From a virus, in IMG/VR virus record IMGVR_UViG_3300032401_000023, positions 1-45,481 of that record: a stretch of DNA of 45,481 nucleotides. One strand, given 5' to 3'. The notes beneath the pieces were generated by a model. It made no database searches, was not told the origin of the DNA, and saw only the letters and a list, made by a program, of their open reading frames with translations. Both the position numbers and the translations under genes were made by a program. How positions within the stretch are numbered: the stretch's first letter is position 1; every line of letters begins with the position of its first letter. Shown one piece after another: positions 1-45,481 of the stretch.

Positions 1-393
1 CCAGCTTGGAAAGTTTACGGACCTTACCAAAGAGAAACTGATTTACGTAGACATGTTATTGCATATGATGGAATACATAGAATAACAATTTCATATCCTA
101 AGTTTATAATGGAATGTAAACCTAATAGACTATTAATGGATAATGAAGAAGTCCATCATAGGAACTCTCTAGAGTTTAATGATAGGATTGATAACTATGA
201 AATAGTTAGTGTTCATAATCACAGAAGCAATCACTTAATAAAATTACCAGAATATTTTATTTGCCCGGTTTGCAATGAACAGTTTATATTAGAAGGTAAA
301 CGATTATCTTGGTATAAAACAGAAAGAAAAAGAAATCCTTTTAGAAAGGGTCCATACTGTAGTAAAAGTTGCTCAGGTAAAGTAAATAACTAA
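1..393 (+). CDS. HNH homing endonuclease, 5'-truncated by the window edge
   Basis: The reading frame is open from base 1, so this is the C-terminal 130 residues of a longer gene; the internal ATG at 109 is not the true start. The visible part begins with a WKVYGPY motif and continues to NEEVHHRN, an HNH-type core. It ends with a treble-clef-like zinc site: CPVC at about residue 88 and CSKSC near the C-terminus. Similar free-standing HNH proteins are common phage mobile genes that cut DNA to spread themselves. The stop codon lies only a few bases before a tRNA 3' fragment, which suggests insertion into or beside a tRNA gene. If the window ends are joined the frame continues upstream into codons for FDG, but no ordinary start codon is seen there, so the N-terminus stays unresolved. 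Confidence 0.75.
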   Translation, partial: PAWKVYGPYQRETDLRRHVIAYDGIHRITISYPKFIMECKPNRLLMDNEEVHHRNSLEFNDRIDNYEIVSVHNHRSNHLIKLPEYFICPVCNEQFILEGKRLSWYKTERKRNPFRKGPYCSKSCSGKVNN

Positions 394-396
394 TAT

Positions 397-422
397 GAGT
401 TCAAGTCTCTCCAGTAGCACCA
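397..422 (+). tRNA. tRNA 3' fragment (T-arm, acceptor strand and CCA)
   Basis: The segment contains a canonical T-loop TTCAAGT (400-406), a 3' T-stem CTCTC (407-411), a 7-base acceptor strand CAGTAGC (412-418), discriminator A and an encoded CCA (420-422). The 5' T-stem strand is only partly present (GAG, 397-399), because the HNH coding sequence ends at 393. The acceptor strand pairs 6 of 7 with GCGACTG at 45355-45361, the start of a tRNA-Leu-like 5' half at the other end of the window. It may be the downstream exon of a split or interrupted tRNA-Leu, or a relic; no anticodon arm lies nearby within the window. Confidence 0.6.
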
Positions 423-437
423 GAATGGATGGGCTAA

Positions 438-1277
438 ATGAAAAATGTAATCTTCGACTCACAAGTTCTATCTACACTAATGTCGTGTCCTCGATTGACT
501 GACTTCAAGTTCAATCGAAACTTCACAGCAATATCTGGTAAGTCTCCATCAATGGAAATGGGTTCTATCGTCCACAAATTTCTAGAGGTTTACTATCGTG
601 GACAAATACAAGGCATCTCTAAAGAAATGGCGGAGGGTAACGCCTATACTTCGGCGCTTGCGTATAGCCAATCAGATGAAGTTAGAAACTCCACGCCCGA
701 AGATATACAATGGGCGCTCGAAACATGCAACCAATACCTTGAATACTACAGAAATGACTTCTGGGTTCCGCTTGAGGTGGAGACAGTTAAACAAGAAATG
801 GTATATGAGGATGATGAAATCCGTGTAATGTGGAAAGCGAAGTTTGATTTAATCTCTGACACGAATCAAGGTATCTATCCAATAGATCATAAGACAATGA
901 AACAGCGCCGGGATACGTTGTCCATTAACAATCAGTTTATGGGCCAATGCATACTAATGAAGACCCGTCTTATGTTCGTGAATAAGATAGGTTTTCAGAA
1001 GTCATTAAAAGCCGCCGAAAAGTTCACACGCGCTACTATCAACTATACATTTGACACCCTTCTAGAATGGCAATCCGTCATTCTTCCATACTACGCAAAG
1101 CTATATCTAATGTATGCTGAGTCCGAATACTGGCCGCCAAACTTTACTCACTGCGAGAATAAGTTTGGTAACTGTCAGTTCGTAGATGTATGTTCCGCTG
1201 ATAGGAACGTAAGAGAAGAATTGATAGGACAAGATTTCATTGTAGGTGAAGCATGGAATCCACAGACGGAGGAATAG
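438..1277 (+). CDS. Cas4/RecB-like PD-(D/E)XK nuclease with Fe-S cysteines
   Basis: A 279-residue protein of the PD-(D/E)XK superfamily. Nuclease motifs are visible as WKAKFDLI and PIDHKT in the middle of the chain, giving the Asp and the D-x-K residues. Four cysteines, C17 near the N-terminus and C239, C246 and C252 near the C-terminus, have the Cas4/AddB arrangement that binds a 4Fe-4S cluster. In phages this family acts as a DNA exonuclease feeding strand-annealing recombination or repair. It opens the early operon and is followed two genes later by a Sak4-like ATPase, a known partnership. No CRISPR array or cas1 is present, so a role in spacer acquisition is not supported. Confidence 0.8.
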   Translation: MKNVIFDSQVLSTLMSCPRLTDFKFNRNFTAISGKSPSMEMGSIVHKFLEVYYRGQIQGISKEMAEGNAYTSALAYSQSDEVRNSTPEDIQWALETCNQYLEYYRNDFWVPLEVETVKQEMVYEDDEIRVMWKAKFDLISDTNQGIYPIDHKTMKQRRDTLSINNQFMGQCILMKTRLMFVNKIGFQKSLKAAEKFTRATINYTFDTLLEWQSVILPYYAKLYLMYAESEYWPPNFTHCENKFGNCQFVDVCSADRNVREELIGQDFIVGEAWNPQTEE

Positions 1278-1279
1278 AT

Positions 1280-1501
1280 ATGGACATGCGTAATGGTAAT
1301 ATGTATCCTTCCCGAGAAGCTGCTGAACAAGTAGGTGTTCCTTCTGAAAGTTTAGTAGAAGTTGAACCTGAAATTGTAGTAGTAACTTCTGGTCCTTTTA
1401 AGGGACGCCGTTATCTGCGTACAAAAACCGGATTAGTTAGATTAAAGGAGAGACTAAATGAGAATCATCCTAACTTTCAAGAATCTACATCACAGGACTA
1501 A
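1280..1501 (+). CDS. small hypothetical protein, 73 aa
   Basis: The start at ATG 1280 is preferred over the upstream ATG 1253 because a GGAGG ribosome site (1268-1272) sits just before it and the previous gene stops at 1277. The protein has an N-terminal YPSREAAEQVGVP segment that could form a small helix-turn-helix and a basic C-terminal half with KGRRYLRTK. No family is recognised. It overlaps the next gene by 44 bases, typical of tightly packed phage early operons. Confidence 0.55.
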   Translation: MDMRNGNMYPSREAAEQVGVPSESLVEVEPEIVVVTSGPFKGRRYLRTKTGLVRLKERLNENHPNFQESTSQD

Positions 1502-1628
1502 GACAGTTGAAATCGTAGCTAATCATATCTCACTTGATGATATGAAGAAGCTATGGGAAGCTGAACGCACCATCAACTCTCTTATGATGGTGAATACTAA
1601 AGTTCATGTTGAAGTATTGGAGAAGTAA
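1458..1628 (+). CDS. small hypothetical protein, 56 aa
   Basis: An ATG at 1458 follows an AAGGAG ribosome site (1445-1450) and opens a 56-residue frame (MRIILTFKNLHHRTKTVEIV...) that overlaps the end of the previous gene. The protein is soluble with alternating beta-like and helical stretches, and no family is recognised. Its start signal, spacing and position inside a continuous co-directional run support it as a real gene. The next gene begins two bases after its stop. Confidence 0.5.
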   Translation: MRIILTFKNLHHRTKTVEIVANHISLDDMKKLWEAERTINSLMMVNTKVHVEVLEK

Positions 1629-1630
1629 CT

Positions 1631-1777
1631 ATGGTATGTGATAAGCACTTAAATACATTTAGAGAAGAATGTCCATACTGTGAAATTGAAAGGCTGAAGA
1701 TGCTAGTTATCATTCTTCAACAGCAATTAAAGGGGCATGATCTTCTTAAAATAATCGAGAAACTAGGGGAGTCCTGA
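1631..1777 (+). CDS. small Cys/His protein, possible zinc binder, 48 aa
   Basis: A 48-residue frame begins two bases after the previous stop and ends in a TGATG overlap with the next gene. The N-terminal half has C3-x2-H6 followed by C14-x2-C17 (CPYC), a plausible zinc site, and the C-terminal half is a leucine/isoleucine-rich helix. Function is unknown. Translational coupling on both sides supports expression. Confidence 0.45.
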   Translation: MVCDKHLNTFREECPYCEIERLKMLVIILQQQLKGHDLLKIIEKLGES

Positions 1778-1890
1778 TGCCTAAATCTAGAAATGGAAAT
1801 CGCAAGGAAATTAAACTAAAGAACAAAAGAAGGAGATGCAAGAAGAATAAACTAAAAAGGGAACATCTCAAACCAACCAAGGAGGTATGA
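1777..1890 (+). CDS. very basic small protein, 37 aa
   Basis: The start codon overlaps the stop of the preceding gene (TGATG). The 37-residue product is dominated by lysine and arginine (KLKNKRRRCKKNKLKREHL) and could bind nucleic acid, but no family is recognised. The gene ends on a strong AAGGAGGT site (1879-1886) that serves the next start. The chance that it is only a linker frame is appreciable because of its size and biased composition. Confidence 0.35.
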   Translation: MPKSRNGNRKEIKLKNKRRRCKKNKLKREHLKPTKEV

Positions 1891-1891
1891 A

Positions 1892-1948
1892 ATGAGACTG
1901 AATGATGAATCTGAGAAAGAAGAAGATGCCAAACTTATCACAGACTGA
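1892..1948 (+). CDS. possible 18-codon leader ORF overlapping the Sak4-like gene
   Basis: The strongest ribosome site in this stretch, AAGGAGGT (1879-1886), is spaced correctly for ATG 1892, not for the annotated start of the ATPase at 1902 or 1926. The frame encodes MRLNDESEKEEDAKLITD and stops inside the next gene. It may be a translated leader that couples expression of the ATPase. It could equally be chance, with ribosomes starting at the ATG pair 1902/1905. Confidence 0.25.
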   Translation: MRLNDESEKEEDAKLITD

Positions 1949-2738
1949 CGCAACTTCACTCTACTGTATGTTTAAAGGTGAGCCAGGAACTAGAAAGTCC
2001 TCACAAGCTCTTTCATTTCCTACTCCACAATACTGGTTCTCATGGGATAGGAAGATGAGTTCTCTATTACTTCCTATGAGACAGTGGAAGATTGACCCTA
2101 AGTCCATAGACTATGATGACTATGATGATTGGACTAAGGCGCGCATTAAACTCGAACAGTTCCAAGTCAACTGTAAGTATAAGACTTTAGTCTTTGATTC
2201 AATTACCTCATGCGCGGATTCGGCATTACGTCAGACAATGAAACTTAAATCTGGAGTGACTAGACAATCTGGTGCTCAGGCAGGTAAACATGTAGGAGGT
2301 ATTGCAGTAAATGAGATTGAGGACTATATGGCAGAGTCCTCAGCTCTGATGGAACTAATCAGTTTAACTAAGGATATCCACTCTTACCACAAGATAAATA
2401 TCATCCTCATCGCGCATGTGATTCAAGCTGAGTATAAAAGTAGCTCCGGCCAGACTCACATGTCGCGCACCATTGTCACCGCAGGTAAACGTGTTGCACC
2501 TAAGATTCCTGCATATTGCGGAGAGGTGTATCACTTCAATATTAAACCCGGATTTAGAGAGGGAGCAGGAGGTTCATATTCTTTGTTGACCACCCATACT
2601 GGAGATGATTTCGCTAGGACAGCACTCCCTTTACCTAACGAGATTATCTTTAATGATGACTCACTTTACACTAAGTGGATTGAACCTGCAATTAAGGAAC
2701 TAAAAGAAGTAACTGCTATCCCACAACCCATACCGTAA
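1902..2738 (+). CDS. Sak4-like RecA-fold ATPase (phage recombinase/annealing factor)
   Basis: A 278-residue P-loop protein of the AAA_24/Sak4 type. The Walker A motif is GEPGTRKS (residues 26-33), with Arg in place of the usual Gly before Lys. Walker B is KTLVFDS, with its Asp at about residue 99. Sak4 proteins promote single-strand annealing and recombination together with a phage SSB. The next gene is a candidate SSB and an exonuclease-like gene lies upstream, so the set would form a phage recombination module. The start is uncertain: 1902, 1905 and 1926 (MPNLSQTD) are all possible and none has an ideal ribosome site. Confidence 0.75.
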   Translation: MMNLRKKKMPNLSQTDATSLYCMFKGEPGTRKSSQALSFPTPQYWFSWDRKMSSLLLPMRQWKIDPKSIDYDDYDDWTKARIKLEQFQVNCKYKTLVFDSITSCADSALRQTMKLKSGVTRQSGAQAGKHVGGIAVNEIEDYMAESSALMELISLTKDIHSYHKINIILIAHVIQAEYKSSSGQTHMSRTIVTAGKRVAPKIPAYCGEVYHFNIKPGFREGAGGSYSLLTTHTGDDFARTALPLPNEIIFNDDSLYTKWIEPAIKELKEVTAIPQPIP

Positions 2739-2756
2739 CCTGCATAGGAGAAAAGT

Positions 2757-3149
2757 ATGCCATTAGTTGAGTTCACCGAGTCTGATCTACTCCGTAATAA
2801 GATCGTCAGTCCTGCATGGTATAGGCTTGAACTTGGCCTAGTATCTGAATGGAGTCCTACCAAAGCACAGGATTCTAACAACTGTATCATCGAAGGCGTT
2901 ATTCAGTCTAACGCTGATAATGGTGATCCTTCATTCTCTGGAGTTCCTATCACACTCCAGTTCAATGATAAGCCTCGTGCGCGTGGATTTATTGAGGGAT
3001 TTCTGCGTGGATTAGGCGTAGACGTTTTACCCGGACGTTTCGATCTTGGTGCGGCATCTGGAAAGTTCGTAGATGCTTTCATTGAGAATGAGACATTCGA
3101 GGGACGCATCCGTAATAGATGTAACCATAAGTATAGGGTTGCGCGATGA
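2757..3149 (+). CDS. putative ssDNA-binding protein (DUF669-like)
   Basis: A 130-residue, mostly beta-predicted protein preceded by an AGGAG site (2746-2750). Sequence such as SEWSPTKAQDSNNCIIEGVI and the following ARGFIEGFLRGLG resemble the small DUF669-type proteins that sit beside Sak4-like ATPases and are thought to bind single-stranded DNA. The assignment rests on general sequence pattern and context, not on a clear motif. The stop overlaps the next start by four bases (ATGA). Confidence 0.5.
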   Translation: MPLVEFTESDLLRNKIVSPAWYRLELGLVSEWSPTKAQDSNNCIIEGVIQSNADNGDPSFSGVPITLQFNDKPRARGFIEGFLRGLGVDVLPGRFDLGAASGKFVDAFIENETFEGRIRNRCNHKYRVAR

Positions 3150-3373
3150 GTATCTTTAATCAGATGCTTCGTGGAAGTACAGAATGTGAACCCGCTTATG
3201 CTAATCAGTTACAGGGATTAGCTAAAGAGGTCTATACACCCCGCACATTCAAAGAGACTATTGGAGATCAGCTTGCATATCACGAACGTAAGATTGCAGA
3301 GTTGAAAGCGGTATATAATAGTCTCACACCTGAACTCGAAAAGTTCGTGGAAGCATTACAGAAGTTAGGCTAA
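3146..3373 (+). CDS. small helical hypothetical protein, 75 aa
   Basis: Translation is coupled to the previous gene by an ATGA overlap. The C-terminal half (QLAYHERKIAELKAVYNSLTPELEKF) has heptad-like spacing of hydrophobic residues and is probably a coiled coil, so the protein may oligomerise. No family is recognised. Its place directly after the putative SSB suggests a role in replication or recombination, but this is only context. Confidence 0.5.
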   Translation: MSIFNQMLRGSTECEPAYANQLQGLAKEVYTPRTFKETIGDQLAYHERKIAELKAVYNSLTPELEKFVEALQKLG

Positions 3374-3459
3374 AGCTCATTTGGGAGAGTGGGAATGTTA
3401 TGTATAGCCTCTACATAGCTGGGGAATTCTCACTCCCTCTTTTAAATGGAGATACCACA

Positions 3460-3594
3460 ATGCCCAAAACTGATGAAATCGAAGATGACGATGTTGAAGA
3501 AGAAGATGAACTTTTAGAGAAAGAAGAAGATGAACTTCTAGAGGAAGAAGATTTACTAGAGGATGAGGATTCAAAGAAACCGCAGCCTTCTTAG
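3460..3594 (+). CDS. extremely acidic 44-aa protein
   Basis: The start at ATG 3460 is chosen because GGAG (3449-3452) precedes it; an upstream in-frame ATG at 3400 has weaker support. More than half of the residues are Glu or Asp, arranged in near repeats of the type EEEDELLEKEEDELLEEED, with leucines at regular spacing. Such charge resembles DNA-mimic inhibitors, but the composition is also simple enough to arise by repeat expansion. No family is recognised. It is the last gene before a 137-base gap containing two hairpins. Confidence 0.5.
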   Translation: MPKTDEIEDDDVEEEDELLEKEEDELLEEEDLLEDEDSKKPQPS

Positions 3595-3605
3595 GAAGGT
3601 TATAA

Positions 3606-3630
3606 GGTTATACCTGGGAGGGATATAACC
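3606..3630 (+). promoter_or_regulatory. hairpin with 7-bp stem
   Basis: GGTTATA (3606-3612) and TATAACC (3624-3630) are perfect inverted repeats around an 11-base purine-rich loop. It lies just after the acidic-protein gene and before a second, larger hairpin. No U-tract follows, so it is not a classical terminator; a role in mRNA processing or stability is possible. Confidence 0.4.
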
Positions 3631-3668
3631 CCAATCAGGGAGTAGGGAATCCAAGTTATCTAGTAATA

Positions 3669-3714
3669 GGGATATGCGCCAATAGATTCTACGGAATACT
3701 ACGGCGCATATCCC
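3669..3714 (+). promoter_or_regulatory. 12-bp perfect inverted repeat upstream of the cold-shock gene
   Basis: GGGATATGCGCC (3669-3680) is exactly complementary to GGCGCATATCCC (3703-3714), leaving a 22-base spacer. The 3' arm ends 17 bases before the ATG of the cold-shock gene at 3732 and is followed by GCCTTTTAGG. It could be an mRNA hairpin controlling the downstream gene, a weak terminator, or a protein-binding site. Confidence 0.5.
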
Positions 3715-3731
3715 GCCTTTTAGGATAAATT

Positions 3732-4019
3732 ATGGAAAATCGAATAACCGGAACAATCATCCACTTATCAAAACAAGGATGGGGATTTGTTACTACACCA
3801 GATATTCCATTTACACGTATCTTCTTTCATTGGACAGCATTGAATCAAGATACCCTGAACTTCACTGAGCTGAAGCGAGGAATGAGAGTAGAGTTTGAAA
3901 CTAAGGAGTTTCTACCTCGTGGATTGCGTGCAATTAAAATCTCTGTAATAAAGGAGAACCTAAATGATGATGACAGTAGAGGAACTGATAACGGAATTAC
4001 AGAAACACTCGAAGGATAA
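3732..4019 (+). CDS. cold-shock domain protein
   Basis: A 95-residue protein whose first 70 residues form a cold-shock (OB-fold) domain. The start GTIIHLSKQGWGFV carries an RNP1-like GWGFV and IFFHW is RNP2-like, followed by LKRGMRVEFE. These proteins bind single-stranded RNA or DNA and melt secondary structure. The C-terminal 25 residues are polar and unrelated to the fold. Two strong hairpins precede the gene, which may matter because cold-shock proteins often act on, and are controlled by, structured leaders. The next small gene overlaps its end in another frame. Confidence 0.8.
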   Translation: MENRITGTIIHLSKQGWGFVTTPDIPFTRIFFHWTALNQDTLNFTELKRGMRVEFETKEFLPRGLRAIKISVIKENLNDDDSRGTDNGITETLEG

Positions 4020-4119
4020 GTTCGTGTTTATGAGGATAGACGGCGGTTACGAAGATTACATTCCAATGGAAATAGAAAGTGTAAGGGGAGAGTTGATCAT
4101 AACGGTTGAATATGAATGA
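3964..4119 (+). CDS. small hypothetical protein, 51 aa
   Basis: An AAGGAG site (3950-3955) precedes a run of three ATGs (3964-3972); the frame continues for 51 codons (MMMTVEELITELQKHSKDKF...) and overlaps both the end of the cold-shock gene and the start of the polymerase gene. The protein begins with a helix (TVEELITELQK) followed by beta-like strands. This pattern is common in small phage proteins of unknown role. Confidence 0.5.
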   Translation: MMMTVEELITELQKHSKDKFVFMRIDGGYEDYIPMEIESVRGELIITVEYE

Positions 4120-6586
4120 TAAAAAGTATGTACCAGCAACAGGTAATGCAAGCGCACGTTTGATGGTGGTTGGTGAGTCTCCAGCATATAAAGAAGTAGA
4201 ACTAGGTAAACCTTTCGTCGGACCATCAGGACAAGAATTAGATTCTATTCTGCGCGCTTGTCTTATACCACGACATACGTTATGGATAAGTAACGTCTGT
4301 AAATACTTTGTTCCGCCTAATGAGGGAACAAAGAAAATACCATTTGCCATACGTGCGGAACGCTATGGTATAAACATAGCTGAGTGTCTCTCCGAACTAC
4401 AGCATGAGATAAATCAAATAAAGCCCAATGCAATTCTTGCACTCGGGGAAACTGCATTATGGGCACTAACAGGTAAGAAGTCCATAACTAATTATAGAGG
4501 CTCAATTTTATTCGGGATGGGATGTAAAGTTATACCCACATTCCATCCCGCGCACTTATTATATCAAACGTCTGACGCGGAAATGAAAGGATACTGGAAT
4601 AGACAGATAATGATCCTAGACTTTAAGCGCGCAAACACCGAATCAAGCCATAAAGAATTTCATCCCACTCCACGCAATCTTACCATATGTAGAAATTCAT
4701 CCCAACTTCACGACTTCATTTCCCGCCATTCAAAACATACAAAACCTGCCATAGATATAGAAGCTGGAGGACTATGTATTCCAGTATGTGTAGGAATAGC
4801 ATTTGATCCGAATGAAGGAATAACCGTTCCTTTATGGAATATAGATCCTTCGCTATCGTCTATACCTGACGCTGATATGGTTCAGATGTGGAATCTGCTG
4901 AGTCAACTGTTGGCAACCAGTGATGTAATAGGACAGAATTTTAAGTATGACCAAGATAAACTTGCTCGGCTCGGTTTTACTGTTCATAGCCTTGCATCCG
5001 ATACTATGCTTAAGGCTTTTACTATCAATCCTGAACTACCTAAAGCCCTTGCTTTCAACACGAGCATTTATACTAGAGAACCCTTTTACAAAGATGACGG
5101 GATGTATAAAGGTGAGTTTACGGACTTACTAATAGGATGTGCTAGAGATGCGTGTGTTACCAAAGAAATAGATTTAGCGATGGACGCCGACATAGATGAA
5201 ATGGAGATGCGTGACTGGTATGAGAATTTCACTATGAAACTTCACGGGCTATACCTAGATATAGAGTCTGAAGGTTTCAATATCGATCCTGTCAGACGCG
5301 AACAGCTCATAGCAAAGTATATTGTATGGTCGGAAAGACTCGCGCACGAACTATTCATCCTAACAGAAGCCTACATTAATGTCAACTCTCCAAAACAAGT
5401 CTACATCCTACTGTATGATGTACTTAAGATTCCGAAAAAACCCGGAGTAGGAGAGGAAATACTTACTGCGCTACTTAGCAATATTTCCTTAAAGTTAGAT
5501 GACAATAAACGTCGTATCATAGAAATAATACTTGAGAAACGTAGAGTAGATAAGACCATTGGAAACTATCTAATGGCTATGCCTGACTTTGATGGAAAGA
5601 TGAAGACTACATATTACTTGTGCTTAGAAACTGGACGTACTTCAACAAGTCAGCTAGAACCGCCGATTAGACCATTGATAGAATACAAAGACTATGAAGG
5701 TAAGAAGAAGCATAAGGCTATAGGCACAGCTTTCCAAACATTAACTAAGCATGGTGACATAGGACAGGATGTTCGGAGTCAATATATACCCGAACCTGGA
5801 CACATATTCATACAAGCTGATTCCGCCCAAGCAGAAGCTAGAGTAGTATTCCTATTAGCTAATGATGAGGAAGCTTTAGATGCCATTGATAAACACGACT
5901 ATCACGCCCTTACAGCAAGTTGGTTTTTCGGTGGTACTGAAGATGACTATTCCAAAAGAAAACTCGGATATGAATCTCCTATACGATTTGCTGGAAAAAC
6001 TCTTAGGCACGCTGGACACCTTGGAGCTGGAAAAAGAAGGGCGTGCATTGAACTTAATACTCAAGCTAGAAAGTATAAAATCCCAATCCAAATAACTGAA
6101 TCTATAGCAGAGCGCGCGCTCAAGATATTTCACGCCAAGCAGCCTAAGATTCAATTAGTATTTCATAAAGGAATTATAGAGAGTTTGGAAAAGAATAAAC
6201 GAATCCTAGAGGCTCCAGTACCTTACGGAATAGAGGCCAAACATGGTGGAAAGAGACAATTCTTTGAACGATGGGGAGACGACTTATTTAGAGAAGCTTT
6301 TGCTTATATTCCACAGCGGGCTGTTACGGATAATACTAAAGCCTGCGCTCTCAGAGTCAGGGAAGCCGCACCGTGGATTAAAATTATATTGGAAGCTCAC
6401 GACGCTCTATTGTGCAGCGTTCCTATTGAACGTGTTGGTGAGGCTGCTAATATTCTTAAACCCGAAATGGAGCGGCCAATTAATTTCAATAACTGTAGTC
6501 TATCCCGCAGATCCTTAGTCATTCCGTGTGATATTGAGACAGGAATGAATTACCAGGACTTGAGTAAATTTAAGGAGGTTGTATGA
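4112..6586 (+). CDS. uracil-DNA glycosylase-like domain fused to family A DNA polymerase
   Basis: An 824-residue replicative polymerase. Residues about 15-165 are a UDG-superfamily fold with GESPA (motif 1 position) and HPAHLL (motif 3 position). Residues about 205-360 are a 3'-5' exonuclease with DIE (215-217) and NFKYD. Residues about 370-810 are the polymerase, with motif A DSAQAEAR (570-577) and a motif B helix around KTLRHAGHLGAG. Motif C is AHDALL, where the usual HDE is HDA. The glycosylase part may let the enzyme sense or remove uracil during synthesis. ATG 4112 is preferred over TTG 4106; its stop overlaps the next start (ATGA). Confidence 0.85.
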   Translation: MNDKKYVPATGNASARLMVVGESPAYKEVELGKPFVGPSGQELDSILRACLIPRHTLWISNVCKYFVPPNEGTKKIPFAIRAERYGINIAECLSELQHEINQIKPNAILALGETALWALTGKKSITNYRGSILFGMGCKVIPTFHPAHLLYQTSDAEMKGYWNRQIMILDFKRANTESSHKEFHPTPRNLTICRNSSQLHDFISRHSKHTKPAIDIEAGGLCIPVCVGIAFDPNEGITVPLWNIDPSLSSIPDADMVQMWNLLSQLLATSDVIGQNFKYDQDKLARLGFTVHSLASDTMLKAFTINPELPKALAFNTSIYTREPFYKDDGMYKGEFTDLLIGCARDACVTKEIDLAMDADIDEMEMRDWYENFTMKLHGLYLDIESEGFNIDPVRREQLIAKYIVWSERLAHELFILTEAYINVNSPKQVYILLYDVLKIPKKPGVGEEILTALLSNISLKLDDNKRRIIEIILEKRRVDKTIGNYLMAMPDFDGKMKTTYYLCLETGRTSTSQLEPPIRPLIEYKDYEGKKKHKAIGTAFQTLTKHGDIGQDVRSQYIPEPGHIFIQADSAQAEARVVFLLANDEEALDAIDKHDYHALTASWFFGGTEDDYSKRKLGYESPIRFAGKTLRHAGHLGAGKRRACIELNTQARKYKIPIQITESIAERALKIFHAKQPKIQLVFHKGIIESLEKNKRILEAPVPYGIEAKHGGKRQFFERWGDDLFREAFAYIPQRAVTDNTKACALRVREAAPWIKIILEAHDALLCSVPIERVGEAANILKPEMERPINFNNCSLSRRSLVIPCDIETGMNYQDLSKFKEVV

Positions 6587-6771
6587 TTCCAAATGATTTA
6601 GAACGTCGTAAAAAAATGATTACTTATATGATAGAAGGTTGTAAAACTAAAGAGGACTTAACTACTTGGGAATCAGATTTTATACTATCAATCGAAGAAC
6701 AGTTTGAACAAAAAGGAAACCTAAGTAATAGACAATGTGAAATCCTTGAAAAGATTTATGATAAACTCTAG
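6583..6771 (+). CDS. small hypothetical protein, 62 aa
   Basis: A strong AAGGAGGT site precedes ATG 6583, which overlaps the polymerase stop. The sequence is helical and charged and ends in LSNRQCEILEKIYDKL. The pattern of a helix, then LS-x-RQ, then a closing helix resembles a short module seen near phage helicases and primases, but I cannot assign a family. The next gene, the helicase-like ATPase, follows after ten bases. Confidence 0.55.
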   Translation: MIPNDLERRKKMITYMIEGCKTKEDLTTWESDFILSIEEQFEQKGNLSNRQCEILEKIYDKL

Positions 6772-6781
6772 GTGATGACGA

Positions 6782-8053
6782 ATGAATTGGTTAGATAATT
6801 TTGTTGATGAACATAAAAACTTTGAGTCCCCGCTTTCTTTCTGGAAATGGGCTGGAATTGCATCTATATCCGCTGTTATAAAAGATAACGTGTGGGTGAA
6901 TAGACAGCTATACAATCTATACCCTAACATCTATGTAATGTTCCATGCTGAGTCGGGTCTCAAAAAAGGACCAGCCGTAAGTGCAGCTAAGAGACTGGTA
7001 AAAGCAGTAGGTAATACTAGAATAATAAGTGGACGTAGTTCAATACAAGGCATCCTAAAAGAACTGGGTACATCTTTCTCACAGCCGGGAGGCGTAATAA
7101 TAAAAGGTTCTACAGCCTTTATTTGCTCATCCGAACTATCTTCCTCAATAGTAGAGGATCGCGTAGCTACTACAATCCTTACAGACTTATATGACCGTCA
7201 GTATAATATCGGAGAATGGCGTAGTCTACTTAAAATGGAAACATTTGACTTAAAAGACCCTACACTAACAATGCTTACAGCAACTAATGAGGCGCACTCT
7301 GACGCGTTCTTCGTAAGACGAGATATTAAGGGAGGCTATTTTGCGCGGACCTTCATCATATATGAAAAGGAGGAAAACAGGTCTAATGCTCTCTTAGTTC
7401 CACTCCTGACCCCTATAGACTATACTAAGAACGCGGAGTATCTTAAAATCTTATCCAAACTTAGGGGAGAGTTTAGACCTCTTGCATCCCGTGACGAGAG
7501 GGAGGAATACACTAAACAATATCATGATAAAACAACGGGGGAAGCTGCATATTATTCAAGAACAGGGTTAATATACCAAGAGTGGTACGACAAGTTTAAG
7601 GAGGATTTAAAACTTGCTAAGGATCCTACTGGTACTTTAAATAGATTCGGTGATAGTGTAATGAAGGTAGCTATGTTGTTAAGTCTGGCACGTATACCTG
7701 AACTTATCATTCAAGAAGAAGCTATGACTGAAGCAATAGAGACTTGTGAAAAGTTGATAGGTAATGTAAGGAAAGCTACGTTAGGAAAGACAGAAGATGA
7801 GGGAACTAACGCGATTCGCAAGACTATCCTAATCCATGAATTAATGGAACGGGATAACCACGCAATATCGCGCACGCAGCTGAACCGTAAGTACTGGATT
7901 CAGGGAAGTGCAGAAGAATGGGATGTATGCATTACATCATTTGAAGCAGCTGGAATGATTCAATTAGATCATCTTGGTAATCAAATGATTGTCAGGATGA
8001 CAAATGATGCTATTAGTGAATACTCACATTTATTTAGGGGGAAGATGAAATGA
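6782..8053 (+). CDS. DUF3987-like replicative helicase/ATPase
   Basis: A 423-residue protein that opens with a helical region (FWKWAGIASISAVI) and a P-loop-like segment ESGLKKGPAV at residues 57-66. The segment STAFICSSELSS may be Walker B. A winged-helix-like C-terminal region holds ISRTQLNRKYWIQGSAEEW. The overall plan matches DUF3987-type primase-associated helicases of phages. The P-loop is degenerate (G-L-K-K-G-P rather than G-x-G-K-S), which is also seen in the ATPase upstream, so ATP use is likely but not certain. It is the last early gene; its stop touches the stop of the convergent late operon. Confidence 0.55.
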   Translation: MNWLDNFVDEHKNFESPLSFWKWAGIASISAVIKDNVWVNRQLYNLYPNIYVMFHAESGLKKGPAVSAAKRLVKAVGNTRIISGRSSIQGILKELGTSFSQPGGVIIKGSTAFICSSELSSSIVEDRVATTILTDLYDRQYNIGEWRSLLKMETFDLKDPTLTMLTATNEAHSDAFFVRRDIKGGYFARTFIIYEKEENRSNALLVPLLTPIDYTKNAEYLKILSKLRGEFRPLASRDEREEYTKQYHDKTTGEAAYYSRTGLIYQEWYDKFKEDLKLAKDPTGTLNRFGDSVMKVAMLLSLARIPELIIQEEAMTEAIETCEKLIGNVRKATLGKTEDEGTNAIRKTILIHELMERDNHAISRTQLNRKYWIQGSAEEWDVCITSFEAAGMIQLDHLGNQMIVRMTNDAISEYSHLFRGKMK

Positions 8054-11000
8054 CTAGAATTCCCAGTCATGTTTTCTTAACCCAGGAATAAATGATTTGC
8101 TCTTACCTTTTCTATCATAAGAATTGATCCCCATCCCCACAGCCGATGGAATCATTAGAGGTAATCCCTCGGGACCAAACTCCTGCATAACTTCAGATAA
8201 GTCTTGTAAAATCATTGGAGCAAGTACTTTAGAAGCTTCATCTAAGGGTTGAAATGGTCTATTTTTATCCTTAAATAAGAAGTCTCCTCCAATAGCCGGA
8301 AGTGGTGAAGTCTTATTTCGTAAGAACTCAAGAACCGCAAGTCCACGAGTTTTTACACCAAATCCTGATCCAAACTTCTTTGTTTTTCCGCTCGTAGATG
8401 CAGCAAATTCCCCCGAACCCATCCTATAAAATAACACAAGATACTGTTGAAATCCACCCGGAGGATCTATTCTAGTATTTCCAATCTTAATTTTACCAAA
8501 GTCGGAATTATTTGGATCTAAGTTAACTTCTGCACCTGCTGCTTTAGCTAATGCCGCAACTGAAATCCATTCAAGTGCTATACCTCCCATAGACTTCCAG
8601 TATTGCTTCTTAACAAATCCCGGAGTCATACGATATGTAAGAGGATTAAGAGTTTGATTAAACATTTGTAGCCTAGAAGCAAGTAATCTTGGACTAAATA
8701 TTAATCCATTGATTACTTCAGCAGCAGGAGTAATTGTGCCTAAGTCACCACGGCCAGTTGCATTATTAACAAAGTTTCCAATTGCTTTTAATAGTACATC
8801 ATTTTCATGGGGTTTCAGCCCGGCCTTGTTAGCTAAATTAACTAAGTTATCAAAGTTATCAGCACGTACCTTATCTAAGAAAGCCATATATGCACGATTT
8901 GAAGCACGTACTGCCTGACCTATGCTTCCGGCATAAGCCTTACTAAATTTAGGTATACCAACTCTTTGTCCTTCCACATATCCAGCATTTTCAGCCCACG
9001 TAGAAACGAACAATTCTTCACGTTTACTCATGCTAGTCATATCAGTTAATTTTAATCCCGCGCGGTCATGTACAGACTTATGAACTTTACCCGTAGCATC
9101 ACGGAATTTCTGATAGTTAGGTCTACTAAGAATTTCATCAATAGTGGCACGATAAGCCTTTTCCGAGCCAAAAGCCTTTACCATCGTACCCCAAGAAGTC
9201 CACCACGGTTTAGTAAGAATCATTCCTACTCCCTGTCTAAAGGGTGCAGACAGATCGAGAGTTGCTTGTAAAGAGCGAGGTAAATTAACTAACTCCGAAA
9301 CTATCGTTTTTTTACGAAGGTCTGCCTTTGGAATTTGATTACCTAGAGGACCATGATATGCTCTAAGTTGTCTACTTAGCTCCGGAAAGATTTTTCTTAG
9401 TGTTTCAATTTCATTAAGTTGGGGAACCTCACTTCCTTCTAATAATTTTATTAATCCACTACCTGCATGTGCTCTTGTAGGAACATCATCAGTAAATTCC
9501 TGAATCTGCATGAATAGTTCATCAACGTCATCTGGTCCTAGTTGTAGAGGTTCCATTTCTACGCGCGTATGCTTACCCCTTAAGCCTCCCATAAATCTAA
9601 AATACCACTCTTTACCTTCCCCGCCAGCTCCGCGCGCTTTAGCAAATTTAGCAGCCCTTTCTGAAGTATAGATTTTAGCCTGTTGAGCAGCTTTGTCAGC
9701 AGCTTCATCTAATGCTGCACCTAACTTACCTACTGCTCCCTCTGGAATATTAGACAACATCATCTTAATTCTACCATCAGGTAGCTTCTCAACTACTTTA
9801 TAGCCATTCATAATAAATTCATCTACTAGAGAAGGATCTTTTAGTACAAGTTGCTTAGGTCTAAAAACAGGTGCAGTTGCAGCTATAGGTTTGGTAATAT
9901 TAATTGGTGGAGCATCCGGTACTGTAGGCATACCTACGCCAACTGGTGTAGATGGAATTATAGGATGAGGAGTACCCTGCTGTTGATTAGATGTATCTAC
10001 CACTGGAAGTGGTGTAGATACTGGTGTTGTAGTTATAGGATCAGCAACAGGTTCACCAGGTTTAGGTGGTAAGTTGGAAACCTGAGGTTGCACATTAGAA
10101 ATAGGAATAGGTGCTGTAACAGCCATAGGTAACTGCGTAGGACCAAATGCAGTATCAAATAATACACGAACAGCAGGATGTAAACTATCAGGATCTAAGA
10201 AATAATTAGTTAAATCTATGGTTAAGGCTTCTTCTTGAAAACTATATTGGTTTTTTTTCTTATTAGTATACATCTGCCATTCAGGTGTCACATTCTTTAC
10301 ACTAAACCAGTCACGTCTTAGAATCTTTCTAACTGCTTCTGGTAATAGACTATACTTGATATGTCCTACTTCATGTGCAACAATTCGCGGATTAGCACGG
10401 TGAAAATCACTAGCAAAAGTAACCTTCTTATTTACTAGATCTGTAACTGCCTCTCTTGTACTACCATCAGGAAACTTACCAGTTTTACCTACCTCTGCGG
10501 TCCAACCAGGAGGAAATTCAGGTGGTGCTACAGGAGGTAGTTTAGGTGTATTAAAATATGGACCCTTTCTAACACCTAATGTGCCAAATCCAGCTTCTAA
10601 TGCGCCAGCTCCTACCTTCCCCCAGTCATTTTCAGATGCTCCAGAAGCAATATTATATCCGCCTTCACCCACTAAACCTGCTGAAAGTAATCGCCTTCCA
10701 AACTGTGCAGTTTTTCCAATAAGAGGAAGTTTACCAGACGTACCCAATACACTCTCAACTCCACCCAATCCCATAAATGAAAGATTAAGGGGTGAACTCA
10801 TACCTGAAATAAAATCAACTCCGAAATTTAGGGGCTTATAGAGATAAGGATTTTCTTTAGCCATTTGTTCGGACATATCATAAAATTTAGGATCAGATTT
10901 TCTAATATCTACAATTGGACTAAAAGCCTTACGCATTAATTCTAAGGCATATAAAGGTTCATACTTAGGTTCATATAAAGGCGTAGAAGAAGATTCGGGT

Positions 11001-11092
11001 GCATCTACAATACCTAATTCTTCTTCAGTAGTCTTTATTTGTTTTGGAAGCTGCTGTGGATCTTCGGGTGCATCTATAATACCTAAGTTCAT
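8054..11092 (-). CDS. giant putative ejection protein with HEXXH metallopeptidase site
   Basis: A 1012-residue protein, last of the late operon. The N-terminus repeats LGIIDAPE and LGIVDAPE (residues 3-10 and 26-33). Residues about 90-170 are Gly/Ala-rich. HEVGH at 240-244 with Glu at 287/288 matches a zinc metallopeptidase active site. Residues about 320-410 are Pro/Thr-rich linker. The C-terminal 400 residues, helical with GIALEWISVAALAKAAGAE, resemble large polyvalent-protein-associated domains found in DNA-injection proteins. I infer a virion protein ejected into the host, where the peptidase could act on cell wall or host proteins. The start is followed by good coding sequence, and the preceding gene stops two bases upstream. 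Confidence 0.6.
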   Translation of the reverse strand: MNLGIIDAPEDPQQLPKQIKTTEEELGIVDAPESSSTPLYEPKYEPLYALELMRKAFSPIVDIRKSDPKFYDMSEQMAKENPYLYKPLNFGVDFISGMSSPLNLSFMGLGGVESVLGTSGKLPLIGKTAQFGRRLLSAGLVGEGGYNIASGASENDWGKVGAGALEAGFGTLGVRKGPYFNTPKLPPVAPPEFPPGWTAEVGKTGKFPDGSTREAVTDLVNKKVTFASDFHRANPRIVAHEVGHIKYSLLPEAVRKILRRDWFSVKNVTPEWQMYTNKKKNQYSFQEEALTIDLTNYFLDPDSLHPAVRVLFDTAFGPTQLPMAVTAPIPISNVQPQVSNLPPKPGEPVADPITTTPVSTPLPVVDTSNQQQGTPHPIIPSTPVGVGMPTVPDAPPINITKPIAATAPVFRPKQLVLKDPSLVDEFIMNGYKVVEKLPDGRIKMMLSNIPEGAVGKLGAALDEAADKAAQQAKIYTSERAAKFAKARGAGGEGKEWYFRFMGGLRGKHTRVEMEPLQLGPDDVDELFMQIQEFTDDVPTRAHAGSGLIKLLEGSEVPQLNEIETLRKIFPELSRQLRAYHGPLGNQIPKADLRKKTIVSELVNLPRSLQATLDLSAPFRQGVGMILTKPWWTSWGTMVKAFGSEKAYRATIDEILSRPNYQKFRDATGKVHKSVHDRAGLKLTDMTSMSKREELFVSTWAENAGYVEGQRVGIPKFSKAYAGSIGQAVRASNRAYMAFLDKVRADNFDNLVNLANKAGLKPHENDVLLKAIGNFVNNATGRGDLGTITPAAEVINGLIFSPRLLASRLQMFNQTLNPLTYRMTPGFVKKQYWKSMGGIALEWISVAALAKAAGAEVNLDPNNSDFGKIKIGNTRIDPPGGFQQYLVLFYRMGSGEFAASTSGKTKKFGSGFGVKTRGLAVLEFLRNKTSPLPAIGGDFLFKDKNRPFQPLDEASKVLAPMILQDLSEVMQEFGPEGLPLMIPSAVGMGINSYDRKGKSKSFIPGLRKHDWEF

Positions 11093-11093
11093 T

Positions 11094-12239
11094 TTACTTC
11101 CTCACAGGAGGAGTTTGGGTGTAATTCTTTGTAGCTAATGCTGCTTCCAAGTTCTTTCGTGGAACAGATTTACGTGCGCCAGTCTTAACTTCCCAGATAT
11201 ATACCATATCTCCACTTGGAGATGTTGGTGCATTACCTCTTATATAATTAAGTATTTCCTGGTGTTCTTCAGGAGTTGGACCTATAGCCCGACCCATGAA
11301 ATTAAAATCTGGAGGAATAATTCTTACATCATTAGAACCGGGATCTCCTAGTTCAATAAACTCAGCATATTCAGGACGGTCATTTTTTAAACGCATAGCT
11401 CTATCGTAATAAGCTATCCGCTGTTGTGTTGGTAGATTAGCAGTTACATTAGCATCAGCAGATGGAGTTTCTTTAGTTAACCTAGCTTGATCTCCACCAG
11501 CACTAATTCTCTCAAGTGCATTTTCTTGATTCAACATAATTCTTTGCATTTCAGATACATTACCAGTTGGATACTTAGTATCATTTATCGTACCTTTTTT
11601 GGGATCACCAACTAATACAGTAGGTCCATCAAAATAGAATTTAAGATTAGGATTCATATATTTCAAATAACTTAATTCATTACGTTGTTCACTTAAAGCA
11701 TTTTTAGCCTGGTTATTACGTTCAGTCTCGTCCTGTTTTCTATCAAGCTGGTCAACCTTACGCTGATTTACTGATGCAGAAGCAAGATTAGCTGCCATCT
11801 GACGTTCATTAGCATTAGAATATCTCTCAAGATTAGCTGCTTGATATGCAGGTTCAGTTTGCATCTTCCAATCAGCCATCTTATCCATATATGGACCTTC
11901 AACAGCGTGTTCCTGATACTTCATAATATCAGGTTTATTACCCAATCCAATTACGGATGCAGCAATCTTCCGTAACATACCAGGTTCTTCACGCTGAGGC
12001 ATATTCTGAATAAGTTGATTAAACCTATCAGTTGCCTGGGTCTCAGGTGTATAATACTGTTTCATTAAAGATATAACATCTTCTTCCTGCCCACCTGATT
12101 CATAGGGATCAAATGGTTTAGGTTGGAATAAATCCCCATAAGGATCTTGTTGCTGCTGATTACCCATGAAATCAGGCTGCATCTGGTATGGCTGTTGTCC
12201 GAACCAATTTTGCATACGGAGTTGGGAAAAATCAGGCAT
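11094..12239 (-). CDS. putative internal virion protein, 381 aa
   Basis: The start at 12239 (MPDFSQLRMQNWFG) is preferred over an upstream frame opening at 12287, because GGAG precedes it and the upstream gene stops at 12244. The N-terminal 60 residues are rich in Gln, Pro, Met and Phe. The middle (about 100-210) is a long Gln/Asn-rich helix likely to form a coiled coil, and the C-terminal part is more globular. Such composition is typical of ejected internal proteins of podoviruses. The exact role is unknown; position between two other putative ejection proteins supports the call. Confidence 0.5.
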   Translation of the reverse strand: MPDFSQLRMQNWFGQQPYQMQPDFMGNQQQQDPYGDLFQPKPFDPYESGGQEEDVISLMKQYYTPETQATDRFNQLIQNMPQREEPGMLRKIAASVIGLGNKPDIMKYQEHAVEGPYMDKMADWKMQTEPAYQAANLERYSNANERQMAANLASASVNQRKVDQLDRKQDETERNNQAKNALSEQRNELSYLKYMNPNLKFYFDGPTVLVGDPKKGTINDTKYPTGNVSEMQRIMLNQENALERISAGGDQARLTKETPSADANVTANLPTQQRIAYYDRAMRLKNDRPEYAEFIELGDPGSNDVRIIPPDFNFMGRAIGPTPEEHQEILNYIRGNAPTSPSGDMVYIWEVKTGARKSVPRKNLEAALATKNYTQTPPVRK

Positions 12240-12243
12240 GATA

Positions 12244-13104
12244 TTACTCCATCCAGGGATAAGATACGCCAGCAGCAACATTACCAATATCGCCGATACG
12301 ACCCATAGTAGTATCCCATGTACCAGGCATCTTACTAGCGTTCATCCAATTCTGATTAGAGTTAAGTCCATACTGTCCACCCTGACCCATAGTATTAATT
12401 AATTGATCACCAAACATATTAGACATACCAGGTGTAGTTCCATACATGGAGTTCATACCCTGCAAACCACGTAGTTGATTAGCCGCAGCTTCCCCAGACA
12501 TAGAATTAGCCTGCCCAGCATTAAACATACTATTCTGTAAATCAGCATTTAGTCTCTGACCTTCAATGCCAGCCATTCCACCTAATCCAGCAAGTTTACC
12601 CTGCTGAACCATTTGTGCTAGTCCAGCATTAACATTCTGCATAGCATCTGCACCACCCTGACTTTGTTCCCTAGCCATTTTTGCAGATGCAGCAGCAAAG
12701 TTAGGTGAATAGCCACCCTGCAATGCACGGTTACGATTTAACTCACGTTCAGCATTTGCATATACAGCACGTACAGGCGAAGCACCTCGTGCGCGCAAAT
12801 TTGATACATCTTCTCCACTATATCCACCAGTCTTAGAGAAGTCCTGATAACCCCCGTAAGAATTAAATGGATCACTATAACTTGATTGGGCAATTCCACC
12901 ACCGGCAGCGCCACCTACACCTGTGTTGCCACCTAAGAATGATCTATAGCGATTCATTATATCGCCATAATCTGACTGGCCTGCATCAGAGGCTTGATTC
13001 CATCTACCAGTCAAATTATTCATCATTGGACCCTGTTGATCAAAATAACGACTTTGATCAGCAGTAACCATGTTCTTAGCTCTTTTGTCGTCACCCTTTG
13101 CCAT
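12244..13104 (-). CDS. Gly/Ala/Met-rich putative internal virion protein, 286 aa
   Basis: The sequence is rich in Gly, Ala, Asn, Gln and Met, with low-complexity runs such as GGNTGVGGAAGGGIAQ and a central helical portion (NAERELNRNRALQGG...). No catalytic motif is seen. It lies among neck and ejection genes, and the composition resembles small internal or DNA-injection proteins of short-tailed phages. It ends five bases before the next gene. Confidence 0.5.
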   Translation of the reverse strand: MAKGDDKRAKNMVTADQSRYFDQQGPMMNNLTGRWNQASDAGQSDYGDIMNRYRSFLGGNTGVGGAAGGGIAQSSYSDPFNSYGGYQDFSKTGGYSGEDVSNLRARGASPVRAVYANAERELNRNRALQGGYSPNFAAASAKMAREQSQGGADAMQNVNAGLAQMVQQGKLAGLGGMAGIEGQRLNADLQNSMFNAGQANSMSGEAAANQLRGLQGMNSMYGTTPGMSNMFGDQLINTMGQGGQYGLNSNQNWMNASKMPGTWDTTMGRIGDIGNVAAGVSYPWME

Positions 13105-13105
13105 T

Positions 13106-13483
13106 TCATACCCCCAGAACTAAAGCCTGTCCTTTTGTTGGATTAAATCCTACTTTTTGGAGATGACCTAGCCACTTCTTATCTTGTACAAAAGCATGAA
13201 TCTGATCATGATGTTGAGTCTTTGCTACAAAAGATAAAGCCTGTAATAGATTGTATAAAGCTTCTCTACGAACACGTACTGAACGATCCTTATTAGTTAC
13301 CGCAATTACTTCTATAATAGGTCGGATTCCACCTATGGTAACTAATCCCTTTTCATCCTCAACAGAAAATGCGCACATAAATCCATGAAAGAAATCTGGT
13401 AACTCGAATTCGTCCTTAAAGTATTTGGAATGGATACTCTTTAATTCCTCAATATCCGATGGACAATATGAACGGATATTCAT
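13106..13483 (-). CDS. GNAT-like acetyltransferase-fold protein, 125 aa
   Basis: The opening MNIRSYCPSDIEELKSIHSKYFKDEFELPDF has the pattern of GNAT N-termini found in small phage proteins encoded beside structural genes. A beta strand (KGLVTIGGIRPIIEVIAV) and a helix (REALYNLLQALSFVAK) follow. The C-terminal KVGFNPTKGQALVLGV fits the last strands of the fold. A clear acetyl-CoA loop is not obvious. It may be catalytic on a host protein or purely structural. It overlaps the upstream gene by four bases. Confidence 0.6.
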   Translation of the reverse strand: MNIRSYCPSDIEELKSIHSKYFKDEFELPDFFHGFMCAFSVEDEKGLVTIGGIRPIIEVIAVTNKDRSVRVRREALYNLLQALSFVAKTQHHDQIHAFVQDKKWLGHLQKVGFNPTKGQALVLGV

Positions 13484-14184
13484 ATAATCATGAAAACTGT
13501 AGTAATTGTCATTGTATTGATTGGACTTCCGCCAGTTAAATCACCTGCCGTAGAATTGCTAAACTGAAACTTCAATGGAACATCAATAAACAATGCTGTA
13601 TTCCCCGTAACCTTTCCAACTATTGCTGACCAACTAGTAGCGTCATATTGAATTAGCGGAGTTAAGACAACATTCCCAAGATGCGCGACCCCAAAAAGAT
13701 CTCCCACCTTAGCATCAGACATTCCTGAGGAATCTTCTAAGTAAATACTAACGTCAACTCCGCCTAACTGGACCGAAGCCCAACCATCAGGACTAATATT
13801 AGTATATGCTCCGGCTCGACTATCAAGTGATAATTCAGCCATTATAAGAACAATACGTGTTCCCGAACCTAGTGTGGATACCAATTCAATTGCAGTAGTT
13901 GGTAAGGCTTTAATATCTTCATTAGTAAGTACTACCTTCCAAACCAGTACCTTAATCTGATCTGCTAGAAAAATTGTTAATAACTTGATAGCTTCTGCAA
14001 TCTCATGTTTTATCCTAGCATTGACTTCTTCTAGGGTAAGTTCAGTTGTATTTTTAGTTTGGGATAATTTATCAATAAGTACTTGTAGAGTCTTAAACAG
14101 AGCATTATCCTTCGTCGTAATCTGGTTAAGATTACTCTTTAATGATGCAAATTCAGGCAACTTCTTAGCTGGACGAAAAGTCAT
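13480..14184 (-). CDS. putative tail or neck protein, 234 aa
   Basis: The start at 14184 (MTFRPAKKLPEFASLKSN) is chosen because it lies one base after the stop of the upstream gene and has AGG at suitable spacing. The longer frame starting at 14298 would overlap that gene heavily. Residues 1-70 are helical, probably a coiled coil, and residues about 100-225 are beta-rich (LVSTLGSGTRIVLIMAELS, GWASVQLGGVDVSIYLED), like a small receptor-facing or decoration domain. No family is recognised. Confidence 0.5.
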   Translation of the reverse strand: MTFRPAKKLPEFASLKSNLNQITTKDNALFKTLQVLIDKLSQTKNTTELTLEEVNARIKHEIAEAIKLLTIFLADQIKVLVWKVVLTNEDIKALPTTAIELVSTLGSGTRIVLIMAELSLDSRAGAYTNISPDGWASVQLGGVDVSIYLEDSSGMSDAKVGDLFGVAHLGNVVLTPLIQYDATSWSAIVGKVTGNTALFIDVPLKFQFSNSTAGDLTGGSPINTMTITTVFMII

Positions 14185-14185
14185 A

Positions 14186-14494
14186 TTAACCTGGGTGAGA
14201 AGTCCAAAGTTCGTTACTAAAGATAATGATTCGATTGATCTTAAAGAACTCATCAATCTCTGTCGTCTTACCTTCAAAGGCTGCACGCTGTTCAACAAAG
14301 TTACATAAACGTGTAGGTTGGATATTAGTCAATTCCTTCATTACGAGGGGAACTAATGTCTGAGTTCTTACGTCGTCCATTGAATAGATTTTTAGTTTCA
14401 AGTTACCAGTTCCATTTAATCGCATACGAATTGCGGCAAAATGGGAAATACCCTCACCAGAACTTTGCTCGCTAATTGCAGAACCTTTAGGCAT
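14186..14494 (-). CDS. small structural-region protein, 102 aa
   Basis: The frame starts one base after the stop of the 483-residue gene upstream and ends one base before the next start. The sequence has a beta-rich core (GISHFAAIRMRLNGTGNLKLKIYSMDD), then NIQPTRLCNFVEQRAAFEGKTTEIDEFFKINRIIIF. No family is recognised. Tight spacing on both sides within the tail region suggests a virion component. Confidence 0.55.
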   Translation of the reverse strand: MPKGSAISEQSSGEGISHFAAIRMRLNGTGNLKLKIYSMDDVRTQTLVPLVMKELTNIQPTRLCNFVEQRAAFEGKTTEIDEFFKINRIIIFSNELWTSHPG

Positions 14495-15946
14495 TTATTC
14501 CCCCATATAAGCGGTGCGCCATATTGGGTTAGGAATCTTCTTCTCTGGGTTATCTATCACGTCATTTTCATAATAGCTATCATGCTTTCCAGTTCCACCA
14601 CCCGTAGTCTTATTAGAATTAATAAAGTAAATTCCAGAGAAGGGAGTAATTGTTGGCCCGGTAGTTCCAATTAAAATTAAGAATGGACATGATTCTGCCG
14701 TACCAAATCTATCTATTGGAGTAGCTGTCTCATCTGGATCATATCTTCCACCCGTAAATTGTGCGATATCGAACTGCGAAATAGTACTCCCGTCAGAAAC
14801 TTTAATATTCATAAAACGGGAAATAGCTAAATTTCTTAGCTTTAACCAAACCCAAAAGGAATTAGGATGATCAAGTGCATATGCTAATCTTCCATCATTT
14901 CCTGCAACAGAACCAAGATCATAAGTATTTAATACACTTCCATCAGATGCCTTATATCTCTTAATGATTGTACTTACACCACCTGTAGTTTTTTCATATC
15001 CTGCAATAACAGAATCATCCTCCAAAACCAACATCTCATCTAATAAAATATAAGATGAGCCAAGGCTTGCAACGAAATCAGTTAATGCAATATCATTGAC
15101 TAAATCCCATCGTTTAATTGTAGTAATTGTTGATGAAATCGGACCTGAATAGTAAAGAATAGTCTCACCATTATTTGGGACTAATGTAGTTAATCCTACC
15201 GAGGGAAATGTCCAAATCTTAGCACCAACTCCACCAATCTTACTTATTGTAGTTACTGCTGCTTTTCCACCGACTCCACCATTAGGAGTACCTACATAAA
15301 ATGTATCAACTTTATTGCTACTTATATGATCATAATCCTGATCTATTATTGAAACTGGAGTTAATGTTGGACTAAACAATAGTAATTTATCATTTTCATC
15401 ATCTGTAAATAATATCTCACCATCTCCTAGATGGAGAATTGCACCTCTCTCCATCGCTACAGTCTCGGGATAGAAATCCACTACTTTTCCAGTAGTTGTT
15501 GATAATATGGCAATAGGATAACCTCCACTATTATCATCAGAAATTGCCATCGCACCAGCCGAAATTCCTAAAGCTGGAGCCACTTCTACTTGAATCCGTA
15601 GACTTTCCGGTCCAGCAGAATCTATGTTCTTTAGAAGTTCTAAATAGTATAGTCCCCCCGCAGTTACAGGGAACTGAATACATTTATTCTGACCACTAAT
15701 TAAGTGTACTCCACCTAAAAGTCTATATGGAACACTATTGTATGGTCTACAAGTAGGTCTATATCCAGAACCGATATGATTAGAAAAACTAAATGCACCA
15801 ATTACTTTAGCCCTTGCCGGGGCAACAAACTTATAATAAACAGTATAATTCACTCCCCCGTCATTAACATCCGTCTGAGTAAAGTCATAGGGAAACGACG
15901 AAATCAACGTAGCCGTAGCAAAACTAGTATTACTAGGGGGAGCCAT
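14495..15946 (-). CDS. beta-propeller-like virion protein, 483 aa
   Basis: ATG 15946 (MAPPSNTSFATAT) is preferred over 15967: it has GGAGG upstream and shares a base with the stop of the preceding gene (TAATG). The N-terminal 120 residues look like a beta-sandwich (YTVYYKFVAP...). Residues about 130-460 carry repeated short blades such as GAILHLGDGEILFTDDENDKL and SVLNTYDLGS, as in WD/PQQ-like propellers. The location after the gp10-like gene suggests a tail knob, fibre-anchor or host-binding role. Confidence 0.55.
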   Translation of the reverse strand: MAPPSNTSFATATLISSFPYDFTQTDVNDGGVNYTVYYKFVAPARAKVIGAFSFSNHIGSGYRPTCRPYNSVPYRLLGGVHLISGQNKCIQFPVTAGGLYYLELLKNIDSAGPESLRIQVEVAPALGISAGAMAISDDNSGGYPIAILSTTTGKVVDFYPETVAMERGAILHLGDGEILFTDDENDKLLLFSPTLTPVSIIDQDYDHISSNKVDTFYVGTPNGGVGGKAAVTTISKIGGVGAKIWTFPSVGLTTLVPNNGETILYYSGPISSTITTIKRWDLVNDIALTDFVASLGSSYILLDEMLVLEDDSVIAGYEKTTGGVSTIIKRYKASDGSVLNTYDLGSVAGNDGRLAYALDHPNSFWVWLKLRNLAISRFMNIKVSDGSTISQFDIAQFTGGRYDPDETATPIDRFGTAESCPFLILIGTTGPTITPFSGIYFINSNKTTGGGTGKHDSYYENDVIDNPEKKIPNPIWRTAYMGE

Positions 15947-17853
15947 TATGCTGCCTCCACTGAACAAATAATTAGTTTATTAATGTCCATAAGTGTAATT
16001 GAACTAATCTTCGCGTCGAAAATCCAAACTGCATATCGAACATTCTTCGGATCTAAACCATTTCCATAGTCAGCATATAACATCTTATGCTGAATAGGCG
16101 GGGGTAATGTAACCCATATCTTCTTATTTATAGAGTCATTTACAAGCTGAAGATAACGAAAATCATTCTTAGCTAATGAAAACCAGAAATCCTCAATCTT
16201 CCAACTTAGTTCAGGTCTGGTATAAACTCCGCTAAATACCATTATACCTGAATAATCAGCTATAATTAAATAGTCAATGTTTACCCCACCTGAATCTAAG
16301 ACTGTAGCAATTCCATGTACAGGTGCGCCTACCCCTTGATCTACGATATTAACCTGCCAAGAGGATGGAACATCACCATTATCTGAGTAACCCAGAGTCC
16401 GTGTTTTCTTAAATATATACAAAATGTCTCGGAATTCCTGCGCATTAGTAATTGGATTACCATCTAACGGTGCAATAATCAAACCATCTACCTGTGAGAT
16501 AGCTTCAGGTTCTCCAGATGTGGAAATCCGCGCAACTGAAATATTATCAAATTCACCGTATCCTACCATTCTACCGTGATAAGTTGTAAGTCCTACAAAT
16601 GCAGGAATCTCTGAGAAGTTATCAATTAAATGACTTGCGTCGGAAAGTAAATCTGAGTCATAATATGAGACTTCCATCTCAGTATCAGACACATCATCTA
16701 ATGTTGCTTCGGGAATAAAGAAGAACTGAAATCCCTTCTGGTCGCCGTTAAAATTAGGAATCCATTTTGTAGAAACTAGATGCTTCTTAACAACAGCAGG
16801 ATCAGTTGGAATAGGGATATTAGAAACATTTACTGCGCGTTTAGTGTCTACGAATGTCTGCCCACCAAAATACTCGGGACCGGGTGCACTTAGATACCCA
16901 GTATCAGTCTCATACACTACACCAATGAGATGAAATCCAAAGTCACAGAATCCTTCTGTATCAGTATTCGCTACAAGAAGTGCAGAAGTTGAAGGTGAAG
17001 GAGCAGGAGTTATACCAACAACATACTCCGTAACTAAGTCTGCATCACCTATATTGATTTTAATACTCTCTGTCGTATTATCGCTAATTATAACTACTTC
17101 ATAGTATGTATAAGTCCCACCCGCAGTATAGTCTTTAGGATCAATTGCCTGCGTCATCACAATTGAACGTGTTGTTGCAGGAACTACTGAAGTATCAATA
17201 GGAATGTTAGCTAGTTGAATCTGCAAATCTCCGGGTGCATTTACTATAGGAAAAACTTCAGTACCGAGTTCTCCGTTGTCATATGCAACTGCAATTATAT
17301 GAATTCCCTTGGAAACTACACCATCCATAGAAGAATTAAATGCTATGAATGGCTTTTTAGATGTGTTCGTTGGCGGAAATCCTGCTGCTTTACGTGCATT
17401 AGTTCCATCACCTTTATATACATAAATAAAGTTATCTTCCAGTCCGGCCTCAGAATTCACTCCTAATGAATTAGCAGTTGAAGTAAATGGAGTGATGTAT
17501 GCCCTACCTGCTATCGCAACGAATCCAAAATCAGTCATCCCTACAATTGTAAGAATAGGACCATAAATTATGGAAGTACCAATTACGTGATATATGCTCC
17601 CACCTACAGTTAGGACAATGAGAGATTCCCCTGTCTGCATTACATAAGTATAGCTACGGAGAATATCGCCAATAGCTATTTCTTGATTCTGGTATTTATC
17701 TAACGGATCGCGCGTCTTAAATCCAGAATGAATATACTGGATATTATCCGCTTGGATAAAATGGTCTGAAGGAACACTATCGGCATCACCCCTTGCCCAT
17801 AGGCCATTGAAAGACTCTAAAACTAAAGGTTCATGATCCCTAAGTCGAGGCAT
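15946..17853 (-). CDS. gp10-like head-closure/tail-stabilisation protein, 635 aa
   Basis: The N-terminus (VLESFNGLWARGDADSVPSDHFIQADNIQ ... FKTRDPL) has the pattern of tail-nozzle or packaged-DNA-stabilisation proteins of short-tailed phages, which begin with a strand that lists and contrasts sources and then form a beta-propeller. The rest is beta-rich with blade-like repeats. The gene follows the adaptor gene with a TAATG overlap, the same order as P22 gene 4 and gene 10. The family call is by pattern and synteny, not by a diagnostic motif. Confidence 0.6.
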   Translation of the reverse strand: MPRLRDHEPLVLESFNGLWARGDADSVPSDHFIQADNIQYIHSGFKTRDPLDKYQNQEIAIGDILRSYTYVMQTGESLIVLTVGGSIYHVIGTSIIYGPILTIVGMTDFGFVAIAGRAYITPFTSTANSLGVNSEAGLEDNFIYVYKGDGTNARKAAGFPPTNTSKKPFIAFNSSMDGVVSKGIHIIAVAYDNGELGTEVFPIVNAPGDLQIQLANIPIDTSVVPATTRSIVMTQAIDPKDYTAGGTYTYYEVVIISDNTTESIKINIGDADLVTEYVVGITPAPSPSTSALLVANTDTEGFCDFGFHLIGVVYETDTGYLSAPGPEYFGGQTFVDTKRAVNVSNIPIPTDPAVVKKHLVSTKWIPNFNGDQKGFQFFFIPEATLDDVSDTEMEVSYYDSDLLSDASHLIDNFSEIPAFVGLTTYHGRMVGYGEFDNISVARISTSGEPEAISQVDGLIIAPLDGNPITNAQEFRDILYIFKKTRTLGYSDNGDVPSSWQVNIVDQGVGAPVHGIATVLDSGGVNIDYLIIADYSGIMVFSGVYTRPELSWKIEDFWFSLAKNDFRYLQLVNDSINKKIWVTLPPPIQHKMLYADYGNGLDPKNVRYAVWIFDAKISSITLMDINKLIICSVEAA

Positions 17854-18560
17854 TAAAACCAGCCCTTACCTTTATAAGATGAACGAAATGGCCTACGTCG
17901 TGTAGTGATATTCTGTTTAGCCTTTGAGTCAATTCCTAATAGGTGATCTTCACATTCCTCTGCATCCTTAGCAAGTGACTCCGAACGCATGTAATTCTCA
18001 CCGATATACTTCGCGCACATTGACGCGGTTTTATATGCGAGAAGTTGAGTAACCCCGATTACTGAAATGATAGAGTTCTCATTTAAGACATGAGGAATCG
18101 CATCCCTAATATACTCTAACTTAATCTCACGACTTGAAGTTGCACCGTTAGCGTTAAACTTAATAATCTGATCTTCCCAATACCACTCAAGTAATGACGT
18201 AGTTGCTGATCTTGGGTTAATCGTATCACGGTGAATCATTAAAGTAAAAGTACCAGTAGCTCCTGCCTGTCTTTCCCAGAGTGCGCGGATCTCTAGTAAG
18301 TCTCCGGGGTAATGCGGGCCTATAGGATTTTCTTGTGGGGTAATCATAAACTGACCCGCAGTAAGTGTGACATACCCCGCAGTATTAGTCATTGGTGACA
18401 TTCCATGATCCTGAAGTAAATCATGGAGTTCATCAATTGCCATGTTCAGAAAGGGTAGTACTACAGTATAAGTATATACTGCTCTATCTGAATCATTCAT
18501 AAGTGATGCTACGCGGTCCATCACTTCTTTGGCTGGCGTTGATGTTGTTGTTACGGGCAT
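17853..18560 (-). CDS. head-tail adaptor protein (P22 gp4/T7 gp11-like)
   Basis: A 235-residue protein with an N-terminal helical region (VMDRVASLMNDSDRAVYTYTVVLPFLNMAIDELHDLLQ) and a helical C-terminal half (QLLAYKTASMCAKYIGENYMRSESLAKDAEECEDHLL), flanking a beta-rich part. It ends in a basic tail RRRPFRSSYKGKGWF. This is the common architecture of podovirus head-tail connectors that attach below the portal. The start of the next gene overlaps its stop. Confidence 0.65.
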   Translation of the reverse strand: MPVTTTSTPAKEVMDRVASLMNDSDRAVYTYTVVLPFLNMAIDELHDLLQDHGMSPMTNTAGYVTLTAGQFMITPQENPIGPHYPGDLLEIRALWERQAGATGTFTLMIHRDTINPRSATTSLLEWYWEDQIIKFNANGATSSREIKLEYIRDAIPHVLNENSIISVIGVTQLLAYKTASMCAKYIGENYMRSESLAKDAEECEDHLLGIDSKAKQNITTRRRPFRSSYKGKGWF

Positions 18561-18583
18561 AAGTTACTTTGCAAACTGGATGT

Positions 18584-19021
18584 TTAACTCGCTTTTTCTA
18601 CCCAAGTAGTTCTTTTCAGATAATCTATTACTTTTAATAGTGTGTCTTCATCATCATTAAGAAGCCCTAATATTGAATTACATTTATAACAGAGTAACCC
18701 TCTTACGTTATTAGTAATATGGTCATGATCTACACAAAGTTCTTTTTCACTTTTTTCTCTACAAATTGCACAGACTTCCTGCTGAAACTCGAATATTTCT
18801 TTATACTGTTCAGGAGTTAATCCGTAACAAGTTTTACGATGCCTATTTATCCCATAATTAGGATCTTGTTGTAACCTCTTTAATGTCCATTGTTTAGTAT
18901 ATTCTCTTAAACAGGTTCCACACCGTGAATTACGGGAAGTACTTCTTACCCAGACGGTATTAAATACAGTTAACTCATCCCCGCAATCTTTACAATGTGT
19001 TCTTGTTTTTCTTGCAGGCAT
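18584..19021 (-). CDS. endonuclease VII-type HNH homing endonuclease
   Basis: A 145-residue protein with an N-terminal zinc site (CKDCG ... CGTCLREYTKQW). The typical endonuclease VII signature follows: CAICREKSEKELCVDHDH, then VRGLLCYKCNSILGLLNDDEDTLLKVIDYL. The four cysteines and the DHDH motif are intact, so the enzyme is likely active. It interrupts the run of structural genes between a zinc-ribbon protein and the adaptor and is best read as a free-standing mobile nuclease. Confidence 0.85.
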   Translation of the reverse strand: MPARKTRTHCKDCGDELTVFNTVWVRSTSRNSRCGTCLREYTKQWTLKRLQQDPNYGINRHRKTCYGLTPEQYKEIFEFQQEVCAICREKSEKELCVDHDHITNNVRGLLCYKCNSILGLLNDDEDTLLKVIDYLKRTTWVEKAS

Positions 19022-19029
19022 GATTACTC

Positions 19030-19710
19030 CTATTGTACAAACTTAAGATTTAATTCAGCTGCACGTTTTGGATCTGCAATAGCTTTACACTCTCTACAAA
19101 TTGGGAACTGTGGATCGCGCAAAGCACCACACGCGAAACACCGAACCAACTGAACAGTCTGGTAATCCTTTAGCCAATCCTTATTAGTAATGTTTAACTC
19201 ATTACATGCAAGACGCGCATCATTTGAGATTGCTAAAGGATTACCATTAGATCTAGTCCATAGAATATCCGCAATACGGATAAGTTCCATAAACCATTTT
19301 TCCTGGTAAGACTTATACTTCTGAATGAGTGGAGTGTGTTCTTTAATTAACTTGATAGCATCCCATTCACCAGGAAGGAAAAAGAGTCCCGGCATCATAT
19401 CTGCCATGTTGCAGCCCAATAATCCATTACAGTAATCCCGTACAATAGAATCTGCAACCTGAATAGATGATACTGGAATTTCAATAAGTGGCTGCTCAGA
19501 ATCAATCTCGCGCCACCATGAAGAAGATCCAATAATTACACAGGCTGGCTTATCTGATCTACCTGGAGGAATATCAAAAACTCCGGGTTGAATAGTTATC
19601 TTTTCTTCATGAATTGTCTTTGGAAGAATAGAGATAACTGTAGACTTATCCAACGGATTCGAGGGACTACGGATAGTTCTACGATTCAGATTGACAATTG
19701 CATTTTCCAT
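19030..19710 (-). CDS. structural-region protein with C-terminal zinc ribbon, 226 aa
   Basis: Residues 1-150 show no recognised family and include GVFDIPPGRSDKPACVIIG and a WFMELIRIADILW helix. The C-terminal part holds a four-cysteine zinc ribbon, CFACGALRDPQFPICREC. The gene is part of the late operon between the coat region and the adaptor. It may be a head-associated or assembly protein. It starts three bases after the upstream stop. Confidence 0.5.
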   Translation of the reverse strand: MENAIVNLNRRTIRSPSNPLDKSTVISILPKTIHEEKITIQPGVFDIPPGRSDKPACVIIGSSSWWREIDSEQPLIEIPVSSIQVADSIVRDYCNGLLGCNMADMMPGLFFLPGEWDAIKLIKEHTPLIQKYKSYQEKWFMELIRIADILWTRSNGNPLAISNDARLACNELNITNKDWLKDYQTVQLVRCFACGALRDPQFPICRECKAIADPKRAAELNLKFVQ

Positions 19711-19712
19711 AA

Positions 19713-20273
19713 CTAACTCTCCTTCTGAGTGATATAGGAATTGGGCACCACTATTCCCTCTTTATACGCCAACGCATCACCAGCCACAGTTTCATTTCCA
19801 AATAATTCATCCTGTAATTTACGCACGCGCTCTAGTCTATTAGCTTCTGCTTCTCGACTATCAGGATCTTTGTATTTAGCAAGAGAGACCTTGCCTAATG
19901 CAGCATAAACTGTATCTATAACAAATTTAGCTGCGGGAAGTGTCGGTGGTAAATATTCCCCTTTAGGAGACTGAAACGTCCACATTGGTTCATATGATAG
20001 CTTAGATGTAGGTAAATCACTCTGATTAGATTCAGGTACAATAACTAGTCGTTCAAGTATAAACTTATGACTAATCCACGGACGGTATTTAGGAACTTCC
20101 CTTACAATAGGATAAAGTAGTTCTAATCCTTCTGGAGTAATATCTATACACCGCTTCTCTAACTGATCCTCTGACCACGCTACGCGCCACATTGGTTTGC
20201 CGGTGTTGGTGTCAAGACCAAACAAATCAATTAGCTGGCGATTTATAGATTCGATAGGTTCTGTAAGTTCCAT
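19713..20273 (-). CDS. hypothetical late protein, 186 aa
   Basis: The N-terminal half starts with ESINRQLIDLFGLDTNTGKPMWRVAWSEDQ and continues with alternating strands and helices. The middle contains YEPMWTFQSPKGEYLPPTLPAAKFVIDTVY and the C-terminal part is a charged helix. No family is recognised. It is co-directional with and only two bases from the zinc-ribbon gene downstream, so the two are likely to work together. Confidence 0.5.
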   Translation of the reverse strand: MELTEPIESINRQLIDLFGLDTNTGKPMWRVAWSEDQLEKRCIDITPEGLELLYPIVREVPKYRPWISHKFILERLVIVPESNQSDLPTSKLSYEPMWTFQSPKGEYLPPTLPAAKFVIDTVYAALGKVSLAKYKDPDSREAEANRLERVRKLQDELFGNETVAGDALAYKEGIVVPNSYITQKES

Positions 20274-20300
20274 TCTAGTCCACCTAAAATGCGCGTTACA

Positions 20301-20316
20301 AGTATGCGCGCCCCAC
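20301..20316. repeat. intergenic motif, copy 2
   Basis: The 16-base sequence AGTATGCGCGCCCCAC matches 14 of 16 positions with the copy at 21280-21295. Both copies sit just 3' of a late gene stop, in the only two sizeable gaps beside the coat gene. Here it lies within an ACAAGT/ACTTGT inverted repeat on the minus strand. A processing or pausing signal is possible. Confidence 0.35.
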
Positions 20317-20323
20317 TTGTCAG

Positions 20324-21223
20324 TTATGCTGGTACAACAACCTTCGGGTCAGCGACAGTTGCTACGTAATTCCTCCACACGTCACCATTATCACCCTTCA
20401 TAAATCCAAGGTTAATGGTAGTGTCAACGTCAGCAACGTAGTTCTCAATAACCATATTGAGAGACCCACCAGTTAAGTCAATACGCGCACCAGCCTCTAC
20501 TGCAAACTTAGAATGGAACACGTTGTCCTTAATTAACGCATAGGTTCCAGGGAATTTAATGTCATAGGTAGTTCCACGCCGGAATCTATTGCCAATAATC
20601 TGATTATACTGATTGACAGCAAATCCACCATCTGTCACATATCCCACACCAGTTCCAAGACCTTCAAAGTCGCAATCCTGAATGAGATTACGAGCAGTTT
20701 CACCTAGACCAATTCCGATACCTCCTGAACCTCCAGCAGAGAAGAAACAGCTAATAACTTTAGTATGTGAACCATCAGGAATAGCTAAAGATTCCTGGCG
20801 ACGTAGCCAAATGCAAGGAGCATTTGCTACAGGTGCCATCTGGATGTTATTAAATTCCCATCCCTGTTCAATTACAGAAATTAATGGTGTAGTGGCAACA
20901 GGACTAGTAGGTGCTAACCATGATGCACCACCACCTGTAGGAACACCGCCATTAGTAGCCTGACGAGGTTTATTAGCTGCACCAAGAATAGTTACGTCAA
21001 AAATACCAACAGGTGTCGTAACCTGTTCTCTCAAAACTCCAGAGAGATAGATTAAGTCTCTGGAACGAAGGTGAGGCTTTAAGTCTGTAAAGGTAGAAAA
21101 TGAACCACGAGGTCCATCACCCTGCGGAAATAAATACCAAACCTTGTTGATCACACCATAATCATTTAATGTGACCCTACGATTCTCGGTCTGAAAATTA
21201 CGCCAATAGCCATACTGAGTCAT
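20324..21223 (-). CDS. right-handed beta-helix protein, 299 aa
   Basis: Residues about 120-290 have the stacked-turn pattern of a parallel beta-helix (pectate-lyase-like): ESLAIPDGSHTKVISCFFSAG, NLIQDCDFEGLGTGVGYV, YNQIIGNRFRRGTTYDIKF and ALIKDNVFHSKFAVE, with repeated N/D at turn positions. Such folds are used in tailspikes and some capsid-surface proteins. The gene is separated from the tail genes and lies two genes after the coat protein, so a capsid-attached role is as likely as a tailspike. No catalytic site is evident. Confidence 0.6.
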   Translation of the reverse strand: MTQYGYWRNFQTENRRVTLNDYGVINKVWYLFPQGDGPRGSFSTFTDLKPHLRSRDLIYLSGVLREQVTTPVGIFDVTILGAANKPRQATNGGVPTGGGASWLAPTSPVATTPLISVIEQGWEFNNIQMAPVANAPCIWLRRQESLAIPDGSHTKVISCFFSAGGSGGIGIGLGETARNLIQDCDFEGLGTGVGYVTDGGFAVNQYNQIIGNRFRRGTTYDIKFPGTYALIKDNVFHSKFAVEAGARIDLTGGSLNMVIENYVADVDTTINLGFMKGDNGDVWRNYVATVADPKVVVPA

Positions 21224-21279
21224 TCTTTTCCTCCAACCCTTTGGTTAGCGCCTTCGCCAGAGTACCTGCGTGGATAAGG

Positions 21280-21295
21280 AGTATGCGCAGCCCAC
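21280..21295. repeat. intergenic motif, copy 1
   Basis: AGTATGCGCAGCCCAC, 14 of 16 identical with the copy at 20301-20316. It lies in the 79-base gap after the small decoration-like gene and before the beta-helix gene. Nothing else in this gap is recognised except a GGAGG ribosome site next to the beta-helix start. Confidence 0.35.
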
Positions 21296-21302
21296 CCGTT
21301 AA

Positions 21303-21623
21303 CTACGTTAAGTTTGTAGCAAACCCATAGTACTTAGCCTGAATGGGATCAAAAACAAACACATTCGGCAAGTTCTGAAGTGGGTCTACTGCACTAATGA
21401 TGTTACCATTCGTAAGGTAATCAACAGGACTACCATTCGTATGGATAGTAACTAGCATATGCGCGCCCGTAACAGGCGGTGTAATTGTTGCAATCTGTGT
21501 GGTTCCCGTAACAAATGTCAGGAACCCTGTTGGAGCGATAGTTGTCGCAGATGCAACAGTTACAGGATACGGCTGTAACTTACTCTGTACAGTACTGAGG
21601 TTCTGAAAATCAAGGTCAGACAT
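21303..21623 (-). CDS. small beta-rich head protein (decoration-like), 106 aa
   Basis: The gene follows the coat gene after two bases. The sequence is almost all beta and small polar residues: YPVTVASATTIAPTGFLTF, then TTQIATITPP and GAHMLVTIHTNGSPV. This composition is typical of head-decoration or head-fibre proteins and is similar in style to the 118-residue protein on the other side of the coat gene. No family is named. Confidence 0.5.
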   Translation of the reverse strand: MSDLDFQNLSTVQSKLQPYPVTVASATTIAPTGFLTFVTGTTQIATITPPVTGAHMLVTIHTNGSPVDYLTNGNIISAVDPLQNLPNVFVFDPIQAKYYGFATNLT

Positions 21624-21625
21624 AA

Positions 21626-22879
21626 TTAATACCCCGCCGGAACTGCTAAGGTGTCAATGTATGAGCAAGCAGCAGGATTATTCACGAAAGCCTGCATACC
21701 CACAACCATATAGAAGATTTCCGCCGCAGCTACACCACCTGATGCACCACGAATCTCGAAAATACTTCTACCGTCTGAGGTATAGAAACCAAGCGGAAGA
21801 ATCTCTGCTCGACCCCATGCTTCAGTGACAATAAAGTCAATTCGAGTCTTATCCCAACTGTAGGATGATTTAGTAGATGCACCAGCTAACTGCATGTTAT
21901 TTCCACTAAAGTACATATTCAGCCCTTCTTCTTTGGCTGACTTTTGGATAATGGAAACAAGCTGACCAATTTCCTCGTAAGCCTGCTGCTGACAAGGATG
22001 TAACCATGCGACAACTGATGTATTATCATCAATTCCCAAACGGTTTCCAATCTTATTCAGAGCAATACGAGGAAGTGGCAGACTCAATGCAGCACCAGAA
22101 GCATTGACTCGGTTTGCACGAATCTCAGGAGTGGAAGAACGAGGAAATCCTAACCACGTACCTGAAGATGAATTAGAGTGGTGATATGGCACACCAAGCA
22201 AACCAGGTAAAGAAGCAGGAGAAGAAATACCCTGAACAACCAGCTTATCGGTAGCAATAGCGCCAGCAACAGCTGGGGTAACATCAATCTGCTTATTCTC
22301 TAGGTCATACTTCGTAATCTTTCCAGATCCACGAAGCGTAGTAGTTAAGGTATCAAATACCTGTACAGTCTGTCCATAACGTACTAAACGTACGCCAAAG
22401 CCATCAGTACCAAGAGTATAAGTATCCACACCACCAACTGTTGACACAACGGAAATGACGCCAACAACACCATTTCCTGGCTGCATCATTTGAGAATCAA
22501 GCTGTCTACGAAGTTCATCAAGAGCTGTGGCAGTTAAACGACGAACGGAATTAACTACAGACTTCCGATCATCGTCAGTTGCCCACTGAGCTAACTTCGT
22601 ATATTCGATGTTCTCTGATAGGAAAACACACGAAAGTACAGCTTTATCATAGGTCGGCCCACCACCTCGTCCTAAATCTCCACCATCAGGATCAAAGTAC
22701 TGGAATGAGCCACCTGGACGAATTTCAAGAGGCACGCGCATCTGACGATTAGAAATCTTCTCAACGTCGCGCTTCTTGATATGAGCAAAGAACTTGTCAT
22801 CCCGCTCAAAAAGGACGCGCACCTTCGGAACTACTCTTTCAAGTTCCAAAGCTGCAACCTGAGTTTCCGTTACCGCCAT
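21626..22879 (-). CDS. major capsid protein
   Basis: A 417-residue protein. The N-terminal helix (TETQVAALELERVVPKVRVLFERDDKFFAHIKKRD) is followed by a P-domain/E-loop pattern (RPGGSFQYFDPDGGDLGRGG), a long spine helix (RLTATALDELRRQLDSQMM) and a C-terminal IFEIRGASGGVAAAEIFYMVVGMQAFVNNP. Length and order suit an HK97-fold coat protein. Position after the scaffold and before neck genes supports the call, although no unique motif proves it. A LAGLIDADG gene is inserted directly upstream. Confidence 0.8.
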   Translation of the reverse strand: MAVTETQVAALELERVVPKVRVLFERDDKFFAHIKKRDVEKISNRQMRVPLEIRPGGSFQYFDPDGGDLGRGGGPTYDKAVLSCVFLSENIEYTKLAQWATDDDRKSVVNSVRRLTATALDELRRQLDSQMMQPGNGVVGVISVVSTVGGVDTYTLGTDGFGVRLVRYGQTVQVFDTLTTTLRGSGKITKYDLENKQIDVTPAVAGAIATDKLVVQGISSPASLPGLLGVPYHHSNSSSGTWLGFPRSSTPEIRANRVNASGAALSLPLPRIALNKIGNRLGIDDNTSVVAWLHPCQQQAYEEIGQLVSIIQKSAKEEGLNMYFSGNNMQLAGASTKSSYSWDKTRIDFIVTEAWGRAEILPLGFYTSDGRSIFEIRGASGGVAAAEIFYMVVGMQAFVNNPAACSYIDTLAVPAGY

Positions 22880-22897
22880 TTTGTTTACCTAGAATCT

Positions 22898-23422
22898 TTA
22901 GTTGGTGAACTCTAAGTTCACTCCCCCAGATTCTAGCTCCTTCAGTTTACTGAGAATTTGTTCGTAGGAGAATCCTGCTGCCTGAAATATCTGTGCCATC
23001 AGAATAGCAGTTTCTCCATAATTTTTACGCTTGAGCCTAAAAGTTAAACTTTGTCTAGCTCTTGACTTTTGATCTCTGACCTGGCTTCTAACAGGTTCTA
23101 TTGATTTCCAAACATCGAGAAGCTCTCTAATCTTAGCTTTTCGCCTAACGCCCATTAAAGAATAAATAGTCATTAACCATTGAATTGCTCTAGTACCATT
23201 CAAGGTTAATCTGTACATAGTCTTATAATTTTCTTTTCTTTTATCATCTGTAATATTAATTGATCGGGAAGGATCAACTAGATTTCTAACCTTTTCTACT
23301 ACGTCAATATCTGTCATTGATAACCAGATGGATGGAGTTCTGCCAGAATTAGTGAAACCGAAACAACCTTCACCTTCTAGAAGTCCAGCCAACCAACTAA
23401 TTTCTACAACCGACACTGACAT
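22898..23422 (-). CDS. free-standing LAGLIDADG homing endonuclease
   Basis: A 174-residue protein; ATG 23422 has a GGAG site six bases upstream and is preferred over TTG 23434. The signature motif is SWLAGLLEGEGCFG near residue 10. The later segment IQWLMTIYSLMGVRRKAKIRELLDVW resembles the second half-motif region. Both acidic residues of the first motif (EGEG) are present. It sits between the decoration-like gene and the coat gene and is probably a selfish insertion into the most expressed part of the late operon. Confidence 0.85.
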   Translation of the reverse strand: MSVSVVEISWLAGLLEGEGCFGFTNSGRTPSIWLSMTDIDVVEKVRNLVDPSRSINITDDKRKENYKTMYRLTLNGTRAIQWLMTIYSLMGVRRKAKIRELLDVWKSIEPVRSQVRDQKSRARQSLTFRLKRKNYGETAILMAQIFQAAGFSYEQILSKLKELESGGVNLEFTN

Positions 23423-23424
23423 CT

Positions 23425-23781
23425 CTAACTCCAAATTAAAGTTACGCCTACGAGTTCCGCACTGGCAGTTAACACGAAAGTTGTTATAGGAGAGTTTAGT
23501 GCAATTGATGTTGGGTCTGTCTTATGGAGCACAACTCCGGTGTCACCTGTAACGCCCTTTAATGTAATAGTTACTGTACTATTACTTGACGGCATAACGA
23601 TAGTGACTGCTTTTGATGTAGTCCCTCCACTTGGCAAGACAACAGTATTTGCACCACTAGCCAAAGTTACAATCTCAACTTTGCAGGGACTAGCCGTATT
23701 ATTGGCTGCGGCATAAGTATTCGCAGCGACAAAATCTCCAGAAGACTGGAGTACGATGCTTCGTGCAGATGTTACAGCCAT
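23425..23781 (-). CDS. small beta-rich head protein (decoration-like), 118 aa
   Basis: The sequence is Ser/Thr/Val/Ala-rich and strongly beta: CKVEIVTLASGANTVVLPSG, then KAVTIVMPSSNSTVTITLKG. It lies between scaffold and coat, where many short-tailed phages encode decoration proteins. No cysteine or catalytic motif suggests another role. The mobile LAGLIDADG gene begins three bases after its stop. Confidence 0.5.
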   Translation of the reverse strand: MAVTSARSIVLQSSGDFVAANTYAAANNTASPCKVEIVTLASGANTVVLPSGGTTSKAVTIVMPSSNSTVTITLKGVTGDTGVVLHKTDPTSIALNSPITTFVLTASAELVGVTLIWS

Positions 23782-23785
23782 GTCC

Positions 23786-24985
23786 TTAATCCTGCATTAA
23801 AAAGTCGATTGACTTCATTCCACGTGGAATATCTTTGGCTTCTTTTACTTTTCCAGCTGATGTACGTCCTGCTGGAATCGGACCTTTCTTTGGAGGAGTT
23901 TCATCCTCAGTAACCCGTTTGCCCATTCCCTTCAAAGCTTCATTTCGAGCCTTTTTAATGACTGTAGGCAACAGTGTTTTCGCTTTGGAGAGATAGGCTG
24001 CTCTAATCCTGTCAGTTGCAGCTTTCGAGAATTTATCCTCAAAAGCCTTTTCCCAGAGTTTATCTAAGATTACACGGAAACGAGAATCCTGTGAAATCAT
24101 CTTCTCTAACTGTTCGGATGCATCCTTTACAGCTACCTTACGAACATAGTCAGTCATTGACTTACGAGGATCAATATTGCCTTCAATAGTGGAAGTCAAG
24201 ACATTATCAACCTTTGTCTGTAAGTTATCGCGTGTAGACTCGAACTGCTGCTGAACAAACTTCTGTTCGCGCGACTGTAGTTCAGCTTCCCTATCATTTC
24301 TCTGTACGGGTTTCGCTAAAGTCTTAGGAGCCTCGAATGTATTAGTTCCGAATACAAACTGATTGAGAATATTTGCAGCCGCCTGTAATGGCTGACCAGG
24401 TTCACCCATGTTACGGGCTTCCGTAACCATCTGAATAATAGTACCACGAATTAGATTCCCGACAACGTGGTAGTAAGCCTTCTCATCAACCTTCTGTAAA
24501 GCAGGTAAGTAATTGTCTACTACCTGCTTAAATGAATCCTCGTTATCTTCCTTGATTGCGCCTAGAACAATATCTAACTTACCTTCACCAATTACTTCCC
24601 GTTCAAAACCATCCATGATACGGGCTTTTTCTACTGCCATCTTCGCATCGTCGATAGTTGGAAGTAACTCAGTAAACTGTTGTTCTCTATAATATGCCTT
24701 CTCTAAGTATGGAAAATCCTTAAAGATCTTGGGGTACTTGGCTAAAATCTCCCGGCGTCTAACAGGTGTAACTAACTCTAAATCCTCCGCAGTAGGTTCC
24801 TTTAATTCTTCTTCTAGTTCATCTTCAACTGGGATTTCTTCTTTGTCCTCATCCTTAACTTCTTCATCCTCTTTAGGCTCAGGTTCATCTAAGTCAAGAG
24901 TTTCCTCTGGCTTTTCCTCTATATTGAGAAGCTCGTAAGTTTCGTCTTTTGAAATATCTACTACTTCACTGGGTAACTTGTCCAT
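23786..24985 (-). CDS. capsid scaffolding protein
   Basis: A 399-residue protein from ATG 24985 (MDKLPSEVVDISKDE), which has a GGAG site and overlaps the portal stop by 20 bases. The N-terminal 75 residues are extremely acidic, the middle is helical (REAELQSREQKFVQQQFESTRD), and the C-terminus is basic (KKGPIPAGRTSAGKVK). This charge layout and the portal-scaffold-coat order are those of podovirus scaffolds. No protease motif is seen. Confidence 0.75.
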   Translation of the reverse strand: MDKLPSEVVDISKDETYELLNIEEKPEETLDLDEPEPKEDEEVKDEDKEEIPVEDELEEELKEPTAEDLELVTPVRRREILAKYPKIFKDFPYLEKAYYREQQFTELLPTIDDAKMAVEKARIMDGFEREVIGEGKLDIVLGAIKEDNEDSFKQVVDNYLPALQKVDEKAYYHVVGNLIRGTIIQMVTEARNMGEPGQPLQAAANILNQFVFGTNTFEAPKTLAKPVQRNDREAELQSREQKFVQQQFESTRDNLQTKVDNVLTSTIEGNIDPRKSMTDYVRKVAVKDASEQLEKMISQDSRFRVILDKLWEKAFEDKFSKAATDRIRAAYLSKAKTLLPTVIKKARNEALKGMGKRVTEDETPPKKGPIPAGRTSAGKVKEAKDIPRGMKSIDFLMQD

Positions 24986-27245
24986 TAGGATTCTCCGGAT
25001 TTGGTGATGCGTTACCATTGGGCTGTTGAGCGGCTGCACCACTAGCCTGCATCATAGCCATTTGCTGCTGCTGTTCAATAATCATTCTATGCATCTTCAT
25101 ATGAAGAAGCACGTTTCTATAACCTTCGGGATTCTCAATCTTGCAGAGTCTACCCGCATCAGAGACTAACCATATACGACAAATCTCACCTTCAATTGCA
25201 TGGTTATCAACATCAGGATCAACTTCAATTGACGGAACTTCCTCTGGTTGAGGTTCGGGTGGTGGAGGCATACCATTCATTTGAGATTGCATAGCTACCA
25301 TCTGGTACTGTTGCATCATCATAGGATCAGGTGGTATCTGCATAGGAGTAGAATTAACTAACTGTACAATCTCCTCATACTGTTTCTGACGGTCAGACTC
25401 TCCAGGAATAATGTAATCAGGAAGTCCAATCGCGCGCCTTAGATAAGGCATATTTTCAGGAGATGCTAGAGTAGCTAAAATTTCCTGGTTATTAGTATCT
25501 AGCAACTGCATGATAGTATCTTTTTGCTGCGACCAAGTTACAGGAAGATTCTCGTTAGCTTCTAGTTCAATACGTCCAATCTTACCTTCTAACTCTGCCT
25601 TGCGTACAAAGACGTTGATGAAATTACCCATCTCATCTTTCGAGACGTTACGTTCATCTTCCTTCATTTCCTTGATATAGAGAGGAATTACCTTAGCAAA
25701 GATATTCTTCCACCACATCGTCAGGGATTTCCACGTAGTCTGTAGACGCTGTAACGCCTGCGCGCGTGACATACTATATTCTGATGCTGTCCTAGAACCA
25801 GACATCTGACCACCGAATAAACTAGGTAACGCGCCCGATACAATCTGTCCCATCTCCTGAATCTTAGAAGCGAATGGTAATACCTCACCGGAAAGTGTAG
25901 CTGTTCTTACCTCATAGAATCCATCAGAAACAGGTTTACCTGACATTGGTGTAGCAGGATAAATACCACCGGGTAATGCCTCTGACTCACGGTATGTCTT
26001 AAAATCTAAGACGCGCGGATTAGCAAAAGTCTGCGGGATACCATGCTCAATAGTCTGTAAGGTAAGTGACACAATGTCATTAGTTATTTCTTGAATGGAG
26101 GTGAGCAGTAACCCGAGAGGATCAAAATGAATATAATCAGATAAAGGATTGTAAAGAATAGTCCAGTAATCATCTAATGCTTCGTTCTCTGCGTCAACTA
26201 CGTTATCGTTTACCATGACGACTTTTGCACCGTCAGGGTATAACTTCTTTAACTCAGGAACATCCTCCTCATTTAACACATTAAATGCAGAAGGTCGTAG
26301 CCAAGAGTTTCTTACCGTAACATTATTATTTGGGAACATTCCCTGATACTGCGGAGAGAGTCTACCCCACTGTTCATGGGTATCATAGATTCCCGAAGCA
26401 CCAGACTTAGGAAGTTTATCACGAAACTCAGGATACTGTTCTAATACATTGGAATAGTGTGTCTCATATGAATAAATAAGGTATGGACAATCCGATTGCT
26501 TACGCGCCCAGATAGGCACCTTAATGTAAAGTCCACCAAAGACTTCCATCATAATGCGCGCTTTAGGATGTTGGAACTCTCCAACTAATCTAGTAGCTGT
26601 AAATTGACTAGTCTGGGTTTCAGGAGAAACCATCATCGCACACTGAGGACAAACATCCATCTCACCATCAGGCATGAACTCGTCAGGATTTGATGCCATC
26701 TCAAATCCGCAGGATGGACATACCTGTGTGCGCGATTCCTCAGTTACATCCTCATACTTACTTTCTTTATAAGTTCCAAATGCCTTATCTTCCTTTGGAT
26801 AAGAATAACACGCCATCATCCCTTCCGTACAATAGATAAAGAGTGCATGAAGCCAAAGGAGAGGCGCATCATTATGACGGAAGATTAACTCAGCAATTTT
26901 ATCACCTGCCCTTGCGGTGGTAACGTCGAGAGGATTATCTGCATCGTCAGGAAAACAAGTGATAGAAGGAACAGTAATAGAAAGAGCCGCGATAATACTT
27001 TCAAGATATGCCCGAAATACGTTAACAGGCTTATCGTAATATGACTGATCATTGCCTTCACGTTCATTTTCAGGGATTCTCCAATCGTGCGCGACTTCAC
27101 TATAGAAATGGTACTGTAAGTTATCCCATAGTAATTTAAGCTTACGCCATGTACGTAACTGCCTATCGCGCGCAGCTCTATCCTCTTTGTCGAAATGATC
27201 GACAACTTGCTTCAAGAGACGTTTGATTTCGTCGTCTAATTTCAT
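24966..27245 (-). CDS. portal protein with an inserted zinc ribbon
   Basis: A 759-residue protein (start ATG 27245) of P22-portal-like length. It has an acidic/basic N-terminal helical part (RTWRKLKLLWDNLQY) and a core containing DPLGLLLTSIQEITNDIVSLTLQTIEHGIPQTF. Downstream come SGSRTASEYSMSRAQALQRLQ and WWKNIFAKVIPLY, typical of portal stem and wing helices. The C-terminal 100 residues are Met/Gln/Pro-rich. Unusually, residues 176-202 hold CPSC and CPQC, a likely zinc ribbon in the wing region. It lies just after the terminase block and before the scaffold. Confidence 0.8.
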   Translation of the reverse strand: MKLDDEIKRLLKQVVDHFDKEDRAARDRQLRTWRKLKLLWDNLQYHFYSEVAHDWRIPENEREGNDQSYYDKPVNVFRAYLESIIAALSITVPSITCFPDDADNPLDVTTARAGDKIAELIFRHNDAPLLWLHALFIYCTEGMMACYSYPKEDKAFGTYKESKYEDVTEESRTQVCPSCGFEMASNPDEFMPDGEMDVCPQCAMMVSPETQTSQFTATRLVGEFQHPKARIMMEVFGGLYIKVPIWARKQSDCPYLIYSYETHYSNVLEQYPEFRDKLPKSGASGIYDTHEQWGRLSPQYQGMFPNNNVTVRNSWLRPSAFNVLNEEDVPELKKLYPDGAKVVMVNDNVVDAENEALDDYWTILYNPLSDYIHFDPLGLLLTSIQEITNDIVSLTLQTIEHGIPQTFANPRVLDFKTYRESEALPGGIYPATPMSGKPVSDGFYEVRTATLSGEVLPFASKIQEMGQIVSGALPSLFGGQMSGSRTASEYSMSRAQALQRLQTTWKSLTMWWKNIFAKVIPLYIKEMKEDERNVSKDEMGNFINVFVRKAELEGKIGRIELEANENLPVTWSQQKDTIMQLLDTNNQEILATLASPENMPYLRRAIGLPDYIIPGESDRQKQYEEIVQLVNSTPMQIPPDPMMMQQYQMVAMQSQMNGMPPPPEPQPEEVPSIEVDPDVDNHAIEGEICRIWLVSDAGRLCKIENPEGYRNVLLHMKMHRMIIEQQQQMAMMQASGAAAQQPNGNASPNPENPNGQVTQ

Positions 27246-27256
27246 GGTTAATACAT

Positions 27257-27688
27257 TTAGAATTTTACGTTCGCCCAAGGATTATTTGACCGTGGCATCA
27301 TTTGATTACCACCCAGAGGTTGCCGAAAATTATTAGGTGATGCAGCTTTTTGTTTTCCCGGTAAAGGTTGCTGACCACCCATCATTCTCATAGCATTTCC
27401 AGCCTTTCCAACACCTCTCATAATATTAGTTAGTTTACTTGCTGAAGGCGCTAGACCCCTCGCTGCTCCTAATACACCCTTTCCTGCTGCACCCATAGCA
27501 CCTGTAGCTGCACCCATAGCACCCGCGCCTAACGATTGTTTCCAAGAACCTCCAGAAAGTTTCTTACTTGCTGCACCTGTAGCAGCACCAATACCCATAG
27601 CAGCTAATGGTCCAATACCAGGAATAAATGCAGCAGCTATAGGTGCAGCTTTAAGAAGTCCTTTTCCGAGTTTACCCCAGAATCCCAT
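27257..27688 (-). CDS. Gly/Ala-rich hydrophobic protein, 143 aa
   Basis: The N-terminal half is glycine- and alanine-rich with a possible membrane segment (LKAAPIAAAFIPGIGPLAAMGIGAATGAAS) and repeats of GAMGAATGAMGAAGKG. The C-terminal 40 residues are polar and Pro/Asn/Gln-rich. This pattern is seen in small internal or membrane-active virion proteins of podoviruses. It lies directly before the portal gene. Confidence 0.45.
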   Translation of the reverse strand: MGFWGKLGKGLLKAAPIAAAFIPGIGPLAAMGIGAATGAASKKLSGGSWKQSLGAGAMGAATGAMGAAGKGVLGAARGLAPSASKLTNIMRGVGKAGNAMRMMGGQQPLPGKQKAASPNNFRQPLGGNQMMPRSNNPWANVKF

Positions 27689-27689
27689 A

Positions 27690-27851
27690 TCACTTCACTC
27701 CATGATTCTTTTTAATTTTATCTGATGGACCAAGACCCTTCTTATTCGATGTAGCATAGAATACTTCTTTTCCATGCTTCTTACCATACTCTTTAATCAT
27801 GGAAGACATGACCTTTTCACCATGGCCTTTGAAGTATTTACTTAACGGCAA
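27690..27851 (-). CDS. small conserved-type phage protein, 53 aa, TTG start
   Basis: The start is TTG at 27851, with AAGGAG seven bases upstream; no ATG gives a complete frame. The product (MPLSKYFKGHGEKVMSSMIK...) contains GHGEKVMSSMIKEYG and KKHGKEVFYATSNKKGL. This arrangement of a helix, then G-K-x-V-F-Y-A-T-x-N-K, is familiar from small proteins encoded near portal genes in many phages, whose role is not known. It begins inside the previous gene and ends one base before the next start. Confidence 0.65.
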   Translation of the reverse strand: MPLSKYFKGHGEKVMSSMIKEYGKKHGKEVFYATSNKKGLGPSDKIKKNHGVK

Positions 27852-28140
27852 TTTCTAACTCCTTCTCAAGTTCCTCGTTCTTACTACGAAGAATCTTAGC
27901 TTTCTCTCTATCTTCTGCTTCTAACATCTGTTGTCTAACACGCCACGGAACATAGCTAGGTTTAATTGGATTTAACTGTGGTTTACCTAAAGGAACTTCA
28001 GGAGTCCTATCCTTATTTAGAAACTCTAATAATAACTCACGCTTCTCAGCCTGCGCGTATTCAAGCTGTGCGCGTAGTACATTACATATAGGACATGAAG
28101 AATCCAATCCGAACCATTTATAGAGGAGTTCTTTGATCAT
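27838..28140 (-). CDS. small coiled-coil protein with CPIC motif, 100 aa
   Basis: ATG 28140 (MIKELLYKWFGLDSSCPICNV) is preferred over the longer frame, because it overlaps the stop of the ART-like gene as ATGA. After the CPIC segment, residues about 20-45 (QLEYAQAEKRELLLEFLNK) and 80-100 (RSKNEELEKELEIAV) are charged helices separated by a proline-rich linker. Similar small proteins occur upstream of portal genes, with no known function. Confidence 0.5.
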   Translation of the reverse strand: MIKELLYKWFGLDSSCPICNVLRAQLEYAQAEKRELLLEFLNKDRTPEVPLGKPQLNPIKPSYVPWRVRQQMLEAEDREKAKILRSKNEELEKELEIAVK

Positions 28141-29156
28141 CGAATTCCCAACTCTCGAAGTCTGTTCCAATCGTAATAATCTAAAATCTTAGGAAGCTCA
28201 TCTGAGAATGAAACGTAGTTAAAGTTCTCAGGACGGACATTAGAATAATTCATATCACGAGAAGTCCCGTCGAGATATTTAATTCCGGGGATTCCCGCAG
28301 CTTGCATATCAGAAGATAGGGCTTTAGGAAGATAAGTTTGTGAACCTAATCTATAAATATCACTTCCTCTAACTGTTACACCAGCTTCAGTTGCCCTATT
28401 AACTGGTTCACCAACATAACGATTACTAGCCAAGTAATCTTTAATAGTCTTAGGTTGTCTACTAATTGAATTATGCCAATCAAGCATCTTATCAATAGCT
28501 TCATCAGGAATTTCAGCTTTTACTATACCACCCCTAACTTTAGTAGGTTGGAGTTTAAGAACATTATGTTTAATTAAAGTACTTAAATAATTACGTGCTC
28601 TAGTTCCATTATTATCATTTGCTAATCGAACTAAACTAGGTAACGCATTATTATCTGTTAGATGGCTAAAATTAGTTAATTGGTAATCTAGTTCATTTAA
28701 AGCATTAACTTTAGCACTACTTCCTAAGGTATAGGGATTACGAACTCTAAATCTTTGACGAGCTGCTGCTGCAACATCATGAAGTTTCTTACCAGAAGGA
28801 AACGTAATTTCTAAAGGATCAAAACTCTTAAACCTATCAAAATAATCTTTGGCAACTTTAGGATTACCCGCTAAATAATGACCATACCCATAAGCTTGCA
28901 CGCCTTCACCAGTCCCTATTTTACTTAAATCAAACTTACTAAATTTAGGTGCACCAGTTCCGTGATATACTATAGCAGCATTACTACCCCCTATAGGCAT
29001 AAGTCCTAAAGCCCGGATAGCAGGATTATCTTGTAAACTTAATAAAAAGTCTCTAACTAAATCAGATGTAGTAGCCGCGTGCATTCGAGAAGTTAAAGGC
29101 TTCCCTTTAATCCATGCATCGCTAGGCCCGATAAATGATGCGCGTCGGTCAGGCAT
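28137..29156 (-). CDS. ADP-ribosyltransferase-like protein (ART-PolyVal type), 339 aa
   Basis: The segment YHGTGAPKFSKFDLSKIGTG (His65) and QAYGYGHYLA (about 87-96) followed by KDYF match the NAD-binding pattern of ART domains found in phage polyvalent proteins. The C-terminal NYVSFSDELPKILDYY would supply the last strand. The gene sits between terminase and portal. I infer a virion-packaged or late-expressed enzyme that may modify host proteins. The catalytic Glu is not unambiguous, so activity is uncertain. It ends in an ATGA overlap. Confidence 0.65.
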   Translation of the reverse strand: MPDRRASFIGPSDAWIKGKPLTSRMHAATTSDLVRDFLLSLQDNPAIRALGLMPIGGSNAAIVYHGTGAPKFSKFDLSKIGTGEGVQAYGYGHYLAGNPKVAKDYFDRFKSFDPLEITFPSGKKLHDVAAAARQRFRVRNPYTLGSSAKVNALNELDYQLTNFSHLTDNNALPSLVRLANDNNGTRARNYLSTLIKHNVLKLQPTKVRGGIVKAEIPDEAIDKMLDWHNSISRQPKTIKDYLASNRYVGEPVNRATEAGVTVRGSDIYRLGSQTYLPKALSSDMQAAGIPGIKYLDGTSRDMNYSNVRPENFNYVSFSDELPKILDYYDWNRLRELGIR

Positions 29157-31705
29157 TAATGATACCTTCTCACACCAACTACTCTATCACTATCTAATCG
29201 CTTAGCTTGTCTGTAGAAGGCGGTCCAGTCATTACTTTCTGTAACCTTTCTAATAAGTTCTTCTTCCTTTTGGATGCGATTCATCTCAACTTGTGCAGTT
29301 GTAACATAACCATCGACTGCATCAACTAGATAACGTAAGCCATCAATCGGGTCATCTCCAGAAAATTCCTTAATGTCCTCTACTTTTCTTTCATCATATG
29401 AACAGGCTTTAATCGCTTCAATAAGTGTTGGACAACAGGAAAAGATTTGCAACTTAGGAATATTATTTTCTGGAATAATAGGAGTGAACTGCGCTGTGTA
29501 TTTCTTATGCGCGACTTCCCCGCCTACACGCAAGACTCTCAGAGCTAATTCCTCATCATAGACTAGGGTTTCAGTAGGAGGTAATACACGGTTCGACTTC
29601 CATCGCAGGTACTCATGAATTAACATTTTACCCGCGACACGCGAACCGGGCTTATTATCTGATAGTTCTATTTCACGCCCTAACGCTTCACTAATCTGCT
29701 GTTGAATGGTATGTTCCTGACCACGATCTTGGCCTGCTGATTTACAGAAACGGATAAGTTTAGGACTTTCCTTATCTATAAATTCTCTAACTTCAGCAGC
29801 CCAGTCGGTAATTCTAGTCTTAGTCCAGTACAACTCTCTATAGATATAAACCCGTTTAGATGGTGAGATTGCAGCAAATCCAATCCAAGTCATCGCAGCA
29901 AATCCCCAGTCACCTATTACGATTCGCGGCCACCATTCTGGAATATTAAATGGTTCAATGACATGTAAAGCATTCTCAGGTTCTTCAGGATAGTGTCTAT
30001 CACGAAATTCATCAAACACCGAACCCTGGAATGCATCCCAATCTCCGTAAAGTTTTGCTCGTTTTTCTGCTTCTGGCAAGGCTTCAAGAGACTTTCTATA
30101 GTTAGGATCAATACCAGGATTATCTAAAAGAGTGGAAAAAATGTAAATACGTTTATTACCACCCTTTCCAATGATAACCTTTCCACCCTCAGGGCAGGGT
30201 TTTACAAACCTATTACGGAACCAAGTATGACCAATATTACCAGGCATACCACAACAACGAATAATAGCTGGTAACGTAGAGTCAGAAGAACGGACTCTGG
30301 TAAATCCTATGTATAAGTACTGATATTCGGTGAATGATGTTATCTCATCAGGCGTAAATAAATTGATTTCTGTTGAGTCATAACGATGAACGTCCTGTTC
30401 ATCCTCACAATGTCCCAAGATAATACGCGCGCCTGAAGGGAATGTCCATGTCATAGTAGACTGATTTAGTTTAGCCCCAAAAGGTTTATAAAACCTGCGT
30501 GTTCTCGGGATGATTTCGTCACGGATCTCAGGATAAGTTCTACGTAAGAAGAGCTGCTTAAACCTTGGATGTTCATGGAACTTATGAATTATACCGTATA
30601 GTAATAAAAGGTCAGTGTTGTGGGTAGGAATACATGCTTCAGTAACAAGGTAAACTCCACCGTCTACTTGTAGGCACTTAGTTGGCACAGTCTCTACTTC
30701 TTCAATCGTATTGATATAATGCCACTTATTTCTAGTAGTATTGTTATTATCCTTATTTCTTACTATATCATGTCTTTTACTTTTACGCGATAAACTAAAG
30801 ACTGGAACTTTAGTTGCAAATCCAATTCTATACCTATCTTTATAATTCTGACCATTTAATACTGATTTGTTTACACTACAATGTGCCTTAATTCCTAAAG
30901 AACGAATTAATTTGAGAGAATCAAGCGCAAGTTTTTCATCTGACAATGAAAGTTCAATCCCACTTCCGTTAGGATTTACAGTACCATCTGTATCCATTAA
31001 TCCCTGAAGTAAAGCAAGTCTTGCATCGAATTCTAAGTTATAATAGAGTTCTGGAATATGTTTGTTACCAAGTAAATTTAAGTCTCTTAGCTCACCTAAA
31101 ATCTTAAAGATACCATATTCGGGTGCCCTATCTCCAGTATTATGTCGAGATAACTCATATACTTGGCCAACTCTACTCACAATCTCATCATCAACTCCAG
31201 TAAATCTAGCAAATTCTGTTGAACCATCTCCTAACCAAACACCTAAAGTATAGGGATCAATTGGATATTTCCAATCTTCTTTTTCAAGTGGTTCTGAAAC
31301 AATAATAGACCATTTATCGGGGCTTGAAAATAGTTCAGACGTTTTTAGAATCTGATAAGTACTAAGTTTATTTCTAGTAAGTTGATTCTTATGAACAATC
31401 CAAAGATGATCAGCATCAGCAATTACTGATATACCAGAATCAAAAGTAATCTTATAGCATTTGTAGTCTATAAAAATCTCTGATTCAAACCATACTATTG
31501 TAGACTTGCCTTCATGATTATAAACAAAATCTCCGGGATGAATATCTTGAATAGTTTTATAACCTTCTGGAGTTGGAATAATAGTATCTAAAGCTAGAGC
31601 TTTCCCGCTGCCAGCACCTCCAGCATATGCAGCTTCCTTAATTGGGAAAGGAAGTCCCAAGAATAACGACTGTTTCTTCGACGGACGCCAAGTATCTTCA
31701 GTCAT
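29156..31705 (-). CDS. terminase large subunit interrupted by an intein
   Basis: An 849-residue precursor. Residues 1-35 and 364-849 form the terminase (521 residues once spliced), and residues 36-363 are an intein. Splicing rejoins Walker A as GAGSGKT. LFLRRTYPEIRDEIIPR and INLFTPDEITSF (Walker B-like) follow, and the nuclease part begins at VIGDWGFAAMTWIGF. The enzyme packages DNA into the head through the portal encoded downstream. Its start codon overlaps the stop of a 54-residue gene (TAATG). Confidence 0.9.
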   Translation of the reverse strand: MTEDTWRPSKKQSLFLGLPFPIKEAAYAGGAGSGKALALDTIIPTPEGYKTIQDIHPGDFVYNHEGKSTIVWFESEIFIDYKCYKITFDSGISVIADADHLWIVHKNQLTRNKLSTYQILKTSELFSSPDKWSIIVSEPLEKEDWKYPIDPYTLGVWLGDGSTEFARFTGVDDEIVSRVGQVYELSRHNTGDRAPEYGIFKILGELRDLNLLGNKHIPELYYNLEFDARLALLQGLMDTDGTVNPNGSGIELSLSDEKLALDSLKLIRSLGIKAHCSVNKSVLNGQNYKDRYRIGFATKVPVFSLSRKSKRHDIVRNKDNNNTTRNKWHYINTIEEVETVPTKCLQVDGGVYLVTEACIPTHNTDLLLLYGIIHKFHEHPRFKQLFLRRTYPEIRDEIIPRTRRFYKPFGAKLNQSTMTWTFPSGARIILGHCEDEQDVHRYDSTEINLFTPDEITSFTEYQYLYIGFTRVRSSDSTLPAIIRCCGMPGNIGHTWFRNRFVKPCPEGGKVIIGKGGNKRIYIFSTLLDNPGIDPNYRKSLEALPEAEKRAKLYGDWDAFQGSVFDEFRDRHYPEEPENALHVIEPFNIPEWWPRIVIGDWGFAAMTWIGFAAISPSKRVYIYRELYWTKTRITDWAAEVREFIDKESPKLIRFCKSAGQDRGQEHTIQQQISEALGREIELSDNKPGSRVAGKMLIHEYLRWKSNRVLPPTETLVYDEELALRVLRVGGEVAHKKYTAQFTPIIPENNIPKLQIFSCCPTLIEAIKACSYDERKVEDIKEFSGDDPIDGLRYLVDAVDGYVTTAQVEMNRIQKEEELIRKVTESNDWTAFYRQAKRLDSDRVVGVRRYH
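30617..31600 (-). mobile_element. intein with LAGLIDADG endonuclease, class 3-like
   Basis: Residues 36-363 of the terminase precursor (328 aa). The first residue is Ala instead of Cys or Ser, and the downstream junction is THN then Thr. Block B is DADHLWIV with Trp102 and block F is KCLQVDG with Cys344; with Thr364 these give the W-C-T set described for class 3 inteins. The endonuclease part has LGVWLGDGS (154-162) and LLQGLMDTDG (232-241). All splice residues are present, so it is probably active. Insertion is exactly between Lys and Thr of the P-loop. Confidence 0.9.
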
Positions 31706-31869
31706 TAGTAACCAGGATCTTTTGCGCGTTCTGCAATCTTATCCCACTCAGCATCAGCTCGGGCAATAATCTCAGCTAACTGCTTTGCTTCACTTGCTCC
31801 ACCCAACTTCACAATAAGAGGCAGAAGTTTAATAGCGAAGTCTAAAGTCGTCTGAAGATTAAGTTCCAT
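31705..31869 (-). CDS. small helical protein before terminase, 54 aa
   Basis: This frame starts inside the end of the lipoprotein gene and ends in a TAATG overlap with the terminase start. The product (MELNLQTTLDFAIKLLPLIV...) has a hydrophobic helix (TLDFAIKLLPLIVKLGG) then a charged helix (SEAKQLAEIIARADAEWDKIAERAK). Tight coupling to the terminase suggests real expression, and a helper role in packaging or lysis is possible. Confidence 0.5.
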   Translation of the reverse strand: MELNLQTTLDFAIKLLPLIVKLGGASEAKQLAEIIARADAEWDKIAERAKDPGY

Positions 31870-32266
31870 TATAAGCACCTGCTACGATGAGGATAAGACG
31901 CGCGCTTGATATAGCCATTAGAATAGGAGTTCTTTTCTCAGGACTCAGGGAAAGGATATTCTCTTTTAACATAGTGTCTAAGATTCCTAACCCCGCATTT
32001 ACCTGAGTAAAGATGTCCTTTTCATTACCCCCTAGTAATGCCTTATCTAAAGCCTTACCAATAATAGAAAGTTTAAGAAAAGATTTCTTCCATGCAATAT
32101 AACCTGCGTCGGAAATGTCCTCTGCGTCATGTGAAGCCTTTACAAGTTCCTGAAGCTGACCAATAGCCACCGCAGTTTGAAGACTTACTATTGCAGTAGT
32201 CTTAATGTGAACAGACGCACATCCCACCAAAAATACAATAAAGAACGGAACTACACGTCTTATCAT
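31859..32266 (-). CDS. putative lipoprotein, 135 aa
   Basis: The N-terminus MIRRVVPFFIVFLVGCAS has two arginines, a hydrophobic stretch and a lipobox ending at Cys16, as expected for a lipid-anchored protein exported by the host. The mature part is helical (SLQTAVAIGQLQELVKASHDAED, LGILDTMLKENIL). With two adjacent membrane proteins it could form part of a lysis or envelope-disrupting cassette, for example as an outer spanin-like partner. It is longer than most Rz1 proteins, so a superinfection-related role is an alternative. Confidence 0.55.
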   Translation of the reverse strand: MIRRVVPFFIVFLVGCASVHIKTTAIVSLQTAVAIGQLQELVKASHDAEDISDAGYIAWKKSFLKLSIIGKALDKALLGGNEKDIFTQVNAGLGILDTMLKENILSLSPEKRTPILMAISSARLILIVAGAYNGT

Positions 32267-32273
32267 ATAAATT

Positions 32274-32477
32274 CTACTTATTTAATGTAGCCCATGACCA
32301 ACCATACTTTGCACCAATGATAGTCACGGCAGCAGCAACTAACTTAAACCACTTAAAGAAGATAGGTGACATTCCATAATCAGCAGGATTATCAATGAGT
32401 CCTGCCGTAACTACAATGAAACTACCAGAAACAAACAGAACTGACCATACCCAGGAATCGCGCTGTGGTAATGTCAT
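32274..32477 (-). CDS. putative holin-like membrane protein, 67 aa
   Basis: Two probable membrane spans are visible: about residues 10-27 (WSVLFVSGSFIVVTAGLI) and about 43-58 (WFKLVAAAVTIIGAKYG). The short length and double-span layout fit a class II-type holin, but no family motif confirms this. It lies between a coiled-coil membrane protein and a lipoprotein. The endolysin is encoded elsewhere, on the opposite strand near 44.7 kb. Confidence 0.5.
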   Translation of the reverse strand: MTLPQRDSWVWSVLFVSGSFIVVTAGLIDNPADYGMSPIFFKWFKLVAAAVTIIGAKYGWSWATLNK

Positions 32478-32737
32478 TTACTTTCTCCTAAATGTCTAAG
32501 AAGTAAATTATATAATTCATCTAGTTTAAATTCAATACGTGTGTCTTGCGCTTTATCTTCTAATGATTTCTGTTCCATTACTGCAATACGTTCGGCACGG
32601 ATATTAATCGCAGCTTCAACTACTGCAATTCTAGTATCTAAGTTCTTAAAAATATAGGCACTTAGTCCAATTGAAACTGTAAGAAGTGTACCTATAATAA
32701 TCATTACTACATCATCGTAAACAGAAGGTTTGGTCAT
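32474..32737 (-). CDS. membrane-anchored coiled-coil protein, 87 aa
   Basis: A single N-terminal span (VVMIIIGTLLTVSIGLSAYIF) is followed by a long charged helix with heptad spacing (RIAVVEAAINIRAERIAVMEQ). This topology resembles small holin accessory or inner-spanin-like proteins. It starts right after the tail-fibre stop and overlaps the holin-like gene by four bases, so these genes are probably one translational unit. Confidence 0.5.
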   Translation of the reverse strand: MTKPSVYDDVVMIIIGTLLTVSIGLSAYIFKNLDTRIAVVEAAINIRAERIAVMEQKSLEDKAQDTRIEFKLDELYNLLLRHLGESK

Positions 32738-35700
32738 TTAACCAATCCTCGTAAGATTCATGTTCATGAATTCTACCGTGATATTAGTTGCGTCCGTATC
32801 ATTCTTCAGAGTCATCCAAATTACATCTCCATCTGCAAGAGTTACGATACCGGATGCACCCAAGTTACGATAAGTAGAGTTAGCAGATGACTGTGCTTTA
32901 GATGCAATGTTATCTATATCTGCTACATTCTTATTAACTTCTACGTGCCAGGTTTTGCTATTACCGGCAGAGTGTGCAGAAGCATTAAAGGCAACACGAT
33001 ACACTCCGGCAGAACCAGCGGATACCTTTAATGCACACGCGCCTCGTGCAATACCTGTTCGTGTCTGTGTGTAGGTTGCAGTAATGACGAATGATCCAGT
33101 CCCACCTGTATTAATGAGATACTTTCCGTCATAGTCTGTCGTACCATGTAATGTAACTGGCTGTCCTGTCACCCATGTACCAGTTGCGAATACTGTAATA
33201 TCTCCACCAGTTGCGTCAGCTACAGAAGTAATAGACGCGCCCGGTCCATCACCTACACCTGCAATAAAAGTAAATCCTTTTAAGGTTCCAGTATTCATCA
33301 GGGTTAATGCGTAGTATTCGGCGTTTGTGGCGATTGCTATTGGATTAGCATTTCCATACTGGAACATCTCACCGTATGCAGACAGGGTAAGAGTATTAGA
33401 TGCAAGGACATCAAAGGTTCCATTACACTTTAGAGTCTGTGAAGCTGGAGTCGCGTGGAATGTACCATAGAGTAATGACTTAGCTTTATCTCCTGCGGTA
33501 TCAGTCCTATCCTGATTATTTACATAGAAAGCACCAGAATCTAGTTCATATCTTCCAGCCTGATAACCCAAAGCTACGTTACTATCTCCTGTAATATTAC
33601 CTGCTAAAGCATCATAACCTATTGCTGTGTTAAAATCTCCCGTAGTATTTCTTGATAAAGCCCCATAACCCAAAGCTACGTTACTATCTCCCGTAGTATT
33701 ATTAAATAAAGCGTAACTACCTAAAGCTATGTTTATATTTCCCCCAATATTATTTACTAAAGCCTTGAAACCCAAAGCTACGTTAAGAATTCCCGTAGTA
33801 TTATTAAATAAAGCCTGATAACCCAAAGCTAGGTTACCACTTCCCCCAATATTATTTGCTAAAGCATTATTACCTAAAGCTACGTTATGAATTCCCGTAG
33901 TATTATATACTAAAGCATTATTACCTACTACCACCGAGTCATAAACACATTTAGCACCATATCCAATAGCAATTCCACCAGAGTCTGCAATAAATTCCGC
34001 ACCTGCTATCGCAACTGTATCAGAAAGAAGACCACTACCAATTATAATAAGAGGGTCGAGAGGACTAATAGTCCAAACATAAGGAGCAGACCCACCACCA
34101 TCTACTAGGGAAGTAATCACATCAGGGTTAGTATCCTCATTTTCATACCAAACATCATCCACATCTGGAGTATGTCCGATTCCAACTGCAAATGCACACC
34201 AATTTAATGTAACTCCAACTGGGTCAGTCCACGCTACACCAATACTTCCACTTCCACCACCACCTGTAATGGTAGTAGATACTGCATCACTTAATGAGGG
34301 ATAATCTCCTTCATTAGGCCAGAACTGTACACGAACATAGTATGTTCCATCAGCTAACGTTCCACCTGTAGTGAGTGGAGTTAGAACTACATCGGTTGGG
34401 GGACCGAATGTTTTAATCTCTTGCTTGTGCGCGATTAAGGTTCCAGTCTTAACTTCAAGTAAAGTCGCAGTTTGTGTGCCCTGAATTCCACCACCAGCGG
34501 CTAAAACTTCTGCAATAGTATATCCACCATCCTTAACTACCTTCCCCGTAGTGGAATTGAATACTACGATGTTATCGTCCTCTGCACCCGCCGGACCTGT
34601 AACATCTCCAAGATTACTATAGTCTAATAGAGATAATAAACCATTCTGGTTGTCGTTAGCAAGAGGTAGACTAGTAAGAAATAAAGGGACGATTAACGGA
34701 AGAATAACACCATCATTAGTTTGTCCCACCATAGTTCCTGAGTCGTTTAAATCCCAGATATAACTAGCAGCAGATCCAAATCTACCTAGATTTGTTGGGG
34801 TTCCTGATGCATCCCATTTGCAAACAAAGGAATCAGATCCAAGCTCCTCAATCTGACAAGAACCTACTATGACATTTAAGTTATTAACTATATTAGCAAA
34901 GCTACTACTAGCACCCGTAGGAGGAGTTAAATAAGTCGGAGTACCATCTGCTGCCCACCTAACAGCGGCAGCATCACCACCAACATAAGCATAACCACAC
35001 ATAATACCTGAGTTATTAATCGAAAGAACAGAACAATCAGTAGAAGTCGGAGGAAGACCTAAATCAGTTGGAGTACCATCTGCTGCCCATTTATAAGGAT
35101 GCTTTACCCCATCAACTACAACATAACCTACTGCAACTCCCGAATCATTAATATCATCAGCTTGACCCTCAGTAATACCTGTAGGATCTAAGTTAGTAGG
35201 TGTCCCATCTGCTGCCCACTTGATAGGATGTACTACAGCAGTAATAGTAGCATTACCTACCATAACGCCTGAGTTATTAACTGCCGTAACTCGCGCAGTT
35301 GTGGCGCTTAATGGAAGACCTAGATCAGTCGGAACACCACCTGCTGTCCACTTAAAAGGATGTACAACACCACCAACTGTACCCCTACCTACCATAGCTC
35401 CTAAGTCATTAATATCACTTACAATACTAACTGTAGCAGTCGGAGGAATACCTAAATCGGTAAACGTACCATCTAATGACCACTTAACAGGGTGAGCCGC
35501 ACCACTAATAGAGACTGTTCCAACCGAAACACCTAAGTTATTAACTGAAGTAGCATACCCGGAGTTAAAAGATACAGGCATACCAAGTTTTGTAGTATAA
35601 GGAAAATTAGATATATTATTACCAGTCTTTATTAACTTCCCCGTAGTACCATTAAATAAGGCAAGACTTTCATCTGTTGCTGACCCCGGACCAACTACAT

Positions 35701-35956
35701 CTCCTTGTGGAGCTGCGGCTGCACCTGCTGCTACAATCTGCGCGACTGTAGATCCACCGTCTTTAATAACCTTACCTGAAGTGGAGTTAAATGTAGCTAC
35801 TCTATCGCCTGTAGCAGAAGATGGTCCGATAACATCACCAGTACCGATGCTAGTACTGACTTTAACTTTCTTCCCTGTAGTACCATCAAAACCTACAGCC
35901 TGTCCGTCAATAGAAGAAGCTGGACCTTCTACTGCTTTAGTAGTAATAGTAGGCAT
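32738..35956 (-). CDS. tail fibre with HAF-type and YadA-head-like repeats, 1072 aa
   Basis: Residues 1-120 and about 435-500 contain GDVxGP...FNxTTGKxxKDGG modules typical of phage fibres. Residues about 130-425 have at least six repeats pairing HPxKWxxDGTPTDLG with NNSGxMVG, as in HAF or propeller-type extracellular repeats. Residues 685-803 carry seven 17-residue units of the type NTTGxxNVALGYxALxN, as in trimeric adhesin heads. The C-terminal 270 residues are beta-rich with a probable receptor-binding tip (GEMFQYGNANPIAIATNAEYY). No S74 peptidase chaperone is evident. The protein probably forms a trimeric fibre that binds the host surface. Confidence 0.75.
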   Translation of the reverse strand: MPTITTKAVEGPASSIDGQAVGFDGTTGKKVKVSTSIGTGDVIGPSSATGDRVATFNSTSGKVIKDGGSTVAQIVAAGAAAAPQGDVVGPGSATDESLALFNGTTGKLIKTGNNISNFPYTTKLGMPVSFNSGYATSVNNLGVSVGTVSISGAAHPVKWSLDGTFTDLGIPPTATVSIVSDINDLGAMVGRGTVGGVVHPFKWTAGGVPTDLGLPLSATTARVTAVNNSGVMVGNATITAVVHPIKWAADGTPTNLDPTGITEGQADDINDSGVAVGYVVVDGVKHPYKWAADGTPTDLGLPPTSTDCSVLSINNSGIMCGYAYVGGDAAAVRWAADGTPTYLTPPTGASSSFANIVNNLNVIVGSCQIEELGSDSFVCKWDASGTPTNLGRFGSAASYIWDLNDSGTMVGQTNDGVILPLIVPLFLTSLPLANDNQNGLLSLLDYSNLGDVTGPAGAEDDNIVVFNSTTGKVVKDGGYTIAEVLAAGGGIQGTQTATLLEVKTGTLIAHKQEIKTFGPPTDVVLTPLTTGGTLADGTYYVRVQFWPNEGDYPSLSDAVSTTITGGGGSGSIGVAWTDPVGVTLNWCAFAVGIGHTPDVDDVWYENEDTNPDVITSLVDGGGSAPYVWTISPLDPLIIIGSGLLSDTVAIAGAEFIADSGGIAIGYGAKCVYDSVVVGNNALVYNTTGIHNVALGNNALANNIGGSGNLALGYQALFNNTTGILNVALGFKALVNNIGGNINIALGSYALFNNTTGDSNVALGYGALSRNTTGDFNTAIGYDALAGNITGDSNVALGYQAGRYELDSGAFYVNNQDRTDTAGDKAKSLLYGTFHATPASQTLKCNGTFDVLASNTLTLSAYGEMFQYGNANPIAIATNAEYYALTLMNTGTLKGFTFIAGVGDGPGASITSVADATGGDITVFATGTWVTGQPVTLHGTTDYDGKYLINTGGTGSFVITATYTQTRTGIARGACALKVSAGSAGVYRVAFNASAHSAGNSKTWHVEVNKNVADIDNIASKAQSSANSTYRNLGASGIVTLADGDVIWMTLKNDTDATNITVEFMNMNLTRIG
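33548..33904 (-). repeat. seven tandem 51-bp coding repeats in the tail fibre
   Basis: Each unit encodes 17 residues with the core N-V-A-L-G-Y. The first four units alternate between NTTG and NIGG openings, which gives a 102-bp higher-order period, while the last three lack this alternation. The DNA is less than identical between units, so this is an old repeat under protein-level selection. It is not a CRISPR array, because the intervening bases are part of the same reading frame. Confidence 0.85.
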
Positions 35957-36339
35957 TACGATACTCCTGTAAGAAGGCCATCCGTATAAGCAAATACAGA
36001 ACCTGCGATAACTACATCTCCATCATGTGCTGCGGCTAACTCATCTTCTAGATCTGATACACGTAAGGCTAATGCAGCAATTGATGTAACTAAAGCCTGG
36101 AACTGGAAGGTATCTACGGTGACAGAAACTACAGCAGCCCCACCCGTACATCGAAGGAATCTAGCGGAAGTAAACGCGCCCGTAGTATGTCCACCAGCAA
36201 ATGCAGCGAAACCTGAATCAACAGAGTTAGAGACTTCAATAGCCAATGTAGAAAGAATGAACATAGTCTTGGGGGGTAATGCATAGATTATATCTTGTTC
36301 TAACGTATGCGCGCGTCCCGCGGAAAGAGTGTCATTCAT
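35956..36339 (-). CDS. hypothetical structural protein, 127 aa
   Basis: The sequence is Ala/Thr/Val-rich and mostly beta (IIYALPPKTMFILSTLAIEVSNSVDSGF), with a central helix (LVTSIAALALRVSDLEDELAAAHDGD). It shares one base with the start of the fibre gene, so translational coupling is likely. It may be a fibre-associated adaptor or cap. No family is recognised. Confidence 0.5.
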   Translation of the reverse strand: MNDTLSAGRAHTLEQDIIYALPPKTMFILSTLAIEVSNSVDSGFAAFAGGHTTGAFTSARFLRCTGGAAVVSVTVDTFQFQALVTSIAALALRVSDLEDELAAAHDGDVVIAGSVFAYTDGLLTGVS

Positions 36340-36350
36340 AACCTTATCTC

Positions 36351-36746
36351 CTACTTATTTACAATGGGGTTTCCTGGGATTGCCGGTGGTCCTACACGCA
36401 TAAAAGGGTTAGACAATGAGCTAACTCCTTCTCCAGTCGGACCCATAGCAGCCACAGAAGTTACATACTTTACTGTAGAAGAAAGAGGAACTACTGTAAT
36501 ATCTAATGCAGTGGAAATTAAATTACTAACCGGAGTTGGCTTACCAAGATTAACTACCGCAATTGAAGTACTAGAACCCTGAACGAAGTACCGAATCTCA
36601 TACTTAGCCACCACAGCCTGTCCGTCAATCAAAACATTATGATCCGCACTGGGAGTGAATTCAACTTTAGTAGGATTAATTACTGTAGTCTGAGCTTGCG
36701 CGGATACTACAGATAGAAGGAAGACTGCGAGGATTAGCTTCTTCAT
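36351..36746 (-). CDS. exported protein with signal peptide, 131 aa
   Basis: The N-terminus MKKLILAVFLLSVVSAQAQ is a textbook Sec signal peptide with a likely AQA cleavage site. The mature part is beta-rich (KYEIRYFVQGSSTSIAVVNLG) and could be an Ig or FN3-like domain. A phage-encoded secreted protein in the late operon may act in the envelope, for example against superinfection or in lysis. No family is recognised. Confidence 0.55.
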   Translation of the reverse strand: MKKLILAVFLLSVVSAQAQTTVINPTKVEFTPSADHNVLIDGQAVVAKYEIRYFVQGSSTSIAVVNLGKPTPVSNLISTALDITVVPLSSTVKYVTSVAAMGPTGEGVSSLSNPFMRVGPPAIPGNPIVNK

Positions 36747-37255
36747 GACTCTCCTACATCTATAACTGAAAATTTATCTTCACTTATCATGTTAGGTGCA
36801 AAGATTACAAGAGCATTGGTAGTACTAGACTCGGATTCCGGTTCCATGTTACGGATGATGACTGACATATCTTTTGCAATCGAAGCTAAATCTTTAGGTT
36901 TCTCGTCAGCTAACTTTTCGGGTGTAATAGCGTCTAACGAATAGACTAGTCGATTACGAGCTTTCTTGACTATCCGTTCACGCGCCTTACTAAGATGTTG
37001 TAGATTAGGTCTGTCGTGGTAGGATTTAGTAGAAGTCGCACCGACTGAGTAAGCGGAGAGAGATGAGTCTGATATCCCTAAAGCGCGCGTAAGAACCTTA
37101 GTTCCATTCCGACCTTCTTCAACTACATTCTCTCCTATGATTCGCCTAAGCGAATCTGGAACCTGCGGAGATTCACCTCTACCCAATGGTTTAGGTAGAA
37201 CCACTTTAGCTAGTTCAGCATTAAAATCTTCGTCTGATACGATTCCTAATGGCAT
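36743..37255 (-). CDS. putative terminase small subunit, 170 aa
   Basis: First gene of the late operon. Residues about 35-70 (IGENVVEEGRNGTKVLTRALGISDSSLSAY) form a helix-turn-helix-like region, followed by basic helices (KARERIVKKARNRLVYSLDAI), as in TerS DNA-binding domains. The tail is acidic. The position at the head of the packaging and head gene block fits, although terminase large lies 5 kb downstream, because fibre and lysis-like genes intervene. It overlaps the next gene by four bases. Confidence 0.5.
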   Translation of the reverse strand: MPLGIVSDEDFNAELAKVVLPKPLGRGESPQVPDSLRRIIGENVVEEGRNGTKVLTRALGISDSSLSAYSVGATSTKSYHDRPNLQHLSKARERIVKKARNRLVYSLDAITPEKLADEKPKDLASIAKDMSVIIRNMEPESESSTTNALVIFAPNMISEDKFSVIDVGES

Positions 37256-37415
37256 GGGAGTTTACCATAAAATACACAAACTTCGGCCCCCGGACCCGAC
37301 CCGTCAAGTGTAAGGATGAACGCTAGGGAGCCGGAAGTCAATGCCCTTGACAAGTCAAAATGAATCGGTTATAATGCATTTAGGTCAGCAGATGCATGTA
37401 ACCGGGGGTCCGACC
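37256..37415. other. divergent intergenic region, late operon versus HNH gene
   Basis: This 160-base GC-rich gap separates the leftward late operon from the rightward HNH gene. It holds several GTCAA or TTGAC pentamers, including a perfect TTGAC-AA-GTCAA palindrome at 37347-37358 that contains the -35 box of the rightward promoter. No equally good leftward promoter is visible for the late genes. The shared sequence CATGACCGACCGC also occurs on the minus strand near 38.93 kb. Confidence 0.5.
37347..37375 (+). promoter_or_regulatory. perfect sigma70-type promoter
   Basis: TTGACA (37347-37352) and TATAAT (37370-37375) are separated by exactly 17 bases. Transcription would start near 37382 and reach the HNH gene at 37416. 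The -35 box lies inside a 12-bp palindrome, which could be an operator. Full consensus promoters are unusual and suggest strong early expression. Confidence 0.8.
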
Positions 37416-37889
37416 ATGACCGACCGCGAGCTTTTACAGACGAATCTTATATATTTCAGAAATATCCCTAAAAAGATTGGGGGCCCCCAATTTAAGGATT
37501 TACTAAAGGAAATACCAACAAGATGGCAACGTTGGGATTTACCTGAAAAATTATATTTGGGGCTGGATATAATGCCGGATAAAGGATGCTGGATAAAAGG
37601 TGACTGGTCTAGCTATAGACAGTTATGGATAGATAAAAAGAACCTGCGCGCACATCGTCTTTCTTATCTTATATTTAATAATCCAATTAATCCAGCTATG
37701 TTTATTTGTCACCATTGTGATAGACCTGGATGTGTAAATCCCTCTCACTTATTCCTAGGAACAGGTTCAGATAATCATAGGGATTCAGTAAAAAAAGGAC
37801 GCGCGGTTTCTATAAGACTGGATAATCCTATCCCAAAAGAATTAAAGGAGAGAGATCAATGGATGAGACTAGAAAGATTTTGCAAATAA
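37416..37889 (+). CDS. HNH/His-Me-finger homing endonuclease
   Basis: The longer frame opens at 37341, but that start lies upstream of the promoter's likely start site. I choose ATG 37416, preceded by a GGGGG stretch, giving 157 residues. The core is HRLSYLIFNN, CHHCDRPGCVNPSHL and GTGSDNHRDSVKKGR, which is the HNH_3 pattern with metal-binding Cys and His. It sits in the regulatory region outside the main operons and is followed by a small zinc protein that overlaps its end. Confidence 0.85.
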   Translation: MTDRELLQTNLIYFRNIPKKIGGPQFKDLLKEIPTRWQRWDLPEKLYLGLDIMPDKGCWIKGDWSSYRQLWIDKKNLRAHRLSYLIFNNPINPAMFICHHCDRPGCVNPSHLFLGTGSDNHRDSVKKGRAVSIRLDNPIPKELKERDQWMRLERFCK

Positions 37890-38128
37890 GATGCGGAGAT
37901 TGTGGGGAATTATTTTTACCCACTAGAAAGTGGCAAAAATTCTGCTCCGAGAAATGTAGAAATAATTTTCATAACTATAGTAGAATTGAGGATAAGATTT
38001 CTGTCACTAAAATTACTCCGACTATAAAATGTCCTCATTGTCTAACTGAGGATACTAAAATGTTTGAGGAACTTAGTCCTGCGTACTACCTATGTAATGT
38101 ATGTTCGAGAGAGTTTTATGATGTCTAA
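37859..38128 (+). CDS. double zinc-ribbon protein, 89 aa
   Basis: An AAGGAGAG site (37844-37851) precedes ATG 37859, inside the end of the HNH gene. Two zinc sites are visible: CGDCG with FCSEKCRNNF in the N-terminal half, and CPHC with CNVC in the C-terminal half. The first resembles the CxxC...CSxxCR motif of small phage and MYM-type proteins. It probably binds nucleic acid or a host factor. No specific family is named. Confidence 0.65.
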   Translation: MDETRKILQIRCGDCGELFLPTRKWQKFCSEKCRNNFHNYSRIEDKISVTKITPTIKCPHCLTEDTKMFEELSPAYYLCNVCSREFYDV

Positions 38129-38194
38129 GGGGAGTTTTATGATGTTTGATTTTTCTAAAAATTTTACCTAAGTGGAACCGGAAAAGGGGACCCA

Positions 38195-38237
38195 AAAATA
38201 AAATAAAATAAAATAAAATAAAATAAAATAAAATAAA
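38195..38237. repeat. AAAAT pentanucleotide repeat
   Basis: About eight and a half uninterrupted copies of AAAAT lie in a gap otherwise GC-rich. It follows the zinc-ribbon gene and precedes the leftward terminator. The tract could vary in length between isolates by slippage. It may act as an AT-rich spacer or a binding site, and no open frame uses it convincingly. Confidence 0.85.
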
Positions 38238-38331
38238 GAGAAAGTTGTGGGGGGATAATGTCCCCTGGGGTATGCTGATGCTGAGGCTCATTCTACAGGG
38301 GTGTGGGGGGCGTTAGATTGTATGGGGAGTG

Positions 38332-38368
38332 AAAAAAAAAGGGCGCGCCTTATATGTTTGGCGCGCCC
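38332..38368 (-). terminator. strong intrinsic terminator, minus strand
   Basis: GGGCGCGCC (38341-38349) and GGCGCGCCC (38360-38368) form a perfect 9-bp GC-only stem with a 10-base loop. On the minus strand it is followed by nine T residues (38340-38332). It ends the leftward transcript that carries the 54- and 115-residue genes, just 12 bases after the last stop. Confidence 0.9.
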
Positions 38369-38380
38369 TTGGCGAGTAAA

Positions 38381-38545
38381 CTACTTCGTGGAGATCGTGT
38401 CGCCGGTCTGCTTGCAAATTAACTCCGCAAGCTCCTGACAGTCGGTGTCCGTCAGTCGCCTGTATTCCTCTAGGAATTCCTTTGCAGGTTGTCCTGGCCT
38501 GCCGAGATATTCGCGCACGATCGTTACCTTGCTTTTCTCCGCCAT
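38381..38545 (-). CDS. small hypothetical protein, 54 aa
   Basis: The frame from ATG 38545 to TAG 38383-38381 has a GGAGG site five bases before the start. The product (MAEKSKVTIVREYLGRPGQP...) is helical and charged (EFLEEYRRLTDTDCQELAEL). Codon use is richer in G and C than in the main operons, like its upstream neighbour. It is the last gene before the strong terminator. Function is unknown. Confidence 0.6.
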   Translation of the reverse strand: MAEKSKVTIVREYLGRPGQPAKEFLEEYRRLTDTDCQELAELICKQTGDTISTK

Positions 38546-38558
38546 GGCAACCTCCGGT

Positions 38559-38906
38559 TTACGACAGACCTAGGGCAGTCTTTGCGATCTGAGTAGCCTG
38601 CTCCACCGGAATCCTCTGCGCCACCATTGCCTTGACCATCATGGCCAGAGCAACCTGAGGATCTTCGGCAGTGGGCTTCGTGACTCCGGCGTTCGTCAGC
38701 GCATCATTCTGTGCAGAGGAACGGGCCGCCGCATTGCGCTTCTGGTTCGTGTAGGTGCGAAGATCGTCGGCATCGGGAACTTCTTTGGCCGGAATCTCGT
38801 CGCCCTTTACAAGCTCCTCGTATGAATACGAGAAGGTGACCGGATCGGCCAATGTGACTCCGTAGGCCGTTTCTACCTTCGCTGACTTGTTCACTGTCTT
38901 GGGCAT
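38559..38906 (-). CDS. hypothetical protein, 115 aa
   Basis: ATG 38906 (MPKTVNKSAKVETAYG) has a GGGAG site and lies after a promoter at 38956-38985, so the longer frame from 38975 is rejected. The N-terminal part is beta-like (TFSYSYEELVKGDE) and the C-terminal part is helical (ALMVKAMVAQRIPVEQATQIAKTAL). Short proteins ending in this way are frequent in phage accessory regions and have no known role. GC content is well above the genome norm. Confidence 0.6.
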   Translation of the reverse strand: MPKTVNKSAKVETAYGVTLADPVTFSYSYEELVKGDEIPAKEVPDADDLRTYTNQKRNAAARSSAQNDALTNAGVTKPTAEDPQVALAMMVKAMVAQRIPVEQATQIAKTALGLS

Positions 38907-38955
38907 TGCCTTTTCTCCCTGTTTGGGCGGTCGGTCATGACCGCTATCTAAGACC

Positions 38956-38985
38956 ATTGTATCATAGGACGGCACTGGCCGTCAA
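38956..38985 (-). promoter_or_regulatory. sigma70-type promoter, minus strand
   Basis: Read leftward, TTGACG (38985-38980) and TACAAT (38961-38956) are spaced by 18 bases. The transcript would begin near 38950 and cover the 115- and 54-residue genes, ending at the terminator at 38332. The leader contains CATGACCGACCGC, also found after the promoter at 37347. Confidence 0.65.
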
Positions 38986-38992
38986 GAGGATT

Positions 38993-39199
38993 CTAGCCTT
39001 GGGCATCGCATAGTTCCAAGCTCGAAAACAGACGCGCCCTAATTGGCTGGGGTTCACGTTGGCACCCATACGCAGCCACAATCTGAATATTGCCGTCATA
39101 GTAGATATTGTCAATGACGTGATATGCGCCGCATATCGGGCAGTGATCGCGCATAGGGTGATAGTCTGACATACAGATAGGGCAAGTCTTAAGTTCCAT
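38993..39199 (-). CDS. small zinc-ribbon protein, 68 aa
   Basis: The start at 39199 (MELKTCPICMSD) overlaps the stop of the upstream gene as TGATG. The first 35 residues hold CPIC and CPICG, a rubredoxin-like zinc ribbon, and are nearly the same as the N-terminus of the endolysin gene at 44654. The C-terminal half is unrelated to the lysozyme. It appears to be the source or sister of the domain fused to the endolysin. Confidence 0.7.
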   Translation of the reverse strand: MELKTCPICMSDYHPMRDHCPICGAYHVIDNIYYDGNIQIVAAYGCQREPQPIRARLFSSLELCDAQG

Positions 39200-39408
39200 C
39201 ACTTTGCACTCACAACCACGCCATCCTCCACGAGAACAGCAGAATACCACTTATGTGGTTGCGGATAATGCGGACCTTCTACGGTATCGCGCCCGTCGCG
39301 TGTGGCCAAAAACATTCCCGAGGGGTTATATGGCCAGTGTTTTACTCCTGCCTTTACGGCGCTGATAAATTCCTTCTTCGTGCGGTAGTTCGGATCAACG
39401 TATGCCAT
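39199..39408 (-). CDS. small conserved-type phage protein, 69 aa
   Basis: A GGGGAGGT site precedes ATG 39408. The product MAYVDPNYRTKKEFISAVKA contains YNPSGMF, GRDTVEGPHYPQPHKWYSAV and ends in GVVVSAK, a compact pattern I associate with small phage proteins of unknown role. It is first in a two-gene leftward unit. Its 59-base leader, including the first codons, is present in inverted orientation at 44601-44659 with one mismatch. Confidence 0.65.
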   Translation of the reverse strand: MAYVDPNYRTKKEFISAVKAGVKHWPYNPSGMFLATRDGRDTVEGPHYPQPHKWYSAVLVEDGVVVSAK

Positions 39409-39461
39409 AGTTACCTCCCCTAGTTAGTCTGACGGTTTACCCCTGTCGGTTTGCAGATCTG
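39403..39461 (-). repeat. duplicated leader and start, minus-strand copy
   Basis: This 59-base stretch, read on the minus strand, matches 44601-44659 at 58 positions; the only difference is C against T in the CGAYAGG part. It covers the 5' leader, ribosome site and first two codons of the gene starting at 39408. The two copies are inverted relative to each other and about 5.1 kb apart. Confidence 0.95.
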
Positions 39462-39696
39462 ACCTCCCTTGCCCCCACCTGCTGCACAATCCATGCCAAA
39501 CGTAATTCCACGCCAATTGAGGCATTTTATAACAATTCTACTCCGGACTAGACTTTCTAACCAGACATCTGCCCAGGACCAGACTTTCCGGATTAGTCTG
39601 GCTGGTAACAAAACTGTAATCCGCCCGAAAGTCATATTGCTTATTTTGCTAAGTCAACAGTCCGGCAAGGTAAACTAAATCTTTAAACTCCGGGGA

Positions 39697-39722
39697 TGTC
39701 TCTCTGTGTGTCTGGTAGTCCC
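39697..39722 (+). repeat. inverted repeat arm 1 (26 bp)
   Basis: TGTCTCTCTG, four variable bases, then TCTGGTAGTCCC. The reverse complement of 39909-39934 has the same two blocks and a different 4-base centre, so 22 or more of 26 positions match. A further inverted copy of TGTCTCTCT lies at 39742-39750 and can pair with this arm as a 13-bp hairpin with one bulge. Confidence 0.85.
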
Positions 39723-39801
39723 GAGGCATGGCCCACGAGGGAGAGAGACACCCCAAGGTGTCCACTTTGGGTGACAGGTTTTGAGGAGATTTGTATATTT
39801 A

Positions 39802-39818
39802 TTTTTTTTTTTTTTTTT
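39802..39818 (+). repeat. 17-base T homopolymer
   Basis: Seventeen T residues in a row, flanked by AT-rich bases. It follows an imperfect hairpin (CACCCCAA ... TTGGGTG, 39749-39777) by more than 20 bases, too far for a normal terminator. It may be an unwinding element or a curved-DNA spacer between the inverted repeat arms. Confidence 0.8.
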
Positions 39819-39868
39819 ATTATAAACTTCCTAACTAAACTTCCTATGCAAACCCCCGGCCAAGTCGC

Positions 39869-39897
39869 TTGACTCCCGAGGCAGGACGTGCTATAAT
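39869..39897 (+). promoter_or_regulatory. sigma70-type promoter of the second early operon
   Basis: TTGACT (39869-39874) and TATAAT (39892-39897) are separated by 17 bases. Transcription would start near 39904, at the edge of the second inverted repeat arm, and read into the zinc-protein gene at 40026. The first 60 bases of the transcript contain that arm and a palindrome, so the leader RNA would be structured. Confidence 0.75.
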
Positions 39898-39908
39898 GGC
39901 CGTATGCG

Positions 39909-39934
39909 GGGACTACCAGAGAGGCAGAGAGACA
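39909..39934 (-). repeat. inverted repeat arm 2 (26 bp)
   Basis: Reverse-complement partner of 39697-39722, with identical outer blocks of 10 and 12 bases. The 186 bases between the arms include the T tract and the promoter at 39869. This arm lies in the 5' leader of the early transcript. Confidence 0.85.
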
Positions 39935-39950
39935 GGGGGCTGGGGGGCAG

Positions 39951-39966
39951 CGTCAATTCCTTGACG
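39951..39966. promoter_or_regulatory. TTGAC/GTCAA palindrome, possible operator
   Basis: CGTCAA and TTGACG are perfect inverted repeats with a 4-base centre. A related palindrome with a 2-base centre overlaps the -35 box at 37347. Shared half-sites near two early promoters suggest a common DNA-binding regulator, which I have not identified. Confidence 0.4.
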
Positions 39967-40025
39967 GTCCCAGGCCGAGTTTAAATAGAAAGTTTAATAT
40001 GAAAATACAGTTGTAAGGTAGTACA

Positions 40026-40289
40026 ATGGCACAACATTTACACAAATACTATAGAGCACAATTAGGATTTGGTCAAGTATGGGCGTGCGCGTTTCCGGAC
40101 TGTAATCATCACATGCCGGAACATTATGCTTCATTGTTGAATGGTAAGCGGTCTATCTGTTGGGATTGTGGTGAACCTATGATGCTACATCCCCAGAATC
40201 TCACGATGGATCGTCCAGTATGTGAAGCATGTAGACTTGGAATTGAAAGTGTGGACAAACTACCTTTCATGTCGTCTAACAGTAACTAA
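40026..40289 (+). CDS. zinc-binding phage protein, 87 aa
   Basis: The sequence has CAFPDCNHHMPEHYAS, SICWDCGEPMML and RPVCEACRLG, giving three metal-binding pairs that could hold one or two zinc ions. This layout, from HKYYRAQLG onward, is familiar from small proteins found in many phages and has no proven role. It is the first gene after the promoter at 39869. Confidence 0.7.
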   Translation: MAQHLHKYYRAQLGFGQVWACAFPDCNHHMPEHYASLLNGKRSICWDCGEPMMLHPQNLTMDRPVCEACRLGIESVDKLPFMSSNSN

Positions 40290-40303
40290 TGTGGAGGTGT
40301 ATT

Positions 40304-40492
40304 GTGACTGTTATCGTTCATTGGACCGACTCAGAAAGTGAACCCGCATTTTTTCAGAACGTCAAACAGTTCATGATGAACTCTGATAAATCTATTGAAA
40401 TGCTCACATTCAATGGAATTACTCATAAGTTCTATCACGAAGAAGTTGACTCTTTCTTCATAACTGAACATTCCGAAAAGGAATTGGAGTAA
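40304..40492 (+). CDS. small hypothetical protein, 62 aa, GTG start
   Basis: GTG 40304 has GGAGG at suitable spacing, whereas the in-frame ATG at 40289 overlaps the stop of the previous gene and the ribosome site itself. The product (MTVIVHWTDSESEPAFFQNV...) is a mixed alpha/beta protein. No family is recognised. The next gene starts five bases downstream. Confidence 0.55.
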   Translation: MTVIVHWTDSESEPAFFQNVKQFMMNSDKSIEMLTFNGITHKFYHEEVDSFFITEHSEKELE

Positions 40493-40496
40493 ACTA

Positions 40497-41192
40497 ATGT
40501 TCCACGAATTCAATGGTTCTCACTTTGATATAAACAAATGTTCGGTGTGCAATAACTTGCGCCCCGAACATAGGTGTGATTCTTGTTTCAAGGATAATGT
40601 TCCAGTAACATGGAATGGTAAACTTCTACTTTGCATAGAATGCAAGGTATTCGAGGTTCCTACTCCGGCAGTCCCGCAACTAGAAGTTAGTCAGACCCCT
40701 ATCCCTATCGAAGATACCACAATCAGAGTCGTAAGTGACTTATTCAACGCGCATACCGCGTCTATTGAGGCACTCCGCATTTGCGTAGAATCAGACGACA
40801 CAATTGAGAATAAGAACTATGAGTTTGCGCGTAAGCTTGAACAACGATACCTCAACAATAAACAAATAATCGAGAAGTCACGAAACATAACGCAACAGAC
40901 ACTTGCGGATAACAGGGCAATTCAGACACGATACAACGAATTAGCGAAGCAACTAAGGGCTGAAGAACGCGAGAAAATTAAAATTCAGGACACAAAATAC
41001 CAGCCCGTAGTTAAACCTGTTAAGCCAGTAAAGATTCTGACAGTTAAAAACTATGACATGAAGGGAATAAAAATAGCTGCCCAACTAGCGAATATTCCTG
41101 AACAGATTATTACGGGCATCTGTCTTGTGAAGAATATCACACCTAACGAGGCAGTTCATATTATTAGAGGAGCGGGATATGAAAAGCTGTAG
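40497..41192 (+). CDS. zinc-finger and coiled-coil protein, 231 aa
   Basis: Residues 10-55 carry CSVC, CDSC and CIEC pairs, at least one zinc ribbon. Residues about 85-165 form a long charged helix (EFARKLEQRYLNNKQIIEKSR). Residues about 170-200 are Lys/Pro/Val-rich linker and the C-terminal 40 residues (IKIAAQLANIPEQIITGICLV) form a small helical domain that could bind nucleic acid. It lies directly before the SprT-SNF2 gene and may be its partner, but that is context only. Confidence 0.5.
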   Translation: MFHEFNGSHFDINKCSVCNNLRPEHRCDSCFKDNVPVTWNGKLLLCIECKVFEVPTPAVPQLEVSQTPIPIEDTTIRVVSDLFNAHTASIEALRICVESDDTIENKNYEFARKLEQRYLNNKQIIEKSRNITQQTLADNRAIQTRYNELAKQLRAEEREKIKIQDTKYQPVVKPVKPVKILTVKNYDMKGIKIAAQLANIPEQIITGICLVKNITPNEAVHIIRGAGYEKL

Positions 41193-41216
41193 AAATAGGT
41201 TTCTGAACAAAATCCA

Positions 41217-43316
41217 ATGACACGAGAAAACGCAACTAAGATTCTACGAGACGAACTAACTAAGCATGGATTGTCTAATTGGCACGTTAGATTGTCCAAT
41301 ACTGAAGCTGCGCTAGGTATGTGTATGCATAAGGATGAATGTATCATCCTATCCACATTTCATCTCGGAACGCATCCCGACCCGGAGATAGTAAATACTA
41401 TACGGCATGAAGTAGCACATGCTTTGTGTCCAGGGCAGGGACATAATGATATATGGATAGCTAAGGCGCGCGAAGTGGGATGCACGTCCTTTGCCCCATG
41501 TAGTCACTTGTCATTCTCACCTGACATAATCGATGCTATTCGTTCTGGTGCGTCTGTTGAGGTCACATTCGAGACTGAAGTTATACACCGTCCGAAGTAT
41601 AACATTACCAGACTCCAAGATAAATGTGAAGTATGTGGTAAAGTCGCAACAGTCTCCAGAGAGTGTACGGTAAAGTCTAAGGATGAGACTAAACCCGATA
41701 AAAAGTTCATGTTTCTAGAGTGTGGTCATTTAATAGTCAGGACCATACCCAAAGGAACTCCGTTCGGGACATTAGTCTCTAATTGGTGGAAAGATGAAAT
41801 TAAATCCTGCCAGCATGAGTGGAATAAACATCAGTGTATGAACTGTGGAGAGTATAGGCTAATTCCATTCCAACAGGATGGTGGAAGATTCATCGAAGCT
41901 GCACTAAGTATCAATAAAGGTGCGGCTGTATTCGATGAGATGGGACTAGGTAAGACCATTCAGGCATTAGCAGATATTAAGTTCCATCCTGAACGGACTC
42001 CAGTTCTATTTATCACAAAGTCATCTATTAAGTTCCAATTCTTCAAGGAAATCCTTAGATGGCTCGGTCCTACCTATCTACCACAAGTCATTAGTTCATC
42101 TAATGAATTTCTAATCCCAAAACTCAAGTGCTACATCATCTCGTATGATATGCTAGTCTTTAAGGAAAGAACTAGCAAGAAAGGTAAAGCCATACGACAA
42201 GGATTCGACGGTGCACGTTTCAAGGAATTAGGCATTAAGACTGTAATATTGGATGAGTGTCAGCAGATAAAGAATCCCGACGCAGCCAGAACTCAAGAAG
42301 TTCGTAAGATATGCAAGGAATGTCATGTCGTAGCATTAAGCGGGACACCGTGGAAGAATAGAGGATCAGAGTTCTTTACAGTCCTGAACATGCTCGCGCC
42401 TATGAAATTCCCATCATATCAGGGATTTATTGATAGGTGGGTAGAATACTATTGGGACGGACAGTTCAGAAAACAAGGCGGAATTAAGAATATTAAGATG
42501 TTCAGAGAATACGTCAAGGACATAGTAATCCGTCGTGAAATTCATGAAGTAGCGACGGAAATGCCTAGCATAAATAGGACTATGTTAAATACTCAATTAG
42601 ATAAGATTGAGCAAATGACATATGATGACGTAGAAACTGAATTCGTAACTTGGTATAACCAGCGTGTAATAGACGGAACCGAAGATGATTTTGACGCAAG
42701 TGGTAACGTATTGGCAAAGATGGCTAGGATGCGCCATCTAACAGGATTATCCAAGATTTCATCTACGGTCGGATATGTAAAGGATTTCATAGAAGAAACA
42801 GAACGAAAGATTACAGTCTTTGTTCATCACAAAGATGTTGGTGAAATTCTCTACAATCAGATAAAAGAGAATCTCCCAGACGTAAAGGTATTCAAACTCA
42901 CCGCTGATATGGACCCGCTCACACGATCCAAAACCCAAGACGAATTTAATAGCACTCCAGTTTGTGTATTGGTAGCATCTACCTTATCATCTGGAGAGGG
43001 TATCAATCTTCAGACGTGCGGAGACGCTATATTACACGAGCGTCAGTGGAACCCACAGAATGAGGATCAAGCTGCACCTGGAAGGTTTAGACGAATAGGA
43101 TCCGCGCATAAAGTTGTGAATGTAATATTCATGACAGCTTCAGGAACTATAGACGAGATTCTCGCAGGTATAGTTGAGAGAAAGCGCGCGCATTTCCATT
43201 CATCTATGAATAAAGGTGAAGCCGCTATATGGAGTCAGCGCGAACTTACGAAGGAACTTGCAGAAGGAATTATTAAGAATTGGAAGACTAAACAGAAACA
43301 GCATGTAGCAGCATGA
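41217..43316 (+). CDS. SprT-like metalloprotease fused to SNF2 helicase
   Basis: A 699-residue protein. Residues 1-100 are a SprT/Spartan-like peptidase with HEVAH (64-68) and a third His at 76. Residues about 135-212 hold CEVCG, ECGH and CMNCG zinc sites. Residues about 215-690 are an SNF2 superfamily 2 motor: DEMGLGKT (240-247), LDECQQIKN, SGTPWKN, VLVASTLSSGEGINLQ and AAPGRFRRIG. SprT proteins cleave proteins crosslinked to DNA and SNF2 motors move along duplex DNA, so one chain could strip and digest DNA-bound proteins. All key motifs look intact. Confidence 0.9.
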   Translation: MTRENATKILRDELTKHGLSNWHVRLSNTEAALGMCMHKDECIILSTFHLGTHPDPEIVNTIRHEVAHALCPGQGHNDIWIAKAREVGCTSFAPCSHLSFSPDIIDAIRSGASVEVTFETEVIHRPKYNITRLQDKCEVCGKVATVSRECTVKSKDETKPDKKFMFLECGHLIVRTIPKGTPFGTLVSNWWKDEIKSCQHEWNKHQCMNCGEYRLIPFQQDGGRFIEAALSINKGAAVFDEMGLGKTIQALADIKFHPERTPVLFITKSSIKFQFFKEILRWLGPTYLPQVISSSNEFLIPKLKCYIISYDMLVFKERTSKKGKAIRQGFDGARFKELGIKTVILDECQQIKNPDAARTQEVRKICKECHVVALSGTPWKNRGSEFFTVLNMLAPMKFPSYQGFIDRWVEYYWDGQFRKQGGIKNIKMFREYVKDIVIRREIHEVATEMPSINRTMLNTQLDKIEQMTYDDVETEFVTWYNQRVIDGTEDDFDASGNVLAKMARMRHLTGLSKISSTVGYVKDFIEETERKITVFVHHKDVGEILYNQIKENLPDVKVFKLTADMDPLTRSKTQDEFNSTPVCVLVASTLSSGEGINLQTCGDAILHERQWNPQNEDQAAPGRFRRIGSAHKVVNVIFMTASGTIDEILAGIVERKRAHFHSSMNKGEAAIWSQRELTKELAEGIIKNWKTKQKQHVAA

Positions 43317-43516
43317 ACATACAATCTAAACCCGGCGTTCGATGGATTCCTTTCCTGATAAAGTTTGGAGAAAAACTTTCAGGAAAGATAGCTATTCACC
43401 CCGGATATTATTTGAAGAAAGGAATCACCATAGATGTAAACTATAACTATCCTACCAAAAAAGAAGCCTATGCTGAGTGCCTAAAGAGAAATGGAGAACT
43501 AAATGATACTGTGTAA
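43313..43516 (+). CDS. small hypothetical protein, 67 aa
   Basis: The start overlaps the stop of the helicase fusion (ATGA), so translation is coupled. The sequence begins MNIQSKPGVRWIPFLIKFGEKLSGK and has a beta-like centre (KKGITIDVNYNYPTKKEAYAE). No family is recognised. The end overlaps the next gene by 14 bases. Confidence 0.5.
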   Translation: MNIQSKPGVRWIPFLIKFGEKLSGKIAIHPGYYLKKGITIDVNYNYPTKKEAYAECLKRNGELNDTV

Positions 43517-43700
43517 AGAATGTAAACACTTAAATGGCGTGGGTATTTGCATCCGTCCAGTTCCCGTAAAAGGGATAGACTATGTGTATGGCGCGTTTGA
43601 AACTGCACTATGCAGATACGCCAGAGATGAACGAAATGAAGATAGTCAGAATAGTTGTGGGCCGGAAGCTACATACTTTGAAAGAAAGGAAAAGCTATGA
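43503..43700 (+). CDS. cysteine-rich small phage protein, 65 aa
   Basis: Five cysteines are arranged as CKEC, GICIRP, LCRYAR and SCGPEATYF. This pattern, ending in CG-x-E-x-x-x-F, is familiar from small zinc-binding proteins of many phages with unknown role. An AGAGAAATGGAGAA leader precedes the start inside the previous gene. Confidence 0.6.
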   Translation: MILCKECKHLNGVGICIRPVPVKGIDYVYGAFETALCRYARDERNEDSQNSCGPEATYFERKEKL

Positions 43701-44152
43701 AAATTCCAGTAGACGTTACGCAAATCATACGCGAATACTCGTATAGATTCGCAATTCCAAATTCTGAAACAGGTTGTCAGGATTGGACACACAATCTATG
43801 TTGTCAGTTAAAGTTTTCTTTTCCCAATTCTGGTTGGGGACATAAATCTGCTGGACCTGACAGACCACACTCCAAAGATTGTATTTGCATAGAAAATCCT
43901 TTCGTTGGATGGGATATTATCGACGGGGCAGGAACATCTAATTCTTTCCTGTTCCTAGACGGTGATAGTATTGACTTAACAGGCCAGTTATTTGAGCTTG
44001 TTATTGCAAAGTCTTTTCTTCTTCCAGTCCCTCCAATTCCACCGACTCCTGATGGTGACGTTACTCTAAGTATTATCCTTAAAACCATGCGCGAATTTCA
44101 CGATGAAGAAATGGAAGCAATCACAGCCGCACGAATTACTAGAATGGCATGA
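43697..44152 (+). CDS. hypothetical early protein, 151 aa
   Basis: Residues about 45-80 (SGWGHKSAGPDRPHSKDCICIENPFVGWDIIDGAGTSN) have conserved-looking Gly, His, Pro and Asp and may be the functional core. A proline-rich linker (LLPVPPIPPTPDGD) separates it from a C-terminal charged helix. No family name can be given. The start overlaps the preceding gene by four bases. Confidence 0.55.
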   Translation: MKIPVDVTQIIREYSYRFAIPNSETGCQDWTHNLCCQLKFSFPNSGWGHKSAGPDRPHSKDCICIENPFVGWDIIDGAGTSNSFLFLDGDSIDLTGQLFELVIAKSFLLPVPPIPPTPDGDVTLSIILKTMREFHDEEMEAITAARITRMA

Positions 44153-44155
44153 ACT

Positions 44156-44320
44156 ATGTCTTGCATAGAACATTTCTGCACATCCTGTGAGTATGTAGAG
44201 TTCAATAACTCTGCTGAACCGGAAGTCTGTCCTAAGTGTGGAGAAAGGCTGATTAAAAACTTCGATGAGTCCTGTGATGATTATGATGATGTAGAGGAGA
44301 CTGATGATGAAAAAGACTAA
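44156..44320 (+). CDS. acidic zinc-ribbon protein, 54 aa
   Basis: The frame starts four bases after the previous gene. The product (MSCIEHFCTSCEYVEFNNSA...) has CTSC and CPKCG, a zinc ribbon, then an acidic tail (DESCDDYDDVEETDDEKD). It overlaps the next gene by 17 bases. It belongs to the run of small metal-binding proteins in this operon. Confidence 0.6.
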   Translation: MSCIEHFCTSCEYVEFNNSAEPEVCPKCGERLIKNFDESCDDYDDVEETDDEKD

Positions 44321-44510
44321 GAGGCATACTGTTCGGCCACATTACAAAGCCATGTATCACGGGGTTCTTCTTATCAATAAGAAGCTTCGTGAGGAACTGA
44401 ATGAGTTGAAGTCAGTTATCCACAGTAATCCAGTTCCAACACCTAGAATGTATACAGACAATGATGTGCTTAACATCTTAAGTGTATTCATTCCGGGTCT
44501 TCTCAAGTAA
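44307..44510 (+). CDS. small basic hypothetical protein, 67 aa
   Basis: The second ATG (44307) and the first (44304) are adjacent; a GAGGAG site (44293-44298) fits the second better. The N-terminus is basic (KKTKRHTVRPHYK), followed by a helix (LLINKKLREELNELKSVI) and a hydrophobic end. No family is recognised. It is followed by two hairpins before the endolysin gene. Confidence 0.45.
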   Translation: MKKTKRHTVRPHYKAMYHGVLLINKKLREELNELKSVIHSNPVPTPRMYTDNDVLNILSVFIPGLLK

Positions 44511-44523
44511 TATAAAGAAGGTC

Positions 44524-44548
44524 CACCATGATTGATTCAATTATGGTG
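44524..44548. promoter_or_regulatory. 25-base near-perfect palindrome
   Basis: CACCATGATTGATTCAATTATGGTG pairs end to end, allowing one G-T pair, around a single central base, so as DNA it is a near-perfect dyad. Its centre contains ATTGA-TTCAAT. A symmetric protein-binding site is more likely than a terminator, because no T-tract follows. Confidence 0.5.
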
Positions 44549-44565
44549 CGATGGCGCTCTATCAT

Positions 44566-44585
44566 ATTACCCGCCGATGGGTAAT
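44566..44585 (+). promoter_or_regulatory. 7-bp hairpin before the endolysin
   Basis: ATTACCC and GGGTAAT form a perfect stem with a 6-base loop (GCCGAT). It lies 18 bases after the 25-base palindrome and 16 bases before the duplicated leader of the endolysin gene. It may separate that gene from the operon. Confidence 0.45.
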
Positions 44586-44600
44586 TGAAATGGACGCTAT

Positions 44601-44659
44601 CAGATCTGCAAACCGATAGGGGTAAACCGTCAGACTAACTAGGGGAGGTAACTATGGCA
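44601..44659 (+). repeat. duplicated leader and start, plus-strand copy
   Basis: Identical at 58 of 59 positions to the minus-strand sequence 39461-39403. It contains an AGGGGAGGT ribosome site and the ATGGCA start of the endolysin fusion. Homology resumes, more diverged, from about 44665 through the zinc ribbon to near 44762, matching the minus strand down to about 39100; about 200 bases of the other locus are missing here. Confidence 0.95.
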
Positions 44660-45256
44660 AAAGTAATGGAACTTAAGACTTGCCCCATTTGCATGTCAGA
44701 CTATCATCCTATGCGTGACCACTGTCCAGTATGTGGCGCATATCATGTCATTGACAATATCATTTGTCGTGAAGGTTCAAAATATACCAATGACCCTATG
44801 GATCGTGGTGGACCTACTAAATTCGGTATCACTCTAGCAGATTGGAGTGATTATACTAAGATACTTGCAACGGAAGATGAAATAAAGAATCTCGCACTCC
44901 CACAGGCTCAAGAATTTTATCGCAAGAAGTATGTGAGAGAACCAGGATTCCTTAAATTAGATCATGATAAATGGCTACAGGAATTCATGGTAGACACCGC
45001 AGTTCTTGAAGGAATACCTACAGCGATTAAAATGCTTCAGCATGTGGTAGGTGTAAAAGAAGACGGTATCATCGGTCCCATTACAATAGAAGCTGTATTA
45101 AGTATCCCTCCTCCAATACTAAAGAGAAAAATGTTAGAGGCGCGCATGACTCACCTTTTGAGGTGCGCGTTATATGACGTTCCGTTAGATGTAGTAAATA
45201 CTACTCAATTGAGGTGGTTACGTGGGTGGCTTAATAGGTTGTCGGATTTCTTTTAA
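44654..45256 (+). CDS. endolysin: zinc ribbon fused to GH108 muramidase
   Basis: A 200-residue protein. Residues 5-35 are a CPIC/CPVCG zinc ribbon (C10, C13, C24, C27) shared with the small protein at 38993. Residues about 38-130 are a GH108 N-acetylmuramidase, with catalytic Glu40 in REGSKYTNDPMDRGGPTKFG. The rest, with VGVKEDGIIGPITIEAV, matches the peptidoglycan-binding module usual for the family. The lysozyme would cut host peptidoglycan at lysis. It lies outside the late operon. A strong GGGGAGGT site precedes the start. The fusion replaces the normal first helix of GH108. Confidence 0.85.
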   Translation: MAKVMELKTCPICMSDYHPMRDHCPVCGAYHVIDNIICREGSKYTNDPMDRGGPTKFGITLADWSDYTKILATEDEIKNLALPQAQEFYRKKYVREPGFLKLDHDKWLQEFMVDTAVLEGIPTAIKMLQHVVGVKEDGIIGPITIEAVLSIPPPILKRKMLEARMTHLLRCALYDVPLDVVNTTQLRWLRGWLNRLSDFF

Positions 45257-45341
45257 GGGATGTAATCATGAACAAGCTCGATATGCATTTGCTGATGCTA
45301 TGTTAAAAACAAAGGATGAAAGTTTACCAGAAAAGGTATAA
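45222..45341 (+). CDS. possible small protein, 39 aa, GTG start
   Basis: A frame from GTG 45222, with GAGG seven bases upstream, overlaps the end of the endolysin gene. It encodes 39 residues with GCNHEQARYAFADAMLKTKD, a pattern reminiscent of small phage proteins. There is no ATG near its start, and the size makes it uncertain. Confidence 0.35.
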   Translation: MGGLIGCRISFKGCNHEQARYAFADAMLKTKDESLPEKV

Positions 45342-45354
45342 GAGTCACAGATAA

Positions 45355-45390
45355 GCGACTGTGGTGGAATTGGCATACACAAAAAGAAAA
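45355..45390 (+). tRNA. tRNA-Leu-like 5' half
   Basis: GCGACTG (45355-45361) followed by TG and GTGGAATTGGCATACAC is a typical acceptor strand and D-arm of a tRNA-Leu. The sequence that follows (A-rich) contains no anticodon stem-loop. Its acceptor strand pairs 6 of 7 with the tRNA 3' half at 412-418 at the other end of the window. It is either the 5' exon of a split gene or a relic. Confidence 0.55.
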
Positions 45391-45410
45391 GAGGCTATAA
45401 AATGGATGAT

Positions 45411-45481
45411 GCCCCATTAACCCAACTGGCAGAGGTAAACGACTTAAAATCGTTACAGTCAGAGTTCGAATCTTTGATGGG
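45411..45481 (+). tRNA. tRNA-Leu(UAA), 3' end cut by the window
   Basis: Acceptor strand GCCCCAT, D-arm with AACTGGCAGA, anticodon arm AACGA-CTTAAAA-TCGTT with anticodon UAA, a 5-base variable loop, and T-arm CAGAG-TTCGAAT-CTTTG are all present. The window ends after ATGGG, five bases into the 3' acceptor strand. The anticodon reads UUA (Leu), but the variable loop is short, unlike the long arm of ordinary bacterial tRNA-Leu. If the ends are joined, the next bases CCA give one acceptor mismatch and a discriminator A. Confidence 0.75.

What the first reader, a model, noticed from the sequence alone, without database searches (positions are those of the whole stretch)
41217..43316. SprT protease and SNF2 helicase in one phage protein
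The HEVAH...H zinc peptidase site, two or more zinc ribbons and a complete SNF2 motor are all intact in one 699-residue chain. Known SprT/Spartan proteases digest proteins crosslinked to DNA, and SNF2 motors displace DNA-bound proteins. A fused machine could clear host chromatin proteins, crosslinks or defence complexes from phage DNA. The upstream 231-residue zinc/coiled-coil protein and small zinc proteins form a tight operon with it and may be partners.
Basis: partly seen in the sequence, partly recalled or inferred. Interest (0 to 1): 0.8.

Follow-up and report, generated by a model that had tools for sequence, protein, structure and literature searches.

The report
Phage protease fused to DNA motor
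A widespread but uncultured group of tailed viruses makes one protein that joins a DNA-repair-type protease to a DNA-walking motor, always encoded beside the virus's own recombination and replication genes, probably to chew proteins stuck on DNA out of the way.

Summary
ORF 41217-43316 (+) encodes 699 residues with a SprT metallopeptidase domain (HEVAH + His76), two zinc ribbons and a complete SNF2 motor. It is not an assembly error. In IMG/VR, 87 distinct homologues carry the same fusion, with all four catalytic/zinc residues invariant in 87/87. An AlphaFold model of the N-terminus matches archaeal minimal metallopeptidases, human Spartan and Wss1. The gene sits in strict synteny: a zinc/helical gene (the 231-aa protein) upstream in 69/69 loci with enough sequence; a PD-(D/E)XK exonuclease (72/72) and Sak4 (38/38) downstream. 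It is therefore a recombination/replication protein rather than an injected effector. The protease is a separable module: at least six lineages lack it with no remnant, and one close pair shows it swapped between otherwise similar genes. The ribbons and the 231-aa neighbour stay with the motor. No such fusion turned up in 50,697 phage records, 72,556 plasmids or about 85,000 prokaryote genomes (pattern search), nor in the papers searched. Best reading: a translocase that carries a DNA-dependent protease to protein roadblocks on phage DNA, resembling human FANCJ (unfoldase) plus SPRTN in one chain. Proteolysis and substrate are unproven.

The parts
41217..43316 (+). SprT-SNF2 fusion protein gene, 699 aa
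41217..41492 (+). SprT metallopeptidase domain, residues 1-92
   Evidence: Pfam PF10263 over cut-off; AlphaFold pLDDT about 89-98 in this part; Foldseek matches to selecase, abylysin, jannalysin and SPRTN
41406..41420 (+). HEVAH zinc/catalytic motif, residues 64-68
   Evidence: H64, E65 and H68 invariant in 87/87 fused homologues
41442..41444 (+). His76, presumed third zinc ligand
   Evidence: invariant in 87/87
41625..41729 (+). zinc ribbon 1, C137-x2-C140 ... C169-x-H171
   Evidence: ligands conserved in 87/87 fused and 6/6 protease-less proteins
41808..41846 (+). zinc ribbon 2, C198-x-H200 ... C207-x2-C210
   Evidence: 86/87 fused, 5/6 protease-less
41913..42644 (+). SNF2 N-terminal RecA lobe (residues 233-476), Walker A 242-247, DECQ 346-349
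   Evidence: Pfam PF00176; motifs
42777..43100 (+). Helicase_C lobe (residues 521-628) with motifs V and VI
   Evidence: Pfam PF00271; motifs
40497..41192 (+). 231-aa protein: N-terminal Cys pairs, probably helical middle, C-terminal small domain; 24 nt before the fusion gene
   Evidence: present upstream on the same strand in 69/69 related loci with at least 2 kb upstream; alignment A3; no Pfam/PHROG/NCBIfam family
40026..40289 (+). 87-aa Cys/His protein; six invariant Cys and two invariant His (H4, H6)
   Evidence: present in 57/60 related loci, upstream in 40 and elsewhere in the module in the rest; alignment A4
438..1277 (+). PD-(D/E)XK (Cas4/RecB-like) exonuclease; next conserved gene downstream in relatives (the window is cut so that it falls at the other end)
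   Evidence: Pfam PDDEXK_1, PHROG exonuclease; downstream in 72/72 loci
1902..2738 (+). Sak4-like single-strand annealing protein
   Evidence: phrog_124; downstream in 38/38 loci
2757..3149 (+). 130-aa conserved protein of the module, unknown
   Evidence: 35/35 loci
3732..4019 (+). cold-shock-domain protein of the module
   Evidence: Pfam CSD; 33/34 loci
4106..6586 (+). UDG-exonuclease-PolA single-chain DNA polymerase of the module
   Evidence: Pfam UDG, DNA_pol_A; phrog_17; BLASTP matches in 49 related loci

Best explanation
It is a phage recombination/replication motor with a built-in SprT protease. Shown: an SNF2 motor with all motifs, two zinc ribbons, an N-terminal SprT-fold domain with invariant catalytic and zinc residues, purifying selection on both halves, and strict placement at the head of the phage exonuclease-Sak4-polymerase module. 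Inferred from the known families: the SNF2 motor translocates on double-stranded phage DNA (replication forks, recombination intermediates, ends being resected) and pushes or partly unfolds bound proteins; the ribbons grip DNA or set the junction; the tethered SprT domain, as in human SPRTN, cuts proteins that will not come off (covalent DNA-protein crosslinks or very tight complexes), so that exonuclease, Sak4 and PolA can proceed. In human reconstitution the two steps need two proteins, FANCJ to unfold and SPRTN to cut; here they would be one chain. The protease is an optional module on the motor: some relatives live without it and it is exchanged between them, as expected if the load or kind of roadblock differs by host.
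For: Domain architecture and motifs. 87 distinct fused homologues in IMG/VR, catalytic residues invariant. Low dN/dS in the SprT part. N-terminal AlphaFold model (mean pLDDT 88) hits M. jannaschii selecase (4qhi, E 4e-4), abylysin (4jiu), jannalysin (4jix), human SPRTN (6mdx, E 3e-3, prob 1.00) and S. pombe Wss1 (5jig, prob 0.97, E 0.06). The motor fold hits SNF2 remodellers, CSB, Rad54 and RapA. Strict synteny with exonuclease 72/72, Sak4 38/38, cold-shock protein 33/34, and the 231-aa protein 69/69. In isolated Gordonia phage DumpTruck an SNF2 helicase without SprT also precedes a Cas4 exonuclease and a RecA-like gene; in Gordonia phage Emalyn a stand-alone SprT lies near HJ resolvase, RecA-like, Cas4 and PolA genes. 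[quoted passage not shown]
Against: No proteolysis, ATPase or DNA binding has been measured. Six protease-less lineages show the protease is not essential to the module. No substrate is indicated by sequence. Zinc geometry was not inspected in coordinates. SPRTN similarity is by fold and short motif only; by sequence profile it is weak (6mdx E 0.036).
Confidence: 0.52

Rival explanations
1. The motor delivers the protease to host or defence proteins on DNA (nucleoid proteins, RecBCD-like nucleases, restriction or BREX/DISARM-type complexes); the protease is a takeover or anti-defence tool and its loss or swapping reflects different host defences.
For: The SprT part is gained/lost and exchanged independently of the motor, as is usual for host-facing modules. 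A stand-alone SprT-like protein of mycobacteriophage LHTSCC (gp83) is listed as bactericidal and filamenting on overexpression (PMC7474061). SprT-like peptidases of jumbo phages were proposed to cut host proteins (PMC7824862).
Against: Strict replication-module synteny and inheritance with exonuclease and Sak4. The average pairwise identity of the SprT part (63%) is not lower than that of the motor (58%), which is not the fast divergence of an arms-race domain. Another phage SprT, Adephagia gp75, was scored as not cytotoxic. No defence target identified.
Confidence: 0.22
2. The SprT domain mainly processes the protein itself: it cleaves the linker (residues 93-132) to release the motor, or limits its own activity, as SPRTN autocleavage does.
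For: A boundary near residue 130 is where protease-less versions begin, so a free motor starting there is viable. Autocatalytic inactivation is known in SPRTN (PMC7826251, abstract).
Against: The linker block includes well conserved residues (D106, A107, R109, G111, T131-R132-L133-Q134) rather than a loose cleavage site, and protease-less relatives show no need for a processing step.
Confidence: 0.1
3. The SprT fold is kept only as a DNA- or protein-binding module and is catalytically idle.
For: Loss is tolerated in six lineages.
Against: The general-base Glu65 and all three His are invariant in 87/87; an idle fold would be expected to lose the Glu in some lineages.
Confidence: 0.06
4. The fusion is an assembly or annotation artefact of two genes.
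For: L043 has the two parts in overlapping frames, and six loci lack the SprT part.
Against: 87 distinct fused homologues on independent contigs from many metagenomes; L043 is a local small deletion/frame change.
Confidence: 0.01

Closest known systems
Stand-alone phage SprT-like proteases (e.g. mycobacteriophage Timshel gp78, Gordonia phage Emalyn gp30; phrog_1006)
   Same: About 40% identity over residues 1-88; SprT matches in 656 phage records
   Different: Short proteins without a motor; no phage record covers 80% of the fusion
Phage SNF2/HepA-type DNA helicases (phrog_62; Rhodothermus phage RM378, Gordonia phage DumpTruck gp58)
   Same: Same motor (up to 29% identity, E 4e-40) and, in DumpTruck, the same SNF2-Cas4-RecA gene order
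   Different: No SprT match in the chain
SPRTN/Spartan, Wss1, GCNA DNA-protein-crosslink proteases
   Same: SprT fold and HExxH...H site; structural hits 6mdx and 5jig
   Different: No motor in the chain; they recruit p97/Cdc48 or need FANCJ; eukaryotic regulatory motifs not examined here
Polyvalent proteins of phages and conjugative elements (zincin-like MPTase plus SWI2/SNF2 ATPase; Iyer et al. 2017, PMC5512222)
   Same: A zincin-type peptidase and an SNF2 ATPase can occur in one phage chain
   Different: Those are multi-domain early effectors delivered with the DNA, with other MPTase clades and often methylase/ART/ParB domains; the paper does not mention SprT. Here only two enzymes, encoded in the replication module
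Zorya ZorD, DISARM DrmD, DpdE defence SNF2 proteins
   Same: Similar SNF2 motor (PADLOC ZorD model E 1.5e-33; fold hit 8qy7)
   Different: Far under NCBIfam cut-offs (61.9 vs 1500 bits for ZorD); no nuclease domain found and no defence neighbours

Membership tests
SprT-like (PF10263) metallopeptidase | Pfam model over gathering score | tested here: met
   34.8 vs 25.6 bits
SprT-like (PF10263) metallopeptidase | HExxH plus downstream third His | tested here: met
   H64, E65, H68, H76 in 87/87
SprT-like (PF10263) metallopeptidase | zincin-type SprT fold | tested here: met
   Foldseek to 4qhi, 4jiu, 4jix, 6mdx, 5jig
SprT-like (PF10263) metallopeptidase | zinc-dependent proteolysis | not testable with these tools
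   needs purified protein
SPRTN/Spartan DNA-protein-crosslink protease | DNA-switched cleavage of crosslinked proteins | not testable with these tools
   works-like claim only
SPRTN/Spartan DNA-protein-crosslink protease | SHP/PIP/UBZ regulatory tail | not tested
   no dedicated motif search was run; Pfam scan listed only SprT-like, SNF2-rel, Helicase_C and ResIII
SNF2 family ATPase | SNF2-rel and Helicase_C lobes with motifs I, II, III, V, VI | tested here: met
SNF2 family ATPase | DNA-stimulated ATPase/translocation | not testable with these tools
   inferred from family
Polyvalent protein (MPTase-SNF2) | large multi-domain early effector with conflict domains (ArdC-N, methylase, ART, ParB) | tested here: not met
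   only SprT, ribbons and SNF2 in the chain; replication-module synteny
Zorya ZorD / DISARM DrmD | equivalog score cut-off | tested here: not met
   61.9 vs 1500 and 54.5 vs 610 bits

The most novel reading that the evidence does not exclude
A natural single-chain 'translocase plus crosslink protease': the SNF2 motor runs into and loosens roadblocks on phage DNA and the tethered SprT domain cuts them, doing in one phage protein what FANCJ and SPRTN do as two in human cells, with the protease a swappable cassette tuned to the host's roadblocks.
Probability: 0.4. Interest if true: 0.78.

Novelty: new variant of a known kind. Interest (0 to 1): 0.57.

Why it matters
Both parts are known, but their joining was not found in annotated phages, plasmids or prokaryote genomes searched here, nor in the papers searched, while it is a near-constant gene of a large uncultured phage group. 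It gives a compact, intact protein in which motor-coupled removal of DNA-protein roadblocks can be tested, with ready natural controls: relatives without the protease, and relatives with swapped proteases on nearly the same motor. It also hints that phages face enough DNA-protein roadblocks during replication to keep a dedicated protease on the job.

Tried and rejected
Assembly error: rejected by 87 fused homologues. Prokaryotic or prophage source: two genome-contig scans gave no fusion, only 22-25% identical SNF2 proteins matched in the motor region alone; four of 396 genomes of the phylum around G017 (the genome of L084, an Acidobacteriota MAG) have SprT-like ORFs of 254-321 aa that match only the protease part. 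A second SprT gene in protease-less phages: none found, no remnant DNA either. Plasmids: no fusion. A hit annotated 'DNA helicase' under the SprT match in Klebsiella phage phi1_146015 is only a short ORF (540 nt) between topoisomerase and rII genes, not a fusion. Whole-chain fold search says nothing about SprT because SNF2 dominates, so the N-terminus was modelled alone. Setting a search centre by locus id failed. Literature searches found no SprT-SNF2 report. Defence-system membership rejected.

Full report
1. The observation. The ORF at 41217-43316 (+) is real, 699 residues, start ATG, 24 nt after the stop of the 231-aa gene. Pfam places SprT-like at 19-91, SNF2-rel_dom at 233-476 and Helicase_C at 521-628, all over the curated cut-offs. 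PHROGs agree: SprT-type families phrog_1006, 3768, 10840 and 6445 on residues 1-97, and phrog_62 DNA helicase on 212-690, E 7e-81. The catalytic signature is HEVAH (64-68) with His76; two zinc ribbons follow (C137/C140/C169/H171; C198/H200/C207/C210), then all SNF2 motifs.

2. Not chance, not an assembly error. A scan of IMG/VR gave 69 loci, most of them full-length relatives at 46-63% identity. A profile scan found 206 relatives, best 80 kept. Together there were 97 distinct proteins: 87 fused, 10 without the motif in the sequence held. Of the ten, three are cut by contig ends (L044, L047, L048), one (L043) has the two parts in overlapping frames after a local deletion/frame change, and six lack the protease (L031, L040, L042, L045, L046, L059). 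H64, E65, H68, H76 and W80 are invariant in 87/87. Nei-Gojobori dN/dS in the SprT part, where computable, is mostly about 0.03-0.2, like the motor.

3. Fold. AlphaFold2 on the 37-row alignment gives mean pLDDT 83 for the full chain; the N-terminal 214 residues on a 79-row alignment give 88. Foldseek of that N-terminal model against the PDB returns, at the top, M. jannaschii selecase (4qhi, E 4e-4), P. abyssi abylysin (4jiu), jannalysin (4jix) and human Spartan (6mdx, E 3e-3, probability 1.00), and S. pombe Wss1 (5jig, E 0.06, probability 0.97). The full model hits SNF2 remodellers, CSB, Rad54, RapA and ZorD.

4. Surroundings. The window is one linear virus record; the conserved downstream genes fall at its left end, so the record is cut inside the module. 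In relatives with enough sequence, the 231-aa protein is upstream on the same strand in 69/69 (median gap 210 nt), the PD-(D/E)XK exonuclease is downstream in 72/72, Sak4 in 38/38, the 130-aa protein in 35/35 and the cold-shock protein in 33/34, with a PolA homologue (carrying UDG in the window) further downstream where BLASTP found it. The 87-aa Cys/His protein is present in 57/60, upstream in 40 and otherwise within the module (alignments). So the fusion heads the phage's recombination/replication module. Isolated phages show the parts apart in the same kind of module: Gordonia DumpTruck has SNF2 (gp58), Cas4 exonuclease (gp64) and a RecA-like gene (gp66); Gordonia Emalyn has a stand-alone SprT (gp30) near HJ resolvase, RecA-like, Cas4 and PolA genes.

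5. The protease is a separable module. On the motor-plus-ribbon tree the six protease-less proteins need six changes of state (quick tree with SH-aLRT only, unrooted, so loss is the likely but not the proven direction). No SprT gene was found elsewhere on their contigs, two of which are 46.6 and 47.7 kb, and tblastn finds no remnant in the loci held. All six keep the 231-aa gene and the exonuclease gene, and ribbon 1. In L025/L021 versus L028/L029 the motor is 94% and the ribbons 93% identical, but the SprT part only 53%. At DNA level most blocks of the upstream gene are 65-96% and of the motor about 78-94% identical per 100 columns, with the SprT part at 53-58% between them. The closest SprT to L028/L029 is in the L009/L010 group (65%), not in L025. 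This looks like a cassette exchange bounded near residue 130, the same place where protease-less versions begin. No formal recombination test was run.

6. Distribution and novelty. tblastn against 50,697 phage records finds 701 matching records, none covering 80% of the chain; the SprT part alone matches in 656 records and the motor alone in 326. Plasmids: none covering 80%. Two pattern scans of 84,980 prokaryote genomes found no fusion; 396 genomes of one phylum gave four with SprT-like ORFs of 254-321 aa only. Limits: pattern scans find only sequences that keep the chosen peptides; a very divergent fusion, or a eukaryotic one, would be missed. In the literature held, jumbo phages have SprT-like peptidases (PMC7824862), and polyvalent proteins combine other zincin-like peptidases with SNF2 ATPases (PMC5512222), which is the nearest conceptual precedent; no SprT-SNF2 fusion was found.

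7. How it most likely works. Shown: architecture, conservation, selection, synteny, modularity. Established for the families: SNF2 motors translocate on double-stranded DNA and displace proteins; SPRTN cuts DNA-bound proteins in a DNA-dependent way, and in reconstitution needs the helicase FANCJ to translocate into and unfold the crosslinked protein (PMC12279946). Inferred: the phage chain couples these two steps, clearing roadblocks so that exonuclease, Sak4 and PolA can work. Main rival: the protease is aimed at host or defence proteins on DNA; a stand-alone SprT-like protein of mycobacteriophage LHTSCC is bactericidal and causes filaments on overexpression (PMC7474061), whereas Adephagia gp75 is not cytotoxic.

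8. Verdict. Observation confirmed; interpretation partly supported. New variant of a known kind: two known families in a combination not found elsewhere here, near-constant in a large uncultured phage group, with a testable mechanism but no biochemical evidence yet. The host is unknown.

Noticed in passing
L049:5968-9138: The SNF2 motor of this relative carries an insert of about 300 aa with a LAGLIDADG domain exactly in Walker A (GLGK|T): an intein-like element in the ATP-binding loop of the SprT-SNF2 protein.
   Followed up: partly
29156-31705 (-): The window's terminase large subunit gene has a LAGLIDADG/Hom_end domain (residues about 225-297) between two terminase parts: probably an intein.
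   Followed up: partly
39104-39205 / 44660-44761 and 39398-39462 / 44600-44664: Inverted repeats (88% and 95%) flank the 5 kb segment that holds the SprT-SNF2 operon. They duplicate a 5' region coding a small zinc peptide (MELKTCPICMSDYHPMRDHCP.CGAYHVIDN), so that the endolysin gene at 44654 begins with it. Possible invertible or copied segment.
   Followed up: partly
4106-6586 (+): One chain with uracil-DNA glycosylase, a weak 3'-5' exonuclease match and PolA; phrog_17 covers nearly the whole chain, so this looks like a known phage kind.
   Followed up: partly
45411-45481 (+): A tRNA-Leu (TAA) is cut by the right end of the record; could be a phage tRNA or an attachment site.
   Followed up: no
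L043:5992-8078: The SprT and SNF2 parts lie in two overlapping frames after a small deletion/frame change: a natural split or a sequencing error.
   Followed up: partly
8054-31705 (-): Of the ten large genes of this region scanned, only three had any PHROG hit (terminase, an endolysin-like protein, a weak major head protein): a very divergent tailed phage.
   Followed up: partly
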